Assembly: GCF_000006985.1 (NCBI RefSeq)
Contig: NC_002932.3
Span: 519,501-583,500 of the forward strand
DNA length: 64,000 bases
Source: Chlorobaculum tepidum TLS
Lineage (GTDB): Bacteria; Bacteroidota; Chlorobiia; Chlorobiales; Chlorobiaceae
Direction of reading: 5' to 3'
The first letter of the stretch is position 1, and every line of letters starts with the position of its first letter. The notes beneath the pieces are model-generated. The model had not been told where the DNA came from and did no database searches. It was given only the letters and a program-made list of their open reading frames with translations. This document shows, piece by piece, positions 1 through 64,000 of this stretch. Position numbers and translations under genes: made by a program.

Positions 1-308
1 TGATTCTTGACTGAATCAGGATGATCCTTGATAGCCTTTTCATACGAATCTATTAGCGAGCCGAACTGATCAGTCAACGTCTTTTCCAAAAAAGGAATCC
101 ACTGATCATATGCATCTTGTATCTCGGATTCTGAATAGTCTCGTGTCGCGGTTAACGCAAACACAGCTTTCGTGAGTATCTCTTCGAGAAATCCGAACGT
201 AGCAACCACCCGCCCAAGGCTCTCCCAGAAGCGCGACGTATGAGTGTGAGTCGGAAACTTGATAGGAAGTTCGTCAATAGCTACAAAATATCTCTTCAAT
301 TCAGTCAC
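1..308 (-). CDS. Hypothetical protein, partial (C-terminus beyond window)
   Basis: An open frame runs from a GTG at 308 to the window edge with no stop, about 102 codons. The protein begins VTELKRYFVAIDELPIKF and continues with a mostly helical, acidic stretch. A strong Shine-Dalgarno (GGAGGTTAA on the minus strand, 309-317) sits directly before the GTG, which supports both the gene and the start. I do not recognise a family and see no signal peptide, membrane segment or catalytic motif in the visible part. The gene runs out of the window on the left, so neither its length nor its neighbours can be judged. Confidence 0.6.
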   Translation of the reverse strand, partial: MTELKRYFVAIDELPIKFPTHTHTSRFWESLGRVVATFGFLEEILTKAVFALTATRDYSESEIQDAYDQWIPFLEKTLTDQFGSLIDSYEKAIKDHPDSVKN

Positions 309-481
309 TTAACCTCCGAAGCGAATCCTCTTATTTAGAGCGTTGCTTCTATGGTTTTCATCTAAAACTCTGATGGTAGGAAACGGCTTACAAGCGATTT
401 TTTCTCTTTCCAGTTGTGGCTTTTATAGTTTCTAAGTAAAAATAGCGGAAAATATTCGATACCGCCAATTGTCCTCTTCTC

Positions 482-1861
482 TCAGAACAGTGTAGCCTGC
501 GACTTGCCGGTCATTTCGGCGATATATCGGGGGACGTCGAATTTTCGTTTGCAGCCGTTTGAGTTCATGTAGCGGATGGTGCCATAGACCGGACGCTCGG
601 TCCATGGGCGGTCGTGGAGGCCGCCGATTGACCAGGCGACGCCGACGTAGCCGTTGGGGTCGCGCCCGTCAAGGGCGTAGCGGTCGTTGAGCATGAGCGC
701 GATATCGAAGGCTGCCGCCGGGGTTGCGCTCCATTCGAGAATCTTTTTTGCCCAGTACATGCGCATATATCCGTGGATGATGCCGGTTTCGAGCAACTGG
801 GTCTGGGCGGCGTTCCAGAGCGGATCGTGCGTTTGCGCCCGCTCGAACTGCTCCGGCGTGTAGATGGCGTCGCGGTGGTCGCCAGCGTGCTCCATCAGCG
901 TCTTTTTTGCCCACTCCGGAATGCCGTCGAACGAGTCGTAGCGCTCGTTGTAGTAGCAGTAGTTCTCCGACAGCTCCCGGCGGATGAACAGCTCTTCGAC
1001 GAAGGCCTCGCGGTTGACCTCTGAAGCTTTGCTCCGGGCGGCCTCGAAGGTGGCGTGCTGGGCGCTGAGCTGGCCGAAGTGCAGGTAGGGCGAGAGGCCC
1101 GAGACTGCGCCGGAGTTGGGATCGTTGCGCTCGTCGGCGTAGCGGCTCAGGCGGCCAGTGACGAAGCTGCGCAGACGCGCTTCCGCTGCCGTTTCGCCCG
1201 GTTCCAGACCGGGTACTGCCTTGATTGAACGGTCAACCTTGAGTAGCGTTTCCATCGCATTCCACTGCACCGGGGGTGGCAATGTGTCGGGCTGATGCCG
1301 GAGTTCCGGTTCGGGGAAGCCGGTCAGGAACTCACCTTGCAGGGCATTGAGCTTCGGCCTGATCGTGCGCGCGGCGTACTCCTGCTTGGGCGAAGCCAGC
1401 CAGCATGGCACGATGTTGTGCGCATCGACTTCATAAAATGCGCACGAAAGCTGCTGTGCAACAGCCAGCTTCCAGCCGCGCACCAGCTTTAGCGGCGAGA
1501 AGTCCGCCACCACCACCCCGGCGTTTCGCTTTTCAGTATACTTCGGCAGTGTTTCGCCCGGTTCGCCGTAGAGTACAGTGAACGGTACGCCCAGCTCACG
1601 CAGTCTCGTTTCCACCTCGCGAAGTCCCCGGAACATGAAGTCGTAGTGGCGCATCGGCGCACCGAGAAAGCTGGGTGAAAGGGTGAATACCACTTCGAGC
1701 GGCTGGCCGAGCTGGTTCGCCTTCTGGCAGGCAAAAAGCAGCGCCCAGTTGTGGCGCACGCGCTGGTCGCGCGACATCCAATAGATTACCGGGCCTTGTC
1801 GATCCTCGCGCTGGTTCAGGCGGAGTATCCGGCGCTCGTCGATTGTTATTGCTTTGGCCAT
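482..1861 (-). CDS. phr: Deoxyribodipyrimidine photo-lyase, class II
   Basis: This 459-residue protein is a class II CPD photolyase, a flavoprotein that uses light to split cyclobutane pyrimidine dimers in DNA. The N-terminal antenna-type domain contains the typical run YWMSRDQRVRHNWALLFA near residues 27-44. The C-terminal FAD-binding half has the class II signatures SPYLHFGQLS (about 258-267), ENYCYYNERYDSF (about 294-306) and MRMYWAKKILEW (about 366-377). The length matches the family. The gene stands alone, with an AT-rich gap upstream and the next gene on the same strand about 140 bases away. Family identity is very likely; lesion specificity (CPD rather than 6-4) is inferred from class II membership. 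Confidence 0.93.
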   Translation of the reverse strand: MAKAITIDERRILRLNQREDRQGPVIYWMSRDQRVRHNWALLFACQKANQLGQPLEVVFTLSPSFLGAPMRHYDFMFRGLREVETRLRELGVPFTVLYGEPGETLPKYTEKRNAGVVVADFSPLKLVRGWKLAVAQQLSCAFYEVDAHNIVPCWLASPKQEYAARTIRPKLNALQGEFLTGFPEPELRHQPDTLPPPVQWNAMETLLKVDRSIKAVPGLEPGETAAEARLRSFVTGRLSRYADERNDPNSGAVSGLSPYLHFGQLSAQHATFEAARSKASEVNREAFVEELFIRRELSENYCYYNERYDSFDGIPEWAKKTLMEHAGDHRDAIYTPEQFERAQTHDPLWNAAQTQLLETGIIHGYMRMYWAKKILEWSATPAAAFDIALMLNDRYALDGRDPNGYVGVAWSIGGLHDRPWTERPVYGTIRYMNSNGCKRKFDVPRYIAEMTGKSQATLF

Positions 1862-2002
1862 TAAAATGCTTAAACAATTGCCCCGGACTTTAGCCCGGGG
1901 TATACGGATAAAACAATATAAAATAAAGGTTTTAGCCCAATCTCTTTTTTTGACGTCGATTGGTGTTATGGCCGCATTAATACGTTCATCGCGTCAGCAC
2001 GT

Positions 2003-2722
2003 TCACGGTTTGACAAGGCCGGTCACGGCGAGGAAGTTGAGCAAGATCGAGCGTCCGGTCTCGGTGTATTCCTCGCTGATGGCCTCGAACTCCGCGAGCA
2101 GCTCATCGCGGTTCATCGCCTTCAGGTCGGCGTCGATGCCGATCCAGCTTTCGAACATCGCGGGCGTCATCTCGAAGTGGCATTGCAGCCCCCAAGCGTT
2201 GCTGCCGACCCGCACTACCTGATGCTTGCAGCCGCGCCCCGTGGCGAGCAGCGTCATGCCCTTCGCCGGTTCCACCGTTTCGCCGTGAAGCTGGAACACG
2301 CGCAGCCGCTCCGGCATTCCGAGGAACAGTGCATCCTGCTTGCCGTCGCCGGTCAGTTCCACCATGAACGGTTCGCCGTCAGGTTCACGGAACCCGATTT
2401 CTTTCTGGTGGCACTTCACCACGCTGCCGCCGCGAGCTTTCACGAGAAGCTGCAAGCCGAGACAGATGCCGAGGTATGGCACGCCAGCGTCAAGTGCCTT
2501 GTCGATAGCCTTCAGCTCGCCGGTGATCTGCGGCGTCGCGTCGTTGGCGCTTTGCGGCCCACCCAGCACCACCATGGCGGCATAACCGGATGGATCGGGG
2601 ATGGGTTCACTTTTTGAAAGATCACAGAGTTCAACATTGATGGCATGTTCTTCCAGCAGATTTGCAAGAAGTCCAGGGCCTTCGTGGCTGATGTTCTGAA
2701 CGACAAGTATGGTACCAGACAT
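2003..2722 (-). CDS. Class I glutamine amidotransferase (GMP synthase-like)
   Basis: The 239-residue protein is a stand-alone class I glutamine amidotransferase domain. The nucleophile elbow GICLGLQLL (Cys near residue 83) and the HFEMTP motif that supplies the catalytic His and Glu (about 183-188) are both present, and an LGGPQSAND loop occurs near residue 53. No synthetase domain is attached and none lies next door, so the ammonia acceptor is unknown. Such stand-alone proteins are often annotated as GMP synthase-like, and some act as gamma-glutamyl hydrolases. The ATG at 2722 is the only good start. Domain identity is secure; substrate is not. Confidence 0.88.
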   Translation of the reverse strand: MSGTILVVQNISHEGPGLLANLLEEHAINVELCDLSKSEPIPDPSGYAAMVVLGGPQSANDATPQITGELKAIDKALDAGVPYLGICLGLQLLVKARGGSVVKCHQKEIGFREPDGEPFMVELTGDGKQDALFLGMPERLRVFQLHGETVEPAKGMTLLATGRGCKHQVVRVGSNAWGLQCHFEMTPAMFESWIGIDADLKAMNRDELLAEFEAISEEYTETGRSILLNFLAVTGLVKP

Positions 2723-3144
2723 GGATATTGGGGTTTATCTAAAACCAAAAAGGAACAGCATCCGTTCAGTCGTCGCCGGTATCTGAACTATTGTTTGCTT
2801 TTATAAAGTAAAGCTTTTTTGGAAGGAAAACGATTTTTCTTCGATAGTATTGTTGCTGAGGGTAAATCTTTTAATCGAAAGATTGTTCGTGGTCGGATCG
2901 TCTATAGTGCGGGAGATTGAGCATTCAGGCGGGAAGCGAGAGGTTTACAGCCTGATTGCCAAGGCGCGGTGTTCCAGCGTTTTGCGGAGTTTGGGCCTCA
3001 GTGATGCGTGCAAAGTTGCTGCTTGCGATGTTTGTTTTCGCCGTTGAGTGCAGGCCGAGAGCGTCACGAGAGAGTTCCTTTCCGGAAATATTCCGCTGGT
3101 CGATTTTTCTATGCTTCCGGCCTGCCTGTCAGTTCGGGAATGTT
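2723..3144. other. Intergenic stretch without a supported gene
   Basis: About 420 bases lie between the amidotransferase and the rhodanese gene. Several short open frames exist on the plus strand, but their translations are rich in Cys, Arg and Ser with no recognisable motif, and none has a convincing ribosome binding site. I see no strong hairpin or RNA gene. The segment 2760-2870 is AT-rich and probably carries the promoter of the amidotransferase gene. Confidence 0.4.
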
Positions 3145-3528
3145 TCAGGCCTCTTTGCGGAACATTTGGAATAGCATGGTCAACGGGCTTGGTGACTCCT
3201 TTTTTCTGACCGGTAGCCCTTCTCGCTCCCAGCTGATGATGCCGTGTTGCAGGTTGTGCACCTTGCGGTGGCCGCTGTTGACCAGGATGCGCGAAGCTAT
3301 GCTGCTGCGGTTGCCGCTGTGGCAGGCGAGGATCACCTTGCGCTCCGCCGGGATTTCGTGAAGGCTGCTCTGGAACCGGCTCATCGGAACCGACAGATAA
3401 TCGGAGACGCCGAACGCTTTGCGGTTGATTTCCCGGGTTTCGCGGACATCGACCAGGAGCGCTCCTTTTTTTATCATCGAAAAGGCGGTAGAGGCATTGA
3501 CCTCTTTCACATTGCTCATCTTGGACAT
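3145..3528 (-). CDS. Rhodanese-like domain protein
   Basis: A single rhodanese domain of about 127 residues, likely a sulfurtransferase or sulfur-carrier protein. The active-site loop is ACHSGNRS with the catalytic Cys near residue 74, and the N-terminal LVDVRETREI strand-loop is typical. A short basic tail follows the domain. The frame stays open upstream to 3615, but the ATG at 3528 (MSKMSNVKEV) fits the domain boundary best; the longer version adds residues without similarity to the fold. There is no signal peptide on the chosen start, so it should be cytoplasmic. In a sulfur-oxidising phototroph a role in sulfane-sulfur handling is plausible but not shown by context. Confidence 0.85.
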   Translation of the reverse strand: MSKMSNVKEVNASTAFSMIKKGALLVDVRETREINRKAFGVSDYLSVPMSRFQSSLHEIPAERKVILACHSGNRSSIASRILVNSGHRKVHNLQHGIISWEREGLPVRKKESPSPLTMLFQMFRKEA

Positions 3529-3820
3529 AGTGCTTCGAGAGTTAGTTACTTGTAAAATGTACATCTGTTCAGTGCCTGTTTCTTTTCCGCCAGCTCTGGC
3601 CGTGGCGATAGCCATTGTGCAAACAGGCGGTTATCAGGCGCACCGGGCGGCGAGGGGCGGTTGCTTTTTCTGCCGATGCCCGTGCGGGTACGGATAATAC
3701 AAAATATCGGAAAAAGAACCATGCGCCGATCCATCACGGTCATGACCGATGGCAAGGCGTCCCTCCGGAAGGATGAACTTGGCAAGCGGGACGACGGTTC
3801 CAGTGTGGCCTGAAAAGCAA

Positions 3821-3848
3821 AAAGCCCTGAACTTGCAGGGCTTTTCGG
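3821..3848 (-). terminator. Intrinsic terminator after tRNA-Ser
   Basis: The inverted repeat AAAAGCCCTG / CAGGGCTTTT with a 6-base loop ends in a T-run when read on the minus strand. It lies 15 bases past the 3' end of tRNA-Ser. Confidence 0.75.
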
Positions 3849-3861
3849 ACTTTACTGTTCA

Positions 3862-3949
<88 letters not shown>

Positions 3950-4410
3950 GTGTTATAATGCAATCACTTAGTGATTTTTCTTCCCCATTTCCTGATCAAT
4001 ATGTTCAGTAAGCTGCATCTTTGATCATTCTCGCATTACTAAGGATTGTGATTATAAGCATTAGCGGGTATTTTACCAAGAAGTATCTGGTTCAAGGGCT
4101 TCGCCATCTTCAAGAAAATGCCGCATCTCCAACACGCTATCAGCTATGGAATACGCGAAATCAGTATCCGTATAGGTATCGTTGAACGGATTACCGGAGC
4201 GCATGTCGATTCTGGCATCGTTGGGGTTTATAGCAGTTAAAATGGGTTTCCGGAGATGCAGGTTGCTCCTGAAAAATAGCAGGAGTCGAAGGAGAATGAA
4301 GACGCTGTCTTTTTGTGGCTGATAAGGTGACGGTATAGGGGGAAAATAGGCTCACGAAAAGCCGTGCGTGATGGGGGAGAACTGATGGTAAGATGAAATA
4401 GGGCCAAAAA
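3950..4410. other. Intergenic stretch with a possible gene tail
   Basis: Between tRNA-Ser and the hairpin after the outer-membrane barrel gene there is no complete gene. The minus strand at 4073-4260 has a codon-like stretch ending in a stop, listed separately. The rest (4261-4410) looks non-coding. An AT-rich segment at 3960-4060 may hold the tRNA promoter. Confidence 0.4.
4073..4204 (-). pseudogene. Possible C-terminal gene remnant or 43-residue small protein
   Basis: On the minus strand an ATG at 4204 opens a 43-codon frame that starts MRSGNPFNDTYTDTDFAYS and ends LEPDTSW before TAA. The composition (acidic, aromatic, balanced codons) looks protein-like, unlike the surrounding translations. 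The frame continues upstream without a stop but turns into hydrophobic low-quality sequence, as if an older gene had been truncated. There is no clear ribosome binding site before the ATG. I do not recognise a family. It may be the tail of a deleted gene or chance. Confidence 0.3.
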
Positions 4411-4447
4411 GAATTGACGGCATCAAAAGGTTTGATGCCGTCAATTC
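4411..4447 (-). terminator. Strong hairpin terminator after outer-membrane barrel gene
   Basis: A perfect 17-bp inverted repeat with a 3-base loop, GAATTGACGGCATCAAA / TTTGATGCCGTCAATTC, followed on the minus strand by TTTTT. It starts 16 bases after the stop of the barrel protein gene. Confidence 0.85.
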
Positions 4448-4462
4448 AATAGTCAAAGCAGG

Positions 4463-5122
4463 TTAGAGGTTGTAGCGCATTCCAAGGAGGATTTTGCTGC
4501 CTCCAAATGAGAGCTTTGTCTTATTTTCCAAATCAAGGTCTCCCGTTTTGAAATAACGGTAGCCCAAGTCAAGAGCTACATTATTCGTTATCTTGATACC
4601 TAAACCAGCTCCAAGTTGCCAGGCAAATACGGTCTTGTCGTATGAACTATCATACTCGACCCCATCGACTTTGAACGAAGTTCCCATATCCACAAACGCT
4701 GCTCCGAGACCTCCCATCAGATAGGGAGAGAGTATCCCTTTCATGTCATAATCAGCATAAACATTATACATGACCGTAAGTGCTGATGCCGTGACTGTGA
4801 GATCTTCGTAATTATCGATTTCACCCAATTGCTCAACGATGTCTGAACCTAATACCTTATCGACATCACTTGATTGGTAGCCAACGGCGATTTCTCCACG
4901 GAACACACCTGTTTTTTCGCCAAACGCGCCCTCCAGAGCATATCCTCGCTTGTACTCAACAGCATTTTTGATCGATGTCTCAGTGTCCGAAACCTTCGCG
5001 TCACTATTACTCATAAGGTTCAGTCCACCAGAAAGGCTGATATATAAAGGATCCGCTGTAGCTGTTATAGCTGGTGCCGATAGCATTGCTGCAGCTATAG
5101 AGGTAATTGCGTATTTCTTCAT
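4463..5122 (-). CDS. Outer membrane beta-barrel protein
   Basis: A 219-residue exported protein. The N-terminus MKKYAITSIAAAMLSAPAI with a likely cut after ATA (about residue 22) is a signal peptide. The mature part alternates polar and hydrophobic residues in strand-like segments, ends in a strand closing LLGMRYNL with the terminal aromatic-x-hydrophobic pattern typical of barrels, and has the LDLGYRYFKTGDL motif common to OmpA-like or opacity-type 8-stranded barrels. No OmpA peptidoglycan domain is attached. It likely sits in the outer membrane; function is unknown. It is monocistronic, with its own strong terminator. Confidence 0.85.
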   Translation of the reverse strand: MKKYAITSIAAAMLSAPAITATADPLYISLSGGLNLMSNSDAKVSDTETSIKNAVEYKRGYALEGAFGEKTGVFRGEIAVGYQSSDVDKVLGSDIVEQLGEIDNYEDLTVTASALTVMYNVYADYDMKGILSPYLMGGLGAAFVDMGTSFKVDGVEYDSSYDKTVFAWQLGAGLGIKITNNVALDLGYRYFKTGDLDLENKTKLSFGGSKILLGMRYNL

Positions 5123-5268
5123 TTTACACTTGGTTGTGTTTGGTGGATTTCATCTGTAATGAGTGATATCCTGATTTTTTACGTTGTCAGCCGGTATAAA
5201 TTCTTCTCTTCTGATTGAAATGTACATAATGGTGCACAAATAGCGAAATGGTGATGAATAACCCCCTC

Positions 5269-5291
5269 AAACCTGCCCTTGTCCCAGGTTT
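5269..5291 (+). terminator. Hairpin beside the insertion sequence
   Basis: AAACCTG / CAGGTTT with a 9-base loop followed by TTG lies between the promoter side of the barrel gene and the insertion sequence. No gene clearly ends here on the plus strand, so a terminator role is uncertain. Confidence 0.3.
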
Positions 5292-5323
5292 TTGTCATGT
5301 GATTCCGGTATGACAAAAGATTG

Positions 5324-6688
5324 GGTTCTTCGCAGAATATCGTGGGTAAAGGAGCGCTGGGTTACGTCATGATCCGATAGCCATGTTGAGTTTTCCGCAG
5401 TAAAACAAAATCCGGATTCGGTAACTCTCGAACCGGTGAAACCCTCTTGCAGAGGCCTTGACGATCTGAATCTTGCTGTTCAAGCCTTCGGAAACTGCGT
5501 TGGTGATCGGGTGTTTGAACCAGGTCAACAGGTTGCCGAAATGGCGCTGAAGCAGCTCTTTGACCTTCGTCAACGGAACCAGACCAACCTCATCGACCCG
5601 CTTCGACCAGTACTCGAAAAAGAACGTCCCGGCATCGGCGCAACCAAGCTGCCAGAAAAATCGAAACATATTTTTTAACGACCACGCCTGTCCGGTTTTG
5701 AACTCACCCTCCATCAATTCACTCAACTCGGCCTGTTGCGGTTCGCGCATGTTTTCCGGATTACGCAGCCAGACATATGTTGAGCCGATCAGGCGTTTGT
5801 CTCCGGCCTTGTCGAGTTGGCGACACTCCTTGCGACGCACCAGATCGACAGCCTCATTGAGATACTTGCTGATATGAAAGCGATCATGCACCAGATCGGC
5901 CTTCGGCAACAGCTCTTGAACGGCATGGATAAAGGGTTTCCACATATCGACCGAGACCGCCTTGACCCCTGCTTGCTGGCTGTCGTTCAGCGATGCAAGC
6001 AGCTCTTTGGTCGCCTCGGTCGTGCGATGCTCGACCACCTCAAGCACGCGCCTTTCGCCGAGATCAGTCAGCGTTGTGACGTAATGCTGGCCCGCCTTGA
6101 AGCTTTTTTCATCGATGCCCAGATACTCGACGGTTTCGGTTTTCCGGCGAACCAATCCTCGCTGAACGGCGCGTCGCATGATTTGATTGACGGTGTGCCA
6201 GTTCAAGCGCAACAGGCGCGACGCCGCCTTGATATTGGCACAGTGCAACAACAGCTCGACGGCGAAGCTCTCGAACAGCAACGTGAAACGAGAATGCCGT
6301 GCCGCCCATGGCGCCTGAACGGTTTTGACTCCATGCTCCTTGCATTGGCAACGAGGCAAACGGGCCACCAGGATCGTCTCGAACTGCATGGTATCAAGAT
6401 GACGCCACCGCTGCTCAGCGGCATGGTCATAGATGAGGCATGATTGGCCGCAGATTGGACACTCGCCCTGCTTGCCGGTAAAGGCCAGTCTGATCTCCAC
6501 TTGCCGGCTACTCATCGACAAGTTGACGTTCTCGACTTCCCAGTTTGAGGGAAGACCTAACAGTTGGTGGTAATGGCTTGACAGGCTCTGCATGGGCGGA
6601 TCAATGTGGTTAGCTTGCTTGAATTGCACGACTACGCCAAGTTACCCATTACAGCCACAGCTTTCCACGATATTCTGCGAAGAGCCCA
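5324..6688 (-). mobile_element. ISL3-family insertion sequence with 8-bp target duplication
   Basis: The element carries one transposase gene and ends in matching inverted repeats. The left end GG(T)TCTTCGCAGAATATCG and the complement of the right end GGGCTCTTCGCAGAATATCG differ at one position over about 23 bases. The direct repeat AAAGATTG occurs on both sides (5316-5323 and 6689-6696), which fits the 8-bp duplication known for ISL3 elements. The exact boundary is ambiguous by one base because of flanking G residues. With ends, duplication and an open transposase, the copy looks recent and possibly active. Confidence 0.92.
5367..6629 (-). CDS. ISL3 family transposase
   Basis: The 420-residue transposase has the family layout: an N-terminal zinc-finger-like segment (CPICGQSC near residue 57 and a second Cys pair, RCQCKEHG near 94), a helix-turn-helix region (about 130-160), then the DDE catalytic domain. 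The acidic motifs are visible as YLGIDEKSF (about 169), VSVDMWKPF (about 225) and the C-terminal SEGLNSKIQIVKASARGF (glutamate near 383). The reading frame is intact. It fills the inverted-repeat element with little extra space. Start at the ATG 6629 is plausible; an internal ATG (MQSLSSHYH, residue 13) is the alternative. Confidence 0.93.
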   Translation of the reverse strand: MQFKQANHIDPPMQSLSSHYHQLLGLPSNWEVENVNLSMSSRQVEIRLAFTGKQGECPICGQSCLIYDHAAEQRWRHLDTMQFETILVARLPRCQCKEHGVKTVQAPWAARHSRFTLLFESFAVELLLHCANIKAASRLLRLNWHTVNQIMRRAVQRGLVRRKTETVEYLGIDEKSFKAGQHYVTTLTDLGERRVLEVVEHRTTEATKELLASLNDSQQAGVKAVSVDMWKPFIHAVQELLPKADLVHDRFHISKYLNEAVDLVRRKECRQLDKAGDKRLIGSTYVWLRNPENMREPQQAELSELMEGEFKTGQAWSLKNMFRFFWQLGCADAGTFFFEYWSKRVDEVGLVPLTKVKELLQRHFGNLLTWFKHPITNAVSEGLNSKIQIVKASARGFHRFESYRIRILFYCGKLNMAIGS

Positions 6689-6696
6689 AAGATTGG

Positions 6697-7000
6697 ATGT
6701 TGTAACGGCTTATTCTCCTTCTGGCGGTAATGTGATCGAGTAGTCTGATGCTGATGGTTTCGGGGCGCAGCATAAAACTTTGAACAATAGTTCAGGGGAA
6801 GACGCGTTATTGTTGGCTTGATGCGGAACGGGGAACAGGATGATAACGTACGTAAGCGTTAATGAGAATCACTTTCCTGAATAGATCTGCGAGAGTAAAA
6901 GGCGTTGATATAAATTCGTCCTGAATTTGAACAATCGAGCAAGCGTTGCAGCACAAATTCTACAACAGTGAAAGAGAGGGCATTGAAAGGGGTTTTAATA
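6697..7000. other. Intergenic stretch right of the insertion sequence
   Basis: About 300 bases between the insertion sequence and the tRNA-Gly pair. No supported gene is present. On the minus strand, an ATG near 6772 opens a short frame which, if the insertion sequence and one target copy are removed, would continue to about codon 44 and stop inside the left flank; this is weak evidence of a disrupted small gene. Confidence 0.35.
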
Positions 7001-7002
7001 AA

Positions 7003-7029
7003 AAAAGCCTCCGAATTCGGAGGCTTTTT
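7003..7029 (-). terminator. Terminator after first tRNA-Gly
   Basis: AAAGCCTCCGAATTCGGAGGCTTT is a near-perfect hairpin followed by a T-run on the minus strand, 9 bases after the tRNA. The same hairpin follows the second tRNA copy. Confidence 0.85.
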
Positions 7030-7035
7030 ATCGTC

Positions 7036-7110
<75 letters not shown>

Positions 7111-7282
7111 TTGAGAGCCCTAATTATAGGGAAAATTCTTTTTGTGTGCAACAGGTAGGTGAATTTTTTGCCAGCGTCTATGGGGGTGTGGCAAGTGATT
7201 TGCGAATGGCTGTTTAGTCGTGTTCTGTGACGGTTGCCGGGCGTGGCTGAGTGTGGTATTGAAGTCGAGGGGGAGAGAAGTA

Positions 7283-7311
7283 AAAAAGCCTCCAGATTCG
7301 GAGGCTTTTTT
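7283..7311 (-). terminator. Terminator after second tRNA-Gly
   Basis: AAAAGCCTCC AGATTC GGAGGCTTTT with a long A/T flank; it differs from the copy-A terminator only in the loop. Confidence 0.85.
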
Positions 7312-7317
7312 ATCATC

Positions 7318-7392
<75 letters not shown>

Positions 7393-7494
7393 ATCTGGTT
7401 AAGTGGGCTTAATGTAGGGAAAAGTCGATTTCTACGCAACAGAAATGTGAAAATTTTTTTGACCGATAAGATTTCCTCCTGTGCCACCCGATGC

Positions 7495-7516
7495 CGGGCA
7501 GCCGCGAAGGCTGCCC
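7495..7516 (-). terminator. Hairpin after trpB
   Basis: GGGCAGCC GCGAA GGCTGCCC is a GC-rich perfect hairpin 14 bases past the trpB stop. No T-run follows, so it may act as a stability hairpin or weak terminator. Confidence 0.45.
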
Positions 7517-7529
7517 CTGCTGTTCATCC

Positions 7530-8732
<1,203 letters not shown>

Positions 8733-9028
8733 AAAGCCTTACAAAGTGTTAAAGATGGCGTTGCCGTTCTGTTGCGAGCTAAAGTGCGGCGACTTCCTGT
8801 AGCTGTTGTGAATCTTTTTGCCCGTTGCCGGATGTCGGTGCAGGGTATTTGTTACAAAATATAGAAACCTTTCGATCAATTCTCCATCTGCCGGAGCCAT
8901 TCTCTTTCCGTTTCCGCGGCATGAGTTGTTCCGGAGAGGTATCGATTAAGGAGAAAGGTTTTATATATTCATGTTCTGATTTGCATGACGAACATCATCA
9001 GCGCCCGCTAACCCAGCATGATCCGCCC

Positions 9029-11812
9029 GTGAAATTCACCAAGTCAATCAAACTTCTGACTCTGTTGCTCCTCGTCCAGTCTTTCGAGGGGATTTTGCCG
9101 CTGCGTGCGGGTGAAAGTGCATCGAAACCGCAAAAAGCAAAAGATGGCGCGTTGCCCGACAGCTTGTTGGAAAAGCGTGAGGATCTTGACTCGACTGTTG
9201 TGTACACGGCACGGGATTCGCTGATCTACAACGTCAGCAAGCGTACTGCCGACCTGTTCGGCAAGGCGAAAGTCAATTACAAGGACAGCCGCATCGAAGG
9301 CCCCAGAATCACCATTGAACAGGCGACCTCTACGGCGCGCGCCACGGCTTCACGCGACTCTCTTGGCCGTCCAGCCGAGCTTCCCGTCTATACCGGCAAG
9401 GACGGATCGTTCAGCGCCGAAACGATAGCCTACAACTACAAAACCAGAATCGGCACGGCGTCGGATATGTCGTCGAAGAGCGATCGGGATATCTATTCCG
9501 GAGGGAGCGATCAGGCTATCTATTCAGGCAAGGAGGTCAAGCGTATGCCCTCCGGAGAACTTTATATCGAGGATGGTGTCTATACGACCTGCGACCTCGA
9601 AGAGCCGCACTACTGGTTCGCGGGCAAGCACATGAAAATCATTCCGGGAGAACGCCTCATTTCCCGGCCGTTCGTGATGTACATTCATCCGGAAATCTTC
9701 CACATGCGCCTGCCGGTGTTGCCGGTCATGTATTTGCCCTACATGTCGGCCCCGATCTCCAACAAGCGCGCCTCTGGCTTTCTGTTTCCGAGGTTCGGCA
9801 ACAGTGGCGACATGGGCAGTTACTTTTCGAATCTTGGCTACTTCTGGGCGATTAACGATTATGCAGACCTGCGGCTTGACGGCGATATTGCGTTCAAGGG
9901 AGGCTGGCGGCTTGGTGAGCGGTTCCGTTACAAAAACGGTGATCGCTACAGCGGTTCGATTTCAGGAGAGTATGCCAGGATTATTCTGAACAGCCCCGGC
10001 GATTCCAATTATGCCCGATACATCAACCGGGATTTACGGATCGAGCATCACCAGCAGTTCGACCCTACCGCCGTGCTCGATGTCAATCTTCAGTTTCTGG
10101 GCGGCGATCGCTACTATTACGGCTACACCTCGGTCGATCCTGAAAACCTCGTGACCGATCAGGCGACTTCGTATGCATCGTTCACAAAATCTTGGGACGA
10201 GAACAACCGGGTGCTGCTTGGCGGCTACCAGCGGGTGGACAATCTCTCCACCGACGAGCTGACCCAGAGGGTGACCCTGTCGCTCTACCAGAACCGCATC
10301 TACCCGTTCCGCCCGAGGCTCTCTTCATCGTCATCGGAATCACCTGGCTGGAGTTCGCGCCTATTTGTGCAGCCGACCCTGTCAGGCAGCGGTCAGTTCG
10401 ATGCTGCTGGCGGAGTCAATACCGATTTTTACACGGGCAATGCCGGGCTGGAGCTGGGCTATCTGCAAGATTTTTCGCCAGGTAACCGGGCGCTGTTTAC
10501 ACAGGGGCTCAACATGCAGGCTCTTCGTAAAACAATAACCGGCGAGGATGACCTGAACGCCACCAGCGTGCAGCTTCCTTTCAAGATCCAGTCCACGCTG
10601 TTCAAGTACCTGCACCTGACTCCGGCACTGACCTTTACCCAGTACCGCGTCAACAGCACGGTCAACAAGTATTACGACCACATCGCTGGCAAAGTGGTGA
10701 CGCAAACCATCAACGATTCCGACAGTTACGCCACGACGGTCTTTTCGCTCGACGCGCAGACGCGCCTTTACGGGGTGATGAACACCGGTTTTCTCGACAA
10801 GCTTGTCGGCCTTACCGCCATCCGTCACGTTTTCATTCCGACCGTTTCGTTCATTTACAATCCCGATTATACGGGGAGCGGTTACGGTATTTACGGCTCC
10901 TATTACGATCCGGTGCAGATGAAAAATGTGCAGTACAACCGGTTCGGGGAGTCGCTTTACGCTGATGTGCCTGAAAAGCGGACCTTTGTCGGCCTGAGTC
11001 TCCAGAACATTTTTCAGGGCAAGTTCCGGAGCAAAAAGGTGTCGAACGAAGATGGCAGTAACGCCGGAGCCGGATATAAAACGGTGCAACTGCTCTCCCT
11101 GACGGCCTCGTCCGGGTACAATTTTGCCGCCGACTCGTTTCCCATCGCGCCGCTGGTGCTGACGGCGTCGAGCAATGCCTTTGCCCCCGCGCTGATGTTC
11201 AGCGCCGGTGCGACCTACGACTTCTATACCTACGATCCAGCAACCGGCGATCGGGTGAATAAGCTCGCCATGGACGACGGCAAGGGCCTGCTCCGCTTTG
11301 TCAACGGGTTCCTCAACATGAGCGTGAGCGTGAGCGGCAGCCTGCACACCTCGTATGCCTCCCATGATGAAAGGGATGGCGAGATGTCACTTGTCCGGGA
11401 GAAGGCTTTGCCGGTCGAGCAGGCGATCTACAAGGAGCGGTTCAATAGCGATGAACGGACCAAATTCAGTGCATCGTTACCCTGGTCGCTACGCATGTCG
11501 CTTTATTTGATCAGCGACAAGAGTAATCCGCTTGATCCTTCCTCTGCTGCGCTGCTTAACACCGCGGCCCGGCTCTCTCTTTCGAGAAACTGGCAGGTTG
11601 GCCTTAATACCGGCTACGATCTCAGAAACAGCGAATTCGTCTATCCCGCGCTTATGCTCGACAGGGATTTGCACGATTTCTGGTTCAGCGCCCAGTGGGT
11701 ACCATCGGGCGAGCACAAGGGCTATCTGTTCCAGATCGCCATGAAACCGGCCAACCTCAAGTACCTGAAGCTGAAGGCGGGAAGCGGCCATATTGTTCAG
11801 TCTCCGGAGTAG
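9029..11812 (+). CDS. lptD: LPS-assembly protein LptD (OstA-like)
   Basis: LptD is the outer-membrane barrel that inserts lipopolysaccharide in the outer leaflet. From the GTG at 9029 the protein (927 residues) starts VKFTKSIKLLTLLLLVQSF, a signal peptide ending near RAGES. An OstA/LptA-like jellyroll follows (about 55-190), with repeats such as YTARDSLIYNVSKRTADLFG. Then comes the LptD barrel domain with YTTCDLEEPHYWF and PVLPVMYLPY. The C-terminal 600 residues are rich in beta strands and Tyr, as in large barrels. The frame stays open upstream to 8825, but that extension lacks a signal peptide; I prefer 9029, with the start still uncertain. The gene converges on the hydrolase gene, 32 bases apart. 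Confidence 0.85.
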   Translation: MKFTKSIKLLTLLLLVQSFEGILPLRAGESASKPQKAKDGALPDSLLEKREDLDSTVVYTARDSLIYNVSKRTADLFGKAKVNYKDSRIEGPRITIEQATSTARATASRDSLGRPAELPVYTGKDGSFSAETIAYNYKTRIGTASDMSSKSDRDIYSGGSDQAIYSGKEVKRMPSGELYIEDGVYTTCDLEEPHYWFAGKHMKIIPGERLISRPFVMYIHPEIFHMRLPVLPVMYLPYMSAPISNKRASGFLFPRFGNSGDMGSYFSNLGYFWAINDYADLRLDGDIAFKGGWRLGERFRYKNGDRYSGSISGEYARIILNSPGDSNYARYINRDLRIEHHQQFDPTAVLDVNLQFLGGDRYYYGYTSVDPENLVTDQATSYASFTKSWDENNRVLLGGYQRVDNLSTDELTQRVTLSLYQNRIYPFRPRLSSSSSESPGWSSRLFVQPTLSGSGQFDAAGGVNTDFYTGNAGLELGYLQDFSPGNRALFTQGLNMQALRKTITGEDDLNATSVQLPFKIQSTLFKYLHLTPALTFTQYRVNSTVNKYYDHIAGKVVTQTINDSDSYATTVFSLDAQTRLYGVMNTGFLDKLVGLTAIRHVFIPTVSFIYNPDYTGSGYGIYGSYYDPVQMKNVQYNRFGESLYADVPEKRTFVGLSLQNIFQGKFRSKKVSNEDGSNAGAGYKTVQLLSLTASSGYNFAADSFPIAPLVLTASSNAFAPALMFSAGATYDFYTYDPATGDRVNKLAMDDGKGLLRFVNGFLNMSVSVSGSLHTSYASHDERDGEMSLVREKALPVEQAIYKERFNSDERTKFSASLPWSLRMSLYLISDKSNPLDPSSAALLNTAARLSLSRNWQVGLNTGYDLRNSEFVYPALMLDRDLHDFWFSAQWVPSGEHKGYLFQIAMKPANLKYLKLKAGSGHIVQSPE

Positions 11813-11844
11813 GCTGGGGCAGTATCAGCTACAGAACTCTGTTG

Positions 11845-12714
11845 TTACTCCAGCCGCTGGAGAAGCTGCGCGAGGCGGTTGTTGAAGGTCTCGTGCGCAT
11901 CGTGATGGATGCAGTGGCCGGCTTTCGGGATGATGTATGCACCAGCCTGGGGGAGCAGCTCCTGAAACTCCGGAATGATCTTGTGCGGCGGCAGGGCGGT
12001 GTCCTCCGCGCCCCAGAGCAGCCACGCGTCGCCCTTGTAGTTGCAGGGCTTGAGGCCGTCGAGCATGAAGTCGTGCGGGCGTTTGGAGGGAGAGAGGTAG
12101 GAGAAGATCGCCCCGCGATCCTGCAACGGGCGTGAGAACTGGTTGATCAGGTTCAGATCAACCTTTTTCTGGTTGTAGTAGGTGGGGGTAAGGCTCTGGC
12201 TGACGCCGACGGGATTGGCGAAAGCTGCGAAGAGCATTTCGCCGATCAGGGGCGAACCGACCAGACCGAAAAAGATCTTGGCGACGCCGTCCATGCTGTC
12301 GCCGTACAGGCCGGAGGGATTGGCCAGCACGAGCGCCCGGACGCTGTCCGGATTGTGATGCGCGTAGATGATGCTGCTGGCCGCGCCCATCGAGTGACCT
12401 ACCAGCGTGACCTTTTCAAGCTTTTTCAGATGCATGAACGCCTTGATTTGCGCCGCGAAGAGCGCCAGGCTGTAGCGCACGTTTGGCTTGCCGGACTGGC
12501 CGAAGCCGATCAGGTCCATGGCGTAGATTCTGTACCGGTCGTCGAAAGAGGGGATGTTGTCGTTCCAGTGCTCGATCATGCCGCCGTAGCCATGGATGAA
12601 AAGCAGTGGTGTAAAGGGGGAATCAGGCGGGCCGTACTCCCGATAGCGGATTTTCGCTTCAAGCTCTTCGGAGAGCTGCCAGATAAACCAGCGATCTTGC
12701 GATTGAGTTTTCAT
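11845..12714 (-). CDS. Alpha/beta hydrolase fold protein
   Basis: About 289 residues with the alpha/beta hydrolase fold. The oxyanion-loop motif FIHGYGG (about 41-47), the nucleophile elbow GHSMGAASS (Ser near residue 107) and a late Asp/His pair ([11 protein letters not shown] and [12 protein letters not shown]) are all present, so the catalytic triad looks complete. No signal peptide is seen. The fold is shared by esterases, C-C hydrolases and pigment-synthesis accessory proteins such as BchO; I cannot choose among these. The start at 12714 (MKTQSQDRW) is preferred; an ATG at 12741 adds nine residues. Confidence 0.85.
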
Positions 12715-12863
12715 GCGTCGTATCAGGACATGGCCGGACAATGGCTGTTGGTGGATATTATTTCATAAAATATATCGGCAGCCCGAAAGAATAAAGGTAG
12801 ATCGGGAATTTCCTGAAACAGGTGCGGGTTTATCCTGTTTTGCCATCACTCTTTTTTTTGTTT

Positions 12864-13274
12864 ATGCTTCAGGTATCCAGAAAGTTTGAATACGGCCTGC
12901 ACGCCGTCACCTATCTCGCCATGAAAGGCCCGGAGCAGGTTGTGACGGTCAAGGAGCTGGCCGCTGAAATCGGCTTTTCCCAGGTTTTTCTTGCCAAGGC
13001 GATGCAGAGCCTGAACAAGGCGGGCATCACCAGGTCGGTGCAGGGGGTCAAGGGCGGTTACACACTTGCCAGACCTGCCGAGCAGATTACCGTGGCAGAC
13101 ATCGGCGTGGCCATCGAAGGCGAGCCACACCTCATGCGCTGCTCTCAGGAGAATTGCCAGTGCGAGATCGAATCGAACTGCACGCACAAAGGTTACATGC
13201 TCAATCTCCAGAAAAGAATCTATGACCTTCTGGCCGAAACGACCGTGGCTGTGTTGCTTGAGAGGTACCTTTGA
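12864..13274 (+). CDS. Rrf2 family transcriptional regulator
   Basis: A 136-residue winged-helix regulator starting MLQVSRKFEYGLHAVTYLAM, the typical Rrf2 N-terminus. The DNA-binding helices lie at about 25-65 (VKELAAEIGFSQVFLAKAMQ, GGYTLARPA). The cluster-binding Cys set is present as CSQENCQCEIESNC (about 93-106), so an Fe-S cofactor that senses redox, NO or cluster status is likely. A longer frame from 12822 adds 14 residues before the domain; the ATG at 12864 fits the family. The gene stands alone between the hydrolase (divergent) and uvrA (same direction, about 150 bases downstream), so its target is not evident from context. Confidence 0.9.
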   Translation: MLQVSRKFEYGLHAVTYLAMKGPEQVVTVKELAAEIGFSQVFLAKAMQSLNKAGITRSVQGVKGGYTLARPAEQITVADIGVAIEGEPHLMRCSQENCQCEIESNCTHKGYMLNLQKRIYDLLAETTVAVLLERYL

Positions 13275-13422
13275 AAATTCAGTAATCGCGCAATTTTTCA
13301 GCTTTCTGTTCCGCCAAACCGGGATTGTTTTGTTTATTGCTTGACAGCCGCGAGTATTGCCGGTGTTCGGTCATGTTTCTGATTCCCGGTTATTCGTTTA
13401 CAGCAAGTTATCAACGCTTTTC

Positions 13423-16299
13423 ATGTTATCCACCGAGCGCCCCAACGCACAACCACCGGAAACAAATATAATATCCAGTCCGGATGACGGACATGAAACC
13501 CGCCTGCCGGACATCGTGCTTGGCGGCGTTTCGACACACAACCTCAAGCATGTCACCGTTCGCATTCCCCGCAACCGGTTCGTGGTTCTGACCGGCCTGA
13601 GCGGTTCCGGCAAGTCGAGCCTTGCCTTTGACACGCTTTACGCCGAGGGGCACCGGCGCTACGTCGAGTCGCTTTCGGCTTACGTTCGCCAGTTTCTCGA
13701 ACGGATGCCCAAACCCGAGATTGAGACGGTCGAGGGGATCGCGCCTGCCATTGCCATCGAGCAGAAGGCGATTCCGAAAAATCCCCGCTCGACGGTTGGT
13801 ACCGTTTCTGAAATTTACGACTACCTGCGGCTGCTCTATGCGCGTATCGGCAAGATCTATTCACGCGACACCGGCGAGCTGGTGCTCAAGCACACGCCCG
13901 AGGATGTGAGCTTGCAGGCGCGATTCTTCGACGAAGGCACGCGCTTCTACGTCGGCTATCCCTTTCCGAGCCACCATGATGAGCGTCATCACGACCGCAC
14001 GGTGGCCGACGAGCTGAAGAATCTGCTCAAGAAAGGCTTTTTCCGCCTGCTGAAAGGGGAGAGTGTCATCGATATTTCCGACGACAAGGAGCGCGCCGGG
14101 GTGGAGATGATGAAGCGCGCCGAGCTGTCGGAGCTGCTGGTGCTGGTGGATCGCTTCGTCGCCAAAAAGGATGAGAAGGTTTACAGCCGCGTTGCCCAGG
14201 CTGCCGAAAGCTGCTTTGCCGAGTCGGGCGGTCAGGCGGTCATCCGCGTGGCGGGCGGCAAGGAGTTCCGCTTCAGCGACCGGCTGGAGCTGAACGGTGT
14301 TACCTATCAGGAGCCGTCGCCCCAGCTTTTCGCCTTCAACTCTCCCATCGGGGCCTGTACGTCCTGCCAGGGTTTCGGGCGCATCGCCGGGATCGACGAG
14401 GATGCGGTGGTGCCGGACAAGTCGCTCTCGTTGAAGGAGGGGGCGATTTCGTGCTGGAACTCTGAAAAGTATTCGTGGTACCGCAAGCAGTTGCTCAAGA
14501 TCGCGCCGGAGGTGGGTATTCCGGTTGATGTGCCCTACGAAAAACTTGGCCGCGTACATCGCGAGATGCTCTGGAAGGGGATTCCCGAGCGGAGCTTCAA
14601 GGGTTTGTGGCCCTTTTTCGAAGAGATCGAAAAGGACGCGGGCTACAAAGTGCATTACCGGGTGTTCCTGAGTCGCTACCGGGGCTACGCCACCTGCCCG
14701 GAGTGCGAGGGGGCGCGGCTCAATCCCGACGCCTTGCAGGTGCGGGTTTCCGGCAAGAACATCGGCGAAGTCGTGCGCATGACCATCGCCGATGCGCAGA
14801 CCTTTTTTGCCAGCCTCGACATTTCGCCTTTCGATCGCTCGGTGGCCGACTCGGTGCTGCGCGAGATCAACAAGCGGCTCGGCTACCTGATGGATGTCGG
14901 GCTTGACTACCTTACGCTCGACCGGCTGACGCACACCCTCTCCGGCGGCGAGTTTCAGCGCATCAACCTCTCGACCTCACTCGGCTCGCCGCTGGTGGGT
15001 GCGATCTACATTCTCGACGAGCCGAGCATCGGCTTGCACCAGAGTGACTCGGCGCGTCTCGTGGCGCTGCTCAAGCGGTTGCGAGACCTTGGCAACACGG
15101 TGGTGGTGGTCGAGCACGACCGCGAAATCATCGAGGCTGCCGACGAGGTGATCGACCTCGGCCCGCGCGCCGGGCGGCTCGGCGGCGAGGTAGTCTTCCA
15201 CGGTCCGCCGTCAGCAATGGCCGGGGCGGAGGGGTCGCTGACCGCCGACTACCTCAGCGGCCGCAAGCAGATCGCCGTGCCTGCGGAGCGGCGCAAGCCG
15301 GACTTTTCGCGCTGCATCGAAATTATCGGAGCGATGCAGAACAACCTGCGCAACATCGACGTCAGGTTCCCGCTCGGCGTCATGACCTGCGTCACCGGTG
15401 TCAGCGGCTCCGGCAAATCGACACTCGTCAACGACATTCTCAAGCTCGGCATCATCCGTGCCAAGGAGGGATCGCGGGAGAAGGTGGGCACGCACCGGGC
15501 CATCAAGGGCGTCGAGTTCATTGAGAAGGTCGAGCATGTTGACCAGTCGCCCATCGGCAAATCGAGCCGCAGCAATCCGGCCACTTACCTCAAGATTTTC
15601 GACGATATTCGTCAGCTCTTTGCCTCGACCCGCGAGAGCAAGTCACGCGGCTGGAAGCCTGGCTACTTCTCGTTCAACATCCCCGGCGGGCGCTGCGAAA
15701 CCTGTGCAGGCGAGGGGACGGTCAAGATCGAGATGCAGTTTCTGGCCGACATCGAGGCGGTCTGCGAGGAGTGTGAGGGCAAGCGCTACAAGGCTTCGAC
15801 GCTTGAGGTGAAATACAACGGGCTCTCCATCTCCGAGGTGCTCGACCTGACCGTCGAGGAGGCGATCAGCTTTTTCGGGCAGGAGAAGTCGATCCAGAAA
15901 AAACTTCAGGTGTTGCAGGAGGTGGGGCTCGAATACATCCGCCTCGGCCAGTCATCGAGCACCCTTTCCGGCGGCGAGGCGCAGCGGCTCAAACTCGCCA
16001 GCTTCATCTCGCGCTCGGACGTGAGCAATACGCTTTTCATCTTCGATGAACCCACCACCGGCCTGCACTTCGACGACATCTCCAAGCTCGTGCGCTGCTT
16101 TGAGGAGCTGATGGCGCGCGGCAACACGCTGGTCATCATCGAGCACAACCCCGATATCATCAAGCAGGCCGACTGGATCATCGACCTCGGCCCCGGCGCA
16201 GGTGTGCGTGGCGGCGACATTGTTGCTGTGGGTACGCCGGAGGAGATTGTCGCTTGCGAAGCCTCGCTCACGGGGAGGCATTTGCGGGGGTATTTGTAG
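13423..16299 (+). CDS. uvrA: Excinuclease ABC subunit A
   Basis: UvrA finds bulky DNA lesions and loads UvrB in nucleotide excision repair. The 958-residue protein has two ABC modules: Walker A GLSGSGKSSL (about 56-65) and GVSGSGKSTL (about 655-664); signature motifs LSGGEFQRI and LSGGEAQRL; and Walker B ILDEPS and IFDEPTTGLH. Zinc-binding Cys pairs occur as CTSCQGFGR, CPECEGARL and CETCAGEGT...CEECEGKR. The length is normal. The frame extends upstream to 13357, but the ATG at 13423 (MLSTERPNAQ) lies nearer the conserved domain. The gene is monocistronic; UvrB and UvrC are not in this window. Confidence 0.97.
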   Translation: MLSTERPNAQPPETNIISSPDDGHETRLPDIVLGGVSTHNLKHVTVRIPRNRFVVLTGLSGSGKSSLAFDTLYAEGHRRYVESLSAYVRQFLERMPKPEIETVEGIAPAIAIEQKAIPKNPRSTVGTVSEIYDYLRLLYARIGKIYSRDTGELVLKHTPEDVSLQARFFDEGTRFYVGYPFPSHHDERHHDRTVADELKNLLKKGFFRLLKGESVIDISDDKERAGVEMMKRAELSELLVLVDRFVAKKDEKVYSRVAQAAESCFAESGGQAVIRVAGGKEFRFSDRLELNGVTYQEPSPQLFAFNSPIGACTSCQGFGRIAGIDEDAVVPDKSLSLKEGAISCWNSEKYSWYRKQLLKIAPEVGIPVDVPYEKLGRVHREMLWKGIPERSFKGLWPFFEEIEKDAGYKVHYRVFLSRYRGYATCPECEGARLNPDALQVRVSGKNIGEVVRMTIADAQTFFASLDISPFDRSVADSVLREINKRLGYLMDVGLDYLTLDRLTHTLSGGEFQRINLSTSLGSPLVGAIYILDEPSIGLHQSDSARLVALLKRLRDLGNTVVVVEHDREIIEAADEVIDLGPRAGRLGGEVVFHGPPSAMAGAEGSLTADYLSGRKQIAVPAERRKPDFSRCIEIIGAMQNNLRNIDVRFPLGVMTCVTGVSGSGKSTLVNDILKLGIIRAKEGSREKVGTHRAIKGVEFIEKVEHVDQSPIGKSSRSNPATYLKIFDDIRQLFASTRESKSRGWKPGYFSFNIPGGRCETCAGEGTVKIEMQFLADIEAVCEECEGKRYKASTLEVKYNGLSISEVLDLTVEEAISFFGQEKSIQKKLQVLQEVGLEYIRLGQSSSTLSGGEAQRLKLASFISRSDVSNTLFIFDEPTTGLHFDDISKLVRCFEELMARGNTLVIIEHNPDIIKQADWIIDLGPGAGVRGGDIVAVGTPEEIVACEASLTGRHLRGYL

Positions 16300-16367
16300 A
16301 AAGAAAAGGACTTCAGGGACGAAGAAACCGTTTTCACACTGTTGTCCTTCTCCTCAAATATTCATCT

Positions 16368-16679
16368 TCAGCGGATCATCATCTTCAGCGGATCATCTTC
16401 AAGCGCGCCGCCGTGGAGGCGGATGTGTGGGTAGTGTGATTCGGTGCGTTCCGTCCAGGCGCTGCCGCCCTCTTTGAGAATTGATTCGTTTTTTTCGACC
16501 GACACCCGGTTTGATGCGAGCGCTACGATTTCGGAAAGGATTTCATGGTTGACCCTGTCAGCCTCGGTCGCGACGTCATCCCTGATTTTCGAGGAGAGGC
16601 TTGCCAGTTTTTCCAGCGTAACCTTGCCAATAGCGCCGAGTGTTTCGGGATTTCTTTTGTTACGATCATCTGAAGTCAT
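16368..16679 (-). CDS. Hypothetical protein, 103 residues
   Basis: A small protein with a helical central part (KLASLSSKIRDDVATEADRVNHEILSE, split here for length) and a His-rich, weakly ordered C-terminus (HYPHIRLHGG). The composition is protein-like and the gene fills the space between uvrA and groES in the divergent direction. I see no signal peptide, TM segment or known motif. Near its 3' end a 15-base unit (CTTCAGCGGATCATC) is repeated about three times. It may be a real lineage-specific gene. Confidence 0.6.
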   Translation of the reverse strand: MTSDDRNKRNPETLGAIGKVTLEKLASLSSKIRDDVATEADRVNHEILSEIVALASNRVSVEKNESILKEGGSAWTERTESHYPHIRLHGGALEDDPLKMMIR

Positions 16680-16731
16680 ATCAAAGGCTCTGGTTTCAGG
16701 GTTTCGAGGTGTTTTCAGGATAAAAAAATAT

Positions 16732-16759
16732 TTGCGCCCCGGAAAAATTTTTTTATAAT
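16732..16759 (+). promoter_or_regulatory. Promoter of groES-groEL
   Basis: A TTGCGC -35 box (16732-16737), 16-base spacer and perfect TATAAT -10 box (16754-16759) lie just before the CIRCE element. This is a sigma70-like arrangement. Confidence 0.7.
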
Positions 16760-16769
16760 TGTTCCTGTA

Positions 16770-16796
16770 TTAGCACTCTCCCTTATTGAGTGCTAA
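16770..16796 (+). promoter_or_regulatory. CIRCE operator (HrcA binding site)
   Basis: The exact CIRCE consensus TTAGCACTC-N9-GAGTGCTAA occurs 79 bases before groES and just after the -10 box. The HrcA repressor binds this palindrome to shut off groESL when unfolded protein is low. The hrcA gene itself is not in the window. Confidence 0.97.
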
Positions 16797-16875
16797 TAGC
16801 AGCTGAACCTCGCGTTCAGGCAGTTTCTGATGACAAAAGACGATCTATTAACCAAATCAAACGAGAAAGAAGACA

Positions 16876-17163
16876 ATGAACTTGAAACCATTAGCTGATC
16901 GAGTTATTGTTAAGCCCGCTCCTGCCGAAGAGAAAACCAAGGGTGGGCTCTACATTCCCGATACCGGCAAAGAGAAGCCGATGTATGGTGAAGTCGTCGC
17001 CGTTGGTCCGGGCAAGGTTTCCGATGCTGGCCAGGTTGTTGCCATGCAGGTGAAAGCTGGCGACAAGGTCCTTTACGGCAAGTACTCAGGCACCGAAGTC
17101 CATGTCGAGGGCGAGGACTACCTGATCATGCGCGAGTCCGATATCTTCGCGATTCTTGGCTGA
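16876..17163 (+). CDS. groS: Co-chaperonin GroES
   Basis: The 95-residue Cpn10 begins [20 protein letters not shown] and contains the mobile loop [18 protein letters not shown] (about 16-33) and the conserved [14 protein letters not shown] strand. It caps GroEL rings during folding. An AGAAAGAAG ribosome site precedes the ATG. It is the first gene of the CIRCE-controlled operon. A second, more divergent Cpn10 lies at 57867-58262. Confidence 0.98.
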
Positions 17164-17211
17164 CCAATTCACAAACAGTTTTTTTAAATCTTTAAGGAGG
17201 AACGCTTTACA

Positions 17212-18849
17212 ATGACTGCTAAAGATATTCTCTTTGACGCCGAGGCGAGGACCAAACTCAAGGTTGGCGTCGATAAACTTGCCAATGCCGTAAAAGTGAC
17301 CCTTGGCCCAGCCGGTCGTAACGTGCTTATCGATAAAAAATTCGGTGCTCCAACCTCCACCAAGGACGGCGTGACCGTTGCAAAAGAGATCGAACTTGTC
17401 GATCCGGTTGAGAACATGGGCGCCCAGATGGTTCGCGAAGTGGCTTCCAAAACCAGCGATGTCGCTGGCGACGGCACCACCACAGCCACCGTGCTCGCCC
17501 AGGCCATCTACCGCGAAGGTCTGAAGAACGTCACCGCCGGTGCTCGCCCGATCGACCTGAAGCGTGGCATCGACCGCGCCGTGAAAGAGGTCGTCGCCGA
17601 GCTGCGCAACATCAGCCGCTCTATCTCCGGCAAGAAAGAGATCGCCCAGGTTGGCACCATTTCGGCCAACAACGATCCGGAAATCGGTGAGCTGATCGCC
17701 GAGGCGATGGACAAGGTCGGCAAGGACGGCGTCATCACCGTCGAAGAGGCAAAGGGCATGGAGACCGAGCTGAAAGTTGTCGAGGGTATGCAATTCGACC
17801 GCGGCTACCTCTCTCCTTACTTCGTGACCAACTCGGAGACCATGGAAGCCGAGCTTGACGAGGCGCTCATCCTGATCCACGACAAGAAGATCAGCAACAT
17901 GAAAGAGCTGCTTCCGATTCTCGAAAAAGCCGCACAGTCCGGTCGTCCGCTGCTCATCATTGCCGAGGACATCGAGGGTGAAGCGCTGGCCACCCTTGTG
18001 GTCAACAAGCTCCGTGGCACCCTGAAAGTCGCCGCCGTCAAGGCTCCTGGCTTCGGTGACCGCCGTAAGGCCATGCTCGAAGACATCGCCATCCTCACCG
18101 GTGGCACTGTTATCTCCGAAGAGAAGGGCTACAAACTCGAGAACGCTACCATGGCTTATCTTGGCCAGGCTGCCCGTATCACTATCGACAAGGACAATAC
18201 CACCATCGTTGAAGGCAAAGGCAAGCAGGAAGAGATCAAGGCCCGTATCAACGAGATCAAAGGCCAGATCGAGAAATCGACCTCCGATTACGACACCGAG
18301 AAGCTCCAGGAACGCCTGGCCAAGCTCTCCGGCGGTGTTGCCGTGCTGAAAATCGGTGCATCGACCGAAGTCGAGATGAAAGAGAAAAAAGCTCGCGTTG
18401 AAGATGCTCTGCACGCAACCCGTGCAGCCGTTCAGGAAGGCATCGTGGTTGGCGGTGGCGTTGCGCTCATCCGCGCAGCCAAAGGTCTCGCCAAGGCTGT
18501 TGCCGACAACGAAGACCAGAAGACCGGTATCGAGATCATCCGCCGTGCGCTCGAAGAGCCGCTCCGCCAGATCGTTGCCAACACCGGCACGACCGATGGC
18601 GCCGTCGTTCTCGAGAAGGTGAAGAACGCTGAAGGCGATTACGGCTTCAATGCTCGCACCGAGCAGTACGAGAACCTCATCGAGGCTGGCGTTGTTGATC
18701 CGACCAAGGTGACCCGTAGCGCGCTCGAGAACGCCGCTTCGGTTGCCAGCATCCTGCTTACCACGGAAGCTGCAATCACCGATGTCAAGGAAGACAAGGC
18801 TGATATGCCTGCAATGCCTCCGGGTGGCATGGGTGGTGGCATGTACTGA
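17212..18849 (+). CDS. groL: Chaperonin GroEL
   Basis: The 545-residue Cpn60 folds proteins in its ATP-driven cage with GroES. The ATP-binding motif [12 protein letters not shown] (about 86-97), AGRNVLIDK near residue 33 and the hallmark C-terminal GGM repeat ([10 protein letters not shown]) are all seen. AAGGAGG 13 bases before the ATG is a strong ribosome site. It follows groS by 48 bases and ends before a clear terminator. Codon use is biased to frequent codons, as expected for a highly expressed gene. Confidence 0.98.
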
Positions 18850-18870
18850 TCACCGATTGTTCATGACAAC

Positions 18871-18900
18871 AAAAAAGGCCTGCGAAAGCGGGCCTTTTTT
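18871..18900 (+). terminator. Terminator of the groESL operon
   Basis: AAAAAAGGCC TGCGAAAGC GGGCCTTTTTT is a hairpin with a T6 tail 21 bases after the groL stop. Confidence 0.92.
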
Positions 18901-18956
18901 GTTGGGTGAATGGACTGGATTTTCATTTCTCCTCGTTTATCGCTGGTGACGTTCGA

Positions 18957-21089
18957 TCAAGACTTCGTTTCCGTTTCGGGGTTCTGCGTGCCATGAGACT
19001 CAGTGAGTATCGCTTTGATAGTGGCGGTAAATTCGGCGAGCTTGAACGGTTTGCTGATGAAATACCTCTCGTGTTCAGTATCCTCCTCGTCAAACAAGTT
19101 TATTTCCTGTGGAAAGCCGGACATAAAAATGGTTTTCAGATGAGGGGATATGGCGCGAAGTTTCCTTGAAAGCTCTTTGCCGTTCATTTCTGGCATGACT
19201 ACATCAGCCAGAAGCAGGTCAATTTTCTTTCCCGAATTTGCCACGATGTTGATCGCTTCGTTTGCCGAGGTTGTTGAAAGCACACGGTATCCCCTTTTTT
19301 CAAGAGCGGTTTTGACGATATAAAGGATCGCCTCATTATCATCGATTACCAGTATTGTCAGCTGATCACCATTACTGGTAGTATCTTTCCGCAGCCTCTT
19401 TCTGTCCGGCACGGTCGTTTCTTCAATCAAGGGCAGGTAAATCGTAAAGCGGCTTCCCTTGCCTGGAGTGCTTTCGCATTCGAGATAGCCGTTGTTCTGC
19501 GTGACGATACCATAAACGGTTGAAAGTCCCATGCCACTGCCATTTCCGACTTCTTTCGTGGTGAAAAAAGGTTCGAAGATGTGGGGAAGTACATTCTTGT
19601 CTATGCCACAGCCGTTGTCAATTACCGAAATCATGGCAAAATTGCCTGGAGTCTGGCAGGGATGGTTTGCATAGCAATCGGCGGGATACACTTTTATGCT
19701 TGAGGTTTCGATAATTACCGATCCCGTGCCATTGCTGGCTTCGCGCGCATTGGCGCACAGGCTTGTTAGCAACTGCTCGAACTGGGATGGGTCTATCAGA
19801 ATTTTTGCTCCATGACTACCGGGGCGTAGCTCGAGGTGTATCTTTTCCCCGATCAGTTTTTGCAACATCGGCACTTCGTCCTGAAGGGCTGTGTCCAGTT
19901 CTAAAATTTTTGGCAGGATCGTTTGTTTTCGCGCAAAGGCAAGCAATTGCTGTATCAGTTGGGCTGCGCGCATGGTTGAGTCGCGGATGTTCAGCAGATT
20001 TTCGACATATGGGCTTTTGTCATTCAATTCCTCGATGACTATTTCAGTATGTCCTAAAATGGTCGAAAGCATATTGTTGATGTCGTGGGCAATGCCACCT
20101 GCGAGACGGCCGATCGAATCCATGTTCTGTGTATGCTGCATGGCTTTCATCGTCTTTTGTGCTGAATCTTCAGCATGCTTTCGGGCAATGATATCCCATG
20201 CCACTCCGCTCAACTCGTTGAGCAGCTGGATGTCATTCTGGTCATAGTTGGCGGGCTTATTGCCGACTTCGAGAATTGCCATCACCTTGCCGTTGCGGAT
20301 GACCGGTACGATCAGCTCGCGTATGGCTTCCTTGTGCGATACTGATTTGCTGTTGCAGTGCCTCAGTGTTGCATGATCATTGTGGATTATTGCTCTCTTT
20401 TTCTGTAGGACGTCAGCTGGTGCTTTAAAGTTGATCACTATGGGATGTCTTGCATGGCCGCAGTTATCTTTTTTTGCGTTGCTCGAACAGGCGGATCTCA
20501 TAATCGACTGATCATCCGAGATCAGATCGAAAAATCCGAGTGTGCTGCCAGTCAGCCGTTCAGCCTCATCAAGCGTATAGGTGAGTAAATCCTCGGTCGA
20601 AGCGTTGTCAGCCATTTCGAGAAGATGGTGCCTGAATTCGGTCAGCGCCGCGAAATTGTAGCGTTCGCTATTGTCCTGTATGATGGCCAGGATCAGCGTT
20701 TTGTTTTCCAGGGGGATTGTGCCGAAGTTCAGCTCAACAAAAGAGAGTGTTCCGTCGGCTTTCCGGTGCATCGAGAAAAATCGGTCCTCTTTTTCTTCCG
20801 ACAGCTTTTTCAGCCAGGGGTGTTCATGTGCCCACGATGGTGCGTTAATCTCATCGATTTTCATCGAGCGGAGCTGGCTGACAGGCCATCCGTAAAATCT
20901 GGCTGCGGCCTGGTTGGCATCGACGATGCTGCCTGATTCAGCATCGATAAGCATCATTACAGCAGCATGGTTCTCAAAAATATTCTTGAAAAAATTATTG
21001 CCTTGGGGCGTGTCAACTGCGGGCATACCATCGGGTTGCGGTGATGGGGCCTGCTGTTCGTTTCTCTTATCAATACTGGGATCAGGCAT
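18957..21089 (-). CDS. PAS-GAF hybrid sensor histidine kinase/response regulator
   Basis: A 710-residue hybrid kinase without TM segments, so probably cytoplasmic. In order: PAS domain (about 35-155, with ANQAAARFYGWPVSQLRSMKI), GAF domain (about 165-320), HisKA with phospho-His in GGIAHDINNMLSTILG (about 340), HATPase_c with the N box NAREASNG, the G1 box NGCGID and the G2 box NGSGMGLSTVYGI, then a receiver domain (about 590-705) with phosphoacceptor Asp in LLADVVMPEMNG and the late Lys in ISKPF. The frame extends to a TTG at 21155, but the ATG at 21089 (MPDPSIDKRNE) is a better start. No cognate regulator lies nearby, so input and target are unknown. Confidence 0.92.
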   Translation of the reverse strand: MPDPSIDKRNEQQAPSPQPDGMPAVDTPQGNNFFKNIFENHAAVMMLIDAESGSIVDANQAAARFYGWPVSQLRSMKIDEINAPSWAHEHPWLKKLSEEKEDRFFSMHRKADGTLSFVELNFGTIPLENKTLILAIIQDNSERYNFAALTEFRHHLLEMADNASTEDLLTYTLDEAERLTGSTLGFFDLISDDQSIMRSACSSNAKKDNCGHARHPIVINFKAPADVLQKKRAIIHNDHATLRHCNSKSVSHKEAIRELIVPVIRNGKVMAILEVGNKPANYDQNDIQLLNELSGVAWDIIARKHAEDSAQKTMKAMQHTQNMDSIGRLAGGIAHDINNMLSTILGHTEIVIEELNDKSPYVENLLNIRDSTMRAAQLIQQLLAFARKQTILPKILELDTALQDEVPMLQKLIGEKIHLELRPGSHGAKILIDPSQFEQLLTSLCANAREASNGTGSVIIETSSIKVYPADCYANHPCQTPGNFAMISVIDNGCGIDKNVLPHIFEPFFTTKEVGNGSGMGLSTVYGIVTQNNGYLECESTPGKGSRFTIYLPLIEETTVPDRKRLRKDTTSNGDQLTILVIDDNEAILYIVKTALEKRGYRVLSTTSANEAINIVANSGKKIDLLLADVVMPEMNGKELSRKLRAISPHLKTIFMSGFPQEINLFDEEDTEHERYFISKPFKLAEFTATIKAILTESHGTQNPETETKS

Positions 21090-21305
21090 GGCAAGGGATA
21101 CTTTTTTGCAAAAAGGGGATTGATAACGCCGGATGCAAAACCATTTATGCTCCAATGATACCTATTTTTTTTGATAAATGTATAGCGCTATATCAATTAT
21201 AACCTTTCACGGAGTTTCGTTCAGATCCCAATCTGCCTTTTTTATTTGTGTTATGGATTGATTACAATTAAAAACAAATTTTCGTTATTGACGAACCCTG
21301 AACCT

Positions 21306-21989
21306 ATGAGAGCAGTACTACTGGTCAGCGGCGGGATGGATAGCCTGGTGGCTACCGCGCTGGCGCATCGTGAGGGACTCGAGCTGGCGGCCATGCATGT
21401 CAATTACGGGCAGCGGACGTGGCAGAAGGAGCTCGAGTGTTTCCGGCAGATTTGTGTCCATTACGGCATCGTTGACCGGCTCGAGGTCGATGCCATGTTC
21501 CTCAGCGCCATCGGCGGCTCGTCGCTGACCGACGCCACGATTCCCGTTGGTCCGGCTGACCTCGCGGGCACCGATATTCCAACCAGTTACGTGCCTTTCC
21601 GCAATGCCAACTTCCTCTCGATGGCCGTGAGCTGGTCGGAGGTGATCGGCGCGAACCGCATCTACATCGGCGCGGTCGAGGAGGATTCGTCGGGCTATCC
21701 CGATTGCCGCAAGGTGTTTTACGACGCTTTCAACCAGGTGATCGAACACGGTACGCGCCCTGAAACCCGCATTGAAATCGTGACGCCGCTTATCGCCATG
21801 AGCAAGGCGGAGATCGTCCGGCGCGGCATGGAACTCGATGCGCCGTTTCACTTTAGCTGGTCGTGCTACAAAAGCGAGGGCAAGGCGTGCGGCGTGTGCG
21901 ACAGTTGCGCCCGGCGCTTGCGGGCTTTTGCTTCGGTTGGTATGGACGACCCTGTCGAGTACGAAGTCAGACCGAATTATCTGCAATAA
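21306..21989 (+). CDS. queC: 7-cyano-7-deazaguanine synthase QueC
   Basis: QueC turns 7-carboxy-7-deazaguanine into preQ0 with ATP and ammonia, a step toward queuosine in tRNA. The 227-residue protein starts [18 protein letters not shown], whose SGGMDS is the PP-loop ATP site. The C-terminal [14 protein letters not shown] has zinc-binding Cys residues. The start at 21306 is chosen because the PP-loop follows directly; the frame is open to 21246. It leads a forward run with the CPBP protease 20 bases downstream. QueA, a later enzyme of the same pathway, is at 33809-34831. Confidence 0.95.
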
Positions 21990-22009
21990 CTAAGAAGCCC
22001 TGATGTTCC

Positions 22010-22711
22010 ATGGAAAAGGCATATTCGATTGATTCCGGTTCTGCTTCGCTGAACGAGCGTTTCAAACTCGCGTTCGGGCTGACGGCTCTCATCTGGATCA
22101 CCGGCCTTGTCGGTCATTTCACCCCGCTGAAGGAGTGGCCCGCGCTAGTGCTCTACGTTGTCGGTGGCATGGGCGTTGTCGTCTGGCGCGGTGCGAGCAA
22201 AGGCGAGTGGGTCGAAATGTACCTCGCGGGCGGGGATCTGAAAAAATCCCTGAAGTGGGGTGGCATCGCTGGCGGCATCCTTTTCGTGCTCGACCTTGTC
22301 AACACGGTGATCTACTACTCGAAAGGCGCGCCGCCGATGGTTGACATGCTTGGCATTCTGGTCAACATGAATTTTCTTTTTCTTTTCCCGATTCTCGTGC
22401 TCGCCGAGGAGTTCCTGTGGCGTGGGCTTATGCTCTCATCGATGGTCGAGAAAGGATTCAATCCCCACCTGAGTGTTTTCGTGACTGCCCTGTGCTACGT
22501 CCTGAACCACTACGCTGTTGCGCCGGTCGGCATGTACGAGCGCGGGCTGATGGCGATGATGGCTTTTCCGATTGGCATTCTTGGCGGTTATATTGTGCTC
22601 AAATCGAAGAACGTCTGGGGAAGCGTACTGGTACACATGATTACCATGTTTTCGATGGTGCTCGATATTTTTGTCATCCCCAATGTGGTGCCTTCACTAT
22701 TTCATCTATGA
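22010..22711 (+). CDS. CPBP family intramembrane glutamic protease
   Basis: A 233-residue membrane protein with about six to eight TM helices and the CPBP (Rce1-like, Abi) catalytic motifs. Motif 1 is EEFLWRGL (Glu-Glu-x-x-x-Arg, about 127-134), motif 2 has the His in VLNHYAV (about 168) and motif 3 the His in VLVHMITM (about 211). Families with these motifs cut prenylated or membrane substrates; in bacteria targets are mostly unknown. The stop overlaps the trpA start by four bases (ATGA), which suggests translational coupling. No CAAX-type substrate is visible nearby. Confidence 0.87.
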   Translation: MEKAYSIDSGSASLNERFKLAFGLTALIWITGLVGHFTPLKEWPALVLYVVGGMGVVVWRGASKGEWVEMYLAGGDLKKSLKWGGIAGGILFVLDLVNTVIYYSKGAPPMVDMLGILVNMNFLFLFPILVLAEEFLWRGLMLSSMVEKGFNPHLSVFVTALCYVLNHYAVAPVGMYERGLMAMMAFPIGILGGYIVLKSKNVWGSVLVHMITMFSMVLDIFVIPNVVPSLFHL

Positions 22712-23511
22712 AAGAGAACCGAATTACCCGGCTGGTGAAGCAGGACAAGAAGCTGCTCATCGCCTATTATATGCCTGAATTTCCCGTGCCGGGCGCTACT
22801 TTGCCTGTGCTTGAAGCGTTGCAGGAGAGCGGGGTCGATCTCATCGAGCTCGGTATGCCCTACTCCGATCCCATTGGCGACGGGTCGGTGATCCAGGACG
22901 CGGCGCACAAGGCGATCAGCCATGGCGTGCATGTTGGCAGCATCTTCGAGCTGGTCAGAAGAGCGCGCAATGGCGAGGGGTGCAAGAAGATCACCACGCC
23001 GATTCTGCTTATGGGTTACTGCAATCCGCTCATCGCCTACGGCGGCGACTGTTTCATGGCCGATGCGGTGAAGGCGGGCGTGGATGGGTTGCTGATTCCC
23101 GACCTGCCGCCCGAGGAGTCGGAGGATTTCCTCGAACGCGCCAAACACTTCGGCCTGTCGGTGATCTACCTCATTTCGCCGGTGACGCCGCCTGACCGTA
23201 TCGAGCTGATCGACAGCATGTCCACCGACTTTTCGTATTGCCTCGCGGTTAACGCCACCACCGGGACCGGCAAGCTCGACGTTGCAGGCATGGACGAGAA
23301 GATCGCCGAGTATCTAAAGCGCGTGCGGCAGCACACGAAAAAGAAGTTCGTCGTCGGCTTTGGCATCAAGGATCGCGAGCGTGTGCGCAAGATGTGGGAG
23401 CTGGCCGACGGCGCGGTGGTCGGCTCGGCGCTGCTGCAACACGTCGCCACAGCGAAAACCCCCGAAGAGACTGCGGAGCTGGCCGCCGGGTTCTGGAAAT
23501 CGCTGCGGTGA
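22708..23511 (+). CDS. trpA: Tryptophan synthase alpha chain
   Basis: TrpA cleaves indole-3-glycerol phosphate to indole, which it passes to TrpB. The 267-residue TIM barrel has the signature LIELGMPYSDPIGDGSVIQ (catalytic Glu and Asp, about 48-66) and the phosphate-binding VGFGIKDRERV near the end (about 214). It starts by overlapping the CPBP gene and lies in the queC run instead of a trp operon. TrpB is at 7530-8732. The frame opens further upstream, but the overlapping ATG at 22708 gives a normal TrpA N-terminus. Confidence 0.96.
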   Translation: MKENRITRLVKQDKKLLIAYYMPEFPVPGATLPVLEALQESGVDLIELGMPYSDPIGDGSVIQDAAHKAISHGVHVGSIFELVRRARNGEGCKKITTPILLMGYCNPLIAYGGDCFMADAVKAGVDGLLIPDLPPEESEDFLERAKHFGLSVIYLISPVTPPDRIELIDSMSTDFSYCLAVNATTGTGKLDVAGMDEKIAEYLKRVRQHTKKKFVVGFGIKDRERVRKMWELADGAVVGSALLQHVATAKTPEETAELAAGFWKSLR

Positions 23512-23572
23512 TCCACGTGGCGGAATCCCTTCCAGTGCTCCGCCATTTCCAAGCACTTCGATTCTTTCAACC

Positions 23573-24607
23573 ATGCAAGCATCGGGCAAAACCACACCGG
23601 CGGTGACGGTTATCATTCCGCATCTCAGGAACCGCCCGACGCTCGATGCCTGCCTCGATGCTCTTCGCAAAACTACCTTCCGCGACTTCGCCGTGCTCGT
23701 CGTCGATAACGGCGGCGACGCATCTGATCTCGCGGGTCTCGAATCCTGCTATCCCGAAATCTCGGTTCTCCACCTGCCCGAAAACGCCGGATATGCTGGT
23801 GGCTGCAACGCGGGTCTGAAACTTGTGATTTCGCCGTATGTCGTTTTTTTGAATGATGATACCGTCGTCGAGCCGGAGTGGCTTGGTTGCCTCGTCGAGG
23901 CGGCGGAATGCGATCCGCAAATTGCCGCGTTGCAGCCGAAGATTCTTTCCCTGCCAGAGCATCGGCAGGGCCGGCGAGTGTTCGATTACGCCGGAGCAGC
24001 AGGCGGGCTGATCGACCGGCTCGGATTTCCGTATTGTCTTGGTCGAAGCTTCGGCGGGCGGGAGGTGGACGCTGGGCAGTACGACGAGATGTGCGACATT
24101 TTCTGGGCGTCGGGTGTGGCGCTCTTCGTGCAGCGTGAGGTGGCCGAAAAGCTCGGCGGCTTCGAGACGGAATTTTTCATGCACATGGAGGAGATCGATC
24201 TCTGCTGGCGGATGCTACTGGCGGGCTACCGGGTGCGGTCAGTGCCACAATCGGTGGTGTGGCATGAGGGCGGCGCGTCGCTCTCGGAAGGTTCGCCGCT
24301 GAAGGTCTACTACAACCACCGCAACGCCATGCTTACGCTGCTGCGCAACCGGAGCACCGTGCCGCTCGTGCTGCTGCTGCCACTGCGTATAGCGCTCGAA
24401 GCGGCGGCAGTGCTCTATTATCTCGCGGGTGGAAAAGCTGGAGTGATGCGGGCTGGGCAGGTGGCGCGGGCGTTCGCCGATGTGCTGCGGAGATTGCCGG
24501 AAACCCTCCGGCAGCGGCGGGAAATTCAGCGGTCGAGACGCGTCAGCGACCGGGAGCTTTTCCGCAATACGCCGCTCTCGATTTTCCTTCCGCGTCGTCC
24601 AGATTAG
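23573..24607 (+). CDS. Glycosyltransferase family 2 (rhamnosyltransferase-like)
   Basis: A 344-residue GT-A glycosyltransferase. The N-terminal VTVIIPHLRNRPTLDACLDAL, the nucleotide-sugar loop AGYAGGCNAGL (about 77-87) and the DXD-like NDDTVVEPEWL (about 98) mark family 2; the later MEEIDLCWRMLLAGY (about 204) carries the typical ED-type acceptor motif. A hydrophobic stretch near 258-280 (VPLVLLLPLRIALEAAAVLYY) suggests membrane association. It likely adds a sugar to a lipid-linked glycan. It follows trpA by 61 bases, and its stop overlaps the stop of the SRPBCC gene on the other strand. Confidence 0.88.
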   Translation: MQASGKTTPAVTVIIPHLRNRPTLDACLDALRKTTFRDFAVLVVDNGGDASDLAGLESCYPEISVLHLPENAGYAGGCNAGLKLVISPYVVFLNDDTVVEPEWLGCLVEAAECDPQIAALQPKILSLPEHRQGRRVFDYAGAAGGLIDRLGFPYCLGRSFGGREVDAGQYDEMCDIFWASGVALFVQREVAEKLGGFETEFFMHMEEIDLCWRMLLAGYRVRSVPQSVVWHEGGASLSEGSPLKVYYNHRNAMLTLLRNRSTVPLVLLLPLRIALEAAAVLYYLAGGKAGVMRAGQVARAFADVLRRLPETLRQRREIQRSRRVSDRELFRNTPLSIFLPRRPD

Positions 24608-25137
24608 CCTTTGGCCCGCGCTTCGCAGTAGCTTCTGATTGCTCTCAGGATGGTCGGCAGATCCTGGCTCTGCACGAAACTCACCACGAACTGCGGTGCG
24701 AAAAAGTCCGGCTTGATCTCCGCCTGGTAGCTCAACAGCGTGGCGTGACCGTTCTTGCCCTCGACCGCTTCGAGTTGCCACTCGCCTTCATAGACCTGAA
24801 AATCTCCGCCGATCTGCGAAAACCAGAGATGTTCGGGAAAAACCTCCTCGACTTTGAGCGTGAAGTTCACCGTTTTCTCGAAAATGAAAATGCCCGATTT
24901 GCCCGACTGCGCGATGATCCTGGTCTGGTTGTTGGTTTCCAGCAGACGGCTTGAGATAACTTTGGGCATCGTTTCGTGAAGGTGGTCGTAATCGGTCAGC
25001 ATCCGCCACACCACCGGCGGTTCTGCCTCGACGAATACGCTGCCCTTCGCCCCGATCACCCCATCCGGCAGCCAGTTGAGATCAATGAGAATCTCGCCTT
25101 GCATAACCCTTGCGCGTTTTTCCGGAGAGAGCGTCAT
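24604..25137 (-). CDS. SRPBCC (START-like) superfamily protein
   Basis: A 177-residue protein of the polyketide cyclase/SRPBCC helix-grip fold, which binds hydrophobic ligands. The pattern GSVFVEAEPPVVWRMLTDYDHL (split: VEAEPPVVWRMLTDYDHL, about 36-53) and the later LPTILRAIRSYCEARAKG C-terminal helix are typical of the cyclase/dehydrase type. The ATG at 25137 (MTLSPEKRARV) begins just before the domain; a longer frame upstream to 25515 reads through a broken HAD gene and is not used. It is convergent with, and overlaps, the glycosyltransferase by three to four bases. Ligand unknown. Confidence 0.82.
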   Translation of the reverse strand: MTLSPEKRARVMQGEILIDLNWLPDGVIGAKGSVFVEAEPPVVWRMLTDYDHLHETMPKVISSRLLETNNQTRIIAQSGKSGIFIFEKTVNFTLKVEEVFPEHLWFSQIGGDFQVYEGEWQLEAVEGKNGHATLLSYQAEIKPDFFAPQFVVSFVQSQDLPTILRAIRSYCEARAKG

Positions 25138-25249
25138 GGCTGAAGAGGTTTGATTGCGAGGCCTTTCTCTCAATGTATCTCTCTTATCATTGCTCCGCAA
25201 TGTTTTGTCAATATCGCACAGGCCCTCTTTGAGAAAGAGGTTATGCTTG

Positions 25250-25358
25250 GCTTCAGCTTTATCGCTTGCAAAAACTTCGAGCATCGACACCACAGCCCGT
25301 GCGTATCGATCAGCGTGCCGTAAACATCGAATGCAAGGATTGTTGGTGGCGTGTGCAT
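25250..25358 (-). pseudogene. Remnant of HAD haloacid dehalogenase (frameshifted N-terminus)
   Basis: The minus strand from 25358 reads MHTPPTILAFDVYGTLIDTHG, the exact N-terminal motif of a type II haloacid dehalogenase with its nucleophile Asp. After the HG at about 25296 the frame breaks; one base over, it continues AVVSMLEVFASDKAEA, which fits the next helix of that family. Soon after, homology ends, and the SRPBCC gene follows. So this is an N-terminal stub of about 40 codons with a frameshift and a large deletion. It is not expressed as a working enzyme. Confidence 0.75.
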
Positions 25359-25379
25359 GGGGGTTGTCAAGCTCGTGTC

Positions 25380-26771
25380 TCAATCCCCGGCGTTTACTGG
25401 CTCGGCGTGGACGATGATTCTGGATGTTTCGGGAATATCCCGGTAGATCAGGCATTCGAGGCGGCTGGTGAGCGGGTGGACGTCGGCGAGCACAGTGTTG
25501 TCGTCGAAGCCGCAATGCAGCGTGATGCAGAGTTTGTTGTAGCTCAAAACGTGGATTTTAAGGGCGTGCACGTTGAGGATGCCGGGAATCGTGCTGGCCG
25601 CTTGCCGGATGAGGGCAGTGATTCTCGCTTCGTTTTCGGGGTCGGCAGGCTGGACATTGCGTTCTTCGCTGTTGATCGGATCGAGATGGATGCAGAGGTC
25701 GATCTCTTCGTTGAATTCCCGGTGCAGCTCATTTTCAAGCTCCGTTACAGCGTCGTGCGCCTGCCTGATGGTCAGGCGACTGTCGACCTCGACGTCGAAG
25801 GTGATCTGCTTGTGGTCGCCCGAGAGCGAGGTGAGTATGTTGTGCGCGTGCAGGCCGTGGTTCAGGCCGATGGTGTGAATCCGCTCGGTGACGGTTTCGC
25901 TGTCGAGCACCACCGGTCGCGCGTTGACCGTGATGTCGCTGTCGGGAAGCGCTGCCTTCAGCCGCTGTTCGACTCCGGCGCAGATGGCCACAACTTTTTC
26001 CTGCGGCAAGGTGCGGCTGACCGAGATGGTGAGGTCGATAAAGACGAACGGTCCTCCGGCAGGTTTGATTCGCATCTTGTTGATGCCGATGACGCCCGGC
26101 GCATTCACGACGATCTCTTCGATCTGTTCGGAGAGTCCCTCGGGAGCGGTGTCAATCAGGACGTCAATGGTTTTCCGGCCCAGCTCCCATGCAGCCTTGC
26201 CGACCAGCACCGCCACAAAAATACCCGCGACAGCGTCCGCCCAGTGCATGCCAAGCGCGACGAAGCCAAGTCCCGCGAGCACCACCGCCGAGGAGACGAT
26301 GTCGGAGGTGAAGTGCAGCGCGTCGGCTTCGAGGGCCTGGCTTTTGGTCTCTTTGGCCACTTTTTTCAGGGCGGAAGCTCTCGATATATCCACAATGATC
26401 GAGATAATGATAACGGCGATAGCGTACCAGGTGACTTCGATCTCCGTTGTGCCGGAAAGGAGTCGCGTCACGGCCTCATAGATAATCCAGACCGAGGTGA
26501 GTATCAGCAGGCCGGTTTCGATGAGTGCGCTGACGCTTTCGATTTTGGTGTGTCCGTAGTGGTGCTTTTTATCCGCCGGTTTGTCGCTGATTCTGACGGC
26601 GAACCAGGTCAGTGCCGCTGCGCCGAAATCTATCGCCGAGTGCGCGGCCTCGGAGAGGATGCCGATGCTGCCGGTCATGAGACCGACCACGAGTTTCATC
26701 GCTGTCAACAACAGGCTCGCCGCGACCGAACTGAGGGCGACATGTTGCTTTTTCTCTTCGTGGTTGCTCAT
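25380..26771 (-). CDS. Cation diffusion facilitator transporter with extended C-terminus
   Basis: A CDF metal/proton antiporter that exports divalent cations such as Zn2+ or Fe2+. From ATG 26771 (MSNHEEKKQH) it is 463 residues, well above the usual 300. The six-TM domain (about 10-205) has the two metal-site motifs SEAAHSAIDFGAA (HxxxD in TM2) and ALEADALHFTSDIV (HxxxD in TM5). A cytoplasmic dimerisation domain follows (about 210-285), then two more stretches with the same look (about 290-370 with HGLHAHNILTSLSGDHKQ, and about 375-463 with ILNVHALKIHVLSYNK). Repeated cytoplasmic domains suggest extra metal sensing. The frame is open upstream to 26849, but without family similarity there. Confidence 0.9.
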   Translation of the reverse strand: MSNHEEKKQHVALSSVAASLLLTAMKLVVGLMTGSIGILSEAAHSAIDFGAAALTWFAVRISDKPADKKHHYGHTKIESVSALIETGLLILTSVWIIYEAVTRLLSGTTEIEVTWYAIAVIIISIIVDISRASALKKVAKETKSQALEADALHFTSDIVSSAVVLAGLGFVALGMHWADAVAGIFVAVLVGKAAWELGRKTIDVLIDTAPEGLSEQIEEIVVNAPGVIGINKMRIKPAGGPFVFIDLTISVSRTLPQEKVVAICAGVEQRLKAALPDSDITVNARPVVLDSETVTERIHTIGLNHGLHAHNILTSLSGDHKQITFDVEVDSRLTIRQAHDAVTELENELHREFNEEIDLCIHLDPINSEERNVQPADPENEARITALIRQAASTIPGILNVHALKIHVLSYNKLCITLHCGFDDNTVLADVHPLTSRLECLIYRDIPETSRIIVHAEPVNAGD

Positions 26772-27134
26772 CGGGTTAACGGGTGGAATTCCGGCTGATG
26801 GTGAATGTTGCAAGTTGACCGAACATAACGATTTGCTGCAAAATGGCAATCACCGTTTCTGGTGATTTCGACGGGGAGGCTGTCAGACTTCATCATGGCT
26901 TCTGTCGTCATCGCGAGCCTCCCGTATCCGGTTGGATACCGCGCATGAACCGTGAATATGATTATCTATCCCGCGAAAAACCCTGTTCTTCTCGATCGTA
27001 GGGGCGGGTTTTGTGCCCGCCCTTTTGCGTCAAAACGACGATGATTATTCAATCACAATCATTACATGAAGTATAATCGCGATGACCAGTTTCCGTCATT
27101 TTTCTCTTGGCACCCCACGGGTTTGGCGCAATGT
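26772..27134. other. Intergenic stretch with a GC hairpin
   Basis: No gene is supported here. It holds the CDF promoter side and the GGGCGGG/CCCGCCC hairpin at 27002-27022, listed separately. The rest is unremarkable. Confidence 0.5.
27002..27026 (+). repeat. GC-rich palindromic repeat element
   Basis: GGGCGGG TTTTGTG CCCGCCC followed by TTTT. The half-unit TAGGGGCGGGTT appears again at 38858-38870. The look is that of a short interspersed palindromic element of this genome; it could also end transcription on the plus strand. Confidence 0.5.
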
Positions 27135-28349
27135 TCAGCACACCCTGAATTCTCCGTCGGCGAGCTTCTGGCAGAAGGCGTCGATCCCGTCGAGTTCCCG
27201 GTCGATGATGCTTGTGGCGCGACTTTGCAGCTCCGCCATGTTGGCACCAGGTTCGGGCGTGATGCGGGCCGAGGCCATAAGCGGCCGGTCAACCGGTTTG
27301 CCGATCTGGCTGCAGAGGAACACTGTCACCGACACGACTCCTTCGATTTCGCGGTGGATACGACGGGCAAGTTCATGGCTCAGGACATTGTAGATTTTGC
27401 CGACATGGTTGACCGGGTTCTTGCCGGCGGCCGCCTCCATCGTCTGGTTGCGGTTGAACGCGATGAGGCCGTTGACCCGGTTGCCACGACCTACCTGTCC
27501 GCCGTCACCTCCCTCTGCCGAGGTGCCGAGTACCGTGAGGTAAACTCCCTCCTCGCCGCGCGACGGGTCGTCGAGGCTGTTGATGTCGATTGCGACGGAA
27601 TCGATGTTGCAACTCTGGCTTTCGATGAAGGAAAGCAGTTCATGGCGCAATGCTGATTTTCGCTCGAAATAGTGATTCGCATTCGGGATAAAGCGATCAA
27701 CGAAAGCCACGGCCACCGTTAGTTGCAGCTTTCTTCCGTTGCGGCAGCCCATGATTTTGACGTCTTCGCCAGCTTCCGGGAACCGTTCTTTCAGTGCGGG
27801 GGAGTTGAGGAACTGCTCGGTGGCAAGCACGATGCGCTCGGTTTCGCTGAAGGGCGCATAGCCGACGCCGACCGAGGTGTCGTTTGCGCCGATCACCTTC
27901 CGGGCGAAGGCGTCAGTCAGTTCTGGTGAACCGGGCTTGATTTCGTTCTGGAAGAGCAGGTGCTGGTCGGGATCGACGAACCGCAGGTTCTCTCTGATCC
28001 AGCGCTTCGCGGCAGCCTCGGCGATTTCGCCCACCGGCACGAGCTGGCCGTTACAGGTATAGGTGGCGCGGTCGCCAAAGATCAGCTTCATCGGTTCGAG
28101 AATCATGCCGCCGCCGGTTTTTGGAAGGCTCCGGCCTGCCACGAGCAAGCCCTTGTCGATGTTGTGGTGGCAGATGTGGCCGAACCGGCTGTTGTACTCG
28201 CGGCACAGGTCGATGCAGACCGCCTCCATGATCGAATCGCAGATTGTGTCGGGGTGTCCGATGCCTTTGCGCTCGACCAGTTCGAATGGCTGCTGGTCCA
28301 TCGGAACGGCTTCGCTCCGCTCAATCGTGATGTTTCTTGGGACGCTCAT
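27135..28349 (-). CDS. mat: S-adenosylmethionine synthetase, archaeal type
   Basis: This 404-residue protein belongs to the archaeal-type methionine adenosyltransferases, which make AdoMet from methionine and ATP but share little sequence with bacterial MetK. The hallmarks are VERKGIGHPDTICDSIMEAV (split: KGIGHPDTICD, about 28-38), HHNIDKGLLVAG (about 61), GGDGGQVGRGNRVNGLI (about 287) and AAAGKNPVNHVGKIYNVL (about 312). Length and motifs are complete, so it is probably active. It stands alone on the minus strand. A bacterial metK may also exist elsewhere in the genome; that cannot be seen here. Confidence 0.93.
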   Translation of the reverse strand: MSVPRNITIERSEAVPMDQQPFELVERKGIGHPDTICDSIMEAVCIDLCREYNSRFGHICHHNIDKGLLVAGRSLPKTGGGMILEPMKLIFGDRATYTCNGQLVPVGEIAEAAAKRWIRENLRFVDPDQHLLFQNEIKPGSPELTDAFARKVIGANDTSVGVGYAPFSETERIVLATEQFLNSPALKERFPEAGEDVKIMGCRNGRKLQLTVAVAFVDRFIPNANHYFERKSALRHELLSFIESQSCNIDSVAIDINSLDDPSRGEEGVYLTVLGTSAEGGDGGQVGRGNRVNGLIAFNRNQTMEAAAGKNPVNHVGKIYNVLSHELARRIHREIEGVVSVTVFLCSQIGKPVDRPLMASARITPEPGANMAELQSRATSIIDRELDGIDAFCQKLADGEFRVC

Positions 28350-28459
28350 GCCGACGGGTCTTTTCGAACCGCAGAATCAGGAGTTGCTCGATAAACGTTG
28401 TTTCTTGTAGAAAATGTACCGATAACAATTCTGTATGGCAACCCTGAGGCGCTCGCTGG

Positions 28460-29779
28460 TCAGGCGACCGGTTTTGGGTCTTCAGTGGGCTGATTATCGA
28501 TTTTGGTGGCGAGCACCTTGTCGATGCGTTTGCTGTCCATGTCGATCACTTCAAGCCGCCAGTTCTCCCAGAAGGTGATGTCGCCGGTTTGCGGCAGGCG
28601 TCCGAGCAGCCACATGATCATGCCGCTCAGGGTGTGATAGACCCCTTTCTCCTCCTCCGGCACGGCGCGCAGGCCGAGCGTGTCTTTCAGCTCCGGCACG
28701 GCAATCAGGCCATCGAGCAGCCACGAGCCATCCTCGCGCTGCACAGCCCAAGCGTCTTCGAGGTTGAGCGGTGCGAACTCGCCCGTGACCGCTTCGAGCA
28801 TGTCCTGTAACGTCACGAGACCCTGGATTTCGCCATACTCGTCCACCACGAATACCATCTGTGTTCCCGACGTCCTGAAATGGTCGAGCAGCTCCATGCC
28901 GGTCAGCGTTTCGGGCACGTAGACGCAGGGCTGAAGATGTTCAGCCAGGTTGGTGACGCCGCCCTTGATGGTCTGGGCGAGCAGCTGCTTGGCATTGACC
29001 ACGCCGAGCAGCGACTGCAAACCGTTGTGGCAGACCGGGAAGCGCGAATGCTCCGACTCGACGACGCGCTTCATGTTCTCTTCGAGCGGCAGGGCGGTGT
29101 CGAGATAGATGATGTCCGCGCGCGGCACCATGAGCGAACCGAGCTGCCGGTCGTCGAGGCGGAAGACGTTGCGCACCATCTCGTGCTCCTGCTGCTCGAT
29201 AATGCCCGCGACGGAGCCCTCTTCGAGCATGGCGTGAATCTCCTCTTCGGTGACGCTGGGCTGGGTTTGTTCATGCTTGCCCATGAGGCGCAGAATGGCA
29301 TCAGTCGATGCCGAGAGCAGGCGTACGAATGGGCGGGTTGCGGTGGCGAGGATTTGCATCGGACGCGCAACGTTGCGGGCAATGCCTTCCGGGTCGGTCT
29401 GGCCGAGTCGTTTGGGCACCAGCTCGCCGATGACGATGGTGATATACGTAATCACGATGACCACCAGCACGGTGGCGATAATATGGCTCGTTTTCGGGTC
29501 CCAGCCGCCGTACAATTCGAGCGCGGCTGCCAGAGGTGGCGTGAATGATGATTCGCCGATGAAACCGTTGAGCACACCGATGACCGTCAGGCCGATCTGT
29601 ACGGTTGAAAGAAATTGCGTCGGTTCATGGCCGAGCTTGATGGCTGCCGCTGCCGCCTTGTCGCCATCTTCGGCAAGCTTGGCGAGGCGCGAACGCTTCG
29701 CAGTAATCAGGGCCATCTCCGACATGGCGAAAAGGCCGTTGATCAGAATCAGCAGTAAGAAAAGAAAAAAGATTTCCAT
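28460..29779 (-). CDS. CNNM/CorC family CBS-domain membrane protein
   Basis: A 439-residue protein of the hemolysin-like CNNM/CorC family, linked to Mg2+ or other cation export. The N-terminal DUF21 domain (about 1-190) has four hydrophobic segments including MEIFFLFLLLILINGLFAM and ATVLVVIVITYITIVIGEL. A pair of CBS domains follows (about 205-330, RADIIYLDTALPLEENMK; VFVVDEYGEIQGLVTLQDML). The C-terminal CorC_HlyC domain (about 345-425) has DGSWLLDGLIAVPELKD and HTLSGMIMWLLGRLP. Direct toxin function is not implied. It is monocistronic. Confidence 0.92.
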   Translation of the reverse strand: MEIFFLFLLLILINGLFAMSEMALITAKRSRLAKLAEDGDKAAAAAIKLGHEPTQFLSTVQIGLTVIGVLNGFIGESSFTPPLAAALELYGGWDPKTSHIIATVLVVIVITYITIVIGELVPKRLGQTDPEGIARNVARPMQILATATRPFVRLLSASTDAILRLMGKHEQTQPSVTEEEIHAMLEEGSVAGIIEQQEHEMVRNVFRLDDRQLGSLMVPRADIIYLDTALPLEENMKRVVESEHSRFPVCHNGLQSLLGVVNAKQLLAQTIKGGVTNLAEHLQPCVYVPETLTGMELLDHFRTSGTQMVFVVDEYGEIQGLVTLQDMLEAVTGEFAPLNLEDAWAVQREDGSWLLDGLIAVPELKDTLGLRAVPEEEKGVYHTLSGMIMWLLGRLPQTGDITFWENWRLEVIDMDSKRIDKVLATKIDNQPTEDPKPVA

Positions 29780-30310
29780 GGATTTAAGTCAGGTGCACAA
29801 ACCGTAACCACCCCGCAAGGCAGTTACGCTTAACGGACATAATACGTTATCAACGGCAGATTGTAAAAAAGGGTTTCAGGAGAGGATATGGCAGGGGTTG
29901 AGAGTGCAAATGCTTGTCGCCAGGGCTTGGTAATTGATTGCCTTAAGCCGTGTGACTTTGCATGAAGATCGTGAACGTTCCGGTTATGTGGGTGTGGAGG
30001 GGGCTAAAACAGCGGCAAAAAAGAAGCTCCCCCGAAGGTAAAAGAAAAGAAAGGGGTCTGATCTCAAACCACTCCATCGAAGGAGCTATAATAAATACTA
30101 CTTCAATTTAAGTAAAAAAACTTATTTATCAAGGGTTCTTTGCGTATGTCAAGATATCAAGGCCAATGAGCGTATGGTGCCTGGATATATACACGGCAAG
30201 TAAGGAACGGCATTCGATTCAGCCAGTTCCTCCTTTAACATCAGGGCCTGTAATGTTTAGCGTTCTTAAAGCTTTAGGCCAGTATTTTACGTAATTCCAT
30301 AAAACATGGT
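29780..30310. other. Non-coding stretch of about 530 bases
   Basis: No gene with protein-like sequence is present. The segment 29995-30085 holds an imperfect inverted pattern (AGCTCC at about 30029 and GGAGCT at about 30081) and a G-rich run opposite a C-rich run, so some secondary structure is possible, but it fits no RNA family I know. 30085-30150 is AT-rich. Confidence 0.4.
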
Positions 30311-30315
30311 ACAAA

Positions 30316-30345
30316 AAAAGAGACAGAGTTGTCTCTGTCTCTTTT
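30316..30345 (-). terminator. Terminator of the Ala/Pro-rich lipoprotein gene
   Basis: A perfect 13-bp stem, AAAAGAGACAGAG / CTCTGTCTCTTTT, with a 4-base loop and a T7 tail on the minus strand, 24 bases after the stop. Confidence 0.92.
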
Positions 30346-30369
30346 GTGCTTAAGTCCCTGTTCAGGAAC

Positions 30370-30636
30370 TTATTTTTTCTTTTCGGCAGGAGCAGCCGGA
30401 GCAGCTTTGTCGGCAGCCGGAGCAGCCTGATCGGCCGGAGCAGCAGCCGGAGCAGCCTGATCGGCCGGAGCAGCGGCCGGAGCAGCCTGATCGGCCGGAG
30501 CAGCCTGATCGGCAGGAGCAGCAGCCGGAGCAGCCTGATCGGCAGGAGCAGCAGCCGGAGTCTCAGCAGCTTTCTGAGCGCAGCCAACGAAAGAAACAGA
30601 GCTCAGGAGAAAAAGGAACGCAAAAAGTTTTTTCAT
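30370..30636 (-). CDS. Small repetitive Ala/Pro-rich lipoprotein
   Basis: An 88-residue lipoprotein. MKKLFAFLFLLSSVSFVGC is a signal peptide with a lipobox (SFVGC), so Cys19 is probably lipidated. The mature part is built from repeats of the form APAAAPADQA and APADQA, six or more units, and ends in a basic tail (APAEKKK). The matching DNA repeats (GGCCGGAGCAGC units) make the copy number likely to vary by slippage. Its strong terminator and AT-rich upstream region suggest good expression. The extended Pro/Ala chain may act as a spacer between membrane and wall; this is inference. No family assigned. Confidence 0.85.
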   Translation of the reverse strand: MKKLFAFLFLLSSVSFVGCAQKAAETPAAAPADQAAPAAAPADQAAPADQAAPAAAPADQAAPAAAPADQAAPAADKAAPAAPAEKKK

Positions 30637-30910
30637 GATTCAAATGCGGTTTTGTTTTCAAATAAAAAAATGTTACAGCTTGTTCAGCTCACAAATAATA
30701 ACAAAAATAACCGATTTTTCAAAAAAACACTCTGAACACACCGGTTCTTTTTCATTGGTGTTTTTTACAGTCATTATCCTTTCTTCCTTTTCTTCCTTGT
30801 GAAGACATCAGGCATTCAAAAACAAAGATCAGCAGCAAAAGGCATACGACAGAAGCGTCTCCACCTCCTCTCCTGCACAAAGACGGAGGGAGGTGGAAAC
30901 CTGTAATCGA

Positions 30911-33475
30911 TTAATCGACAAGCAGTTGTAGCTCCTGAGAGGTGACCTCATGGAAGTTGAGGTAACGGTAAACCTTGTCACTGTTCTTCGACAGCGAACC
31001 GGCGATCTCCATATACTCATCCTTGCTGGGCAGATGGCCGAGCAAAGCACAGACGGCGGCCAGTTCGGCGGAGCCGAGATAGACCTTCGCGCCCTTGCCC
31101 ATGCGGTCGTCGAAGTTGCGAGTGCTTGTCGAGAAGACCACGGCGTTGTCGGCCACGCGAGCCTGGTTGCCCATACAGAGCGAACAGCCGGGCACCTCGG
31201 TGCGTGCGCCTGCGGTGCCGAAAATTGAGTAATAGCCCTCTTCAATCAGCTTCTTCATGTCCATCTTGGTCGGCGGCACCACCCAGAGCCTGGTTTTGGC
31301 CTGACCCTTGCCACGAAGCACTTCACCAAGCGCGCGGAAGTGGCCGATATTGGTCATGCAGCTTCCCACGAACACCTCGTCGATGTTTTTCGGGCGCTTC
31401 TCGTCGGCGAGAATCTCGCTGAGCGTGGCCACGTCGTCGGGATCATTCGGGCAGGCGAGGATCGGTTCGGTGATTTCGCTCATGTTGATCTCGATCACTG
31501 CCGCGTATTCGGCGTCAGCGTCCGGTTCGAGGAGCTGCGGATTGGCGAGCCACTCCTCCATCTTGCCGATGCGGCGCTTGATGGTGTTGGCGTCGCCGTA
31601 GCCCTCTTCGATCATCTGGGCAAGCAATTTGACGTTGGACTGTAGGTACTCGATCACCGGCTCCTTGTCGAGTCGCACCGTGCAGGCCGCAGCGCTGCGC
31701 TCGGCGGAGGCGTCGGAAAGCTCGAACGCCTGCTCGACCTTGAGCTGCGGCAAACCTTCGATTTCAAGCACTTTGCCGGCGAAGATGTTCTTTTTGCCCT
31801 TCTTCTCGACGGTCAGCAGCCCCCGCTTGATGGCGACGTACGGAATGGCGTTGACCAGATCGCGCAGGGTGATGCCGGGCTGGAGTTCACCCGTAAAGCG
31901 GACGAGCACCGACTCCGGCATGTTGAGCGGCATGGTGCCAGTCACGCCTGCGAAGGCGACGAGGCCGGAGCCTGCCGGGAAGGAACAGCCGATCGGGAAG
32001 CGGGTGTGCGAGTCGCCGCCAGTGCCGAGCGTGTCGGGCAGCACCATGCGGTTCAGCCAGGTGTGTATGACGCCGTCGCCCGGCTTGAGTGCCACGCCGC
32101 CGCGGCTCATGATAAAATAGGGCAGGCTTCGGTGCAGCTGCACGTCCGAGGGTTTCGGGTAAGCTGCCGTGTGGCAGAAGCTCTGCATGAAAAGATCGGC
32201 GCTGAAACTCAGCGCAGCGAGCTCCTTGATTTCGTCGCGGGTCATCGGGCCGGTGGTGTCTTGCGAGCCGACCGTGAGGGTCTCGGCTTCGACGTACATG
32301 CCGGGGCGAACGCCAGGGAGGCCGCATGCCTTGCCGACTATCTTCTGCGCCAGGGTGTAGCCCTTGCCGGTATCGGCGGGCTGCTCGGGACGGCTGAAGA
32401 TCGACTCTTCGCCGAGGCCGAGCGTCTTGCGAGCCTTGCGGGTGAGGTTGCGACCGATGATAAGCGGAATACGGCCGCCAGCGCGAACTTCGTCGGCAAG
32501 CGTGTTGGGTTCGAGCGAGAAGGTCGAAATCACTTTGCCGTTCTTTTCGATCACGCCTTTGAACGGATAGAGGTCGATCACGTCGCCCATTTCCATCGAG
32601 GTCACATCTGCCTGGATCGGCAGCGCGCCGGAGTCTTCGGCGGTGTTGAAAAAGATCGGGGCGATGATGCCGCCGATCACCACGCCGGCGGTGCGCTTGT
32701 TCGGCACGGCGGGAATATCCTCGCCGAGGTGCCACTGCACGGAGTTGATACCCGACTTGCGGCTTGAGCCAGTGCCGACCACGTCGCCGACGTACGCGAG
32801 CGGATAGCCCTTCTCCTTGAGCTGGGCGATGGTCGCGATCGGGTCGTCCATCTTCGAGCGGAGCATGCTCAGCGCGTGCATCGGAATATCGCTGCGGGTG
32901 AAGGCTTCGCTGGCGGGAGAGAGGTCGTCGGTGTTGGTTTCGCCCGGAACCTTGAAGACCGTGAGGGTCATCTTCTCGGCAAGGGCTGGCTTCGAGGTGA
33001 ACCATTCTCCATTAGCCCACGATTCGAGCACCTCTTTGGCGTAGCTGTTGGTTTTGGCCAGCTCAACCACCGTGTCAAATGAATCATAGACGAGCAGAGT
33101 CTTTTTCAGGGCCAGAGCAGCGGCTTCGGCAACCGCGTTGTCGGCACTGGAGAGCGCATCGATCATTGGCTTGACGTTGTAACCGCCAAGCATCGTACCG
33201 AGGATCCTGACCGCCTCGACTGGCGTGATCACCGCGCACGAAGCGTTGCCGCGAATGATGGCATCGAGAAAAGCCGCCTTTTCGAGCGCGGCATCGTCCA
33301 CGCCGGGGCTGATGTGGTTCACGAACAGATCGAGAAGATACTCCTGCTCCTGCACCGGATTCTGCTTGAGCAGCGCGATCAGCTCGATGGCCTGGGCGGC
33401 GGTCAGCGGAAGCGGAGGAATACCGAGTTGAGCGCGCTCCGCAGTATGGGCGCGATACTGGCTGATGAGACTCAT
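30911..33475 (-). CDS. acnB: Aconitate hydratase B
   Basis: AcnB interconverts citrate and isocitrate through cis-aconitate; in a green sulfur bacterium it would run in the reductive TCA cycle for CO2 fixation. The 854-residue protein starts [18 protein letters not shown] with the AcnB-specific HEAT-like N-terminal domain (about 1-160), then the swivel domain ([18 protein letters not shown], about 232) placed before the catalytic core, the AcnB order. The 4Fe-4S ligands appear as [12 protein letters not shown] (about 703) and [11 protein letters not shown] (about 764). It is monocistronic with a GGAG ribosome site before the ATG. Confidence 0.96.
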
Positions 33476-33808
33476 ATAATGATCTCCAGAGAAATGATTA
33501 TGAATGATTATTCGATGGTGATTACAGCGAACGGTAACAACCGGAATGGTTTTTGCCTTGAAAAAAGCAAAAAGCTAAAATAAGTCTGCAACAACTGAAA
33601 TGCAAAATCGTCAGAGCCGCCACACCAGCCCGCACCGTACTTTTTCAGGTATCGTTACCACAGGGACTAAGAATTTGAGAAATAGATGGGATTAGCGAAC
33701 AAGCAGGGAAAAAATATTGCGCTGATTGAAAACGGAATGTATGGCAAGGCGATGATTTTATAAGGATTCAGGGTAGCCTCAGGAGCCTGTCCCTGTGGGC
33801 AATAATTA
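33476..33808. other. Intergenic stretch upstream of acnB
   Basis: About 330 bases between acnB and queA, both on the minus strand. I see no gene. It should contain the acnB promoter and the end of the hisD-queA transcript; no strong terminator hairpin is visible. Confidence 0.45.
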
Positions 33809-34831
33809 TCAACTGATAAACATACTGTCGCCATAGCTGAGGAAACGGTAGCCGTTGTCGAGGGCTTCGTGGTAGGCTCGCATGAGCAGCTCCTTTTCGG
33901 CGAAGGCGGCGGTGAGCATGAGTACCGTAGAGCGGGGGGCGTGGAAGTTGGTGATGAGCGCGTCGATGATTCTGAACTCGTAGCCGGGATAGATGAAGAT
34001 GTCCGCCTCGCTGCTCACCTCCTGTGTGAAGCCGCTCTCGATGAGCTTCGGCGCGGCGTGTTCGAGCGCGCGGGTTACGGTGGTGCCGGCGGCGACCACA
34101 CGTCCGCCAGAGGCTTTGGTCTCGCCAATCTTTCGAGCGGCCGTTTGCGGGATGTTGTAGAATTCCCGGTGCATGACGTGCTCTTCGAAGCGCTCCGAAC
34201 GGATCGGTAGGAAGGTGCCTAGGCCGACGTGCAGCGTCACGTGGGCAATTCCGACACCTTTTGCATTGATTTTATCGAGCAATTCATCGGTGAGATTAAG
34301 AGATGCTGTCGGCGCGGCTACCGAACCGGGCAGCTCGGCAAAGACCGTCTGGTAGCGCTCGCGGTCAAGCTCCTCGGCATCGCGCTTGAGATAGGGCGGA
34401 ATCGGTACGGAGCCGTGCGCGTCGAAAAGATCGGCGAGGTTTCCGGTGGCGCAGGAGAGGCGCGCGATGCCGTCGCTGGGCAGCGCTTCGACTGAGAGTT
34501 CGACGCCGTGCGCCAGCAGCCGGTCGCCGATACGGAGGCGTCCCCGGTAGAGCGCGAGGTTCTGCGCTTCCTCATGCTTTTCGAGCAGCATCAGTTCGAT
34601 GCGGGCGCCGGTTGGCTTGTGGGCGATGAGCCGAGCGCGGATCACGCGGCTGTTGTTCAGTACCAGCAGATCGCCGGGCCGTAGCTCTTCGTGCAGTGAG
34701 GCGTAGGCTGAATGGGTGATCGATCCGGTTGCCCGATTGAGCACAATCAGTCTCGTCGAACCGCGTTTTGCGGGAGGATAACAGGCGATGCGCTCTTCGG
34801 GAAGGGCGTAATCGAAATCGCTGACCTTCAT
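33809..34831 (-). CDS. queA: tRNA preQ1(34) S-adenosylmethionine ribosyltransferase-isomerase
   Basis: QueA moves the ribose of AdoMet to preQ1 at the wobble base of tRNA, giving epoxyqueuosine. The 340-residue protein starts [19 protein letters not shown], a typical QueA N-terminus, and carries [18 protein letters not shown] (about 51), [17 protein letters not shown] (about 203) and the C-terminal [16 protein letters not shown] (about 294). It starts three bases after the hisD stop, so the two genes are co-transcribed. QueC of the same pathway is at 21306. Confidence 0.97.
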
Positions 34832-34833
34832 TG

Positions 34834-36120
34834 TTACAGGTGTTTCAGTCTGACGCGAACCGCCTCGGCGTGAGCCTGAAGCCCTTCATGGTCGGCGAAG
34901 CGGGCGATCTTCTCCCCGGTGCGGGCAAGCTCGCTCTTCGACCAGGCGATGATCGAGGTGTGTTTGACGAAGTCGCGCACCGAGAGCGGCGAGAAGAATC
35001 GCGCCGTGCCGTTGGTTGGCAGCGTGTGGTTCGGTCCGGCAAAATAATCGCCGACCGTTTCGCACGACCACTGCCCCATGAAAATCGCTCCGGCATGACG
35101 CAGGTCAGGCAGAATCTCCCAGGGATTGTCAACGTGCAGTTCGAGGTGCTCGGGAGCGATCATGTCAGACACCTTGCACGCTTCCTGCATCGAACCGGTT
35201 ACAACAATCGCGCCGTTATCCGTGAGCGCGCGAGTGATCACCTCGCCACGAAGCATCGTGCCCGCAAGGCGAGCAGCAGTCTCCCGCACGGCGTCGGCCA
35301 GCTCGGCGGATGGCGTGATGAGCACCGCTGATGCGTCGGGATCGTGCTCGGCCTGCGCGAACATGTCCATCACGATGAATTCCGGCTCCGCGCCTGCGTC
35401 GGCGATAACCACCACTTCTGACGGCCCGGCGATACTGTCGATGGCGACGTGGCCGAACACCTGCTTCTTGGCGAGTGCGACATATTTATTGCCAGGGCCG
35501 GTGACGATGTCAACCTTCGGAATGGTCGCCGTGCCGTAGGCGAACGCCGCCACGGCCTGTGCCCCGCCGAGGCGATAGACGCTGGTGATGCCGGCGACTT
35601 TCGCGGCAGCGAGGATGTGCGGATTGACCTTGCCCTCAGCGTCGCACGGGGTGGTCATGGAGATTTCATCGACGCCGGCCACCTGCGCAGGCGCGGCATT
35701 CATCAGCACCGACGAGGGGTAGGCGGCTTTGCCGCCGGGCACGTAGAGCAGCGCCTTCTCCATCGGCGTGACGCGCTGGCCGAGGATGACGCCACCCTTC
35801 TGTTCGTAGAAAAAGCTTTTCTCCGCCTCGTTGCGATGGAACGCCGTGATGTTTGCAAACGCCTCTTCGAGAATGGCGATGAACTCCGGATCAGCCGCCG
35901 CGTACGCCGCCTCGATCTCCGCTTCCGGCACCCGCATGTCATAGAGCCGTATCCCCTGGAAGCGCTCGGTATAGTCGAGCACGGCGGCATCGCCCTCCGT
36001 TCTGACGCGATACAGAATGTCATCGACCGTCCGCTGGGCATCGGGATCAAACGATACCGTCCGGTTGAGCTGTTCTCTGAGGGCTGCCTCGTCCTGGGGG
36101 AAATGGTAGATCGTTAGCAC
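34834..36120 (-). CDS. hisD: Histidinol dehydrogenase
   Basis: HisD oxidises L-histidinol to L-histidine in two NAD-dependent steps, the last step of histidine synthesis. From the GTG at 36120 ([12 protein letters not shown]) it has 428 residues, the usual length. The motifs [20 protein letters not shown] (about 113), [21 protein letters not shown] (about 197), [13 protein letters not shown] (about 222) and SNHTLPT-like [14 protein letters not shown] (about 352) are present, along with zinc ligands near [10 protein letters not shown] longer frame to 36183 has no family similarity. It precedes queA; no other his gene is in the window. Confidence 0.95.
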
Positions 36121-36390
36121 TGCGCTTCTCTGTTTTATAATAATAGTGTGGCTTCGATATGCCGGGTTTTGAACACTTGTCACGTAATGTAAGCATTGGC
36201 GCTTTGAAACGAAACTCCGCCCTCAGGAAGAATGCTTGCCAGACAGCTCAAAAAGGGGCATTCCCGCTCACGATTTCATTTGAAATAAAGGTTCCATTAA
36301 GTACTTTTAGGCTTCATTCAAAACCTTGGAATCGGGCCTGATTTTGCTACTTCCAAGCCACTATGTACCATACCAAGATACTTACTCACC

Positions 36391-37419
36391 ATGGGCATTT
36401 TCAGTGACCTGTTCAGAGACATTGCCATCGATCTCGGAACAGCCAACACCCTCATTTTCATCCGCAACAAGGGCGTCGTGCTTAACGAGCCATCCATCGT
36501 CGCCCGCGACCGCAATACTGGCAAAGTCGTCGCCATCGGCCACGACGCCTTGCTGATGCACGAAAAAACGCACCCTGGCATCGTCACCATCAAGCCGCTG
36601 GCCAACGGCGTCATCGCCGACTACGAGGCGACCGAAGAGCTGATCCGCGGTCTCATCAATAAAACCAAGAAGCAGTTCTCGCTCGGCATCCGCCGGATGG
36701 TGATCGGTATTCCGTCGGGCATTACCGAAGTGGAAAAAAGGGCCGTGCGTGACTCGGCAGAGCATGTTGGCGCCAAAGAGGTCTATCTGGTGGCTGAACC
36801 GATGGCCGCCGCAATCGGCATCGGCATCGACGTGAAGGAGCCGATGGGCAACATGATCGTTGACATCGGCGGCGGCACCACGGAAATTGCCGTGATTTCG
36901 CTTGGCGGCATCGCCTCCGGCGAATCGCTGCGCGTGGCGGGCACGGACATCACCAGCGCCATCATTCGCCACTTCCGCAAGGCCTACAACCTTGCCATCG
37001 GCGAGCGCACCGCCGAAGAGGTCAAGATCAGAATCGCCTCGGCTTATAAGTTGGACAAAGAGCTGACCATGAACGTCCGTGGCCGCAACCTCGTCACCGC
37101 CCTGCCGGAGGAGCGTGAAATCAACTCCGCGACTATCCGTGAGGCCATCGCAACACCGATCAGCCAGATCATCACCTCGATCAAGAAGAGCCTCGAAGTC
37201 ACCAAGCCGGAGCTTTCGGCGGACATTCTCGACCGCGGCCTTTTCCTTGCTGGCGGCGGCGCCTTGATTAAAGGGCTGGACAAGAAGATCAACGAGGAGA
37301 CCAAGCTGATGGTGCATATCAGCGAAGACCCGCTCACCGCCGTCGCGCGCGGCACCGGAGCAGTGCTCGAAGATCTCGAGAAATACCGCTCGGTGCTGCT
37401 TTCGACCAAACGCTACTGA
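36391..37419 (+). CDS. mreB: Rod shape-determining protein MreB
   Basis: MreB is the bacterial actin that guides lateral wall synthesis. The 342-residue protein has the actin phosphate-1 loop DIAIDLGTANTLIF (about 10-23), the VDIGGGTTEIAVISLGG phosphate-2 loop (about 155-171), and the adenosine loop LAGGGALIKGLDKK (about 283). The N-terminal amphipathic stretch MGIFSDLFRD would hold it at the membrane. mreC, mreD and PBP2 lie on the minus strand near 54-57 kb, so mreB is separate from its partners. The gene ends seven bases inside the end of bshA (convergent overlap). Confidence 0.97.
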   Translation: MGIFSDLFRDIAIDLGTANTLIFIRNKGVVLNEPSIVARDRNTGKVVAIGHDALLMHEKTHPGIVTIKPLANGVIADYEATEELIRGLINKTKKQFSLGIRRMVIGIPSGITEVEKRAVRDSAEHVGAKEVYLVAEPMAAAIGIGIDVKEPMGNMIVDIGGGTTEIAVISLGGIASGESLRVAGTDITSAIIRHFRKAYNLAIGERTAEEVKIRIASAYKLDKELTMNVRGRNLVTALPEEREINSATIREAIATPISQIITSIKKSLEVTKPELSADILDRGLFLAGGGALIKGLDKKINEETKLMVHISEDPLTAVARGTGAVLEDLEKYRSVLLSTKRY

Positions 37420-38561
37420 GCTTTGCGCTCGCGAGCCTCGTCGATCAGCCTGCGGTAAAACGCTTCGTATTCTTTGACCTTCAGGGCGGTTTTGAACCGC
37501 CCTGCCTGGTTTGCAGCAGCCCCTGAAAAGCGCTGCCAGACTTCGTCGTCCCGTAAAATCGAAAGCGCACTCCGGCTCATTCCCTCGATGTCGCCATGCG
37601 GATGGCGGAAGCCGTCCACTCCTTGCCGCACGAATTCCGGAAAACCGCCGGCATCGGTCACCACAACAGGCACGCCGCAGGCCATTGCTTCGAGTGCGGC
37701 GAGGCCAAACGATTCGACGTTGCTTGGCATCAGCATCAGGTCGGCGATAGACAGCAGCGGTACGATGTCATCGAGCTTGCCGAGAAAGCGCACCCTGTCT
37801 CCGATGCCGTAATTCCGCACCCAGGTCTCCGCCTCGCTGCGATCCGGCCCGTCACCCACCAGCAGCAGGGTGGCCGGAATCTCGCGCCGGATGCTTTCGA
37901 ACACCGCCAGCACATCCATGATGCGCTTGACCGGCCGGAAGTTCGAGATGTGAATCACTACCTTGCCGCCATCCAGCCCAAGCAAATCCCGCCGTCCGGG
38001 CAGGCGCTTGAACACGGCGGTATCGACAAAGTTGTGAATCACCTCGATCTTTTTGCGCGGTGTGAACATGCGAATGGTCTCGTCGCGCAAGTAGCCTGAC
38101 ACCGCCGTTACGCCGTCCGACTTGTTGATGGCGAGTCGCACCGCGTCGCTCATGCTCCGGTCGGCACCAACGATGGTGATGTCGGTACCGTGCAGCGTTG
38201 TGACGATGCGGAAACACTCCGCCGCGGGGCACTTCTCTTCGAGCATTTGCCGGGCCAGCATGGCGCTGATGGCGTGGGGAATGGCGTAGTGGGCGTGCAC
38301 GACGTCGAGCTTTTCATAAAACGCCACCTCGGCAATCTTCGATGCCAGCGCCAGTGAGTGGTACGGCGTTTCGAACAGCGGATAGTTCATCGCCTCGATC
38401 TCATGGCAATAGATGTTCCGCGAATAAAGCCCAAGCCTGAACGGAGCCGCCTGGCTGAAAAAATGCACGGTGTGGCCCTTCATTGCCAGCGCTTTCCCCA
38501 GCTCGGTAGCCACCGCCCCGCTTCCGCCGTACGTATGATGACAGGAGATTCCGATTTTCAT
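37413..38561 (-). CDS. bshA: N-acetyl-alpha-D-glucosaminyl L-malate synthase BshA
   Basis: A GT-B family 4 glycosyltransferase of the BshA type, which joins UDP-GlcNAc to L-malate in the first step of bacillithiol synthesis. The 382-residue protein starts MKIGISCHHTYGGSGAVATELG with the BshA-type YGGSG loop, has VVHAHYAIPHAISA (about 92) and GTDITIVGADRS (about 124), and the C-terminal donor motifs MLMPSNVESFGLAALEAMACG (about 274) and VPVVVTDAGGFPE. Green sulfur bacteria are known to make N-methyl-bacillithiol, which fits. Deacetylase and ligase genes (bshB, bshC) are not here. The start at 38561 is preferred over the ATG at 38576. Confidence 0.9.
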   Translation of the reverse strand: MKIGISCHHTYGGSGAVATELGKALAMKGHTVHFFSQAAPFRLGLYSRNIYCHEIEAMNYPLFETPYHSLALASKIAEVAFYEKLDVVHAHYAIPHAISAMLARQMLEEKCPAAECFRIVTTLHGTDITIVGADRSMSDAVRLAINKSDGVTAVSGYLRDETIRMFTPRKKIEVIHNFVDTAVFKRLPGRRDLLGLDGGKVVIHISNFRPVKRIMDVLAVFESIRREIPATLLLVGDGPDRSEAETWVRNYGIGDRVRFLGKLDDIVPLLSIADLMLMPSNVESFGLAALEAMACGVPVVVTDAGGFPEFVRQGVDGFRHPHGDIEGMSRSALSILRDDEVWQRFSGAAANQAGRFKTALKVKEYEAFYRRLIDEARERKAQ

Positions 38562-38782
38562 GACCTTGCAAAACAAGTTAGATCAACATGTTATGCTTGA
38601 AAAGTACGAAAATCGGCGGAGAGTTGAAGATCAACATCAAGCGGGTACAGAGCTGCTATCATCTCATCTTTCCCGTTCATTAATCAGAAACGCTGCTATG
38701 TGCCGGACTGGTTGGTGTTGCAGTTGGGCGGGCCAAAAGTCCTTTTGGCAGAGCGCCACTCGAAAGAAAGACAGGACAAGAG

Positions 38783-38872
38783 ATGAAACGTCTCGATGAT
38801 GAGCTGTTGGCTACTTACTCTACAAGTACCCCCAAGGTCAACTTTGAAGAAGAGATTATAGGGGCGGGTTAA
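38783..38872 (+). CDS. Possible 29-residue small protein
   Basis: An ATG at 38783 opens a frame MKRLDDELLATYSTSTPK and ends EEEIIGAG before TAA. The ATG overlaps the TGA (38784-38786) of an upstream short frame (from a GTG at 38700, VPDWLVLQLGGPKVLLAER) in the coupled ATGA form. Both translations look protein-like, but both are very short and no ribosome site stands out. This may be the end of a decayed two-gene unit, since the pair lies in an otherwise empty gap between bshA and tRNA-Gln. Function unknown; chance cannot be excluded. Confidence 0.25.
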   Translation: MKRLDDELLATYSTSTPKVNFEEEIIGAG

Positions 38873-38913
38873 GCTTAACAGATCAAAGAGAGAGCTGTTC
38901 TCGCACAAGATGC

Positions 38914-38948
38914 AAAAAGCCTTGTAACATTCTCTGCTACAAGGCTTT
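38914..38948 (-). terminator. Terminator after tRNA-Gln
   Basis: AAAGCCTTGTA / TACAAGGCTTT forms an 11-bp stem with an 11-base loop, followed by T on the minus strand, 7 bases after the tRNA. Confidence 0.8.
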
Positions 38949-38954
38949 ATAGTG

Positions 38955-39027
38955 CTGAGGAGCCAGGACTCGAACCTGGAATTGCCTGATCCAGAGTCAG
39001 GAGCCTTACCAATTTGGCCACTCCTCA
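38955..39027 (-). tRNA. tRNA-Gln (anticodon CTG)
   Basis: A 73-base tRNA with acceptor TGAGGAG/CTCCTCA, discriminator G, D-loop GTGGCCAAATTGGTAAGGC and T-loop GTTCGAGTC. The anticodon loop CTCTGGA gives CTG. The U1-A72 start pair is typical for glutamine tRNA. CCA is not encoded. Confidence 0.95.
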
Positions 39028-39143
39028 AGAGAGTGGCTTAATATAACAAAAAATGGAAATTCAGCAGATTTTTTTAATCTTTTTGTAAAAAAAATGGTCG
39101 AGCCCGAGCCGGGTATGGCTTGCCGTTTGTTGTTGGTTGATTT

Positions 39144-39320
39144 TCATCCGGTTCTGGTGAGTATTTCGTTGATCATCGAAACCAGGTCGGCAAGTCTGAC
39201 CGGTTTTTTCAGCATTTTGCAGATGCCGAGCTTGTTCACGCTGCTCGCATTATCGATGTCCTTGCCAAAGCCGGTCATCAGAATAATCGGTATTTCGGGG
39301 TTGGGGCGTGCAGTCATTCT
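39144..39320 (-). pseudogene. Remnant of a response-regulator receiver domain
   Basis: The minus strand reads NPEIPIILMTGFGKDIDNAS, then KLGICKMLKKPVRLADLVSM and a closing helix INEILTRTG. This is the C-terminal half of a CheY-like receiver: beta-4 with the conserved Thr/Ser region and the beta-5 Lys-Pro (MLKKPV). The upstream part with the phosphoacceptor Asp is missing and the preceding translation is unrelated and basic. No other part of the gene is nearby, so this is a truncated fragment. Confidence 0.7.
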
Positions 39321-39443
39321 CTTTTCAGGCAGATTTCTCTGGCGGTTTTGGCGTGGGCAGGCTTTTTTTTTGAAAACAGAGAATTTTTTGATGGAAATTT
39401 CCGGTTTTAGCTTCCAATTGATGGTAGGCGGTAACATGATCGA

Positions 39444-40598
39444 ATGAACGTAATGAAGCCTGTTTCAGGAATTTACAGGGTGGCGCTGAAGCTGCTGATG
39501 AACGACAAGAGCAAGTTCACGGCGCTTCTGGTCGGCATCACCTTCGCCGTGTTTCTGATGGTGATGATGATGTCGATGTTCTCCGGCATTCTGGCCCGTT
39601 CGTGCGCTCCGGTCTATAACATCGGTGCGAAAATATGGGTGATGGATCCGGCGGTGAACAACACCAACAGCAGCATTCCGATGCCCGATTACATCCTGTC
39701 GGCGTCGCGGAGCATTCCGGGCGTGAAGTATGCTGTACCGCTCTATTTCGGCAGCGCGCTGGTCAAGCTCAAGGATGGCACCTACCAGGCGGCGACGGTG
39801 GTTGGCCTCGATGATGCCACGCTTTTCGGACGACCCGAGATGCTTGAGGGCAGGATCGAGGATGTTTTCGCCGAGAACGCCTTCGTGGTGGTCAAGGACG
39901 CGGAGTACGCCAAGCTCGAAAGCCCGAAAATCGGCACCCAGTTCGAGATCAACGACAACCGGGGCACAGTGGTCGGCCTCGCCAAGGTCGCCTCGTCCGG
40001 CCTGTTCGGTATTCCGACGCTCTACACAACCTACAATCGTGCCATCACCTACATTCCCTCGGCGCGCTTTACCATCTCCTATGTGCTGATCGAACCGAAG
40101 AGCGAGGCAGACGTGCCCGGCATCCAGAAGGCCATCGCCAAGCTCGGCTACGAAGCGCTTACCCGCGAGCAGTTCGTGCAGAAGGTTTCAAACTTCTACA
40201 CCTTCAAGACTGGCGTCGGCATAAACATCTTGATGATGACCGGCATCAGCTTCGTGGTCGGCCTCTCCATCTCCGGCCAGACCTTCTACACCTTCATTCT
40301 CGAAAACATCGGCAAGTTCGGCGCGATGAAAGCCATCGGCGCGAAGGGTAACGAACTGGTTTCGATGATTCTCGTGCAGGCGGTCGTGACCTCGCTGATC
40401 GGTTATGGCCTCGGCGTCGGGGCGGCTTCGACCTTCATGATTGTCGCCAAACTGCGTATGCCTGATTACGCCGCCCAGCTCACCTACCAGACGCTCGGCC
40501 TGGCGCTGGTGATGGTGATGATTATCGCGGCGGTATCGAGCTACATCGGCGTGCGCAAGGTGTTGCAGATTCAGCCATTCGATATTTTCAGGGGCTGA
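39444..40598 (+). CDS. ABC transporter permease (FtsX/MacB/DevC type)
   Basis: A 384-residue permease with the FtsX topology: one TM near the N-terminus (TALLVGITFAVFLMVMMMSMF, about 28-48), a periplasmic domain of about 200 residues, then three TM helices (about 258-280, 300-330, 345-370). The large extracytoplasmic part has the MacB-PCD style VKYAVPLYFGSALVKLKDG. It opens a four-gene set with an ATPase, an adaptor and an outer-membrane lipoprotein. The separate permease and ATPase, with size near 385, resemble DevC of the cyanobacterial DevBCA exporters more than one-piece MacB. It likely powers export of a lipid, peptide or drug; substrate unknown. Confidence 0.88.
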   Translation: MNVMKPVSGIYRVALKLLMNDKSKFTALLVGITFAVFLMVMMMSMFSGILARSCAPVYNIGAKIWVMDPAVNNTNSSIPMPDYILSASRSIPGVKYAVPLYFGSALVKLKDGTYQAATVVGLDDATLFGRPEMLEGRIEDVFAENAFVVVKDAEYAKLESPKIGTQFEINDNRGTVVGLAKVASSGLFGIPTLYTTYNRAITYIPSARFTISYVLIEPKSEADVPGIQKAIAKLGYEALTREQFVQKVSNFYTFKTGVGINILMMTGISFVVGLSISGQTFYTFILENIGKFGAMKAIGAKGNELVSMILVQAVVTSLIGYGLGVGAASTFMIVAKLRMPDYAAQLTYQTLGLALVMVMIIAAVSSYIGVRKVLQIQPFDIFRG

Positions 40599-40600
40599 GG

Positions 40601-41309
<709 letters not shown>

Positions 41310-41320
<11 letters not shown>

Positions 41321-42254
41321 ACTCCTGATCGGCATCGCGATCTTCGGCATTCTGCTTGGCCTGGGTGCGGCTTTTTTCATGAAGCTTCGTCCGAAGTCGG
41401 AGCCGCCCGCCTTTACACCGGCGTCGAATCCCTACCGGAGCGGAATTTACGCCAACGGCATCATCGAGAGCGCACAGAAAAACGGCACGAACGTGAACAT
41501 CTACCCGGAAGTCTCCGGCACAGTGCTGAAGATTTTTGTTCACGAAGGTCAGCAGGTTAAAGCGGGCGAGCCGCTCTTGGCGCTCGACGACGCGGTGCAG
41601 CGCTCGACGACCGAATCGGCGAAGGCAAGCATCGCCGTCGCTGAAGCGACGCTCGCCAACGTGCAAGCGCAGTACGCAAAGCTGAAAGCCTCGTGGAATC
41701 TCGATCCTCGTTCGGTGAGCAAGGATGCGCTCGATACTGCCGCCAATGCCGTTCGTGCGGGGAAGGCGAGTCTTGAGCTTGCCCGCAAGCAGTACGATGC
41801 AGCCCGAGCGCTGCTTGGCAAATACACCCTCACGGCGCGCGAAGACGGTACGGTTCTGGCGATCAACACCTCGGTTGGGAGCTACATTTCCAGTCAGGGC
41901 GGTTACAACTCCTACACAGGAGGCTACGTGCCGGTCATCGTTATGGGGAACGCCGAAAACGCGCTTCAGGTGCGCTGCTACGTTGACGAAATTCTGATCC
42001 AGCGACTGCCGAAGCCCGACAGGATGAGCGCCATCATGTCAATCCGCGGTACCACGCTCAAGATTCCTCTGACATTCGAGCGGTTCGAGCCGAATGTCAC
42101 CCCCAAGATCGAGCTGTCGAGCCAACGCACCGAGCGGGTGGATGTCCGGGTGCTGCCGGTCATCTTCAGCTTCAAGAAGCCAGCAAACCTGACCCTCTAT
42201 CCCGGTCAGCTGGTCGATATTTACATTGGTGAACAGGCCGCGAAAAACCAGTAA
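41310..42254 (+). CDS. HlyD-family periplasmic adaptor (efflux fusion protein)
   Basis: From the ATG at 41310 (MRNKLLIGIAIFGILLG) the 314-residue protein has one N-terminal TM anchor (about 5-22), then a lipoyl-type half-motif (VSGTVLKIFVHEGQQVKAGEPLLALDD, split: KIFVHEGQQVKAGEPLL, about 70-86), a helical hairpin (about 93-165, KASIAVAEATLANVQAQYAKL) and a beta-barrel part after LTAREDGTVLAINTSVGSYIS. It would bridge the inner-membrane ABC parts and the outer-membrane protein. The start overlaps the ATPase stop by 11 bases. A longer frame from 41262 lies fully inside the ATPase and is less likely. Confidence 0.92.
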
Positions 42255-42258
42255 CCGG

Positions 42259-43728
42259 ATGAGAACCGTGTCGAAAAAGATCGCTTCACGCGGCGTCGTA
42301 CTGCTTGCCGTTCCCGCGCTTCTGCTGTCGGGATGCGCGGCAGGACCGGACTTCGTCAAGCCGGAGGCTCCGGCAGTCAAAAGCTACGACCAGCAACCAC
42401 TTCCGAAGCCGGTCGATGGCGGGCAGCGCTTTGACGAGGGCGTTGGACCTGCTGCATACTGGTGGAAATCGTTCGGTTCCACCCAGATCGACTCCATTGT
42501 CGAAGAGGGGCTGGTGGGTAATCCGGGCTTGCAGGCTGCCGAGGCAAGCCTCAAAGCGAGCCGGGAGAATCTCCGCGCCGGGGCTGGGATTTTTTATCCG
42601 CAGGCAAGTGCGACCTTTTCGCAGACGCGGGAAACTTCTTCGCCAGCCACGACAGCGGGCTCGGGCGCCATCGTTAACCTCTCGACCCTCTCCGCGTCAG
42701 TGAGCTATGCGCTCGACCTCTTCGGCGGGCAGCGGCGCAGCGTCGAGGCGCTCGGAGCGCAGGTGGACGTGCAGCGGGCGCAGACTCTCGGTGTGTACAT
42801 GACGCTGACTGGCAACATCGTTAACACGAGTATTGCCATTGCCGCCTATCGCGAGGAACTCGACGAGTACGAGCAGCTCATCGCCCTCGAAAAGGATCAG
42901 CTTTCGATAGCCACGAAGCAGTACCAGGCGGGTGTAGCACCCTACAGCTCCGTGCTGGCGTTACGGAGCCAGATTGCCTCGCTGGAGGCCTCCGTGCCGC
43001 CAGTCAGGCAGAAGTTAAGTCAGGCCGAGCACCTGCTTGCGACGCTTGCAGGAAAGACTCCGGGGGAGTGGGTGAGGCCCGATCTGCGCCTCTCAGGCAT
43101 TTCCCTGCCAGAGCGTGTGCCGCTCTCGCTGCCATCGGAGCTGGTGCGCCAGCGCCCGGACATCCTCGCCGCCGAAGCGGAGCTGCACGCGGCCAACGCC
43201 GAAATCGGCGTTGCCACGGCAGCGCTCTTCCCGAGCTTCACGCTCACTGGCAGTTACGGGCGCACGGCCAGCCAGCCGCATGAGCTTTCCGATCCACTCA
43301 ACCGATTCTGGTCAATTGGTGGCAACATCGCCGCGCCGATCTTCAACGGCGGCTCGCTCCGGGCCAAACGCCGGGCTGCGATCGCCACGCGAAACCAGGC
43401 GCTCGCGTTGTACCGCCAGACCGTGCTTGCCGCCTTCGCCCAGGTTGCCGACCTCATCCGCGCGCTTGAGCACGACGCACAGCAAGCCGAAGCCGAAAAG
43501 CAGGCGGTTGAGAGTGCAAAACTTTCGCTCGACCTCGTTCAGGCCAACTACAAGGCGGGCATGGTCAACTACGAGCAGGTGATTCTTGCTGACATTCAGT
43601 ACCGGCAAGCGAAAATCGGTTACCTGCAAGCCCGCGCTCAGCAACTGCAAGACACCGCCGCCATGTACGTCGCTCTTGGTGGGGGCTGGCCGCATGATGG
43701 GGTAGCGAGGGAGAAAGCAGGCTTGTAG
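42259..43728 (+). CDS. Outer membrane efflux lipoprotein (NodT/TolC family)
   Basis: A 489-residue outer-membrane channel protein. The N-terminus MRTVSKKIASRGVVLLAVPA with lipobox LLSGC marks a lipoprotein (Cys near residue 27). Two TolC/OEP repeats follow (about 75-270 and 290-475), with the family motifs FGSTQIDSIVEEGLVGNP, YALDLFGGQRRSVEALGAQV and RRAAIATRNQALALYRQTVLAAFAQVADL (shown in part). It starts four bases after the adaptor stop and completes the tripartite exporter. It is the last protein gene before a tRNA cluster on the other strand. Confidence 0.94.
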   Translation: MRTVSKKIASRGVVLLAVPALLLSGCAAGPDFVKPEAPAVKSYDQQPLPKPVDGGQRFDEGVGPAAYWWKSFGSTQIDSIVEEGLVGNPGLQAAEASLKASRENLRAGAGIFYPQASATFSQTRETSSPATTAGSGAIVNLSTLSASVSYALDLFGGQRRSVEALGAQVDVQRAQTLGVYMTLTGNIVNTSIAIAAYREELDEYEQLIALEKDQLSIATKQYQAGVAPYSSVLALRSQIASLEASVPPVRQKLSQAEHLLATLAGKTPGEWVRPDLRLSGISLPERVPLSLPSELVRQRPDILAAEAELHAANAEIGVATAALFPSFTLTGSYGRTASQPHELSDPLNRFWSIGGNIAAPIFNGGSLRAKRRAAIATRNQALALYRQTVLAAFAQVADLIRALEHDAQQAEAEKQAVESAKLSLDLVQANYKAGMVNYEQVILADIQYRQAKIGYLQARAQQLQDTAAMYVALGGGWPHDGVAREKAGL

Positions 43729-43751
43729 GGCTTGAGTGAGAGCCATAAAAC

Positions 43752-43785
43752 AAAAAAGACCTGCAAGTCGAAACTCGCAAGTCAT
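43752..43785 (-). terminator. Hairpin with T-tail after the tRNA-Arg cluster
   Basis: On the minus strand GACTTGC / GCAGGTC (one G-T pair) with a 12-base loop is followed by TTTTTTG. It may end the tRNA transcript and, in reverse, the exporter operon. Confidence 0.55.
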
Positions 43786-43794
43786 TCTGCTTTA

Positions 43795-43871
43795 TGGTAC
43801 ACCCGAGAGGATTCGAACCCCTAACCTTCTGATCCGTAGTCAGATGCTCTATCCAGTTGAGCTACGGGTGC
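43795..43871 (-). tRNA. tRNA-Arg (anticodon ACG)
   Basis: Acceptor GCACCCG/CGGGTGT, discriminator A and an encoded CCA (43795-43797). The anticodon loop CTACGGA gives ACG, whose A34 is normally converted to inosine. T-loop GTTCGAATC and D-loop AGCTCAACTGGATAGAGC are regular. Confidence 0.96.
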
Positions 43872-43880
43872 ATAGTGTAT

Positions 43881-43904
43881 AAATCCCGACTTGTGCCGGG
43901 ATTT
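43881..43904. other. Hairpin between tRNA-Arg and tRNA-Glu
   Basis: AAATCCCG ACTTGTGC CGGGATTT is a perfect 8-bp stem between two co-oriented tRNAs. It has no T-tail, so it may be a processing or weak pause element. Confidence 0.4.
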
Positions 43905-43909
43905 ATACT

Positions 43910-43986
43910 TGGTAGCGTGTACGGGATTCGAACCCGTGATCTTCGCCTTGAGAGGGCGATGTCCTGGGCCACTAGACGAACACGCC
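43910..43986 (-). tRNA. tRNA-Glu (anticodon CTC)
   Basis: The acceptor stem GGCGTGT/ACACGCT contains one G-U pair at the end, discriminator A, and CCA is encoded (43910-43912). The anticodon loop CTCTCAA gives CTC. D-loop TCGTCTAGTGGCCCAGGACA is the glutamate type. Confidence 0.94.
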
Positions 43987-44009
43987 ATATTTTCTTACTC
44001 TGAATCAGC

Positions 44010-44086
44010 TGGTGGGCCCTGTAGGACTTGAACCTACGACCCAGCGATTATGAGTCGCTTGCTCTGACCAACTGAGCTAAGGGCCC
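44010..44086 (-). tRNA. tRNA-Ile2 (CAT anticodon, lysidine type)
   Basis: Acceptor GGGCCCT/AGGGCCC, encoded CCA. The anticodon loop CTCATAA reads CAT, which could mean Met, but the anticodon arm GCGACTCATAATCGC and the start GGGCCCTTAGCTCAG match known tRNA-Ile2 genes that TilS modifies to read AUA. I therefore call it Ile2, not elongator Met. Confidence 0.85.
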
Positions 44087-44164
44087 TCGCAAGCCTGTTT
44101 TTGCTTCAGAGTGGTCTAATATAAGGTATGTGATTAAAATTGCAAACGATATTTGACTCTTTTT

Positions 44165-45439
44165 TCAGGAAAATTCCTGGTACTTCTCTCTCCTGATGTC
44201 GGCTCCGAGTGCTGTGAGTTTCTTCTCGATGGCTTCGTAGCCGCGGTCGAGATGATAGACGCGGAGCACCTCTGTGGTGTCTTTGGCAACCAGTCCGGCA
44301 AGCACGAGGCAGGCCGAAGCGCGAAGGTCGGTGGACATCACTTTGGTGCCGGTCAGCTCCTGCGGGCCGTGGACGAGCGCCCAGTTGTCCCTGATTTCGA
44401 TGTGCGCTCCGAGCCGGTTCAACTCCGGAATGTGGTTGAAGCGTTCGAGGTAGATGCGGTCGATGATGGTGCTGTCGCCGCGGGCCTGCGTCATGAGCGC
44501 CATCCACTGCGCCTGCATGTCGGTCGGAAACTCGGGATAGGGACGCGCGGTAATATCGACCGGATTGAGTTCGGCGGGTGCGGTGAGCGTCACCGAATTT
44601 CCGTTCGTCGTGACCGTGCAGCCGGACTGGCGGAATGCGTCGAGCACTGAGGCGAGCTGTTCCGGCGCGACGCTCGTAACGGTGACGCTGCCGCCGGTGA
44701 TCGCGGCGGCGCAGAGGAGCGTGCCCGCTTCGATGCGGTCGAAGATGTTTTCGAACTCAACCGCCTTGAGCTGATCGACTCCGTCAATGACGAGCGTTGT
44801 GGTGCCGATACCGTCGATCTTGGCGCCCATTTTCACGAGGAAGTTGCACAGGCATTCGATCTCCGGTTCGAGGGCGGCGTTGTCGAGAATGGTGGTGCCT
44901 TTGGCCATGACTGAGGCCATCAAGGCGTTGCCGGTTGCGCCGACTGACGAGATCGGAAAGTCGATGTGCGTGCCGCGCAGGCGTGAGCCGTTGACGCGGG
45001 CGTTGATGAAGCCCTTTTCGATGGTGACGGTCGCGCCGAGCTTTTCCATTACCATGATGTGCAGATCGACCGGACGCGGGCCGAAAGCACATCCGCCGGG
45101 CAAGGAGACCCTCGTGTGGCCGAACCGGGCGAGCAGCGGGCCAAGCACGTAGATCGAGGCGCGCATCTTCTTGACCAGCTCGTACGGAGCCTCGATGCTC
45201 TTCAGCTGACCGGTCGAGACCTTCAGCAGGTTATTTTCGAATGACGTTTCCGCACCGAGATAGTTGAGCAGCTGGATGAAGGTCCGGACATCCTTGAGAT
45301 CCGGGGTGCGATCAATGGCGAAGGTGCCATCAGGTGTCAACAGTGTTGCTGCGATGATTGGCAGCGCGGAATTTTTCGATCCTGAGGCGGGGATGGTGCC
45401 GCAAATCTGTTTTCCGCCCCGGATGACAAGCTTGTCCAT
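44165..45439 (-). CDS. murA: UDP-N-acetylglucosamine 1-carboxyvinyltransferase
   Basis: MurA adds enolpyruvate from PEP to UDP-GlcNAc, the first committed step of peptidoglycan synthesis. The 424-residue protein has the two-domain EPT fold, with [13 protein letters not shown] (Lys-Asn, about 19), the active-site loop [15 protein letters not shown] with the catalytic Cys (about 114; so likely fosfomycin-sensitive), and [19 protein letters not shown] (about 296). The ATG at 45439 ([11 protein letters not shown]) fits better than the TTG at 45448. It is monocistronic and divergent from the EnvC-like gene. Confidence 0.96.
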
Positions 45440-45597
45440 TCGATTCAAGGGTTACATGCAAAAAGGCCTATTTAATTATTTCAGGCTCAGAAAAACAAAT
45501 TTTATTTTAAAGCCACTTTTTATCTGAACCTGCAAACTGGCTCGTCCATTGTGCCGGTTTTTTGATTGCAACCGTGAGTGCCAACCGATCCGATACT

Positions 45598-46128
45598 ATG
45601 CGAATGTTTTCCGGCAGCCGTTCCATACCAGTCTTCGTCATAAAGATTTTCTGCACCTGTTTTCTTTTTGTCCTCTCCGTTACCCTTTTGCCCGCGGCAG
45701 GCAGCGCTGCGAGTCCTGAAATGATCCGCATTACCCGCGAGCGCAACCGGGTCGAAAGCACGCTCAAAGATCTCAAAAAGCAGCTCTCGGAGTATCAGTC
45801 AAAGCTCAACAGCACCAAAAAGAACGAGCGCCGTTCGCTAGCTGAGCTGAACAACATCCGCAAGCAGATCAAGGTTTATGAACGTCTCATTGTCGAAAAC
45901 CAGTCGCTTCTGAACAATCTCGACAATCAAATCGAGCAGCTTCAGAGCCAGCTTCAGGAAAATCGAAAGACCTATCAGCATGTGTCATCTGACTTCCGGC
46001 AAGTGGTTATCGCGGCCTACAAGCATGGCGGAGACCGCGATGCCGAGCTGATGCTCTCTTCGGGGTCGGTCAATAGTGCGATTGTGAGAGCCAGATATTT
46101 GGGATTTCTTTCAGGGGCGGTCAGGTAG
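45598..46128 (+). CDS. EnvC-like protein, N-terminal part (ends at in-frame UAG)
   Basis: The 176-codon piece has a signal peptide (IFCTCFLFVLSVTLL, cut near AAS) and a long coiled coil (about 40-150, with RNRVESTLKDLKKQLSEYQ and QIEQLQSQLQENRKTY), as in EnvC-type activators of murein amidases. It ends RYLGFLSGAVR at a UAG (46126-46128) in a position where homologous proteins continue. The next frame starts at once in the same register (GTG 46129, VNDLRSSAQQ). So one CAG or similar codon seems to have become UAG. The piece alone lacks the catalytic-like M23 domain. Start from ATG 45598 or 45604; a TTG at 45562 is unlikely. Confidence 0.75.
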   Translation: MRMFSGSRSIPVFVIKIFCTCFLFVLSVTLLPAAGSAASPEMIRITRERNRVESTLKDLKKQLSEYQSKLNSTKKNERRSLAELNNIRKQIKVYERLIVENQSLLNNLDNQIEQLQSQLQENRKTYQHVSSDFRQVVIAAYKHGGDRDAELMLSSGSVNSAIVRARYLGFLSGAVR

Positions 46129-47040
46129 GTGAACGATTTGCGGTCGAGCGCACAGCAGATGGAGAGCAGCCGGGCGCAGCTTCAGCGGGTCTACCACGAG
46201 AAGGAGCTGGCAATGAAGAGCCAGCAGGAGCAGCTTCAGAGCTACTCCGCGAAAAAAAAAGAGAAAGAGGTGGTGCTCAGCGAGATTCAGAAAGACAAGC
46301 AAACCTATGCTGCCCGCATCACCGAAGTGCGCAGAAAGCAGCAGATCATGCAGAAAAAGATCGAGTCGCTGATCATGGCCCAGCAGGCGCTGATCCAGAA
46401 GGAGCAGGAGCGCGCAAGGCTGGAAGCTCTGCGGCGCCAGCAGCGTCTTGCCGAGGCCAGAAAGCGCAGGGAGGCCGAGCGGCGGCGCAAGGAGGCTGAA
46501 CGGCAGCGGGTTCTTGCCGAGCGGCGTGGAGAGGCTCCGGCAACAAAAGAACCGCCGCCGGAAAAGACGCTGCCGCCGGAGAAAGAGCCGCTGCCGGTTG
46601 TGCCCGACCAGACCGAGTCGGAAATCGACCGTGTTTCGGTTGATTTCGACCAGGGCGAATCACTGCCGTGGCCTGTCAACAATGGCGTCGTGGTGCGTCG
46701 CTTCGGTTCTTCGCTTGACAAGGAGCTGAACATCGTGACGGTTAGCAACGGTATCGACATTTCCGTACCGGTTGGTACGCCGGTCAAGTCGGTCTCTGGA
46801 GGCAAGGTGGTGCAGGTCGCCTACCTGCCTACCTTCGGGAATGTGGTCATCGTCCGCCATCCGAAATCGTATCTTACCGTGTATGCCAATCTTGGCCGCG
46901 TGTCGGTAGCCAAGGGTGAGATCATCCGCTCGCGCCAGTTGCTCGGTTTTTCAGCGGCCATGCCCGAAGGCGGTTCGACGGTGCATTTCGAGGTCTGGAA
47001 GGGTAAGGTCAAGCAGAATCCCCAGAAATGGCTCAGATAA
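46129..47040 (+). CDS. EnvC-like protein, C-terminal part with M23 (LytM) domain
   Basis: The 303-codon frame continues the coiled coil (MESSRAQLQRVYHEKELAMK; many Arg/Glu in about 95-145), then a Pro/Glu linker, then an M23/LytM domain (about 190-303: LPWPVNNGVVVRRFG, NGIDISVPVGTPVKSVSGGKVV, VIVRHPKSYLTVYANLG, VHFEVWKGKVKQNPQKWL). The zinc-binding HxxxD and HxH sets of active endopeptidases are incomplete (NGIDIS lacks the H; VHFEV keeps one His), as in EnvC, so it would activate amidases instead of cutting itself. Without the N-terminal piece there is no signal peptide. It is in frame with 45598-46128. Confidence 0.85.
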   Translation: MNDLRSSAQQMESSRAQLQRVYHEKELAMKSQQEQLQSYSAKKKEKEVVLSEIQKDKQTYAARITEVRRKQQIMQKKIESLIMAQQALIQKEQERARLEALRRQQRLAEARKRREAERRRKEAERQRVLAERRGEAPATKEPPPEKTLPPEKEPLPVVPDQTESEIDRVSVDFDQGESLPWPVNNGVVVRRFGSSLDKELNIVTVSNGIDISVPVGTPVKSVSGGKVVQVAYLPTFGNVVIVRHPKSYLTVYANLGRVSVAKGEIIRSRQLLGFSAAMPEGGSTVHFEVWKGKVKQNPQKWLR

Positions 47041-47053
47041 AAAGGAACGCATC

Positions 47054-47605
47054 ATGGGTTTGAAATGGATCTTCACGGCGCTCTTTTCCGTCCTGTTCCG
47101 CCCGGAGGTTTTCTGGAGCGATGCCCGCGAGCGCTTTCGGGAAGTCAATGCGATGAAGGATTACGCCGCTCCGGTCATTGCAATTGTCCAGTTCGTCAAG
47201 CTTCCGTTTATCGGCACGCCGCGAATGGCCATGCTGCTGGCGATCATCAGTTTCACGATCGATGTTGCCGTGCTCTACCTGCTGACCGGGGTGATGGACT
47301 CGGTGGCTGAAGCTGAGCGCTCCGCACCTGTGCAGCATGAGATCATGACGGCGCTGAGCTTTTCGCTGACTCCGATCTGGCTTGCTGAGCCGTTTGGCTT
47401 TGCTGGAACGTGGCGCTGGCTGTTCATTGCGGCGGCGCTTGCCTATACCGTGTTCATTTCACGCACCGGGTTACAGGCAATGCTCGGCAGCGACGAATCG
47501 GGCGTGGAGGCGTTTTCAGGAAAATCGGCTTTTCTGGTAGGCGCGATGGCGATGATCTCATCCCTGCTCCAGAACGGTCTTATCCGTTTTTTTATCTCTA
47601 TCTGA
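47054..47605 (+). CDS. Yip1-like multi-pass membrane protein
   Basis: A 183-residue protein with about five TM segments (PVIAIVQFVKLPFIGTP; MLLAIISFTIDVAVLYLLTG; HEIMTALSFSLTPIWLAEP; WLFIAAALAYTVFISRTG; LVGAMAMISSLLQNGLIRFF). The layout and the ALSFSLTPIWLAEP segment resemble bacterial Yip1-domain proteins, whose role is unknown. AAAGGA before the ATG at 47054 is a fair ribosome site. It follows the EnvC-like gene by 13 bases and precedes nadE by 10, so the three may be co-transcribed. Confidence 0.7.
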   Translation: MGLKWIFTALFSVLFRPEVFWSDARERFREVNAMKDYAAPVIAIVQFVKLPFIGTPRMAMLLAIISFTIDVAVLYLLTGVMDSVAEAERSAPVQHEIMTALSFSLTPIWLAEPFGFAGTWRWLFIAAALAYTVFISRTGLQAMLGSDESGVEAFSGKSAFLVGAMAMISSLLQNGLIRFFISI

Positions 47606-47615
47606 CTGAAAATCC

Positions 47616-48449
47616 ATGAAACCGCAAAACCTCCATTTCGATTACGGCTTGGTTGAAGCCATCCTGGTTCCTTTCATCCGCAACGAAATCAGGAAGTTCG
47701 GCTTCGGCTCGGTAGTGCTTGGCCTGTCGGGTGGCATCGATTCGGCGGTGGTGTGCGAGCTCGCCGTCCGGGCACTTGGCGTGGAGAATGTGCTGGCGCT
47801 GATGATGCCCTACAAGACGAGCAGTCAGGAAAGTCTCGATCACGCCGAATTGATGGTTGATCGGCTCGGCATACGATACGAGATCATGCCGGTGACAGAG
47901 GTGGTTGACGCCTTCTTCGCCACGCGTCCCGACGCCAGCCGTCTGCGGCGGGGCAACGTGATGGCGCGGTCGCGAATGCTCTGTCTCTACGACGTCTCGG
48001 CGCGGGATGGCTGCCTGGTGCTCGGCACGAGCAACAAGACCGAGCTGATGCTCGGCTATGGCACCATGTTTGGTGACATGGCCTCTGCGGTCAACCCTAT
48101 TGGCGACCTTTACAAGACGCAGATTTTCGGCCTCGCAAGGCACCTCGGCATTCCCGCGCCGCTCATCGACAAACCGCCATCCGCCGATCTCTGGGAAGGG
48201 CAAAGCGACGAAGCCGATCTTGGTTTTAGCTACGAGGAGGTTGACCAGCTTTTGTATATGATGCTCGAAGAGCGTATGGATCGTGATGCCATTCTCGCCG
48301 AAGGCATCGACTCAGCCTTCTACCAGCGAGTGCGCAGCATGGTGGTGCGGAACCAGTACAAGCGTATGATGCCCGTCATTGCCAAACTCTCCAGCCGCAC
48401 GCCAGGCATCGATTTCCGGTACGCGCGTGACTGGCAGGAGGTGCGGTAG
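47616..48449 (+). CDS. nadE: NH3-dependent NAD+ synthetase
   Basis: NadE amidates nicotinic acid adenine dinucleotide to NAD+. The 277-residue protein has the PP-loop [15 protein letters not shown] (about 34-48), [19 protein letters not shown] (about 136-154) and [16 protein letters not shown] (about 189). It lacks the glutaminase domain found in long NadE, so it uses free ammonia. The gene converges on nadB; nadA is at 58364. Nicotinate-nucleotide steps (nadC, nadD) are not in the window. Confidence 0.96.
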
Positions 48450-48485
48450 GGGAGCGTTTGCATGGGCCGGTGATGCCTGTGGAGC

Positions 48486-48518
48486 TTTGGGAAACATTCC
48501 CTGATCTTTTTTCCCAAA
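48486..48518. terminator. Hairpin between convergent nadE and nadB
   Basis: TTTGGGAAA / TTTCCCAAA with a 15-base loop sits between two convergent genes and has T/A-rich flanks, so it could end both transcripts. Confidence 0.4.
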
Positions 48519-48538
48519 AGTCCCGAAAATCCCACTTC

Positions 48539-50134
48539 TCAAAACGACCGGAGCACGGTGTCCGCCAGATAATGCTTGTCGTCCTTCTGCGGGAAATCTG
48601 TTGTGTAATGCAGGCCCCGTGATTCGCGGCGCTTGATTGCTCCCTGAATGATGAGGCTTGCAACCTTGATGATATTGCGCAGTTCGATGATCTGTGGCGT
48701 GATCTTCGTTTTTTTGTAGTAAGCCTCGGTCTCCTCCTTCAGGAAATCGATGCGCCGTCGGGCGCGGTCGAGGCGCAGGTCGCTCCTCACGATGCCGACG
48801 TAGTCGTTCATGATCACCTGCGCCTCTTTTTTGTTGTGCGCCACCAGGATCCACTCCTCCGGGCTGGTTGTGCCGGAGTCGTCCCAGTCGGGGAATTCGT
48901 GCTTGAAATGAATCGATTTCAGTTCCGCCCGGATATCTTCGCTGGAGCGCCAGGCGAAAACCAGCGCTTCGAGCAACGAGTTGCTCGCCAGCCGGTTTGC
49001 GCCGTGTACGCCAGTGCAGCTTGTCTCGCCGCAGGCATAGAGGTGGTTGATGGTGCTGCGCCCCCAGCTGTCCGTTCTGATGCCGCCGCATGAGTAGTGC
49101 GCCGCTGGAACCACTGGAATCATCTCCTTTGTCATGTCGATGCCGAAACCGAGGCAGGTCTCGTAAATGTGCGGGAAGTGCTCCCTGACCTTCTCCGCCT
49201 TGATGTGCGTCACGTCGAGAAAGACGCACTCGTCGCCGTTCTTTTTCATCTCCGAGTCGATCGCTCGCGCCACGATGTCGCGCGGGGCGAGATTTTCGCG
49301 CCGGTCGTAGCGGTGCATGAACGCCTCGCCCTCCTTGTTGCGCAAAATGCCGCCGAAGCCGCGCACCGCCTCCGAGATCAGGAACGATTTCGCTTTCGGG
49401 TGGAAGAGTGAGGTCGGGTGGAACTGGATGAACTCCATGTTGGCGATCTCGGCTCCGGCGCGGTAGGCCATTGCGATGCCGTCGCCCGTGGCGATCTCGG
49501 GATTGGTCGTATGCAGATAGACGTGGCCCAGCCCGCCCGAGGCGACCATCGTTACCTTCGCCAGAATCTTTTTTGGCTTGTGGTTGAGCGTGTCGAGTAC
49601 GTACGCGCCGTAGCAGGTGATGTCGTTGGTCTTGATGCCGAGGTGGTGCTCGGTGATGAGTTCGAGCGCGTAGTGGTGCTCCAGCAGCGTGATGTTGGGG
49701 TGCGCGTTGGCCCGCGCGAGGAGCGCCCTCTCCACCTCGCGGCCCGTCAAATCTTTGGCGTGCACGATGCGGTTGCGCGAATGGCCACCTTCCTTGCCGA
49801 GGTTGAGCGTATGGTCGGGGTTGGTCGTGAACTCCACGCCAAGCTCGATGAGTCGGCGGATGTGCGCTGGGCCTTCGTGCACCAGGATGCTCACTATTGC
49901 CTCGTTGCACAGTCCCGCGCCCGCATCGAGCGTGTCAGCGATGTGCAGCTCCGGGGTGTCGTCACCCGCGATGGCCGCCGCGATGCCGCCCTGTGCCCAG
50001 TTGGTATTGGAGGTGGAGCTCTCTTTTTTGGTGATGATCGTGACCGTGGCGTGGTCGGCCATATTGATGGCGAAATACAACCCTCCGATGCCGCTGCCGA
50101 TAACCAGCACGTCGGTTTTCACTTCCTGTGTCAT
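48539..50134 (-). CDS. nadB: L-aspartate oxidase
   Basis: NadB oxidises aspartate to iminoaspartate using FAD; with NadA this makes quinolinate for NAD. The 531-residue protein has the N-terminal FAD motif [18 protein letters not shown] (about 10-27), [18 protein letters not shown] (about 42), [15 protein letters not shown] (about 65) and [26 protein letters not shown] (shown in part, about 345-370), and a fumarate-reductase-like C-terminal helical part. In anaerobes the acceptor is likely fumarate or a quinone rather than oxygen. It converges on nadE. Confidence 0.96.
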
Positions 50135-50294
50135 ATAAGTCTGTGTGGCGTGTTTGATGAGTTGCGGGTAGAGTAGCCCAGAGACAGCCCGCTGTTTTCC
50201 CGAAACAAAAACGGCGAGGCGTAATATACACAGTCAGAAATCAACTTCCGGCAGTGGCGAGGGCGCAAGCCTTGTTTCTGTTGCGTTTTGCCAG

Positions 50295-50336
50295 AAAAAA
50301 AAGAACCGGGAATCGGTCACGCGACTGATTCCCGGT
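50295..50336 (-). terminator. Terminator after pdaD
   Basis: ACCGGGAATC / GATTCCCGGT with a 12-base loop is followed on the minus strand by a T-rich tail (TTCTTTTTTTT), about 30 bases after the pdaD stop. Confidence 0.88.
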
Positions 50337-50368
50337 ATCGATACGAATGTCTCGCCGTTCCGTCGTCC

Positions 50369-50914
50369 TTATGGCAGCAGCACTGCGCAGGAGATCACGG
50401 TCGTCCACATGCCGGTTTCGCCCTCGGCAGACTCGGTGATGTTGAAGGAGTTGACGATCTTGCCGCTCATCTTGTAGATGCCCTCGCGCTCGTCCCAGTC
50501 CTTGTTGGGATCAAATTCGATGCCGAGCGTGGTGGCTAGCATCGTCGCGGCCAGATCTTCGGCGTATTCGCCCGACTGCTCGGCAGTTTCGCCATACGGA
50601 TGATGCTCGGAGAGATAGCCGTATTGGCTTTCGTCAGCCGGAAGCGCCACGCCAACCGAAGCGGAGATGAGGCGGTTGTTCTCGTTGGTCGAGTTACGCG
50701 CCATGACCGCGAAGGTGATCTGTCCCGGCTTGAGGTGCTTCAGTCCCTCTTCGACGCTGATGCGTTCGCATTTTGGAGGAAAGATACTTGAAACCGTCAC
50801 CAGATTGCACTTTTCGATCTTGGCGTCGCGCAGGGCAAGCTCGAACGAAGAGAGATACTCTTTGTGTCTTCCGACACCTTTGGTGAAGAATACTTTTGTT
50901 GGGACGAATGACAA
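50369..50914 (-). CDS. pdaD: Pyruvoyl-dependent arginine decarboxylase
   Basis: PdaD turns arginine into agmatine for polyamine synthesis. The proenzyme (181 residues) cleaves itself at Ser-Ser in [14 protein letters not shown] (about 41-54), making a small beta and a pyruvoyl alpha subunit. Further marks are [25 protein letters not shown] (shown in part, about 70) and [16 protein letters not shown] (about 115). Length and motifs agree with the archaeal/bacterial PdaD family. It stands alone on the minus strand with its own terminator. PLP-type arginine decarboxylase is the usual bacterial form, so this is the less common route. Confidence 0.95.
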
Positions 50915-50983
50915 GGTGGTAGCTCCGGATAGAGGTTAGAGAAAGGCGTCAGTTGGTGCAATTATAGGAAAAAGCAAACGCAT

Positions 50984-52204
50984 TCAAAACGATTTTTTTG
51001 CGCGCGCCACCTTGAAAAATTTTCGTTTGCCTGCGCGGATGATGACGGGGTTTTCGGTCAGCTCGATAACGGCATTGATATCAGAAATTTTCTCGTTGCC
51101 AGCCTGCACCGCGCCCTGCTGAATCATGCGCCGTGCTTCGTTTTTGGACGGGAATGCCGCAAGCGCCATGAGCAGCTCGACCACCGGCATCGTAGCCTCC
51201 TCGAACTCCACGGTCGGCAGGTCTGTGGGCGCCTGTTTGTTGACGATCACCCGGTCAAAGTGCTCCTGTGCCTTGGCCGCCTCCTCCGCCGAATAATATT
51301 GCGCGACCAGTTCGCGGGCGAGTTCTCGCTTGGTTTCGCGTGGATCGGCGGCGATTCGTTCGGCGATAGGCTTGTCGTTGCCGCTGTGGTGCGGTACCAG
51401 CAGGTTCCAGTAGGTCTCGATCAGGGAGTCGGGAATTGAGAGCGTTCGACCGTACATATCCTCCGGCGTGTCGTTGAAGCAGATGGCGTTGCCGAGTGAC
51501 TTGGACATCTTCTCGCTGCCGTCGGTGCCCACCAGCAGCGGCATGGTGATGCACACCTGCGGCTCGATGCCGTACTCGCGCTGGAGGTCGCGCCCAACGA
51601 GCAGGTTGAACTTCTGGTCGGTGCCGCCAAGCTCCACATCATTTTTGAGGTGCACCGAGTCCATGCCCTGTGCGAGCGGATAGAGAAATTCGTGGATCGA
51701 GATCGGGGTCTGCGAGCGGTAGCGCTTTTCGAAATCATCGCGCTCCAGCATCCGCGCCACCGTGTAGTGGCTCGACAAGCGGATGACGTCGGCAAAGTGC
51801 ATCTGGCTCAGCCAGTCGGCGTTGTAGCAGATGGTGGTCTTTTCCGGATCGAGGATTTTCGACGCCTGCTCGAAGTAGCTTTTGCCGTTCTCGCGGGCCT
51901 CTTCGGCGGTGAGCTGCGGGCGGGTCTTGCTCTTGCCTGACGGGTCGCCGATCATGGCTGTGAAGTCGCCGATGATGAGGATCGCTTCGTGTCCCAAATC
52001 CTGAAATTCACGCAGCTTGCGGAGCACCACCGAGTGGCCGAGGTGCAGGTCGGGGCGCGACGGGTCAGCACCGAGCTTGATTTTCAGCGGCGTGCCGTTT
52101 TTGAGAGATTTGGTGAGTTTGCGTTCGAGTTCGTCGGTGCTGATGACCTCGACGGTGTTGTTGACGATGATATCGAGCTGTTCCTTGACGGATGGAAATA
52201 TCAT
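50984..52204 (-). CDS. tyrS: Tyrosyl-tRNA synthetase
   Basis: TyrS charges tRNA-Tyr. From the ATG at 52204 ([11 protein letters not shown]) the 406-residue protein has the class I HIGH motif as HLGHS ([10 protein letters not shown], about 50), KMSKS exactly (about 235), and a C-terminal S4 RNA-binding domain (about 345-400, [16 protein letters not shown]). The longer frame to 52342 overlaps smpB and is not used. It is the last gene of the run mreC-mreD-mrdA-FAD oxidase-smpB-tyrS. Confidence 0.96.
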
Positions 52205-52226
52205 GGCAAATTGAAATGTCGTCTGG

Positions 52227-52700
52227 TTAATACTGTTTCCTGAGTTGCTGCAGCTGACGCTTGGCGTCTCGATTCTTGATTGTCTCGCGCTTGTCGTAGA
52301 GCTTTTTGCCTCGCGCGAGGCCGAGTTCGATCTTGAGTACACCGCGCTTGTTGAAGTAAGCTTTGAGCGGAATAAGAGTCAGTCCCTTTTCGCTGATTTT
52401 CGATTGCAGTCGCATGATTTCCGCCTTGTGCAAAAGCAGGCGGCGGCTGCGTTTGGGTTCGAGCGTGTCGAGCGTGTTGTGTTCGTAGGGCGTGATCTGC
52501 ATGTTTTCGAGCCACACCTGGCCGTGGTGGATCATGGCGTAGCTCTCGCTCAGGCTCGCCTTGCCGAGTCGCACCGATTTCACCTCGCTGCCCAGCAGCT
52601 CGATGCCCGCCTCGATCGTGTCGAGAATTTCGTACTCGAACCGGGCCTTGCGGTTGCTGATCGCCGTGACGTATTCCGGCTTGCCTTGTTTTTTGGACAC
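52227..52700 (-). CDS. smpB: SsrA-binding protein SmpB
   Basis: SmpB binds tmRNA and helps rescue stalled ribosomes. From a GTG at 52700 ([16 protein letters not shown]) it has 157 residues, the normal length. The core [32 protein letters not shown] (shown in part), MQITPYEHN and the basic C-terminal tail ([19 protein letters not shown]) are typical. The longer frame upstream lies inside the FAD oxidase gene and is not used. tmRNA (ssrA) is not in this window. It lies 22 bases before tyrS. Confidence 0.96.
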
Positions 52701-52711
52701 CGCGTTCTCTC

Positions 52712-54196
52712 TCAGGTTTCGGATTCGTAGTATTCTGCCGGAATCATGTTTCCGACATTGAGCACAAGATAAGGGTCGAACGCTTTTTTTACACGCACCA
52801 TTTCCCTGATGCCTTTGCGGCCGTACATTTGTACCAGATATTCGCTCTTGAGTTTGCCGATGCCGTGCTCTGCCGACAGTGTGCCGCCCATCGCGAGCAC
52901 TTTCGAGACGAGCTGGCGGTAGAGCGTTTTGGCGCGCACGAACTCTTCGTGATTGTGCGGCAGAATGTTCAGGTGCAGGTGGGCGTTGCCGATGTGGCCG
53001 AAGATGATGTAGGTGAATCCCTCGCGGTCGCAGGCGTCGCGGTAGAGCCGGAACAGCTCGGCGAAGCGCTCGTCGGGCAGTGCCATGTCGGTGCTCACCT
53101 TGCTCTCCGACTGGCGGCTGAGCCACTCGTTGACCAGTACCGGCAGCTGGTGGCGGAAGTCGCGGAGCTTCTGCAACCCCTCGCTGTCGAGTGCCGCCCA
53201 GCTCTTCTCGACTGGCGAGCCGCACTGTTCCATCAGTTCCAGCCACGCTTCGAGGCAGGCCTCCTCGCGCTCGACGGTTGTCTCCTCCTCGAAATAGACC
53301 GCGCCCGCCATTTCCTTTGCAATGTCGGGATAGCTTTGCCGGAGAAACTCCAGCGCCCGACGGTCGAAGAGTTCGAGCGCGCGCGGGCTGACGCCGCCGC
53401 TTCCGGCGCGGGCCTCGCCGACGAAGCCGAGCAGTTCCTCCTCGCTTCTGAACCAGGCGAGGCAGGCAATCACCCGCTCCGGCGCGGGGCGCAAGAGCAG
53501 CGTGGCTTCGACGATGACGCCGAGCGTGCCCTCAGAGCCGATGAAGAGATCGACCAGATCCATGCCCGGCTTCGACCAGTAGCCCGCGTTGTGCTTCGAG
53601 GTCTTCGGCATCGTGTAATCCGGAAGCCGGAACGTCACGCGCCCGGCAAGCGGCAGGTCAAGTGTGAAGTTTCCCGCTGCGTCGGCGAGGTGCTGGCCGC
53701 GCGTGATCTCCAGCAAATCGCCCTGCGGCAGCGCGATTTGCAGTGCCTGCACGTGATTGCGCGTCGGGCCGTATTTGAGCGAGCGCGAGCCTGTGGAGTT
53801 GTTCGAGATGGTGCTGCCGATGAAGCAGGTTTTCTCGGTCGGATCGGGCGGATAGAACCAGCCTGCCGCCGCCGCTTTCGCCTGCACATCCTGCAACAGC
53901 GCACCGCCCTGCACGCGCAGCAGCGCTCGTCCGTCGATTGTCGGCTCGACTTCGCCGATGCGGTCGAGCTTCTGCATCGCAATTACGTAGTCGCCGAACG
54001 GGATCCGCGCGCCGGTGGTGCCGGTGCCGTTGCCCGCGATGGTGTAGCGGCGTCCGTCGGCGCAAGCTTCGCGCAACAGCGAGGCCACCTCCTCCGGCGT
54101 TTCCGGGAAAAAGACGCCCGGCGTCCAGCCGTTTTTCAGGTTGCTCGTGTCTTCGAGAAAGCCCGCAATGGCTGCTGGTTCATTTTTGAAGTTCAT
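52712..54196 (-). CDS. FAD-linked oxidase (GlcD/D-lactate dehydrogenase family)
   Basis: A 494-residue flavoprotein of the vanillyl-alcohol-oxidase fold. The FAD_binding_4 domain (about 30-210) has [21 protein letters not shown] (shown in part: [15 protein letters not shown]) and [18 protein letters not shown]. The C-terminal FAD-oxidase domain (about 240-485) has [17 protein letters not shown] (zinc/substrate His, about 410) and [18 protein letters not shown] (about 445). These suit oxidation of a 2-hydroxy acid such as glycolate or D-lactate. It starts by a one-base overlap with the mrdA stop (TGATG), so it is coupled to PBP2. RodA, often found there, is absent. Substrate uncertain. Confidence 0.9.
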
Positions 54197-56091
54197 CAGT
54201 CTCCACCCTCCAGATCGCTCTGCGGCGCAGTGCTGGTAGAGTCGATTGCTGTTTTCGCGGCGGGGCGTTTCGTGTTTAGCGAATCGTTCAGCTTTTTGAT
54301 TTTGGCGACAGCGGTGCTGTCGGCGCCCTGGGTTTTCGGCTTGTTCTTTTCGACGAGGTAGTAGTTTATCATCTCTCGGGCGATCGGCGCGGAGATGCTG
54401 CCGCCGAAACCGGCGTTTTCGACCAGCACCGCGATGGCGATTTTCGGGTGATCGACCGGCGCGAAGCAGATGAACCAGGCGTGATCCTTGCCGTGCGGGT
54501 TCTGCGCGGTGCCGGTTTTGCCGGCGACCGTCACGCCCGGCACCTGCGCCAGCGTGCCGGTTCCTTGCTGAACCACGCCCTGCATCGCCTCCTTGATGAT
54601 TCCGAAGGTCTCTTTCGAGATTGGCAGGGTGCGCGAGGCGTGATCGATCGGCACATAGATGCCGGTGCGCGTGTCGCGGTAGCCCCTGACAATGTGCGGT
54701 TGGTGCCAGGTGCCGTTGTTGGCGATGGTCGCTGCGTAGTTGGCCAGTTGCAGGGGAGTGACGCCGAGTTCACCCTGGCCAATGCCAAGGCTTACCAGAT
54801 AGCCTTTTGTCCAGCGCCCCTCGCCGTAGCGGCGGTTGTAGTACTCAGTTGTCGGCAACAGGCCGCGCCGTTCGCCCGGCAGGTCGATGCCCTCGCGCTG
54901 GCCGAATCCGAACATTTTGCCGTATTTGTCCCACGTGTCGAGGCCCACCTTGAGCATGAGCTGGTAGAAGTAGATGTTACAGGACTCGATGATCGCCTTT
55001 TTCATATTGACGATGCCGTGGCCGCGCCCGCCGTGGTCGTGGAAGATGCGTCCGCCGTAGTTCCAGCTGCCGGTGGAGATGATGGTGTCTTCGGGTTTGA
55101 TGACCCCCTCTTCAAGTCCGGCGATGGCCAGCACCAGTTTGTAGGTGGAACCCGGCGGATAGACGGCCTGGATGGCGCGGTTGAAAAGGGGCTTTTCAGG
55201 TGAAAGGGCGATTTCAGCCCACTCTTTTTTTCTGGTTTTGCCGTTGAGGATGTCGAGGTCGAAATCGGGTTCGCTGCACAGCGCCAGTACGCCGCCGTCT
55301 GAGGGGTCGATGGCCACCACCGCGCCGGGGTGACCGGTCGCCCGGAGCAGGTTTTCGGCAAGCCGTTGCAGGTGGGCGTCGATGGTGAGATAGAGATCGT
55401 TGCCTTTGACAGACGGGATGTCGTTCTTGCCCTCATTGTATTTTCCCATGAGCATTCCGAGCGGATTGACCAGCTCGTAGCGCACGCCCTTCTCGCCCCG
55501 AAGCTCCTCCTCGTAGATGCGTTCGAGACCGGAAAAACCGATCTTGTCGTCCGGCGTGTACCCCTTTTCAGCCAGCGTGTCGAGCTGCTCCTTGCTGACA
55601 TTGCGCAGGTAACCGAACAGGTGGGTTCCCCGGAACAAATCGCTGTATTTTCGCTTGTTCTCGATCTCGATGATCACGCCGGGCAATCGCCAGAGGTTCT
55701 CGCTGATGCGTGCCACGACGAACTCGTTCAGGTCGCGGTAGATGGTCGAAACGGCAAACGGACTGTAATCTTTCGCTTCGGCGACCTTCTCGTTCAGCTC
55801 ATCTACCGGAATTTCAAGCAGGTAGGCCAGGTACGGAATGCTCGATGCTCGCAGCTCGTTGGGGATGATCTTGAGGGTGTAGAGTGCCTGGTTTTCGAGG
55901 ACGGTTATGCCATTCCGGTCGATGAAATGGCCCCTCGGCGCCTGCTCCCAGATTCTGCGGATGCTCCCCGATCTCGAACTGATGTCGTCATGCTGGACAA
56001 TCTGGAGCCAGGCGAGACGAGCTGTGAAAAACAGGAAGACGGCTGCGATGAGGAGTATGGTCAGCTTGATTCCGCGCAAAAAATCGTCCAT
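54196..56091 (-). CDS. mrdA: Penicillin-binding protein 2
   Basis: PBP2 is the class B transpeptidase of the elongasome. The 631-residue protein has a cytoplasmic-to-TM N-terminus (IKLTILLIAAVFLFFTARLAW, about 9-29), a PBP dimer domain (about 50-220) and a transpeptidase domain with SxxK PPGSTYKLV (about 313-321), SxN ESCNIYF (about 368) and KTG GKTGTAQ (about 524). All catalytic motifs are intact. A Ser/Thr/Lys-rich tail follows. It lies directly after mreD (stop to start 3-4 bases), inside the mre run. Confidence 0.96.
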   Translation of the reverse strand: MDDFLRGIKLTILLIAAVFLFFTARLAWLQIVQHDDISSRSGSIRRIWEQAPRGHFIDRNGITVLENQALYTLKIIPNELRASSIPYLAYLLEIPVDELNEKVAEAKDYSPFAVSTIYRDLNEFVVARISENLWRLPGVIIEIENKRKYSDLFRGTHLFGYLRNVSKEQLDTLAEKGYTPDDKIGFSGLERIYEEELRGEKGVRYELVNPLGMLMGKYNEGKNDIPSVKGNDLYLTIDAHLQRLAENLLRATGHPGAVVAIDPSDGGVLALCSEPDFDLDILNGKTRKKEWAEIALSPEKPLFNRAIQAVYPPGSTYKLVLAIAGLEEGVIKPEDTIISTGSWNYGGRIFHDHGGRGHGIVNMKKAIIESCNIYFYQLMLKVGLDTWDKYGKMFGFGQREGIDLPGERRGLLPTTEYYNRRYGEGRWTKGYLVSLGIGQGELGVTPLQLANYAATIANNGTWHQPHIVRGYRDTRTGIYVPIDHASRTLPISKETFGIIKEAMQGVVQQGTGTLAQVPGVTVAGKTGTAQNPHGKDHAWFICFAPVDHPKIAIAVLVENAGFGGSISAPIAREMINYYLVEKNKPKTQGADSTAVAKIKKLNDSLNTKRPAAKTAIDSTSTAPQSDLEGGD

Positions 56092-56094
56092 AGC

Positions 56095-56583
56095 TCAATC
56101 CTTCAGCAGTTTCTTCAGGGCGAAGTGATAGACGAGCACGGCCAGCATCATGCTCATGAGGGTGCCGAGGATGACCGTCTCCGGTACCCTGACATAGAGG
56201 GGGAGCGAGAGCGGGTCAGAAAGAAGCGACTGAAGCAGGTTCCCGGCTATGAGCGCGGTTGCGGACGCAGCATAGAACATACGCTTTTTCTTGACCGAGG
56301 TCGCATGGCTCTTCTGGGGTACATGGAAGAAACCTGCCACAAATCCCTGCACGGTGCCCAGAAGGGCCGACAAGCCTAGGTCGCCCGAGAGAATCCCGGC
56401 GATGAGGCCGGCCCCGAAACCGAAGTTCGTGCCGGTTCTCTGGCCGGTGGACATGGAGATGAAGGCGATGAAGATGGCCAGAATGTCAGGGGATGCGTGC
56501 AGAATGAGCAGCTTCGAAACGAGAAAGCGCTGCACGAAAGCCAGAATGACCAGGGCGATGGTATAGAGAAGATACTTGTTCAA
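56095..56583 (-). CDS. mreD: Rod shape-determining protein MreD
   Basis: A 162-residue membrane protein with five hydrophobic segments (LYTIALVILAFVQRFLV; ILHASPDILAIFIAFISM; FGFGAGLIAGILSGDLG; ASATALIAGNLLQSLL; VILGTLMSMMLAVLVYHFA), the MreD topology and size. The LLGTVQGFVAGFF stretch is typical. MreD links MreC and the wall-building enzymes. It sits between mreC (54 bases upstream) and mrdA. Assignment rests on topology and context. Confidence 0.88.
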   Translation of the reverse strand: MNKYLLYTIALVILAFVQRFLVSKLLILHASPDILAIFIAFISMSTGQRTGTNFGFGAGLIAGILSGDLGLSALLGTVQGFVAGFFHVPQKSHATSVKKKRMFYAASATALIAGNLLQSLLSDPLSLPLYVRVPETVILGTLMSMMLAVLVYHFALKKLLKD

Positions 56584-56637
56584 ATCAGGGCGGATTGTCG
56601 TTTGTAACCGGTGATTGCCATGTTATCGATGCCTTGT

Positions 56638-57504
56638 TCACTCTCCTTTTCCCGGACTGTCCGGTGACTGCATCAGCTCGATTTTTTCCATCGACGGTTT
56701 TGCCAGCGAGACAAGCACCCAGGAAAGTGATGAAAAATCGACTGCAAGGCGCACGTCGACGTTGTAGAAGAGCTTGTCTTTCGATATGCGGATAATCTGG
56801 CCGACCGGAATGCCCCGGATGGCAAAGGTGCTGTAACCGGAGGTTGCCACCCCTTCGCCTACGAGCAGTTTGCTGCTGACGGGCACATGCTCCATTTTGG
56901 CGAGGCGTTCATTACCGTTTTGCCAGGCGAGCAGGCCGTTGGTGCGGGTGCTGTCGGAAACCACGCTGACCATGAAGTTGCGGTTGATCACAGGCATCAC
57001 TTTCGCGTAATTCTGTGACACGTCGATCACCCGACCGACAAGCCCGTCAGGTGTCAGGACGGCCATGTCCCGGGCGACGCCCTGGCGCGAACCGGCGTCG
57101 ATGATGAGCATGTTGTCGGTTGCGCTGAACCGGCGGTCAACCACCCGTGCGACCTTGAAGTGGCCAGCCCATTGCGGTGCATTCGCCTCTATGGCTTTCA
57201 GTTCGGCGGCATCGCGGAGCGCCGCCTGCTGGCGCAGGAGCCGGGCGAACAGCCGCGCATTTTGCAGGAACAGGTGCTGGTTGTCGCGCTCCTGTGTAAA
57301 AATGGCCGTGGCGTCGGTAAACTGTTTTCCAATGGCTGCGTTAATGGCCAGCCCGCGCTCGCGAATCGCATCGAGCGTCTCCTTGCGCTGAAGCTGCATG
57401 AGCATGATGGAGAGAGTGCAATACAGCAGAAAATAGAGATATGCGGTATGCTTGGCGATAAAACGGAAAAAACTCGACACGTCCGTTGTCTTCCTTGTTA
57501 ACAC
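56638..57504 (-). CDS. mreC: Rod shape-determining protein MreC
   Basis: MreC is a periplasmic scaffold of the elongasome. The 288-residue protein has one TM near the N-terminus (HTAYLYFLLYCTLSIMLMQL, about 19-38), a coiled coil (about 55-105) and the beta-rich MreC domain with MLIIDAGSRQGVARDMAVLTPDGLVGRV (shown in part, about 133-160) and VATSGYSTFAIRGIPVGQI (about 220). The start is GTG at 57504; a second GTG nine codons downstream is possible. It leads the run mreC-mreD-mrdA. mreB is 20 kb away. Confidence 0.93.
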   Translation of the reverse strand: MLTRKTTDVSSFFRFIAKHTAYLYFLLYCTLSIMLMQLQRKETLDAIRERGLAINAAIGKQFTDATAIFTQERDNQHLFLQNARLFARLLRQQAALRDAAELKAIEANAPQWAGHFKVARVVDRRFSATDNMLIIDAGSRQGVARDMAVLTPDGLVGRVIDVSQNYAKVMPVINRNFMVSVVSDSTRTNGLLAWQNGNERLAKMEHVPVSSKLLVGEGVATSGYSTFAIRGIPVGQIIRISKDKLFYNVDVRLAVDFSSLSWVLVSLAKPSMEKIELMQSPDSPGKGE

Positions 57505-57866
57505 ATTGGCGCACTCCCTGCCACCTGTTTTTCCGGGGGGAAACCGAAACAGGGGTTGTCAGGGCGATCTTGTTTGCTTTAGTCTCGATTCGATAGCCTC
57601 GGTCCGGAGCATTGGCCGGAACATAAAGGTTACGAATCGAAAATATAACAGATATGCAATCTTTTCTTCGATGAATTTTTCCGGCGCTCATTTGTCTCAA
57701 ACCCGCCGGGCAGGAATCCGTTTTTTGCTTTTTAGGCTGAAATGACGATTTTGAGCTTCATGACCGCCGGTTGCGGAAAAACGCGCGAAACCCGGCGGTG
57801 ATTACCGTTTGACCCGATCCGGTCTTCCGGCCTACGGGAATCCTCGCCAAGATATTGCAACAGCGC

Positions 57867-58262
57867 ATGTTATTTGACAAACGCAAAAATGTCACGGATA
57901 AATTTATCGTTGTCGGAGACCGGGTACTGATCAAGCCGAAATCCCTCGATGAGACAACCAAATCAGGTATCTACCTTCCTCCGGGCGTTCAGGAAAAAGC
58001 TAAAATCCAGAGCGGCTACGTGCTCAAAACAGGGCCCGGCTATCCGGTCGGCCCGCCAAATGATACCGACGAACCCTGGAAAGAGCGGGCCGAAAGCCCC
58101 CAGTATATTCCGCTTCAGGCCAAAACCGGCGATCTGGCTATCTTCGTCCAGAGCAGTGCCTGGGAGATCGAGTACGAAGAGGAGCGCTATCTGATCGTGC
58201 CCAATTCAGCCATTCTTTTGCTGATCAGGGAAGACGATGACCTGGAAGACTCTCTGAGTTGA
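57867..58262 (+). CDS. Cpn10-fold protein, divergent GroES paralogue
   Basis: A 131-residue protein with a Cpn10 fold. FIVVGDRVLIKPKSLDETTKSGIYLPPG (shown in part, about 13-40) keeps the GroES entry strand and a GroES-like mobile loop (DETTKSGIYLPPG), and GDLAIFVQSSAWEIEYEEERYLIVP plus NSAILLLIRED match the closing strands. A 25-residue insertion (PVGPPNDTDEPWKERAESPQ) sits in the middle, and an acidic tail ends the protein (EDDDLEDSLS). It is not next to a groEL and has no CIRCE. It may cap GroEL for selected clients or do something else. ATG 57867 is preferred; the TTG at 57855 adds four residues. Confidence 0.85.
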   Translation: MLFDKRKNVTDKFIVVGDRVLIKPKSLDETTKSGIYLPPGVQEKAKIQSGYVLKTGPGYPVGPPNDTDEPWKERAESPQYIPLQAKTGDLAIFVQSSAWEIEYEEERYLIVPNSAILLLIREDDDLEDSLS

Positions 58263-58363
58263 ATCGTCGGAGGGAGTCGGATTTGTTTCCGGCTTTCACT
58301 CCGGCCTACGCTCCTCTTCAACCGTCGAGGAGTTTTTTTATTTCATTATTTTGACAGATCGAT

Positions 58364-59332
58364 ATGACCATAGCGACCGATATGCACAAAGAGGCGGCGG
58401 GCCTTTCGACCGAAGCGCTGCTCCGGCGGGTGCAGGCTCTCAAGAAGGAGATGAACGCGATTATCCTTGCCCACTACTACACCCTGCCGGAAATCCAGCA
58501 GGCGGCGGACATCGTGGGCGACAGCCTCGCCCTGGCGCGGGCGGCGGAGAAGACGTCGGCGGACGTGATCGTTTTCGCCGGGGTGTACTTCATGGCCGAG
58601 ACCGCCAAGATTCTCAATCCTGGCAAGATGGTGCTCATGCCCGATCCGGGCGCGGGCTGCCCGCTGGCCGACAGTTGCCCGGAGGAGGAGTTCCGCGCCT
58701 TCCGCCAGGCGCATCCCGACGCCATTGCCATTACCTACGTCAACTCGTCGGCGGCGATCAAGAAGCTTTCGGACATCATCTGCACCTCGTCGAACGCCGA
58801 GCATATCGTGCGGCAGATTCCGCCGGAGCAGCAGATCATCTTCGGTCCTGACCGCAACCTCGGCGCATGGGTGATGAAGCGCACCGGGCGCGACATGCTG
58901 CTCTGGCAGGGCTTCTGCTATGTGCACGACGCCTACTCCGAGGTTTACATGATCCAAGCCAAGGCGATGTATCCGGATGCGGAATTGATCGCTCATCCCG
59001 AGTGCCGCGAGGAGGTGCTGCGTCAGGCTTCGTTCGTTGGCTCGACCTCGGCCCTGCTCGATTACACCGAAAAGAGTCCGCGCAAAAGCTTCATCGTGGC
59101 AACCGAGCCGGGCATTCTTTACGAAATGGAGAAACGCTCGCCGGGCAAGGTTTTCATTCCTGCGCCCAAAGACCCGGCCAATCCGCGCAGCGTCTGCAAG
59201 CAGATGAAGCAGAACACGCTTGACAAGCTCTATCTCTGCATGGTGAACCGCTCGCCCGAGATCACCGTTGACGAGAGCCTGCGCGAAGGGGCGCTGAAGT
59301 CGATCAAAAGAATGCTCGAAATGTCCGCCTGA
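58364..59332 (+). CDS. nadA: Quinolinate synthase A
   Basis: NadA condenses iminoaspartate from NadB with dihydroxyacetone phosphate to quinolinate, using a 4Fe-4S cluster. The 322-residue protein has three conserved Cys: DPGAGCPLADSCPEEEF region (about 103-113), ...IICTSSNAEHIV (about 138), and HPECREEVLRQA (about 207). Also seen are AHYYTLPEIQQAADIVGDSL (about 34) and FAGVYFMAETAKILNP (about 68). All three catalytic triplet repeats are present. The ATG at 58364 is clear. Its partner nadB is at 48539 on the other strand. Confidence 0.96.
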   Translation: MTIATDMHKEAAGLSTEALLRRVQALKKEMNAIILAHYYTLPEIQQAADIVGDSLALARAAEKTSADVIVFAGVYFMAETAKILNPGKMVLMPDPGAGCPLADSCPEEEFRAFRQAHPDAIAITYVNSSAAIKKLSDIICTSSNAEHIVRQIPPEQQIIFGPDRNLGAWVMKRTGRDMLLWQGFCYVHDAYSEVYMIQAKAMYPDAELIAHPECREEVLRQASFVGSTSALLDYTEKSPRKSFIVATEPGILYEMEKRSPGKVFIPAPKDPANPRSVCKQMKQNTLDKLYLCMVNRSPEITVDESLREGALKSIKRMLEMSA

Positions 59333-59488
59333 CCTGCCGTCGCCGGGCGCCACTCCGCTCACCGGAAGTCGCGGCCCGGCAAAATCTCTGACCGTTCAGC
59401 CCTCCGCTGTTGCCGCTCATCCCCGTTTCTGCGTATCTTGTTTGCGCAAGAGCTGTTTCGCTTTCCAACCCTTTCAGCAGGAACCATC

Positions 59489-60235
59489 ATGCGCTCGCCG
59501 CTCCTTCGTATCGTCGCCATCTCGGCGCTCTTCTGCGCCCAGCCGTTCCAGCCCGAAGCCAACGCCTGGCACGACAAAACCCATCTCACCATCGCCGAGG
59601 CCGCCGGGTTCGACCTCTGGTACAGCGCCGCCGCGCCCGATGTGGCCAAGTCGAAAGAGATGTTCAGTCCGGTCGAAAGCCCGAATCACTACTACAATAA
59701 CAACGCCAACAAGCGGGTCACTCCTGAAATGGTCATGGCGCAGGTTGAACGCTACAACCGGCCCAACGACGACGAAGGGCATCTGTACGGCGCGATCATC
59801 GGTTCGGTCAGGGAGTATCAGTCGATGAAAAAGAGCGGCAAATATGCGAAGTATCCGCTGGTCTACTGCGCCCACTATTGCGGCGACCTCTCGATGCCAC
59901 TGCACAACACCCGCTACGACGACTTCAACAAAGAGCGCCACAGCATCAACGACGGTATCATCGAGAACAGTGTGCGCCACAACATCGGCTACATCCAGCG
60001 CATGATGCGGCCTCCCGTCATCGACAGCGAGGCCGACCTGGCGCGCGAGATCGCCGCCGTCGCCGAATCGGCCCGCAAGCTCGGCATGAAGATGCGGAAG
60101 GAAAATCGCGACATGACCGTCGATGAAGCTTACACGCAGGTGACGCGGAGCGCCTCGCTCTTCAACGCCATTCTCGCCTGGCTCGAAAGAACGCAGAAGA
60201 CGGCGGGCGAAAGAACCGTGACCGTAACGAACTGA
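59489..60235 (+). CDS. Exported S1/P1-nuclease or zinc phospholipase C-like protein
   Basis: A 248-residue protein with a signal peptide (MRSPLLRIVAISALFCAQ, cut near ANA). After the cut it starts WHDKTHLTIAEAAG, where an N-terminal Trp followed by a conserved His is the first zinc-site pattern of the S1/P1 nuclease-phospholipase C fold. The motif YCAHYCGDLSMPLHN (about 127-141) has the His-x3-Asp and downstream His typical of the second zinc site. A third His occurs in ERHSINDGIIENSVRHN. So a trinuclear zinc hydrolase in the periplasm is likely. Nuclease versus lipase activity cannot be told. Its neighbours are nadA and the pentapeptide gene. Confidence 0.75.
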   Translation: MRSPLLRIVAISALFCAQPFQPEANAWHDKTHLTIAEAAGFDLWYSAAAPDVAKSKEMFSPVESPNHYYNNNANKRVTPEMVMAQVERYNRPNDDEGHLYGAIIGSVREYQSMKKSGKYAKYPLVYCAHYCGDLSMPLHNTRYDDFNKERHSINDGIIENSVRHNIGYIQRMMRPPVIDSEADLAREIAAVAESARKLGMKMRKENRDMTVDEAYTQVTRSASLFNAILAWLERTQKTAGERTVTVTN

Positions 60236-60250
60236 TTTTCAATAAGTTGC

Positions 60251-61330
60251 ATGGCTGAAAAGAAACATCTCGACAGGCTGAAAGCTGGAGTCGCAAGCTG
60301 GAACCACTGGCGCAAAGCGCAGCCGGAAGTCCGGCCCGACCTCAGCCAGGCCGATTTCAGCGCCGCCGACCTGAAAGGCATCGATCTTTCGGAGGCCGAC
60401 CTCGTCGGCGCGACTTTCGCGAAAGCGACGCTCTCCGGCGCGGATTTGCGCGGGGCCGATCTTCGCGGAGCCGACCTGTCGGGCGCGCGGCTCGACGGCG
60501 TCAATCTGAGCCGCAGCACCATCGATCTCTCCACGCGCTACGATGGCGTGACCGGATGCCAGATCGGCGTCAACGGCCTCTACTCGCCATCGACCGACTC
60601 GGCGGCCCTGATGCGCCTCGATCCGCCCGGCAACTCCATGCAGGGCGCCAACGCCGAGGCGGTCGTCGAAAGTTTGCGCCAAGCGCGCAAGCTGCACACC
60701 TTTTCGGTGATTCTTGCCGGAATCGCGATGCTTTTCATCGTCATCAAGCCCAAAACCATCACCCTGCCATATCTGGCCGGATCGTTCAAGTTTGATGACT
60801 TCAGCTATGCTTTTCTGGCCACCATTCTCTCGGCGGCGCTCCTGAGCCAGGTGGTTTCATTCATCGACTCGGCGCTGCAAGGCGCGCGCTACCTCAACGA
60901 CCGCCGCGCGGCGATGCTGGTCGGCCACTTTCCGTGGCTGCTCTCCAAATACGAAAGCGACCCGGCGAACAAGCGTCAGTCAAGGGTCCTGCGCTTTTTT
61001 ATGATTTTTCATCCGCTGATCTACCTCTACTTTTTCGTCCAGTGGAGTGCGCTCGCCATCGGCGACTGGGATTCGGTCATCCGGCACTACCAGCAGATGC
61101 CGATTATTTTTGGCGAATACCTCCTGCCGGTCGTCTATGTCATTCTGATCCGCATCTGCCTGCACCTCTTCCGTCTCTCCGAAGGTTTCCAGAAGCCGAT
61201 CCTTTTCGACGCCGAAACCGAACGCAGCCGCCGCACCGACATGGAACGCCTTACCGAAGCCATCGAGCGCCAGTCCGCCCTTACCGCCGAGCTGGTGGAT
61301 GTACTGAAAAAGAGGGAGGGGAAGAGTTGA
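60251..61330 (+). CDS. Pentapeptide-repeat protein with C-terminal membrane domain
   Basis: A 359-residue protein. Residues about 28-95 form pentapeptide repeats (A(D/N)LxG type: ADFSAADLKGIDLSEADLVG, then SGADLRGADLRGADLSGARL), which fold into a right-handed quadrilateral helix. The C-terminal half has about four TM helices (FSVILAGIAMLFIVI; AFLATILSAALLSQVVSFI; FFMIFHPLIYLYFFVQW; LLPVVYVILIRICLHLF) and ends in a coiled coil (ERSRRTDMERLTEAIERQ, then LTAELVDVLKKREGK). Such fusions are known but unassigned in function. Part of its C-terminal coding sequence is duplicated at 62272-62456. It starts 15 bases after the S1/P1-like gene. Confidence 0.85.
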   Translation: MAEKKHLDRLKAGVASWNHWRKAQPEVRPDLSQADFSAADLKGIDLSEADLVGATFAKATLSGADLRGADLRGADLSGARLDGVNLSRSTIDLSTRYDGVTGCQIGVNGLYSPSTDSAALMRLDPPGNSMQGANAEAVVESLRQARKLHTFSVILAGIAMLFIVIKPKTITLPYLAGSFKFDDFSYAFLATILSAALLSQVVSFIDSALQGARYLNDRRAAMLVGHFPWLLSKYESDPANKRQSRVLRFFMIFHPLIYLYFFVQWSALAIGDWDSVIRHYQQMPIIFGEYLLPVVYVILIRICLHLFRLSEGFQKPILFDAETERSRRTDMERLTEAIERQSALTAELVDVLKKREGKS

Positions 61331-61347
61331 GCGTTGAGCGCGAGAAA

Positions 61348-62001
61348 ATGAAGAACGGCTTTACCGTCTCTAAACTGTTGTGCAGCATGAGCAGATTTGC
61401 AGTTGTTCCGATACGCCGCGTGAGTGTTTTGTTCATCTTTTCGATCATCCTGCTGTTTGCGGATGGCGGAAATGCCATGTCCCGCATGCAGCCTCCGGAC
61501 GGCGTGGTGGCCGGTGTGGTTAACGCCTTCGGTTCGAGAGATGCTGTCCGGTTGAACCGCTTTGTCCATCCAAAACAAGGCGTGGTCGTCATCTACCGCC
61601 AAGGCGTTTTCAATGTATTCAAAGCCGTTTCGCGGATCGATTTCAGAAAGCCGGTTCCCGAATACTTCCCTTATCCAAAAATCAGGGGCGGTGCGCCTCT
61701 CAGGTACGCGGCGTTGCCGGTGTATGATTGCGGGCGCGAGGCCTGGTCGAAAACCGGCCTGTTTTGCGACCCAAAACACCGGGATGTTTTGTTGAGCACC
61801 ATGGCGATTAACCTGAAGCGGAGCGGACTGAAGGAGATTTCGCAGGAAACGATCGACCGCTTTCGAGCGCTCGAAGCGAAAAGCGTTCGCGTTGTGCTGG
61901 TTGACGTGAATGGAAACGATCTGGTGTTTTACTTGACGAGAATCGGCGAGCGCTGGTATTTGACCATCCTCGACCGTGTCTCCAGCGATTGCAGTGCTTG
62001 A
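61348..62001 (+). CDS. Exported protein of unknown function
   Basis: From ATG 61348 (MKNGFTVSKLLCSMSRF) the 217-residue protein has a hydrophobic signal-like segment (VSVLFIFSIILLFADGGNA, about 28-46) and a mature domain with FGSRDAVRLNRFVHPKQGVVVIYRQG (shown in part, about 60-85) and a closing strand VRVVLVDVNGNDLVFYLTRIGERWYLT (shown in part). The pattern of an uptake-like alpha/beta domain with paired final strands recalls SnoaL/NTF2-type folds, but I do not assign a family. A second ATG (61387) is possible. It follows the pentapeptide gene by 17 bases. Confidence 0.7.
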   Translation: MKNGFTVSKLLCSMSRFAVVPIRRVSVLFIFSIILLFADGGNAMSRMQPPDGVVAGVVNAFGSRDAVRLNRFVHPKQGVVVIYRQGVFNVFKAVSRIDFRKPVPEYFPYPKIRGGAPLRYAALPVYDCGREAWSKTGLFCDPKHRDVLLSTMAINLKRSGLKEISQETIDRFRALEAKSVRVVLVDVNGNDLVFYLTRIGERWYLTILDRVSSDCSA

Positions 62002-62087
62002 TTATGGAAAGATGATTTGTGCGGCTGGGTTTTTGAAAAGAAGCGTTCCCGGAGAAATCGATAAAAATTACTGGAGCACCATTCTTT

Positions 62088-62145
62088 TCTGTCATGCTGA
62101 GCGAAGCGAAGCATCCAGCTCTGCAACGGCGTTGCTTCGGGTAGT
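62088..62145. repeat. Interspersed repeat (CTGAGCGAAGCGAAGCATCC type)
   Basis: TGTCATGCTGAGCGAAGCGA directly followed by AGCATCCAGCTCTGC and a partial reverse complement GCGTTGCTTCGGGTAG. This string is typical of short dispersed repeats near gene ends in several bacterial genomes. It lies just past the end of the 61348 gene. Confidence 0.5.
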
Positions 62146-62271
62146 TTTAATGCCGGAATCACGTTTTTTGCTTCGTTAAAGCGTATCTTTTTATGCGTCG
62201 TTTGTACTTATAACATTTCACAGGTTTACCCCAACCCATCTTGCCACTATCATCACTTGCGGCCATCAATG

Positions 62272-62456
62272 AAGTGCATCTTCAGCCTCTTCGAAGGCTG
62301 CTAGAAGCCGATCCTTTTCGACGCTGAAACCGAGCGCAACCGCCAGCCGCACCGATCGATATGGAACGCCTCACCGAAGCCTTTGAAAGCCAGGTCATGC
62401 TTATCGCCGAGCTGGTCGAGCTGCTGAGAAAGCGGGAGGAGAAGAGGGGAGAGTGA
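62272..62456 (+). pseudogene. Decayed partial copy of the pentapeptide-repeat gene's 3' end
   Basis: The stretch AGAAGCCGATCCTTTTCGAC (62293-62312) and what follows match 61192-61330 closely: both encode KPILFDAETER, then MERLTEA and, at the end, AELV-LL-KRE. The copy differs by a stop codon just before KPIL (TAG in place of CAG), two 4-base insertions near 62342 and 62356 that shift the frame, and several substitutions. From the ATG at 62361 it still reads MERLTEAFESQVMLIAELVE to a TGA at 62454. So a paralogue once lay here and only its tail remains. Confidence 0.75.
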
Positions 62457-62643
62457 GGAATGATGAGTTATGAATGATGAATTGGGGAAGAGCGAGAGAG
62501 CTCACATTGTAGAATCAACATGTTTTGTCAGCCTGTCAGTGAGCGAACAGGCGAATGGTTCCGATACTCGACATTGACAAAATGGTAGCAATAGGCTTCG
62601 TGGTTTGCGTTAAATCAATAAAACCAGTTACAAGGAGAATCAT
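62457..62643. other. Upstream region of the two-TM protein gene
   Basis: It starts with GAATGATGAGTTATGAATGA, a short repeated GAATGATGA unit. A ribosome site AAGGAG lies seven bases before the ATG at 62644. A TTGACA occurs at about 62575, but no good -10 box at the right distance was seen. Confidence 0.45.
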
Positions 62644-63492
62644 ATGTCAAAAACCGCATTGCTTCCCACGGTAACAGCTGTGCGCATGGTTTGGGCCATG
62701 TCGGGCAAGTTTTCCAATGATGCTCCTTCGCAAACCATGGCTACCTACGTCGAAGATGTGCTGAAGGGTATTGAAGAGCAGGCACCGCAAATTAGCTCTG
62801 ACGAACGCAGTTATGTGACGAGCGCCGTCGCCACGATGAAAGCCAGTCTGCGCAGCATCGATGTTATTTCCAAGGGGCGTGACCTTAATTTTAAGGAAAA
62901 CGAGAAGCTGCGTAGCGCTTATCTTGAATCGGTAAAAGAAAGTCTGGATTTTGGAAATAAAGCCCAGGACTTTCTTAAGTCACTGCCTGCGATGACCATT
63001 GCGGGCGCGGGAGGGGTGACGGTGGCGCAATATTTTTTTAAAGCATCCACTTTCGAGCTTTGGGGATTCGGTCTTATACTCACAGGCATTGGGTATTTTT
63101 TCAATCAGTATATAGTGCTCTGGGTGCGCCGGAAAAAGCAGATGCTTTATGTGACCCAGGATTATGAGCGAGGACTGTACTACGAACAGTACCTTGACCG
63201 TGTACGCCTGGTTCTGCTTGCTCTTTTTCTTGATCTTGAGCGGATTCACAAGCGGGTATTCAGAGAGAACTATGAGGCGGACACCACATCGGTTGCAGTT
63301 CAATCGATTATCGACGACATTTTGTCCGGGGTTCGCTCAACTTTTTGCCCGTACGCTTACAAACATATGGCTGAGAAAAAAGTGACCCCTGAGTTGTGGA
63401 CTCTGTGCGAAAGCGGTATTCGCAAGGCAGTGGAGAACTGCCCACTGTGGGAAGGGGGACAGCAGAGTGAAAACCGTATCGACAGTTTGTAA
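62644..63492 (+). CDS. Two-TM protein of unknown function
   Basis: A 282-residue protein with an N-terminal helical part (about 1-115: YVEDVLKGIEEQAPQISSDE; SLDFGNKAQDFLKSL), two adjacent TM helices (about 119-140 MTIAGAGGVTVAQYFF; about 145-165 LWGFGLILTGIGYFFNQYIV), then a helical C-terminus (about 170-282) with two Cys (TFCPYAYKHM; ELWTLCESG). AAGGAG before the ATG supports the start. I do not recognise a family. The two-TM-hairpin-plus-helices layout resembles SLATT-type effector proteins of bacterial defence systems, but no partner sensor gene is seen. It ends three bases before the epimerase start, so they may be co-transcribed. Confidence 0.7.
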   Translation: MSKTALLPTVTAVRMVWAMSGKFSNDAPSQTMATYVEDVLKGIEEQAPQISSDERSYVTSAVATMKASLRSIDVISKGRDLNFKENEKLRSAYLESVKESLDFGNKAQDFLKSLPAMTIAGAGGVTVAQYFFKASTFELWGFGLILTGIGYFFNQYIVLWVRRKKQMLYVTQDYERGLYYEQYLDRVRLVLLALFLDLERIHKRVFRENYEADTTSVAVQSIIDDILSGVRSTFCPYAYKHMAEKKVTPELWTLCESGIRKAVENCPLWEGGQQSENRIDSL

Positions 63493-63494
63493 TT

Positions 63495-64000
63495 ATGGCC
63501 AAAACCGTTCTTGTTACCGGCGCGTCCGGGTTTATCGGGTCGCATCTGGTGGGGCGGTGCTTGGCGGATGGCTGTCGCGTGAAGGCGCTGGTGCGGAAGG
63601 GGAATGCATGCATCGATTCGCTGCGGGCTTCCGGTGTGGAGGTCATCGAGGGGGATGTGCGTGATGCCACCGCGGTCGATGCCGCCGTGCGTGAGAGTGA
63701 CCTCGTGCTGCATGCTGCTGCGCTGACCTCCGACTGGGGGAAGATGCAGGAGTTCATCGACATCAACGTTGGCGGTACGCGCAACGTGTGCGAAGCGTCG
63801 CTTCGGCATGGTGTCGGACGGCTGGTGCATGTCAGTTCGTTCGAGTGTTTTGATCACCACTTGCTTGGCCGCATCGACGAGCAGACCCCCTACAAGGCGC
63901 GGAAGCAGTCCTATCCCGATACGAAAATCGGCGGCACAAACGAGGTGTGGGCGGCCATAAAGCGGGGGCTTTCAGCAAGCATTCTCTACCCGGTGTGGGT
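63495..64000 (+). CDS. NAD-dependent epimerase/dehydratase, partial (3' end beyond window)
   Basis: The visible 168 residues form an extended short-chain dehydrogenase: MAKTVLVTGASGFIGSHLVG carries the NAD-binding TGxxGFxG, VIEGDVRDATAVDAAVRESD matches the next strand, HAAALTSDWGKMQEF the NAG-type loop, VHVSSFECFD the catalytic Ser region and SYPDTK the YxxxK pair. Such proteins modify nucleotide sugars, steroids or hopanoid-type lipids. The stop is outside the window. It starts two bases after the stop of the two-TM gene. Confidence 0.88.
   Translation, partial: MAKTVLVTGASGFIGSHLVGRCLADGCRVKALVRKGNACIDSLRASGVEVIEGDVRDATAVDAAVRESDLVLHAAALTSDWGKMQEFIDINVGGTRNVCEASLRHGVGRLVHVSSFECFDHHLLGRIDEQTPYKARKQSYPDTKIGGTNEVWAAIKRGLSASILYPVW

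Follow-up and report, generated by a model that had tools for sequence, protein, structure and literature searches.

Within the 64,000-nucleotide stretch of the Chlorobaculum tepidum TLS genome analysed here (hereafter, the window), a gene resembling that for the amidase activator EnvC is interrupted by a single in-frame UAG. This raises the question of whether the gene has been lost, is still expressed in spite of the stop, or is broken only in the assembly. We consider it likely that the stop arose fairly recently, when a 3-nt deletion turned TCG AAG into TAG and inactivated this copy of a Chlorobiota EnvC-type amidase activator.

One reading frame with a single internal stop

The locus (genome positions 565098–566537) reads as one frame of 481 codons from ATG 45598 to a stop at 47038–47040, with TAG 46126–46128 as its sole internal stop. 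This bears out the initial annotation, in which the frames 45598–46128 and 46129–47040 lay in one register with only that TAG between them. The 5′ half has 176 codons and the 3′ half 303; with the base composition of the window, a random frame would stay open for 303 codons past a stop with a chance of about 1e-5. The parts of the locus are listed in Table 1.

Table 1 Features of the interrupted EnvC-type locus, in window coordinates
Feature	Position	Strand	Support
5′ half of the disrupted EnvC-type gene, ending at TAG: signal peptide, helix I of the coiled coil, hairpin carrying the two putative FtsX-binding stretches, and first ~19 residues of helix II	45598–46128	+	
In-frame TAG, net loss of CGA from ancestral TCG AAG (Ser-Lys)	46126–46128	+	Codon alignment with 29 orthologues, independent records, uniqueness of the deletion
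3′ half: remainder of helix II, putative restraining arm, proline-rich linker and degenerate LytM/M23 domain, without signal peptide	46129–47040	+	
Possible restart: AGGTGA Shine-Dalgarno match overlapping the stop, then TTG 46138 (300-aa product)	46127–46140	+	Duplex energy −12.4 kcal/mol
Second possible restart: AAGGAG, 6-nt spacer, ATG 46213 (275-aa product)	46201–46215	+	Duplex energy −10.3 kcal/mol

The intact gene encodes an EnvC-type protein

Residues 12–30 form a hydrophobic, signal-peptide-like stretch, a coiled coil runs from the 5′ half into the 3′ half, and the C-terminus is a Peptidase_M23 domain (Pfam E = 2.4e-21). In this domain, as in those of all relatives, Asn stands in place of the first zinc-ligand His (NGIDIS), and another residue replaces the leading His of HxH (TVHFEV). 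These features agree with the earlier description of a signal peptide and coiled coil upstream of the stop and a continued coil and degenerate M23 domain downstream. The two frames had also been taken for a single EnvC-type protein, and both sides of the stop together do align with uninterrupted orthologues. A profile of 18 intact orthologues matched solved EnvC structures over nearly their full length (8i6o, the best match, E = 4.3e-36, positions 44–459; 6tpi, E = 3.6e-22).

Modelled with AlphaFold2 (mean pLDDT 78, pTM 0.42), the read-through protein has long helices at 40–142 and 158–306 followed by a C-terminal beta domain, and the best PDB matches of the model by E-value were Vibrio and E. 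coli EnvC. The modelled LytM domain superposed well (TM 0.70–0.71, normalised to isolated EnvC LytM domains); superposition of the whole molecule was poor because the model does not fix how coil and domain are placed relative to each other. Since the downstream and upstream halves scored 41.4 and 23.6 bits, respectively, below the 270-bit cut-off of the NCBIfam EnvC equivalog NF008644, we name the protein EnvC-type rather than curated EnvC. The name reflects its signal peptide and long antiparallel coiled coil, an M23 domain without the catalytic zinc residues, full-length EnvC homology, and the presence in the genome of FtsX and an insert-bearing Amidase_3 protein as partners. By homology, the intact protein most likely has the function of EnvC and would bind FtsX and activate an amidase.

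Both partners are intact. FtsX retains its periplasmic domain (FtsX_ECD, 60.7 bits), and the only Amidase_3 gene in the genome is open over 601 codons, with AmiA, AmiB and AmiC as its best PDB matches across the regulatory insert (aligned from no earlier than query residue 5). The downstream machinery thus remains while its activator is broken. The genome has further M23 proteins, two of them MepM-like, and one short M23-like frame. HxxxD is kept in the two M23 paralogues at 1.88 Mb (HGGVD and HAGID), whose second motif reads HLD.

Among the genomes compared, the stop codon occurs only in C. tepidum and most simply reflects a 3-nt deletion

The initial annotation had proposed comparison with EnvC-like proteins of Chlorobiaceae relatives, which suits the host, a Chlorobiaceae genome. 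In this alignment the relatives were all open at the site and TLS alone had a stop. The gene had matches in all 40 related genomes searched, none with an internal stop and with identities to the TLS copy of up to 95%. A codon alignment of 29 orthologous loci from related Chlorobiota likewise contained no stop at the lesion, where TLS was one codon shorter than the relatives. The site reads GTC AGG TCG AAG GTG (V-R-S-K-V) in the four nearest relatives and GTC AGG TAG GTG in TLS; TCG AAG stands exactly at the site in 13 of the 29 orthologues, those four included. Given the relatives' TCG AAG and extra codon, the lesion is most simply a 3-nt deletion that turned Ser-Lys into a stop, and CGA is the only single 3-nt deletion that leads from TCG AAG to TAG. 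A CAG to TAG point mutation, as first suggested, does not fit these codons.

The intact state was confirmed in independent named records, among them MAG Chlorobi_01 (LUZT01000006), C. thiosulfatiphilum DSM 249 and Chlorobaculum sp. 24CR. A frame-disrupting lesion absent from all relatives, one mark of a pseudogene, is present in the TLS sequence. With every relative examined intact, the most likely event is an ordinary, fairly recent gene loss, and the TLS copy is probably a real, recent pseudogene produced by ordinary decay in a known family. The exact 22-mer of the lesion had no match in viral contigs, and the lesion is unreported as far as our literature search found.

The main rival is an error of sequencing or assembly, in which the gene is whole in the living strain and the 2002 assembly dropped three bases. 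Intact copies in all relatives and the TAG as the sole lesion in the frame are what such an error would give. Moreover, the lesion is seen in a single C. tepidum sequence, the Sanger-era (2002) TLS assembly. However, the lesion is a clean, in-frame 3-nt loss outside any homopolymer, which is not a typical Sanger error, and we regard an error as unlikely.

dN/dS is raised on the C. tepidum branch

Under a two-ratio codon likelihood model with five species, dN/dS on the C. tepidum branch was 0.347 versus 0.132 in the background (2dlnL 8.2, p = 0.004), and was also below 1 (p = 0.003). Taken separately, the halves gave 0.43 upstream (p = 0.13, not significant alone) and 0.32 downstream (p = 0.013). 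A stronger rise was seen in 2 of 49 control genes (~100 kb; ORFs chosen by codon usage). Against these controls the shift, though significant, is not extreme, and it is only suggestive of relaxed selection after the lesion.

A ratio that is raised yet below 1 is expected for a recent loss; as a rough estimate, if dN/dS had jumped from 0.13 to 1 at breakage, about the last quarter of the branch would lie after the loss. An assembly error would not raise dN/dS on this branch, so the rise argues mildly against error and modestly supports a real loss. The ratio still below 1 is nonetheless compatible with an error: with the frame otherwise perfectly open and dN/dS well below 1, a very recent lesion, a laboratory mutation and an error would look much alike.

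Several features of the surrounding window were recorded alongside these tests. Over 45598–48446, the C. tepidum branch is far longer than that of the nearest relative, MAG Chlorobi_01 (0.18 versus 0.005 neutral units in envC; 0.16 versus 0.04 in the next gene), a hint of a faster clock. The gene at 27138–28349 (− strand) has an open frame and a dN/dS of 0.29 versus 0.09 on the C. tepidum branch (2dlnL 15). Segments at 42250–42500, 43500–43750, 44250–44750 and 53250–55400 are 82–92% identical to the nearest relative (mostly <90%) versus 94–98% around them; such short diverged segments, for example inside murA, suggest mosaic homologous recombination. Between an outer-membrane-factor gene and murA are three tRNA genes, for Met, Glu and Arg (43798–44086, − strand).

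Gene decay does occur in this genome. The 102.5 kb examined were matched by 69 genes of the nearest relative, and one other of these was clearly wrecked in C. tepidum, a sensor-like gene (genome positions 590676–591487) with two in-frame stops and a frameshift, outside the window and ~25 kb downstream of the TAG. It is intact in the nearest relative (269 aa, L077:13955-14761). The remaining stop-bearing matches that we inspected lay in 5′ extensions of intact genes or in a frame that is probably not coding.

Readthrough and a functional two-cistron restart are improbable

Readthrough of the UAG, programmed or incidental, could yield some full-length protein and had been listed as an option in the initial annotation. 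The preserved register and a downstream half that is not badly decayed are compatible with it, but none of the 46 tRNAs has the CUA anticodon that recoding or suppression of UAG would call for (covariance model and ARAGORN typing of all tRNA genes found), and the stop occurs here in no relative. Near-cognate tRNAs normally read stop codons through at a very low rate, and we hold readthrough to be extremely improbable. A pattern search for suppressor tRNAs gave two matches, neither tRNA-like and fewer than in the reversed control.

Restart of translation had been proposed at GTG 46129, with a product lacking a signal peptide. Restart itself is plausible and the product would indeed lack one, as an N-terminal hydrophobic segment is missing from the downstream half whichever start is used, but by duplex energy TTG 46138 is the better site. 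Against a generic 16S anti-Shine-Dalgarno, used for all duplex energies, GTG 46129 is weaker (−7.8 kcal/mol) than both sites in Table 1. If ribosomes stopped at the UAG and restarted at TTG 46138 (or at GTG 46129 or ATG 46213), the resulting secreted stub and independently made LytM half might together keep some function. The strong AGGTGA match, 5 nt ahead of TTG 46138, and the remaining constraint on the downstream half (dN/dS 0.32) point in this direction; however, AGGTGA is present in close intact relatives as well, and the constraint is relaxed rather than kept. Without an N-terminal hydrophobic segment, the downstream half could not enter the periplasm by the usual route, and we judge such a two-cistron arrangement quite improbable. 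The nearest intact relatives share the residues encoded at AAGGAG/ATG 46213 (EKELAMK), so that site did not evolve for restart.

Predicted consequences of the break for the amidase system

In E. coli EnvC, the FtsX-binding sites are residues 114–128 and 141–160, the autoinhibitory arm 222–278 and the LytM domain 278–419 (PMC7668044). When the protein is aligned to 6tpi, the stop corresponds approximately to EnvC residue 161 (chain index ~129; the numbering has an offset of 33, if chain residue 386 is EnvC 419), just past the second FtsX-binding site. A secreted stub would thus keep both FtsX-binding stretches and have neither the arm nor the LytM domain; with helix II shortened, its hairpin would probably be unstable.

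By homology, the intact protein would be exported and held by FtsEX via its coiled-coil hairpin, with the helical arm keeping it inactive; on release, the degenerate LytM domain would activate the septal AmiA/B/C-type amidase. In TLS, FtsX binding is the most that the secreted stub could retain, and any LytM half that is translated would stay in the cytoplasm, leaving the amidase without an EnvC-type activator. We infer from this a loss of function that is recent and affects cell separation. It is highly improbable that the split is itself functional, with the stub acting alone (for example, as a decoy on FtsEX), the second frame made by stop-coupled restart, and the cells separated by a rewired FtsEX–amidase system without EnvC.

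If the knockout by deletion is real, the strain that serves as reference for the green sulfur bacteria is naturally mutant in EnvC, a point of relevance to studies of division, the envelope and outer-membrane vesicles, and its single AmiA/B/C-type amidase works without an EnvC-type activator or is activated otherwise. The OMV proteome paper PMC12285230 makes no mention of EnvC in its main text. If the stop is an error, the reference genome needs correcting. The general picture is unchanged by either outcome.

Comparison with known systems

The closest counterparts are the EnvC-type genes of other Chlorobiota, direct orthologues 75–95% identical to the TLS gene that differ in being uninterrupted and in having one extra codon at the site. 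The best profile match is to an EnvC-like protein (PDB 8i6o/8i6s) that we take to be from P. aeruginosa, the PDB table naming only a membrane-bound metallopeptidase; the gene there is intact and its host a gammaproteobacterium. M23 endopeptidases of the MepM/DipM type have the M23 fold in common with the C-terminal domain of the C. tepidum protein but keep the HxxxD of the zinc site, which is absent here. E. coli EnvC (PDB 6tpi, 4bh5, 8c0j; PMC7668044) shares with the C. tepidum protein the signal peptide, antiparallel coiled coil, helical arm and degenerate LytM domain, and the context is alike in that the C. tepidum genome also holds FtsX and an AmiA/B/C-type amidase. The C. tepidum gene differs from that of E. 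coli in being split by a UAG, in the low identity of its product, and in retaining the Asp and last His of the M23 site.
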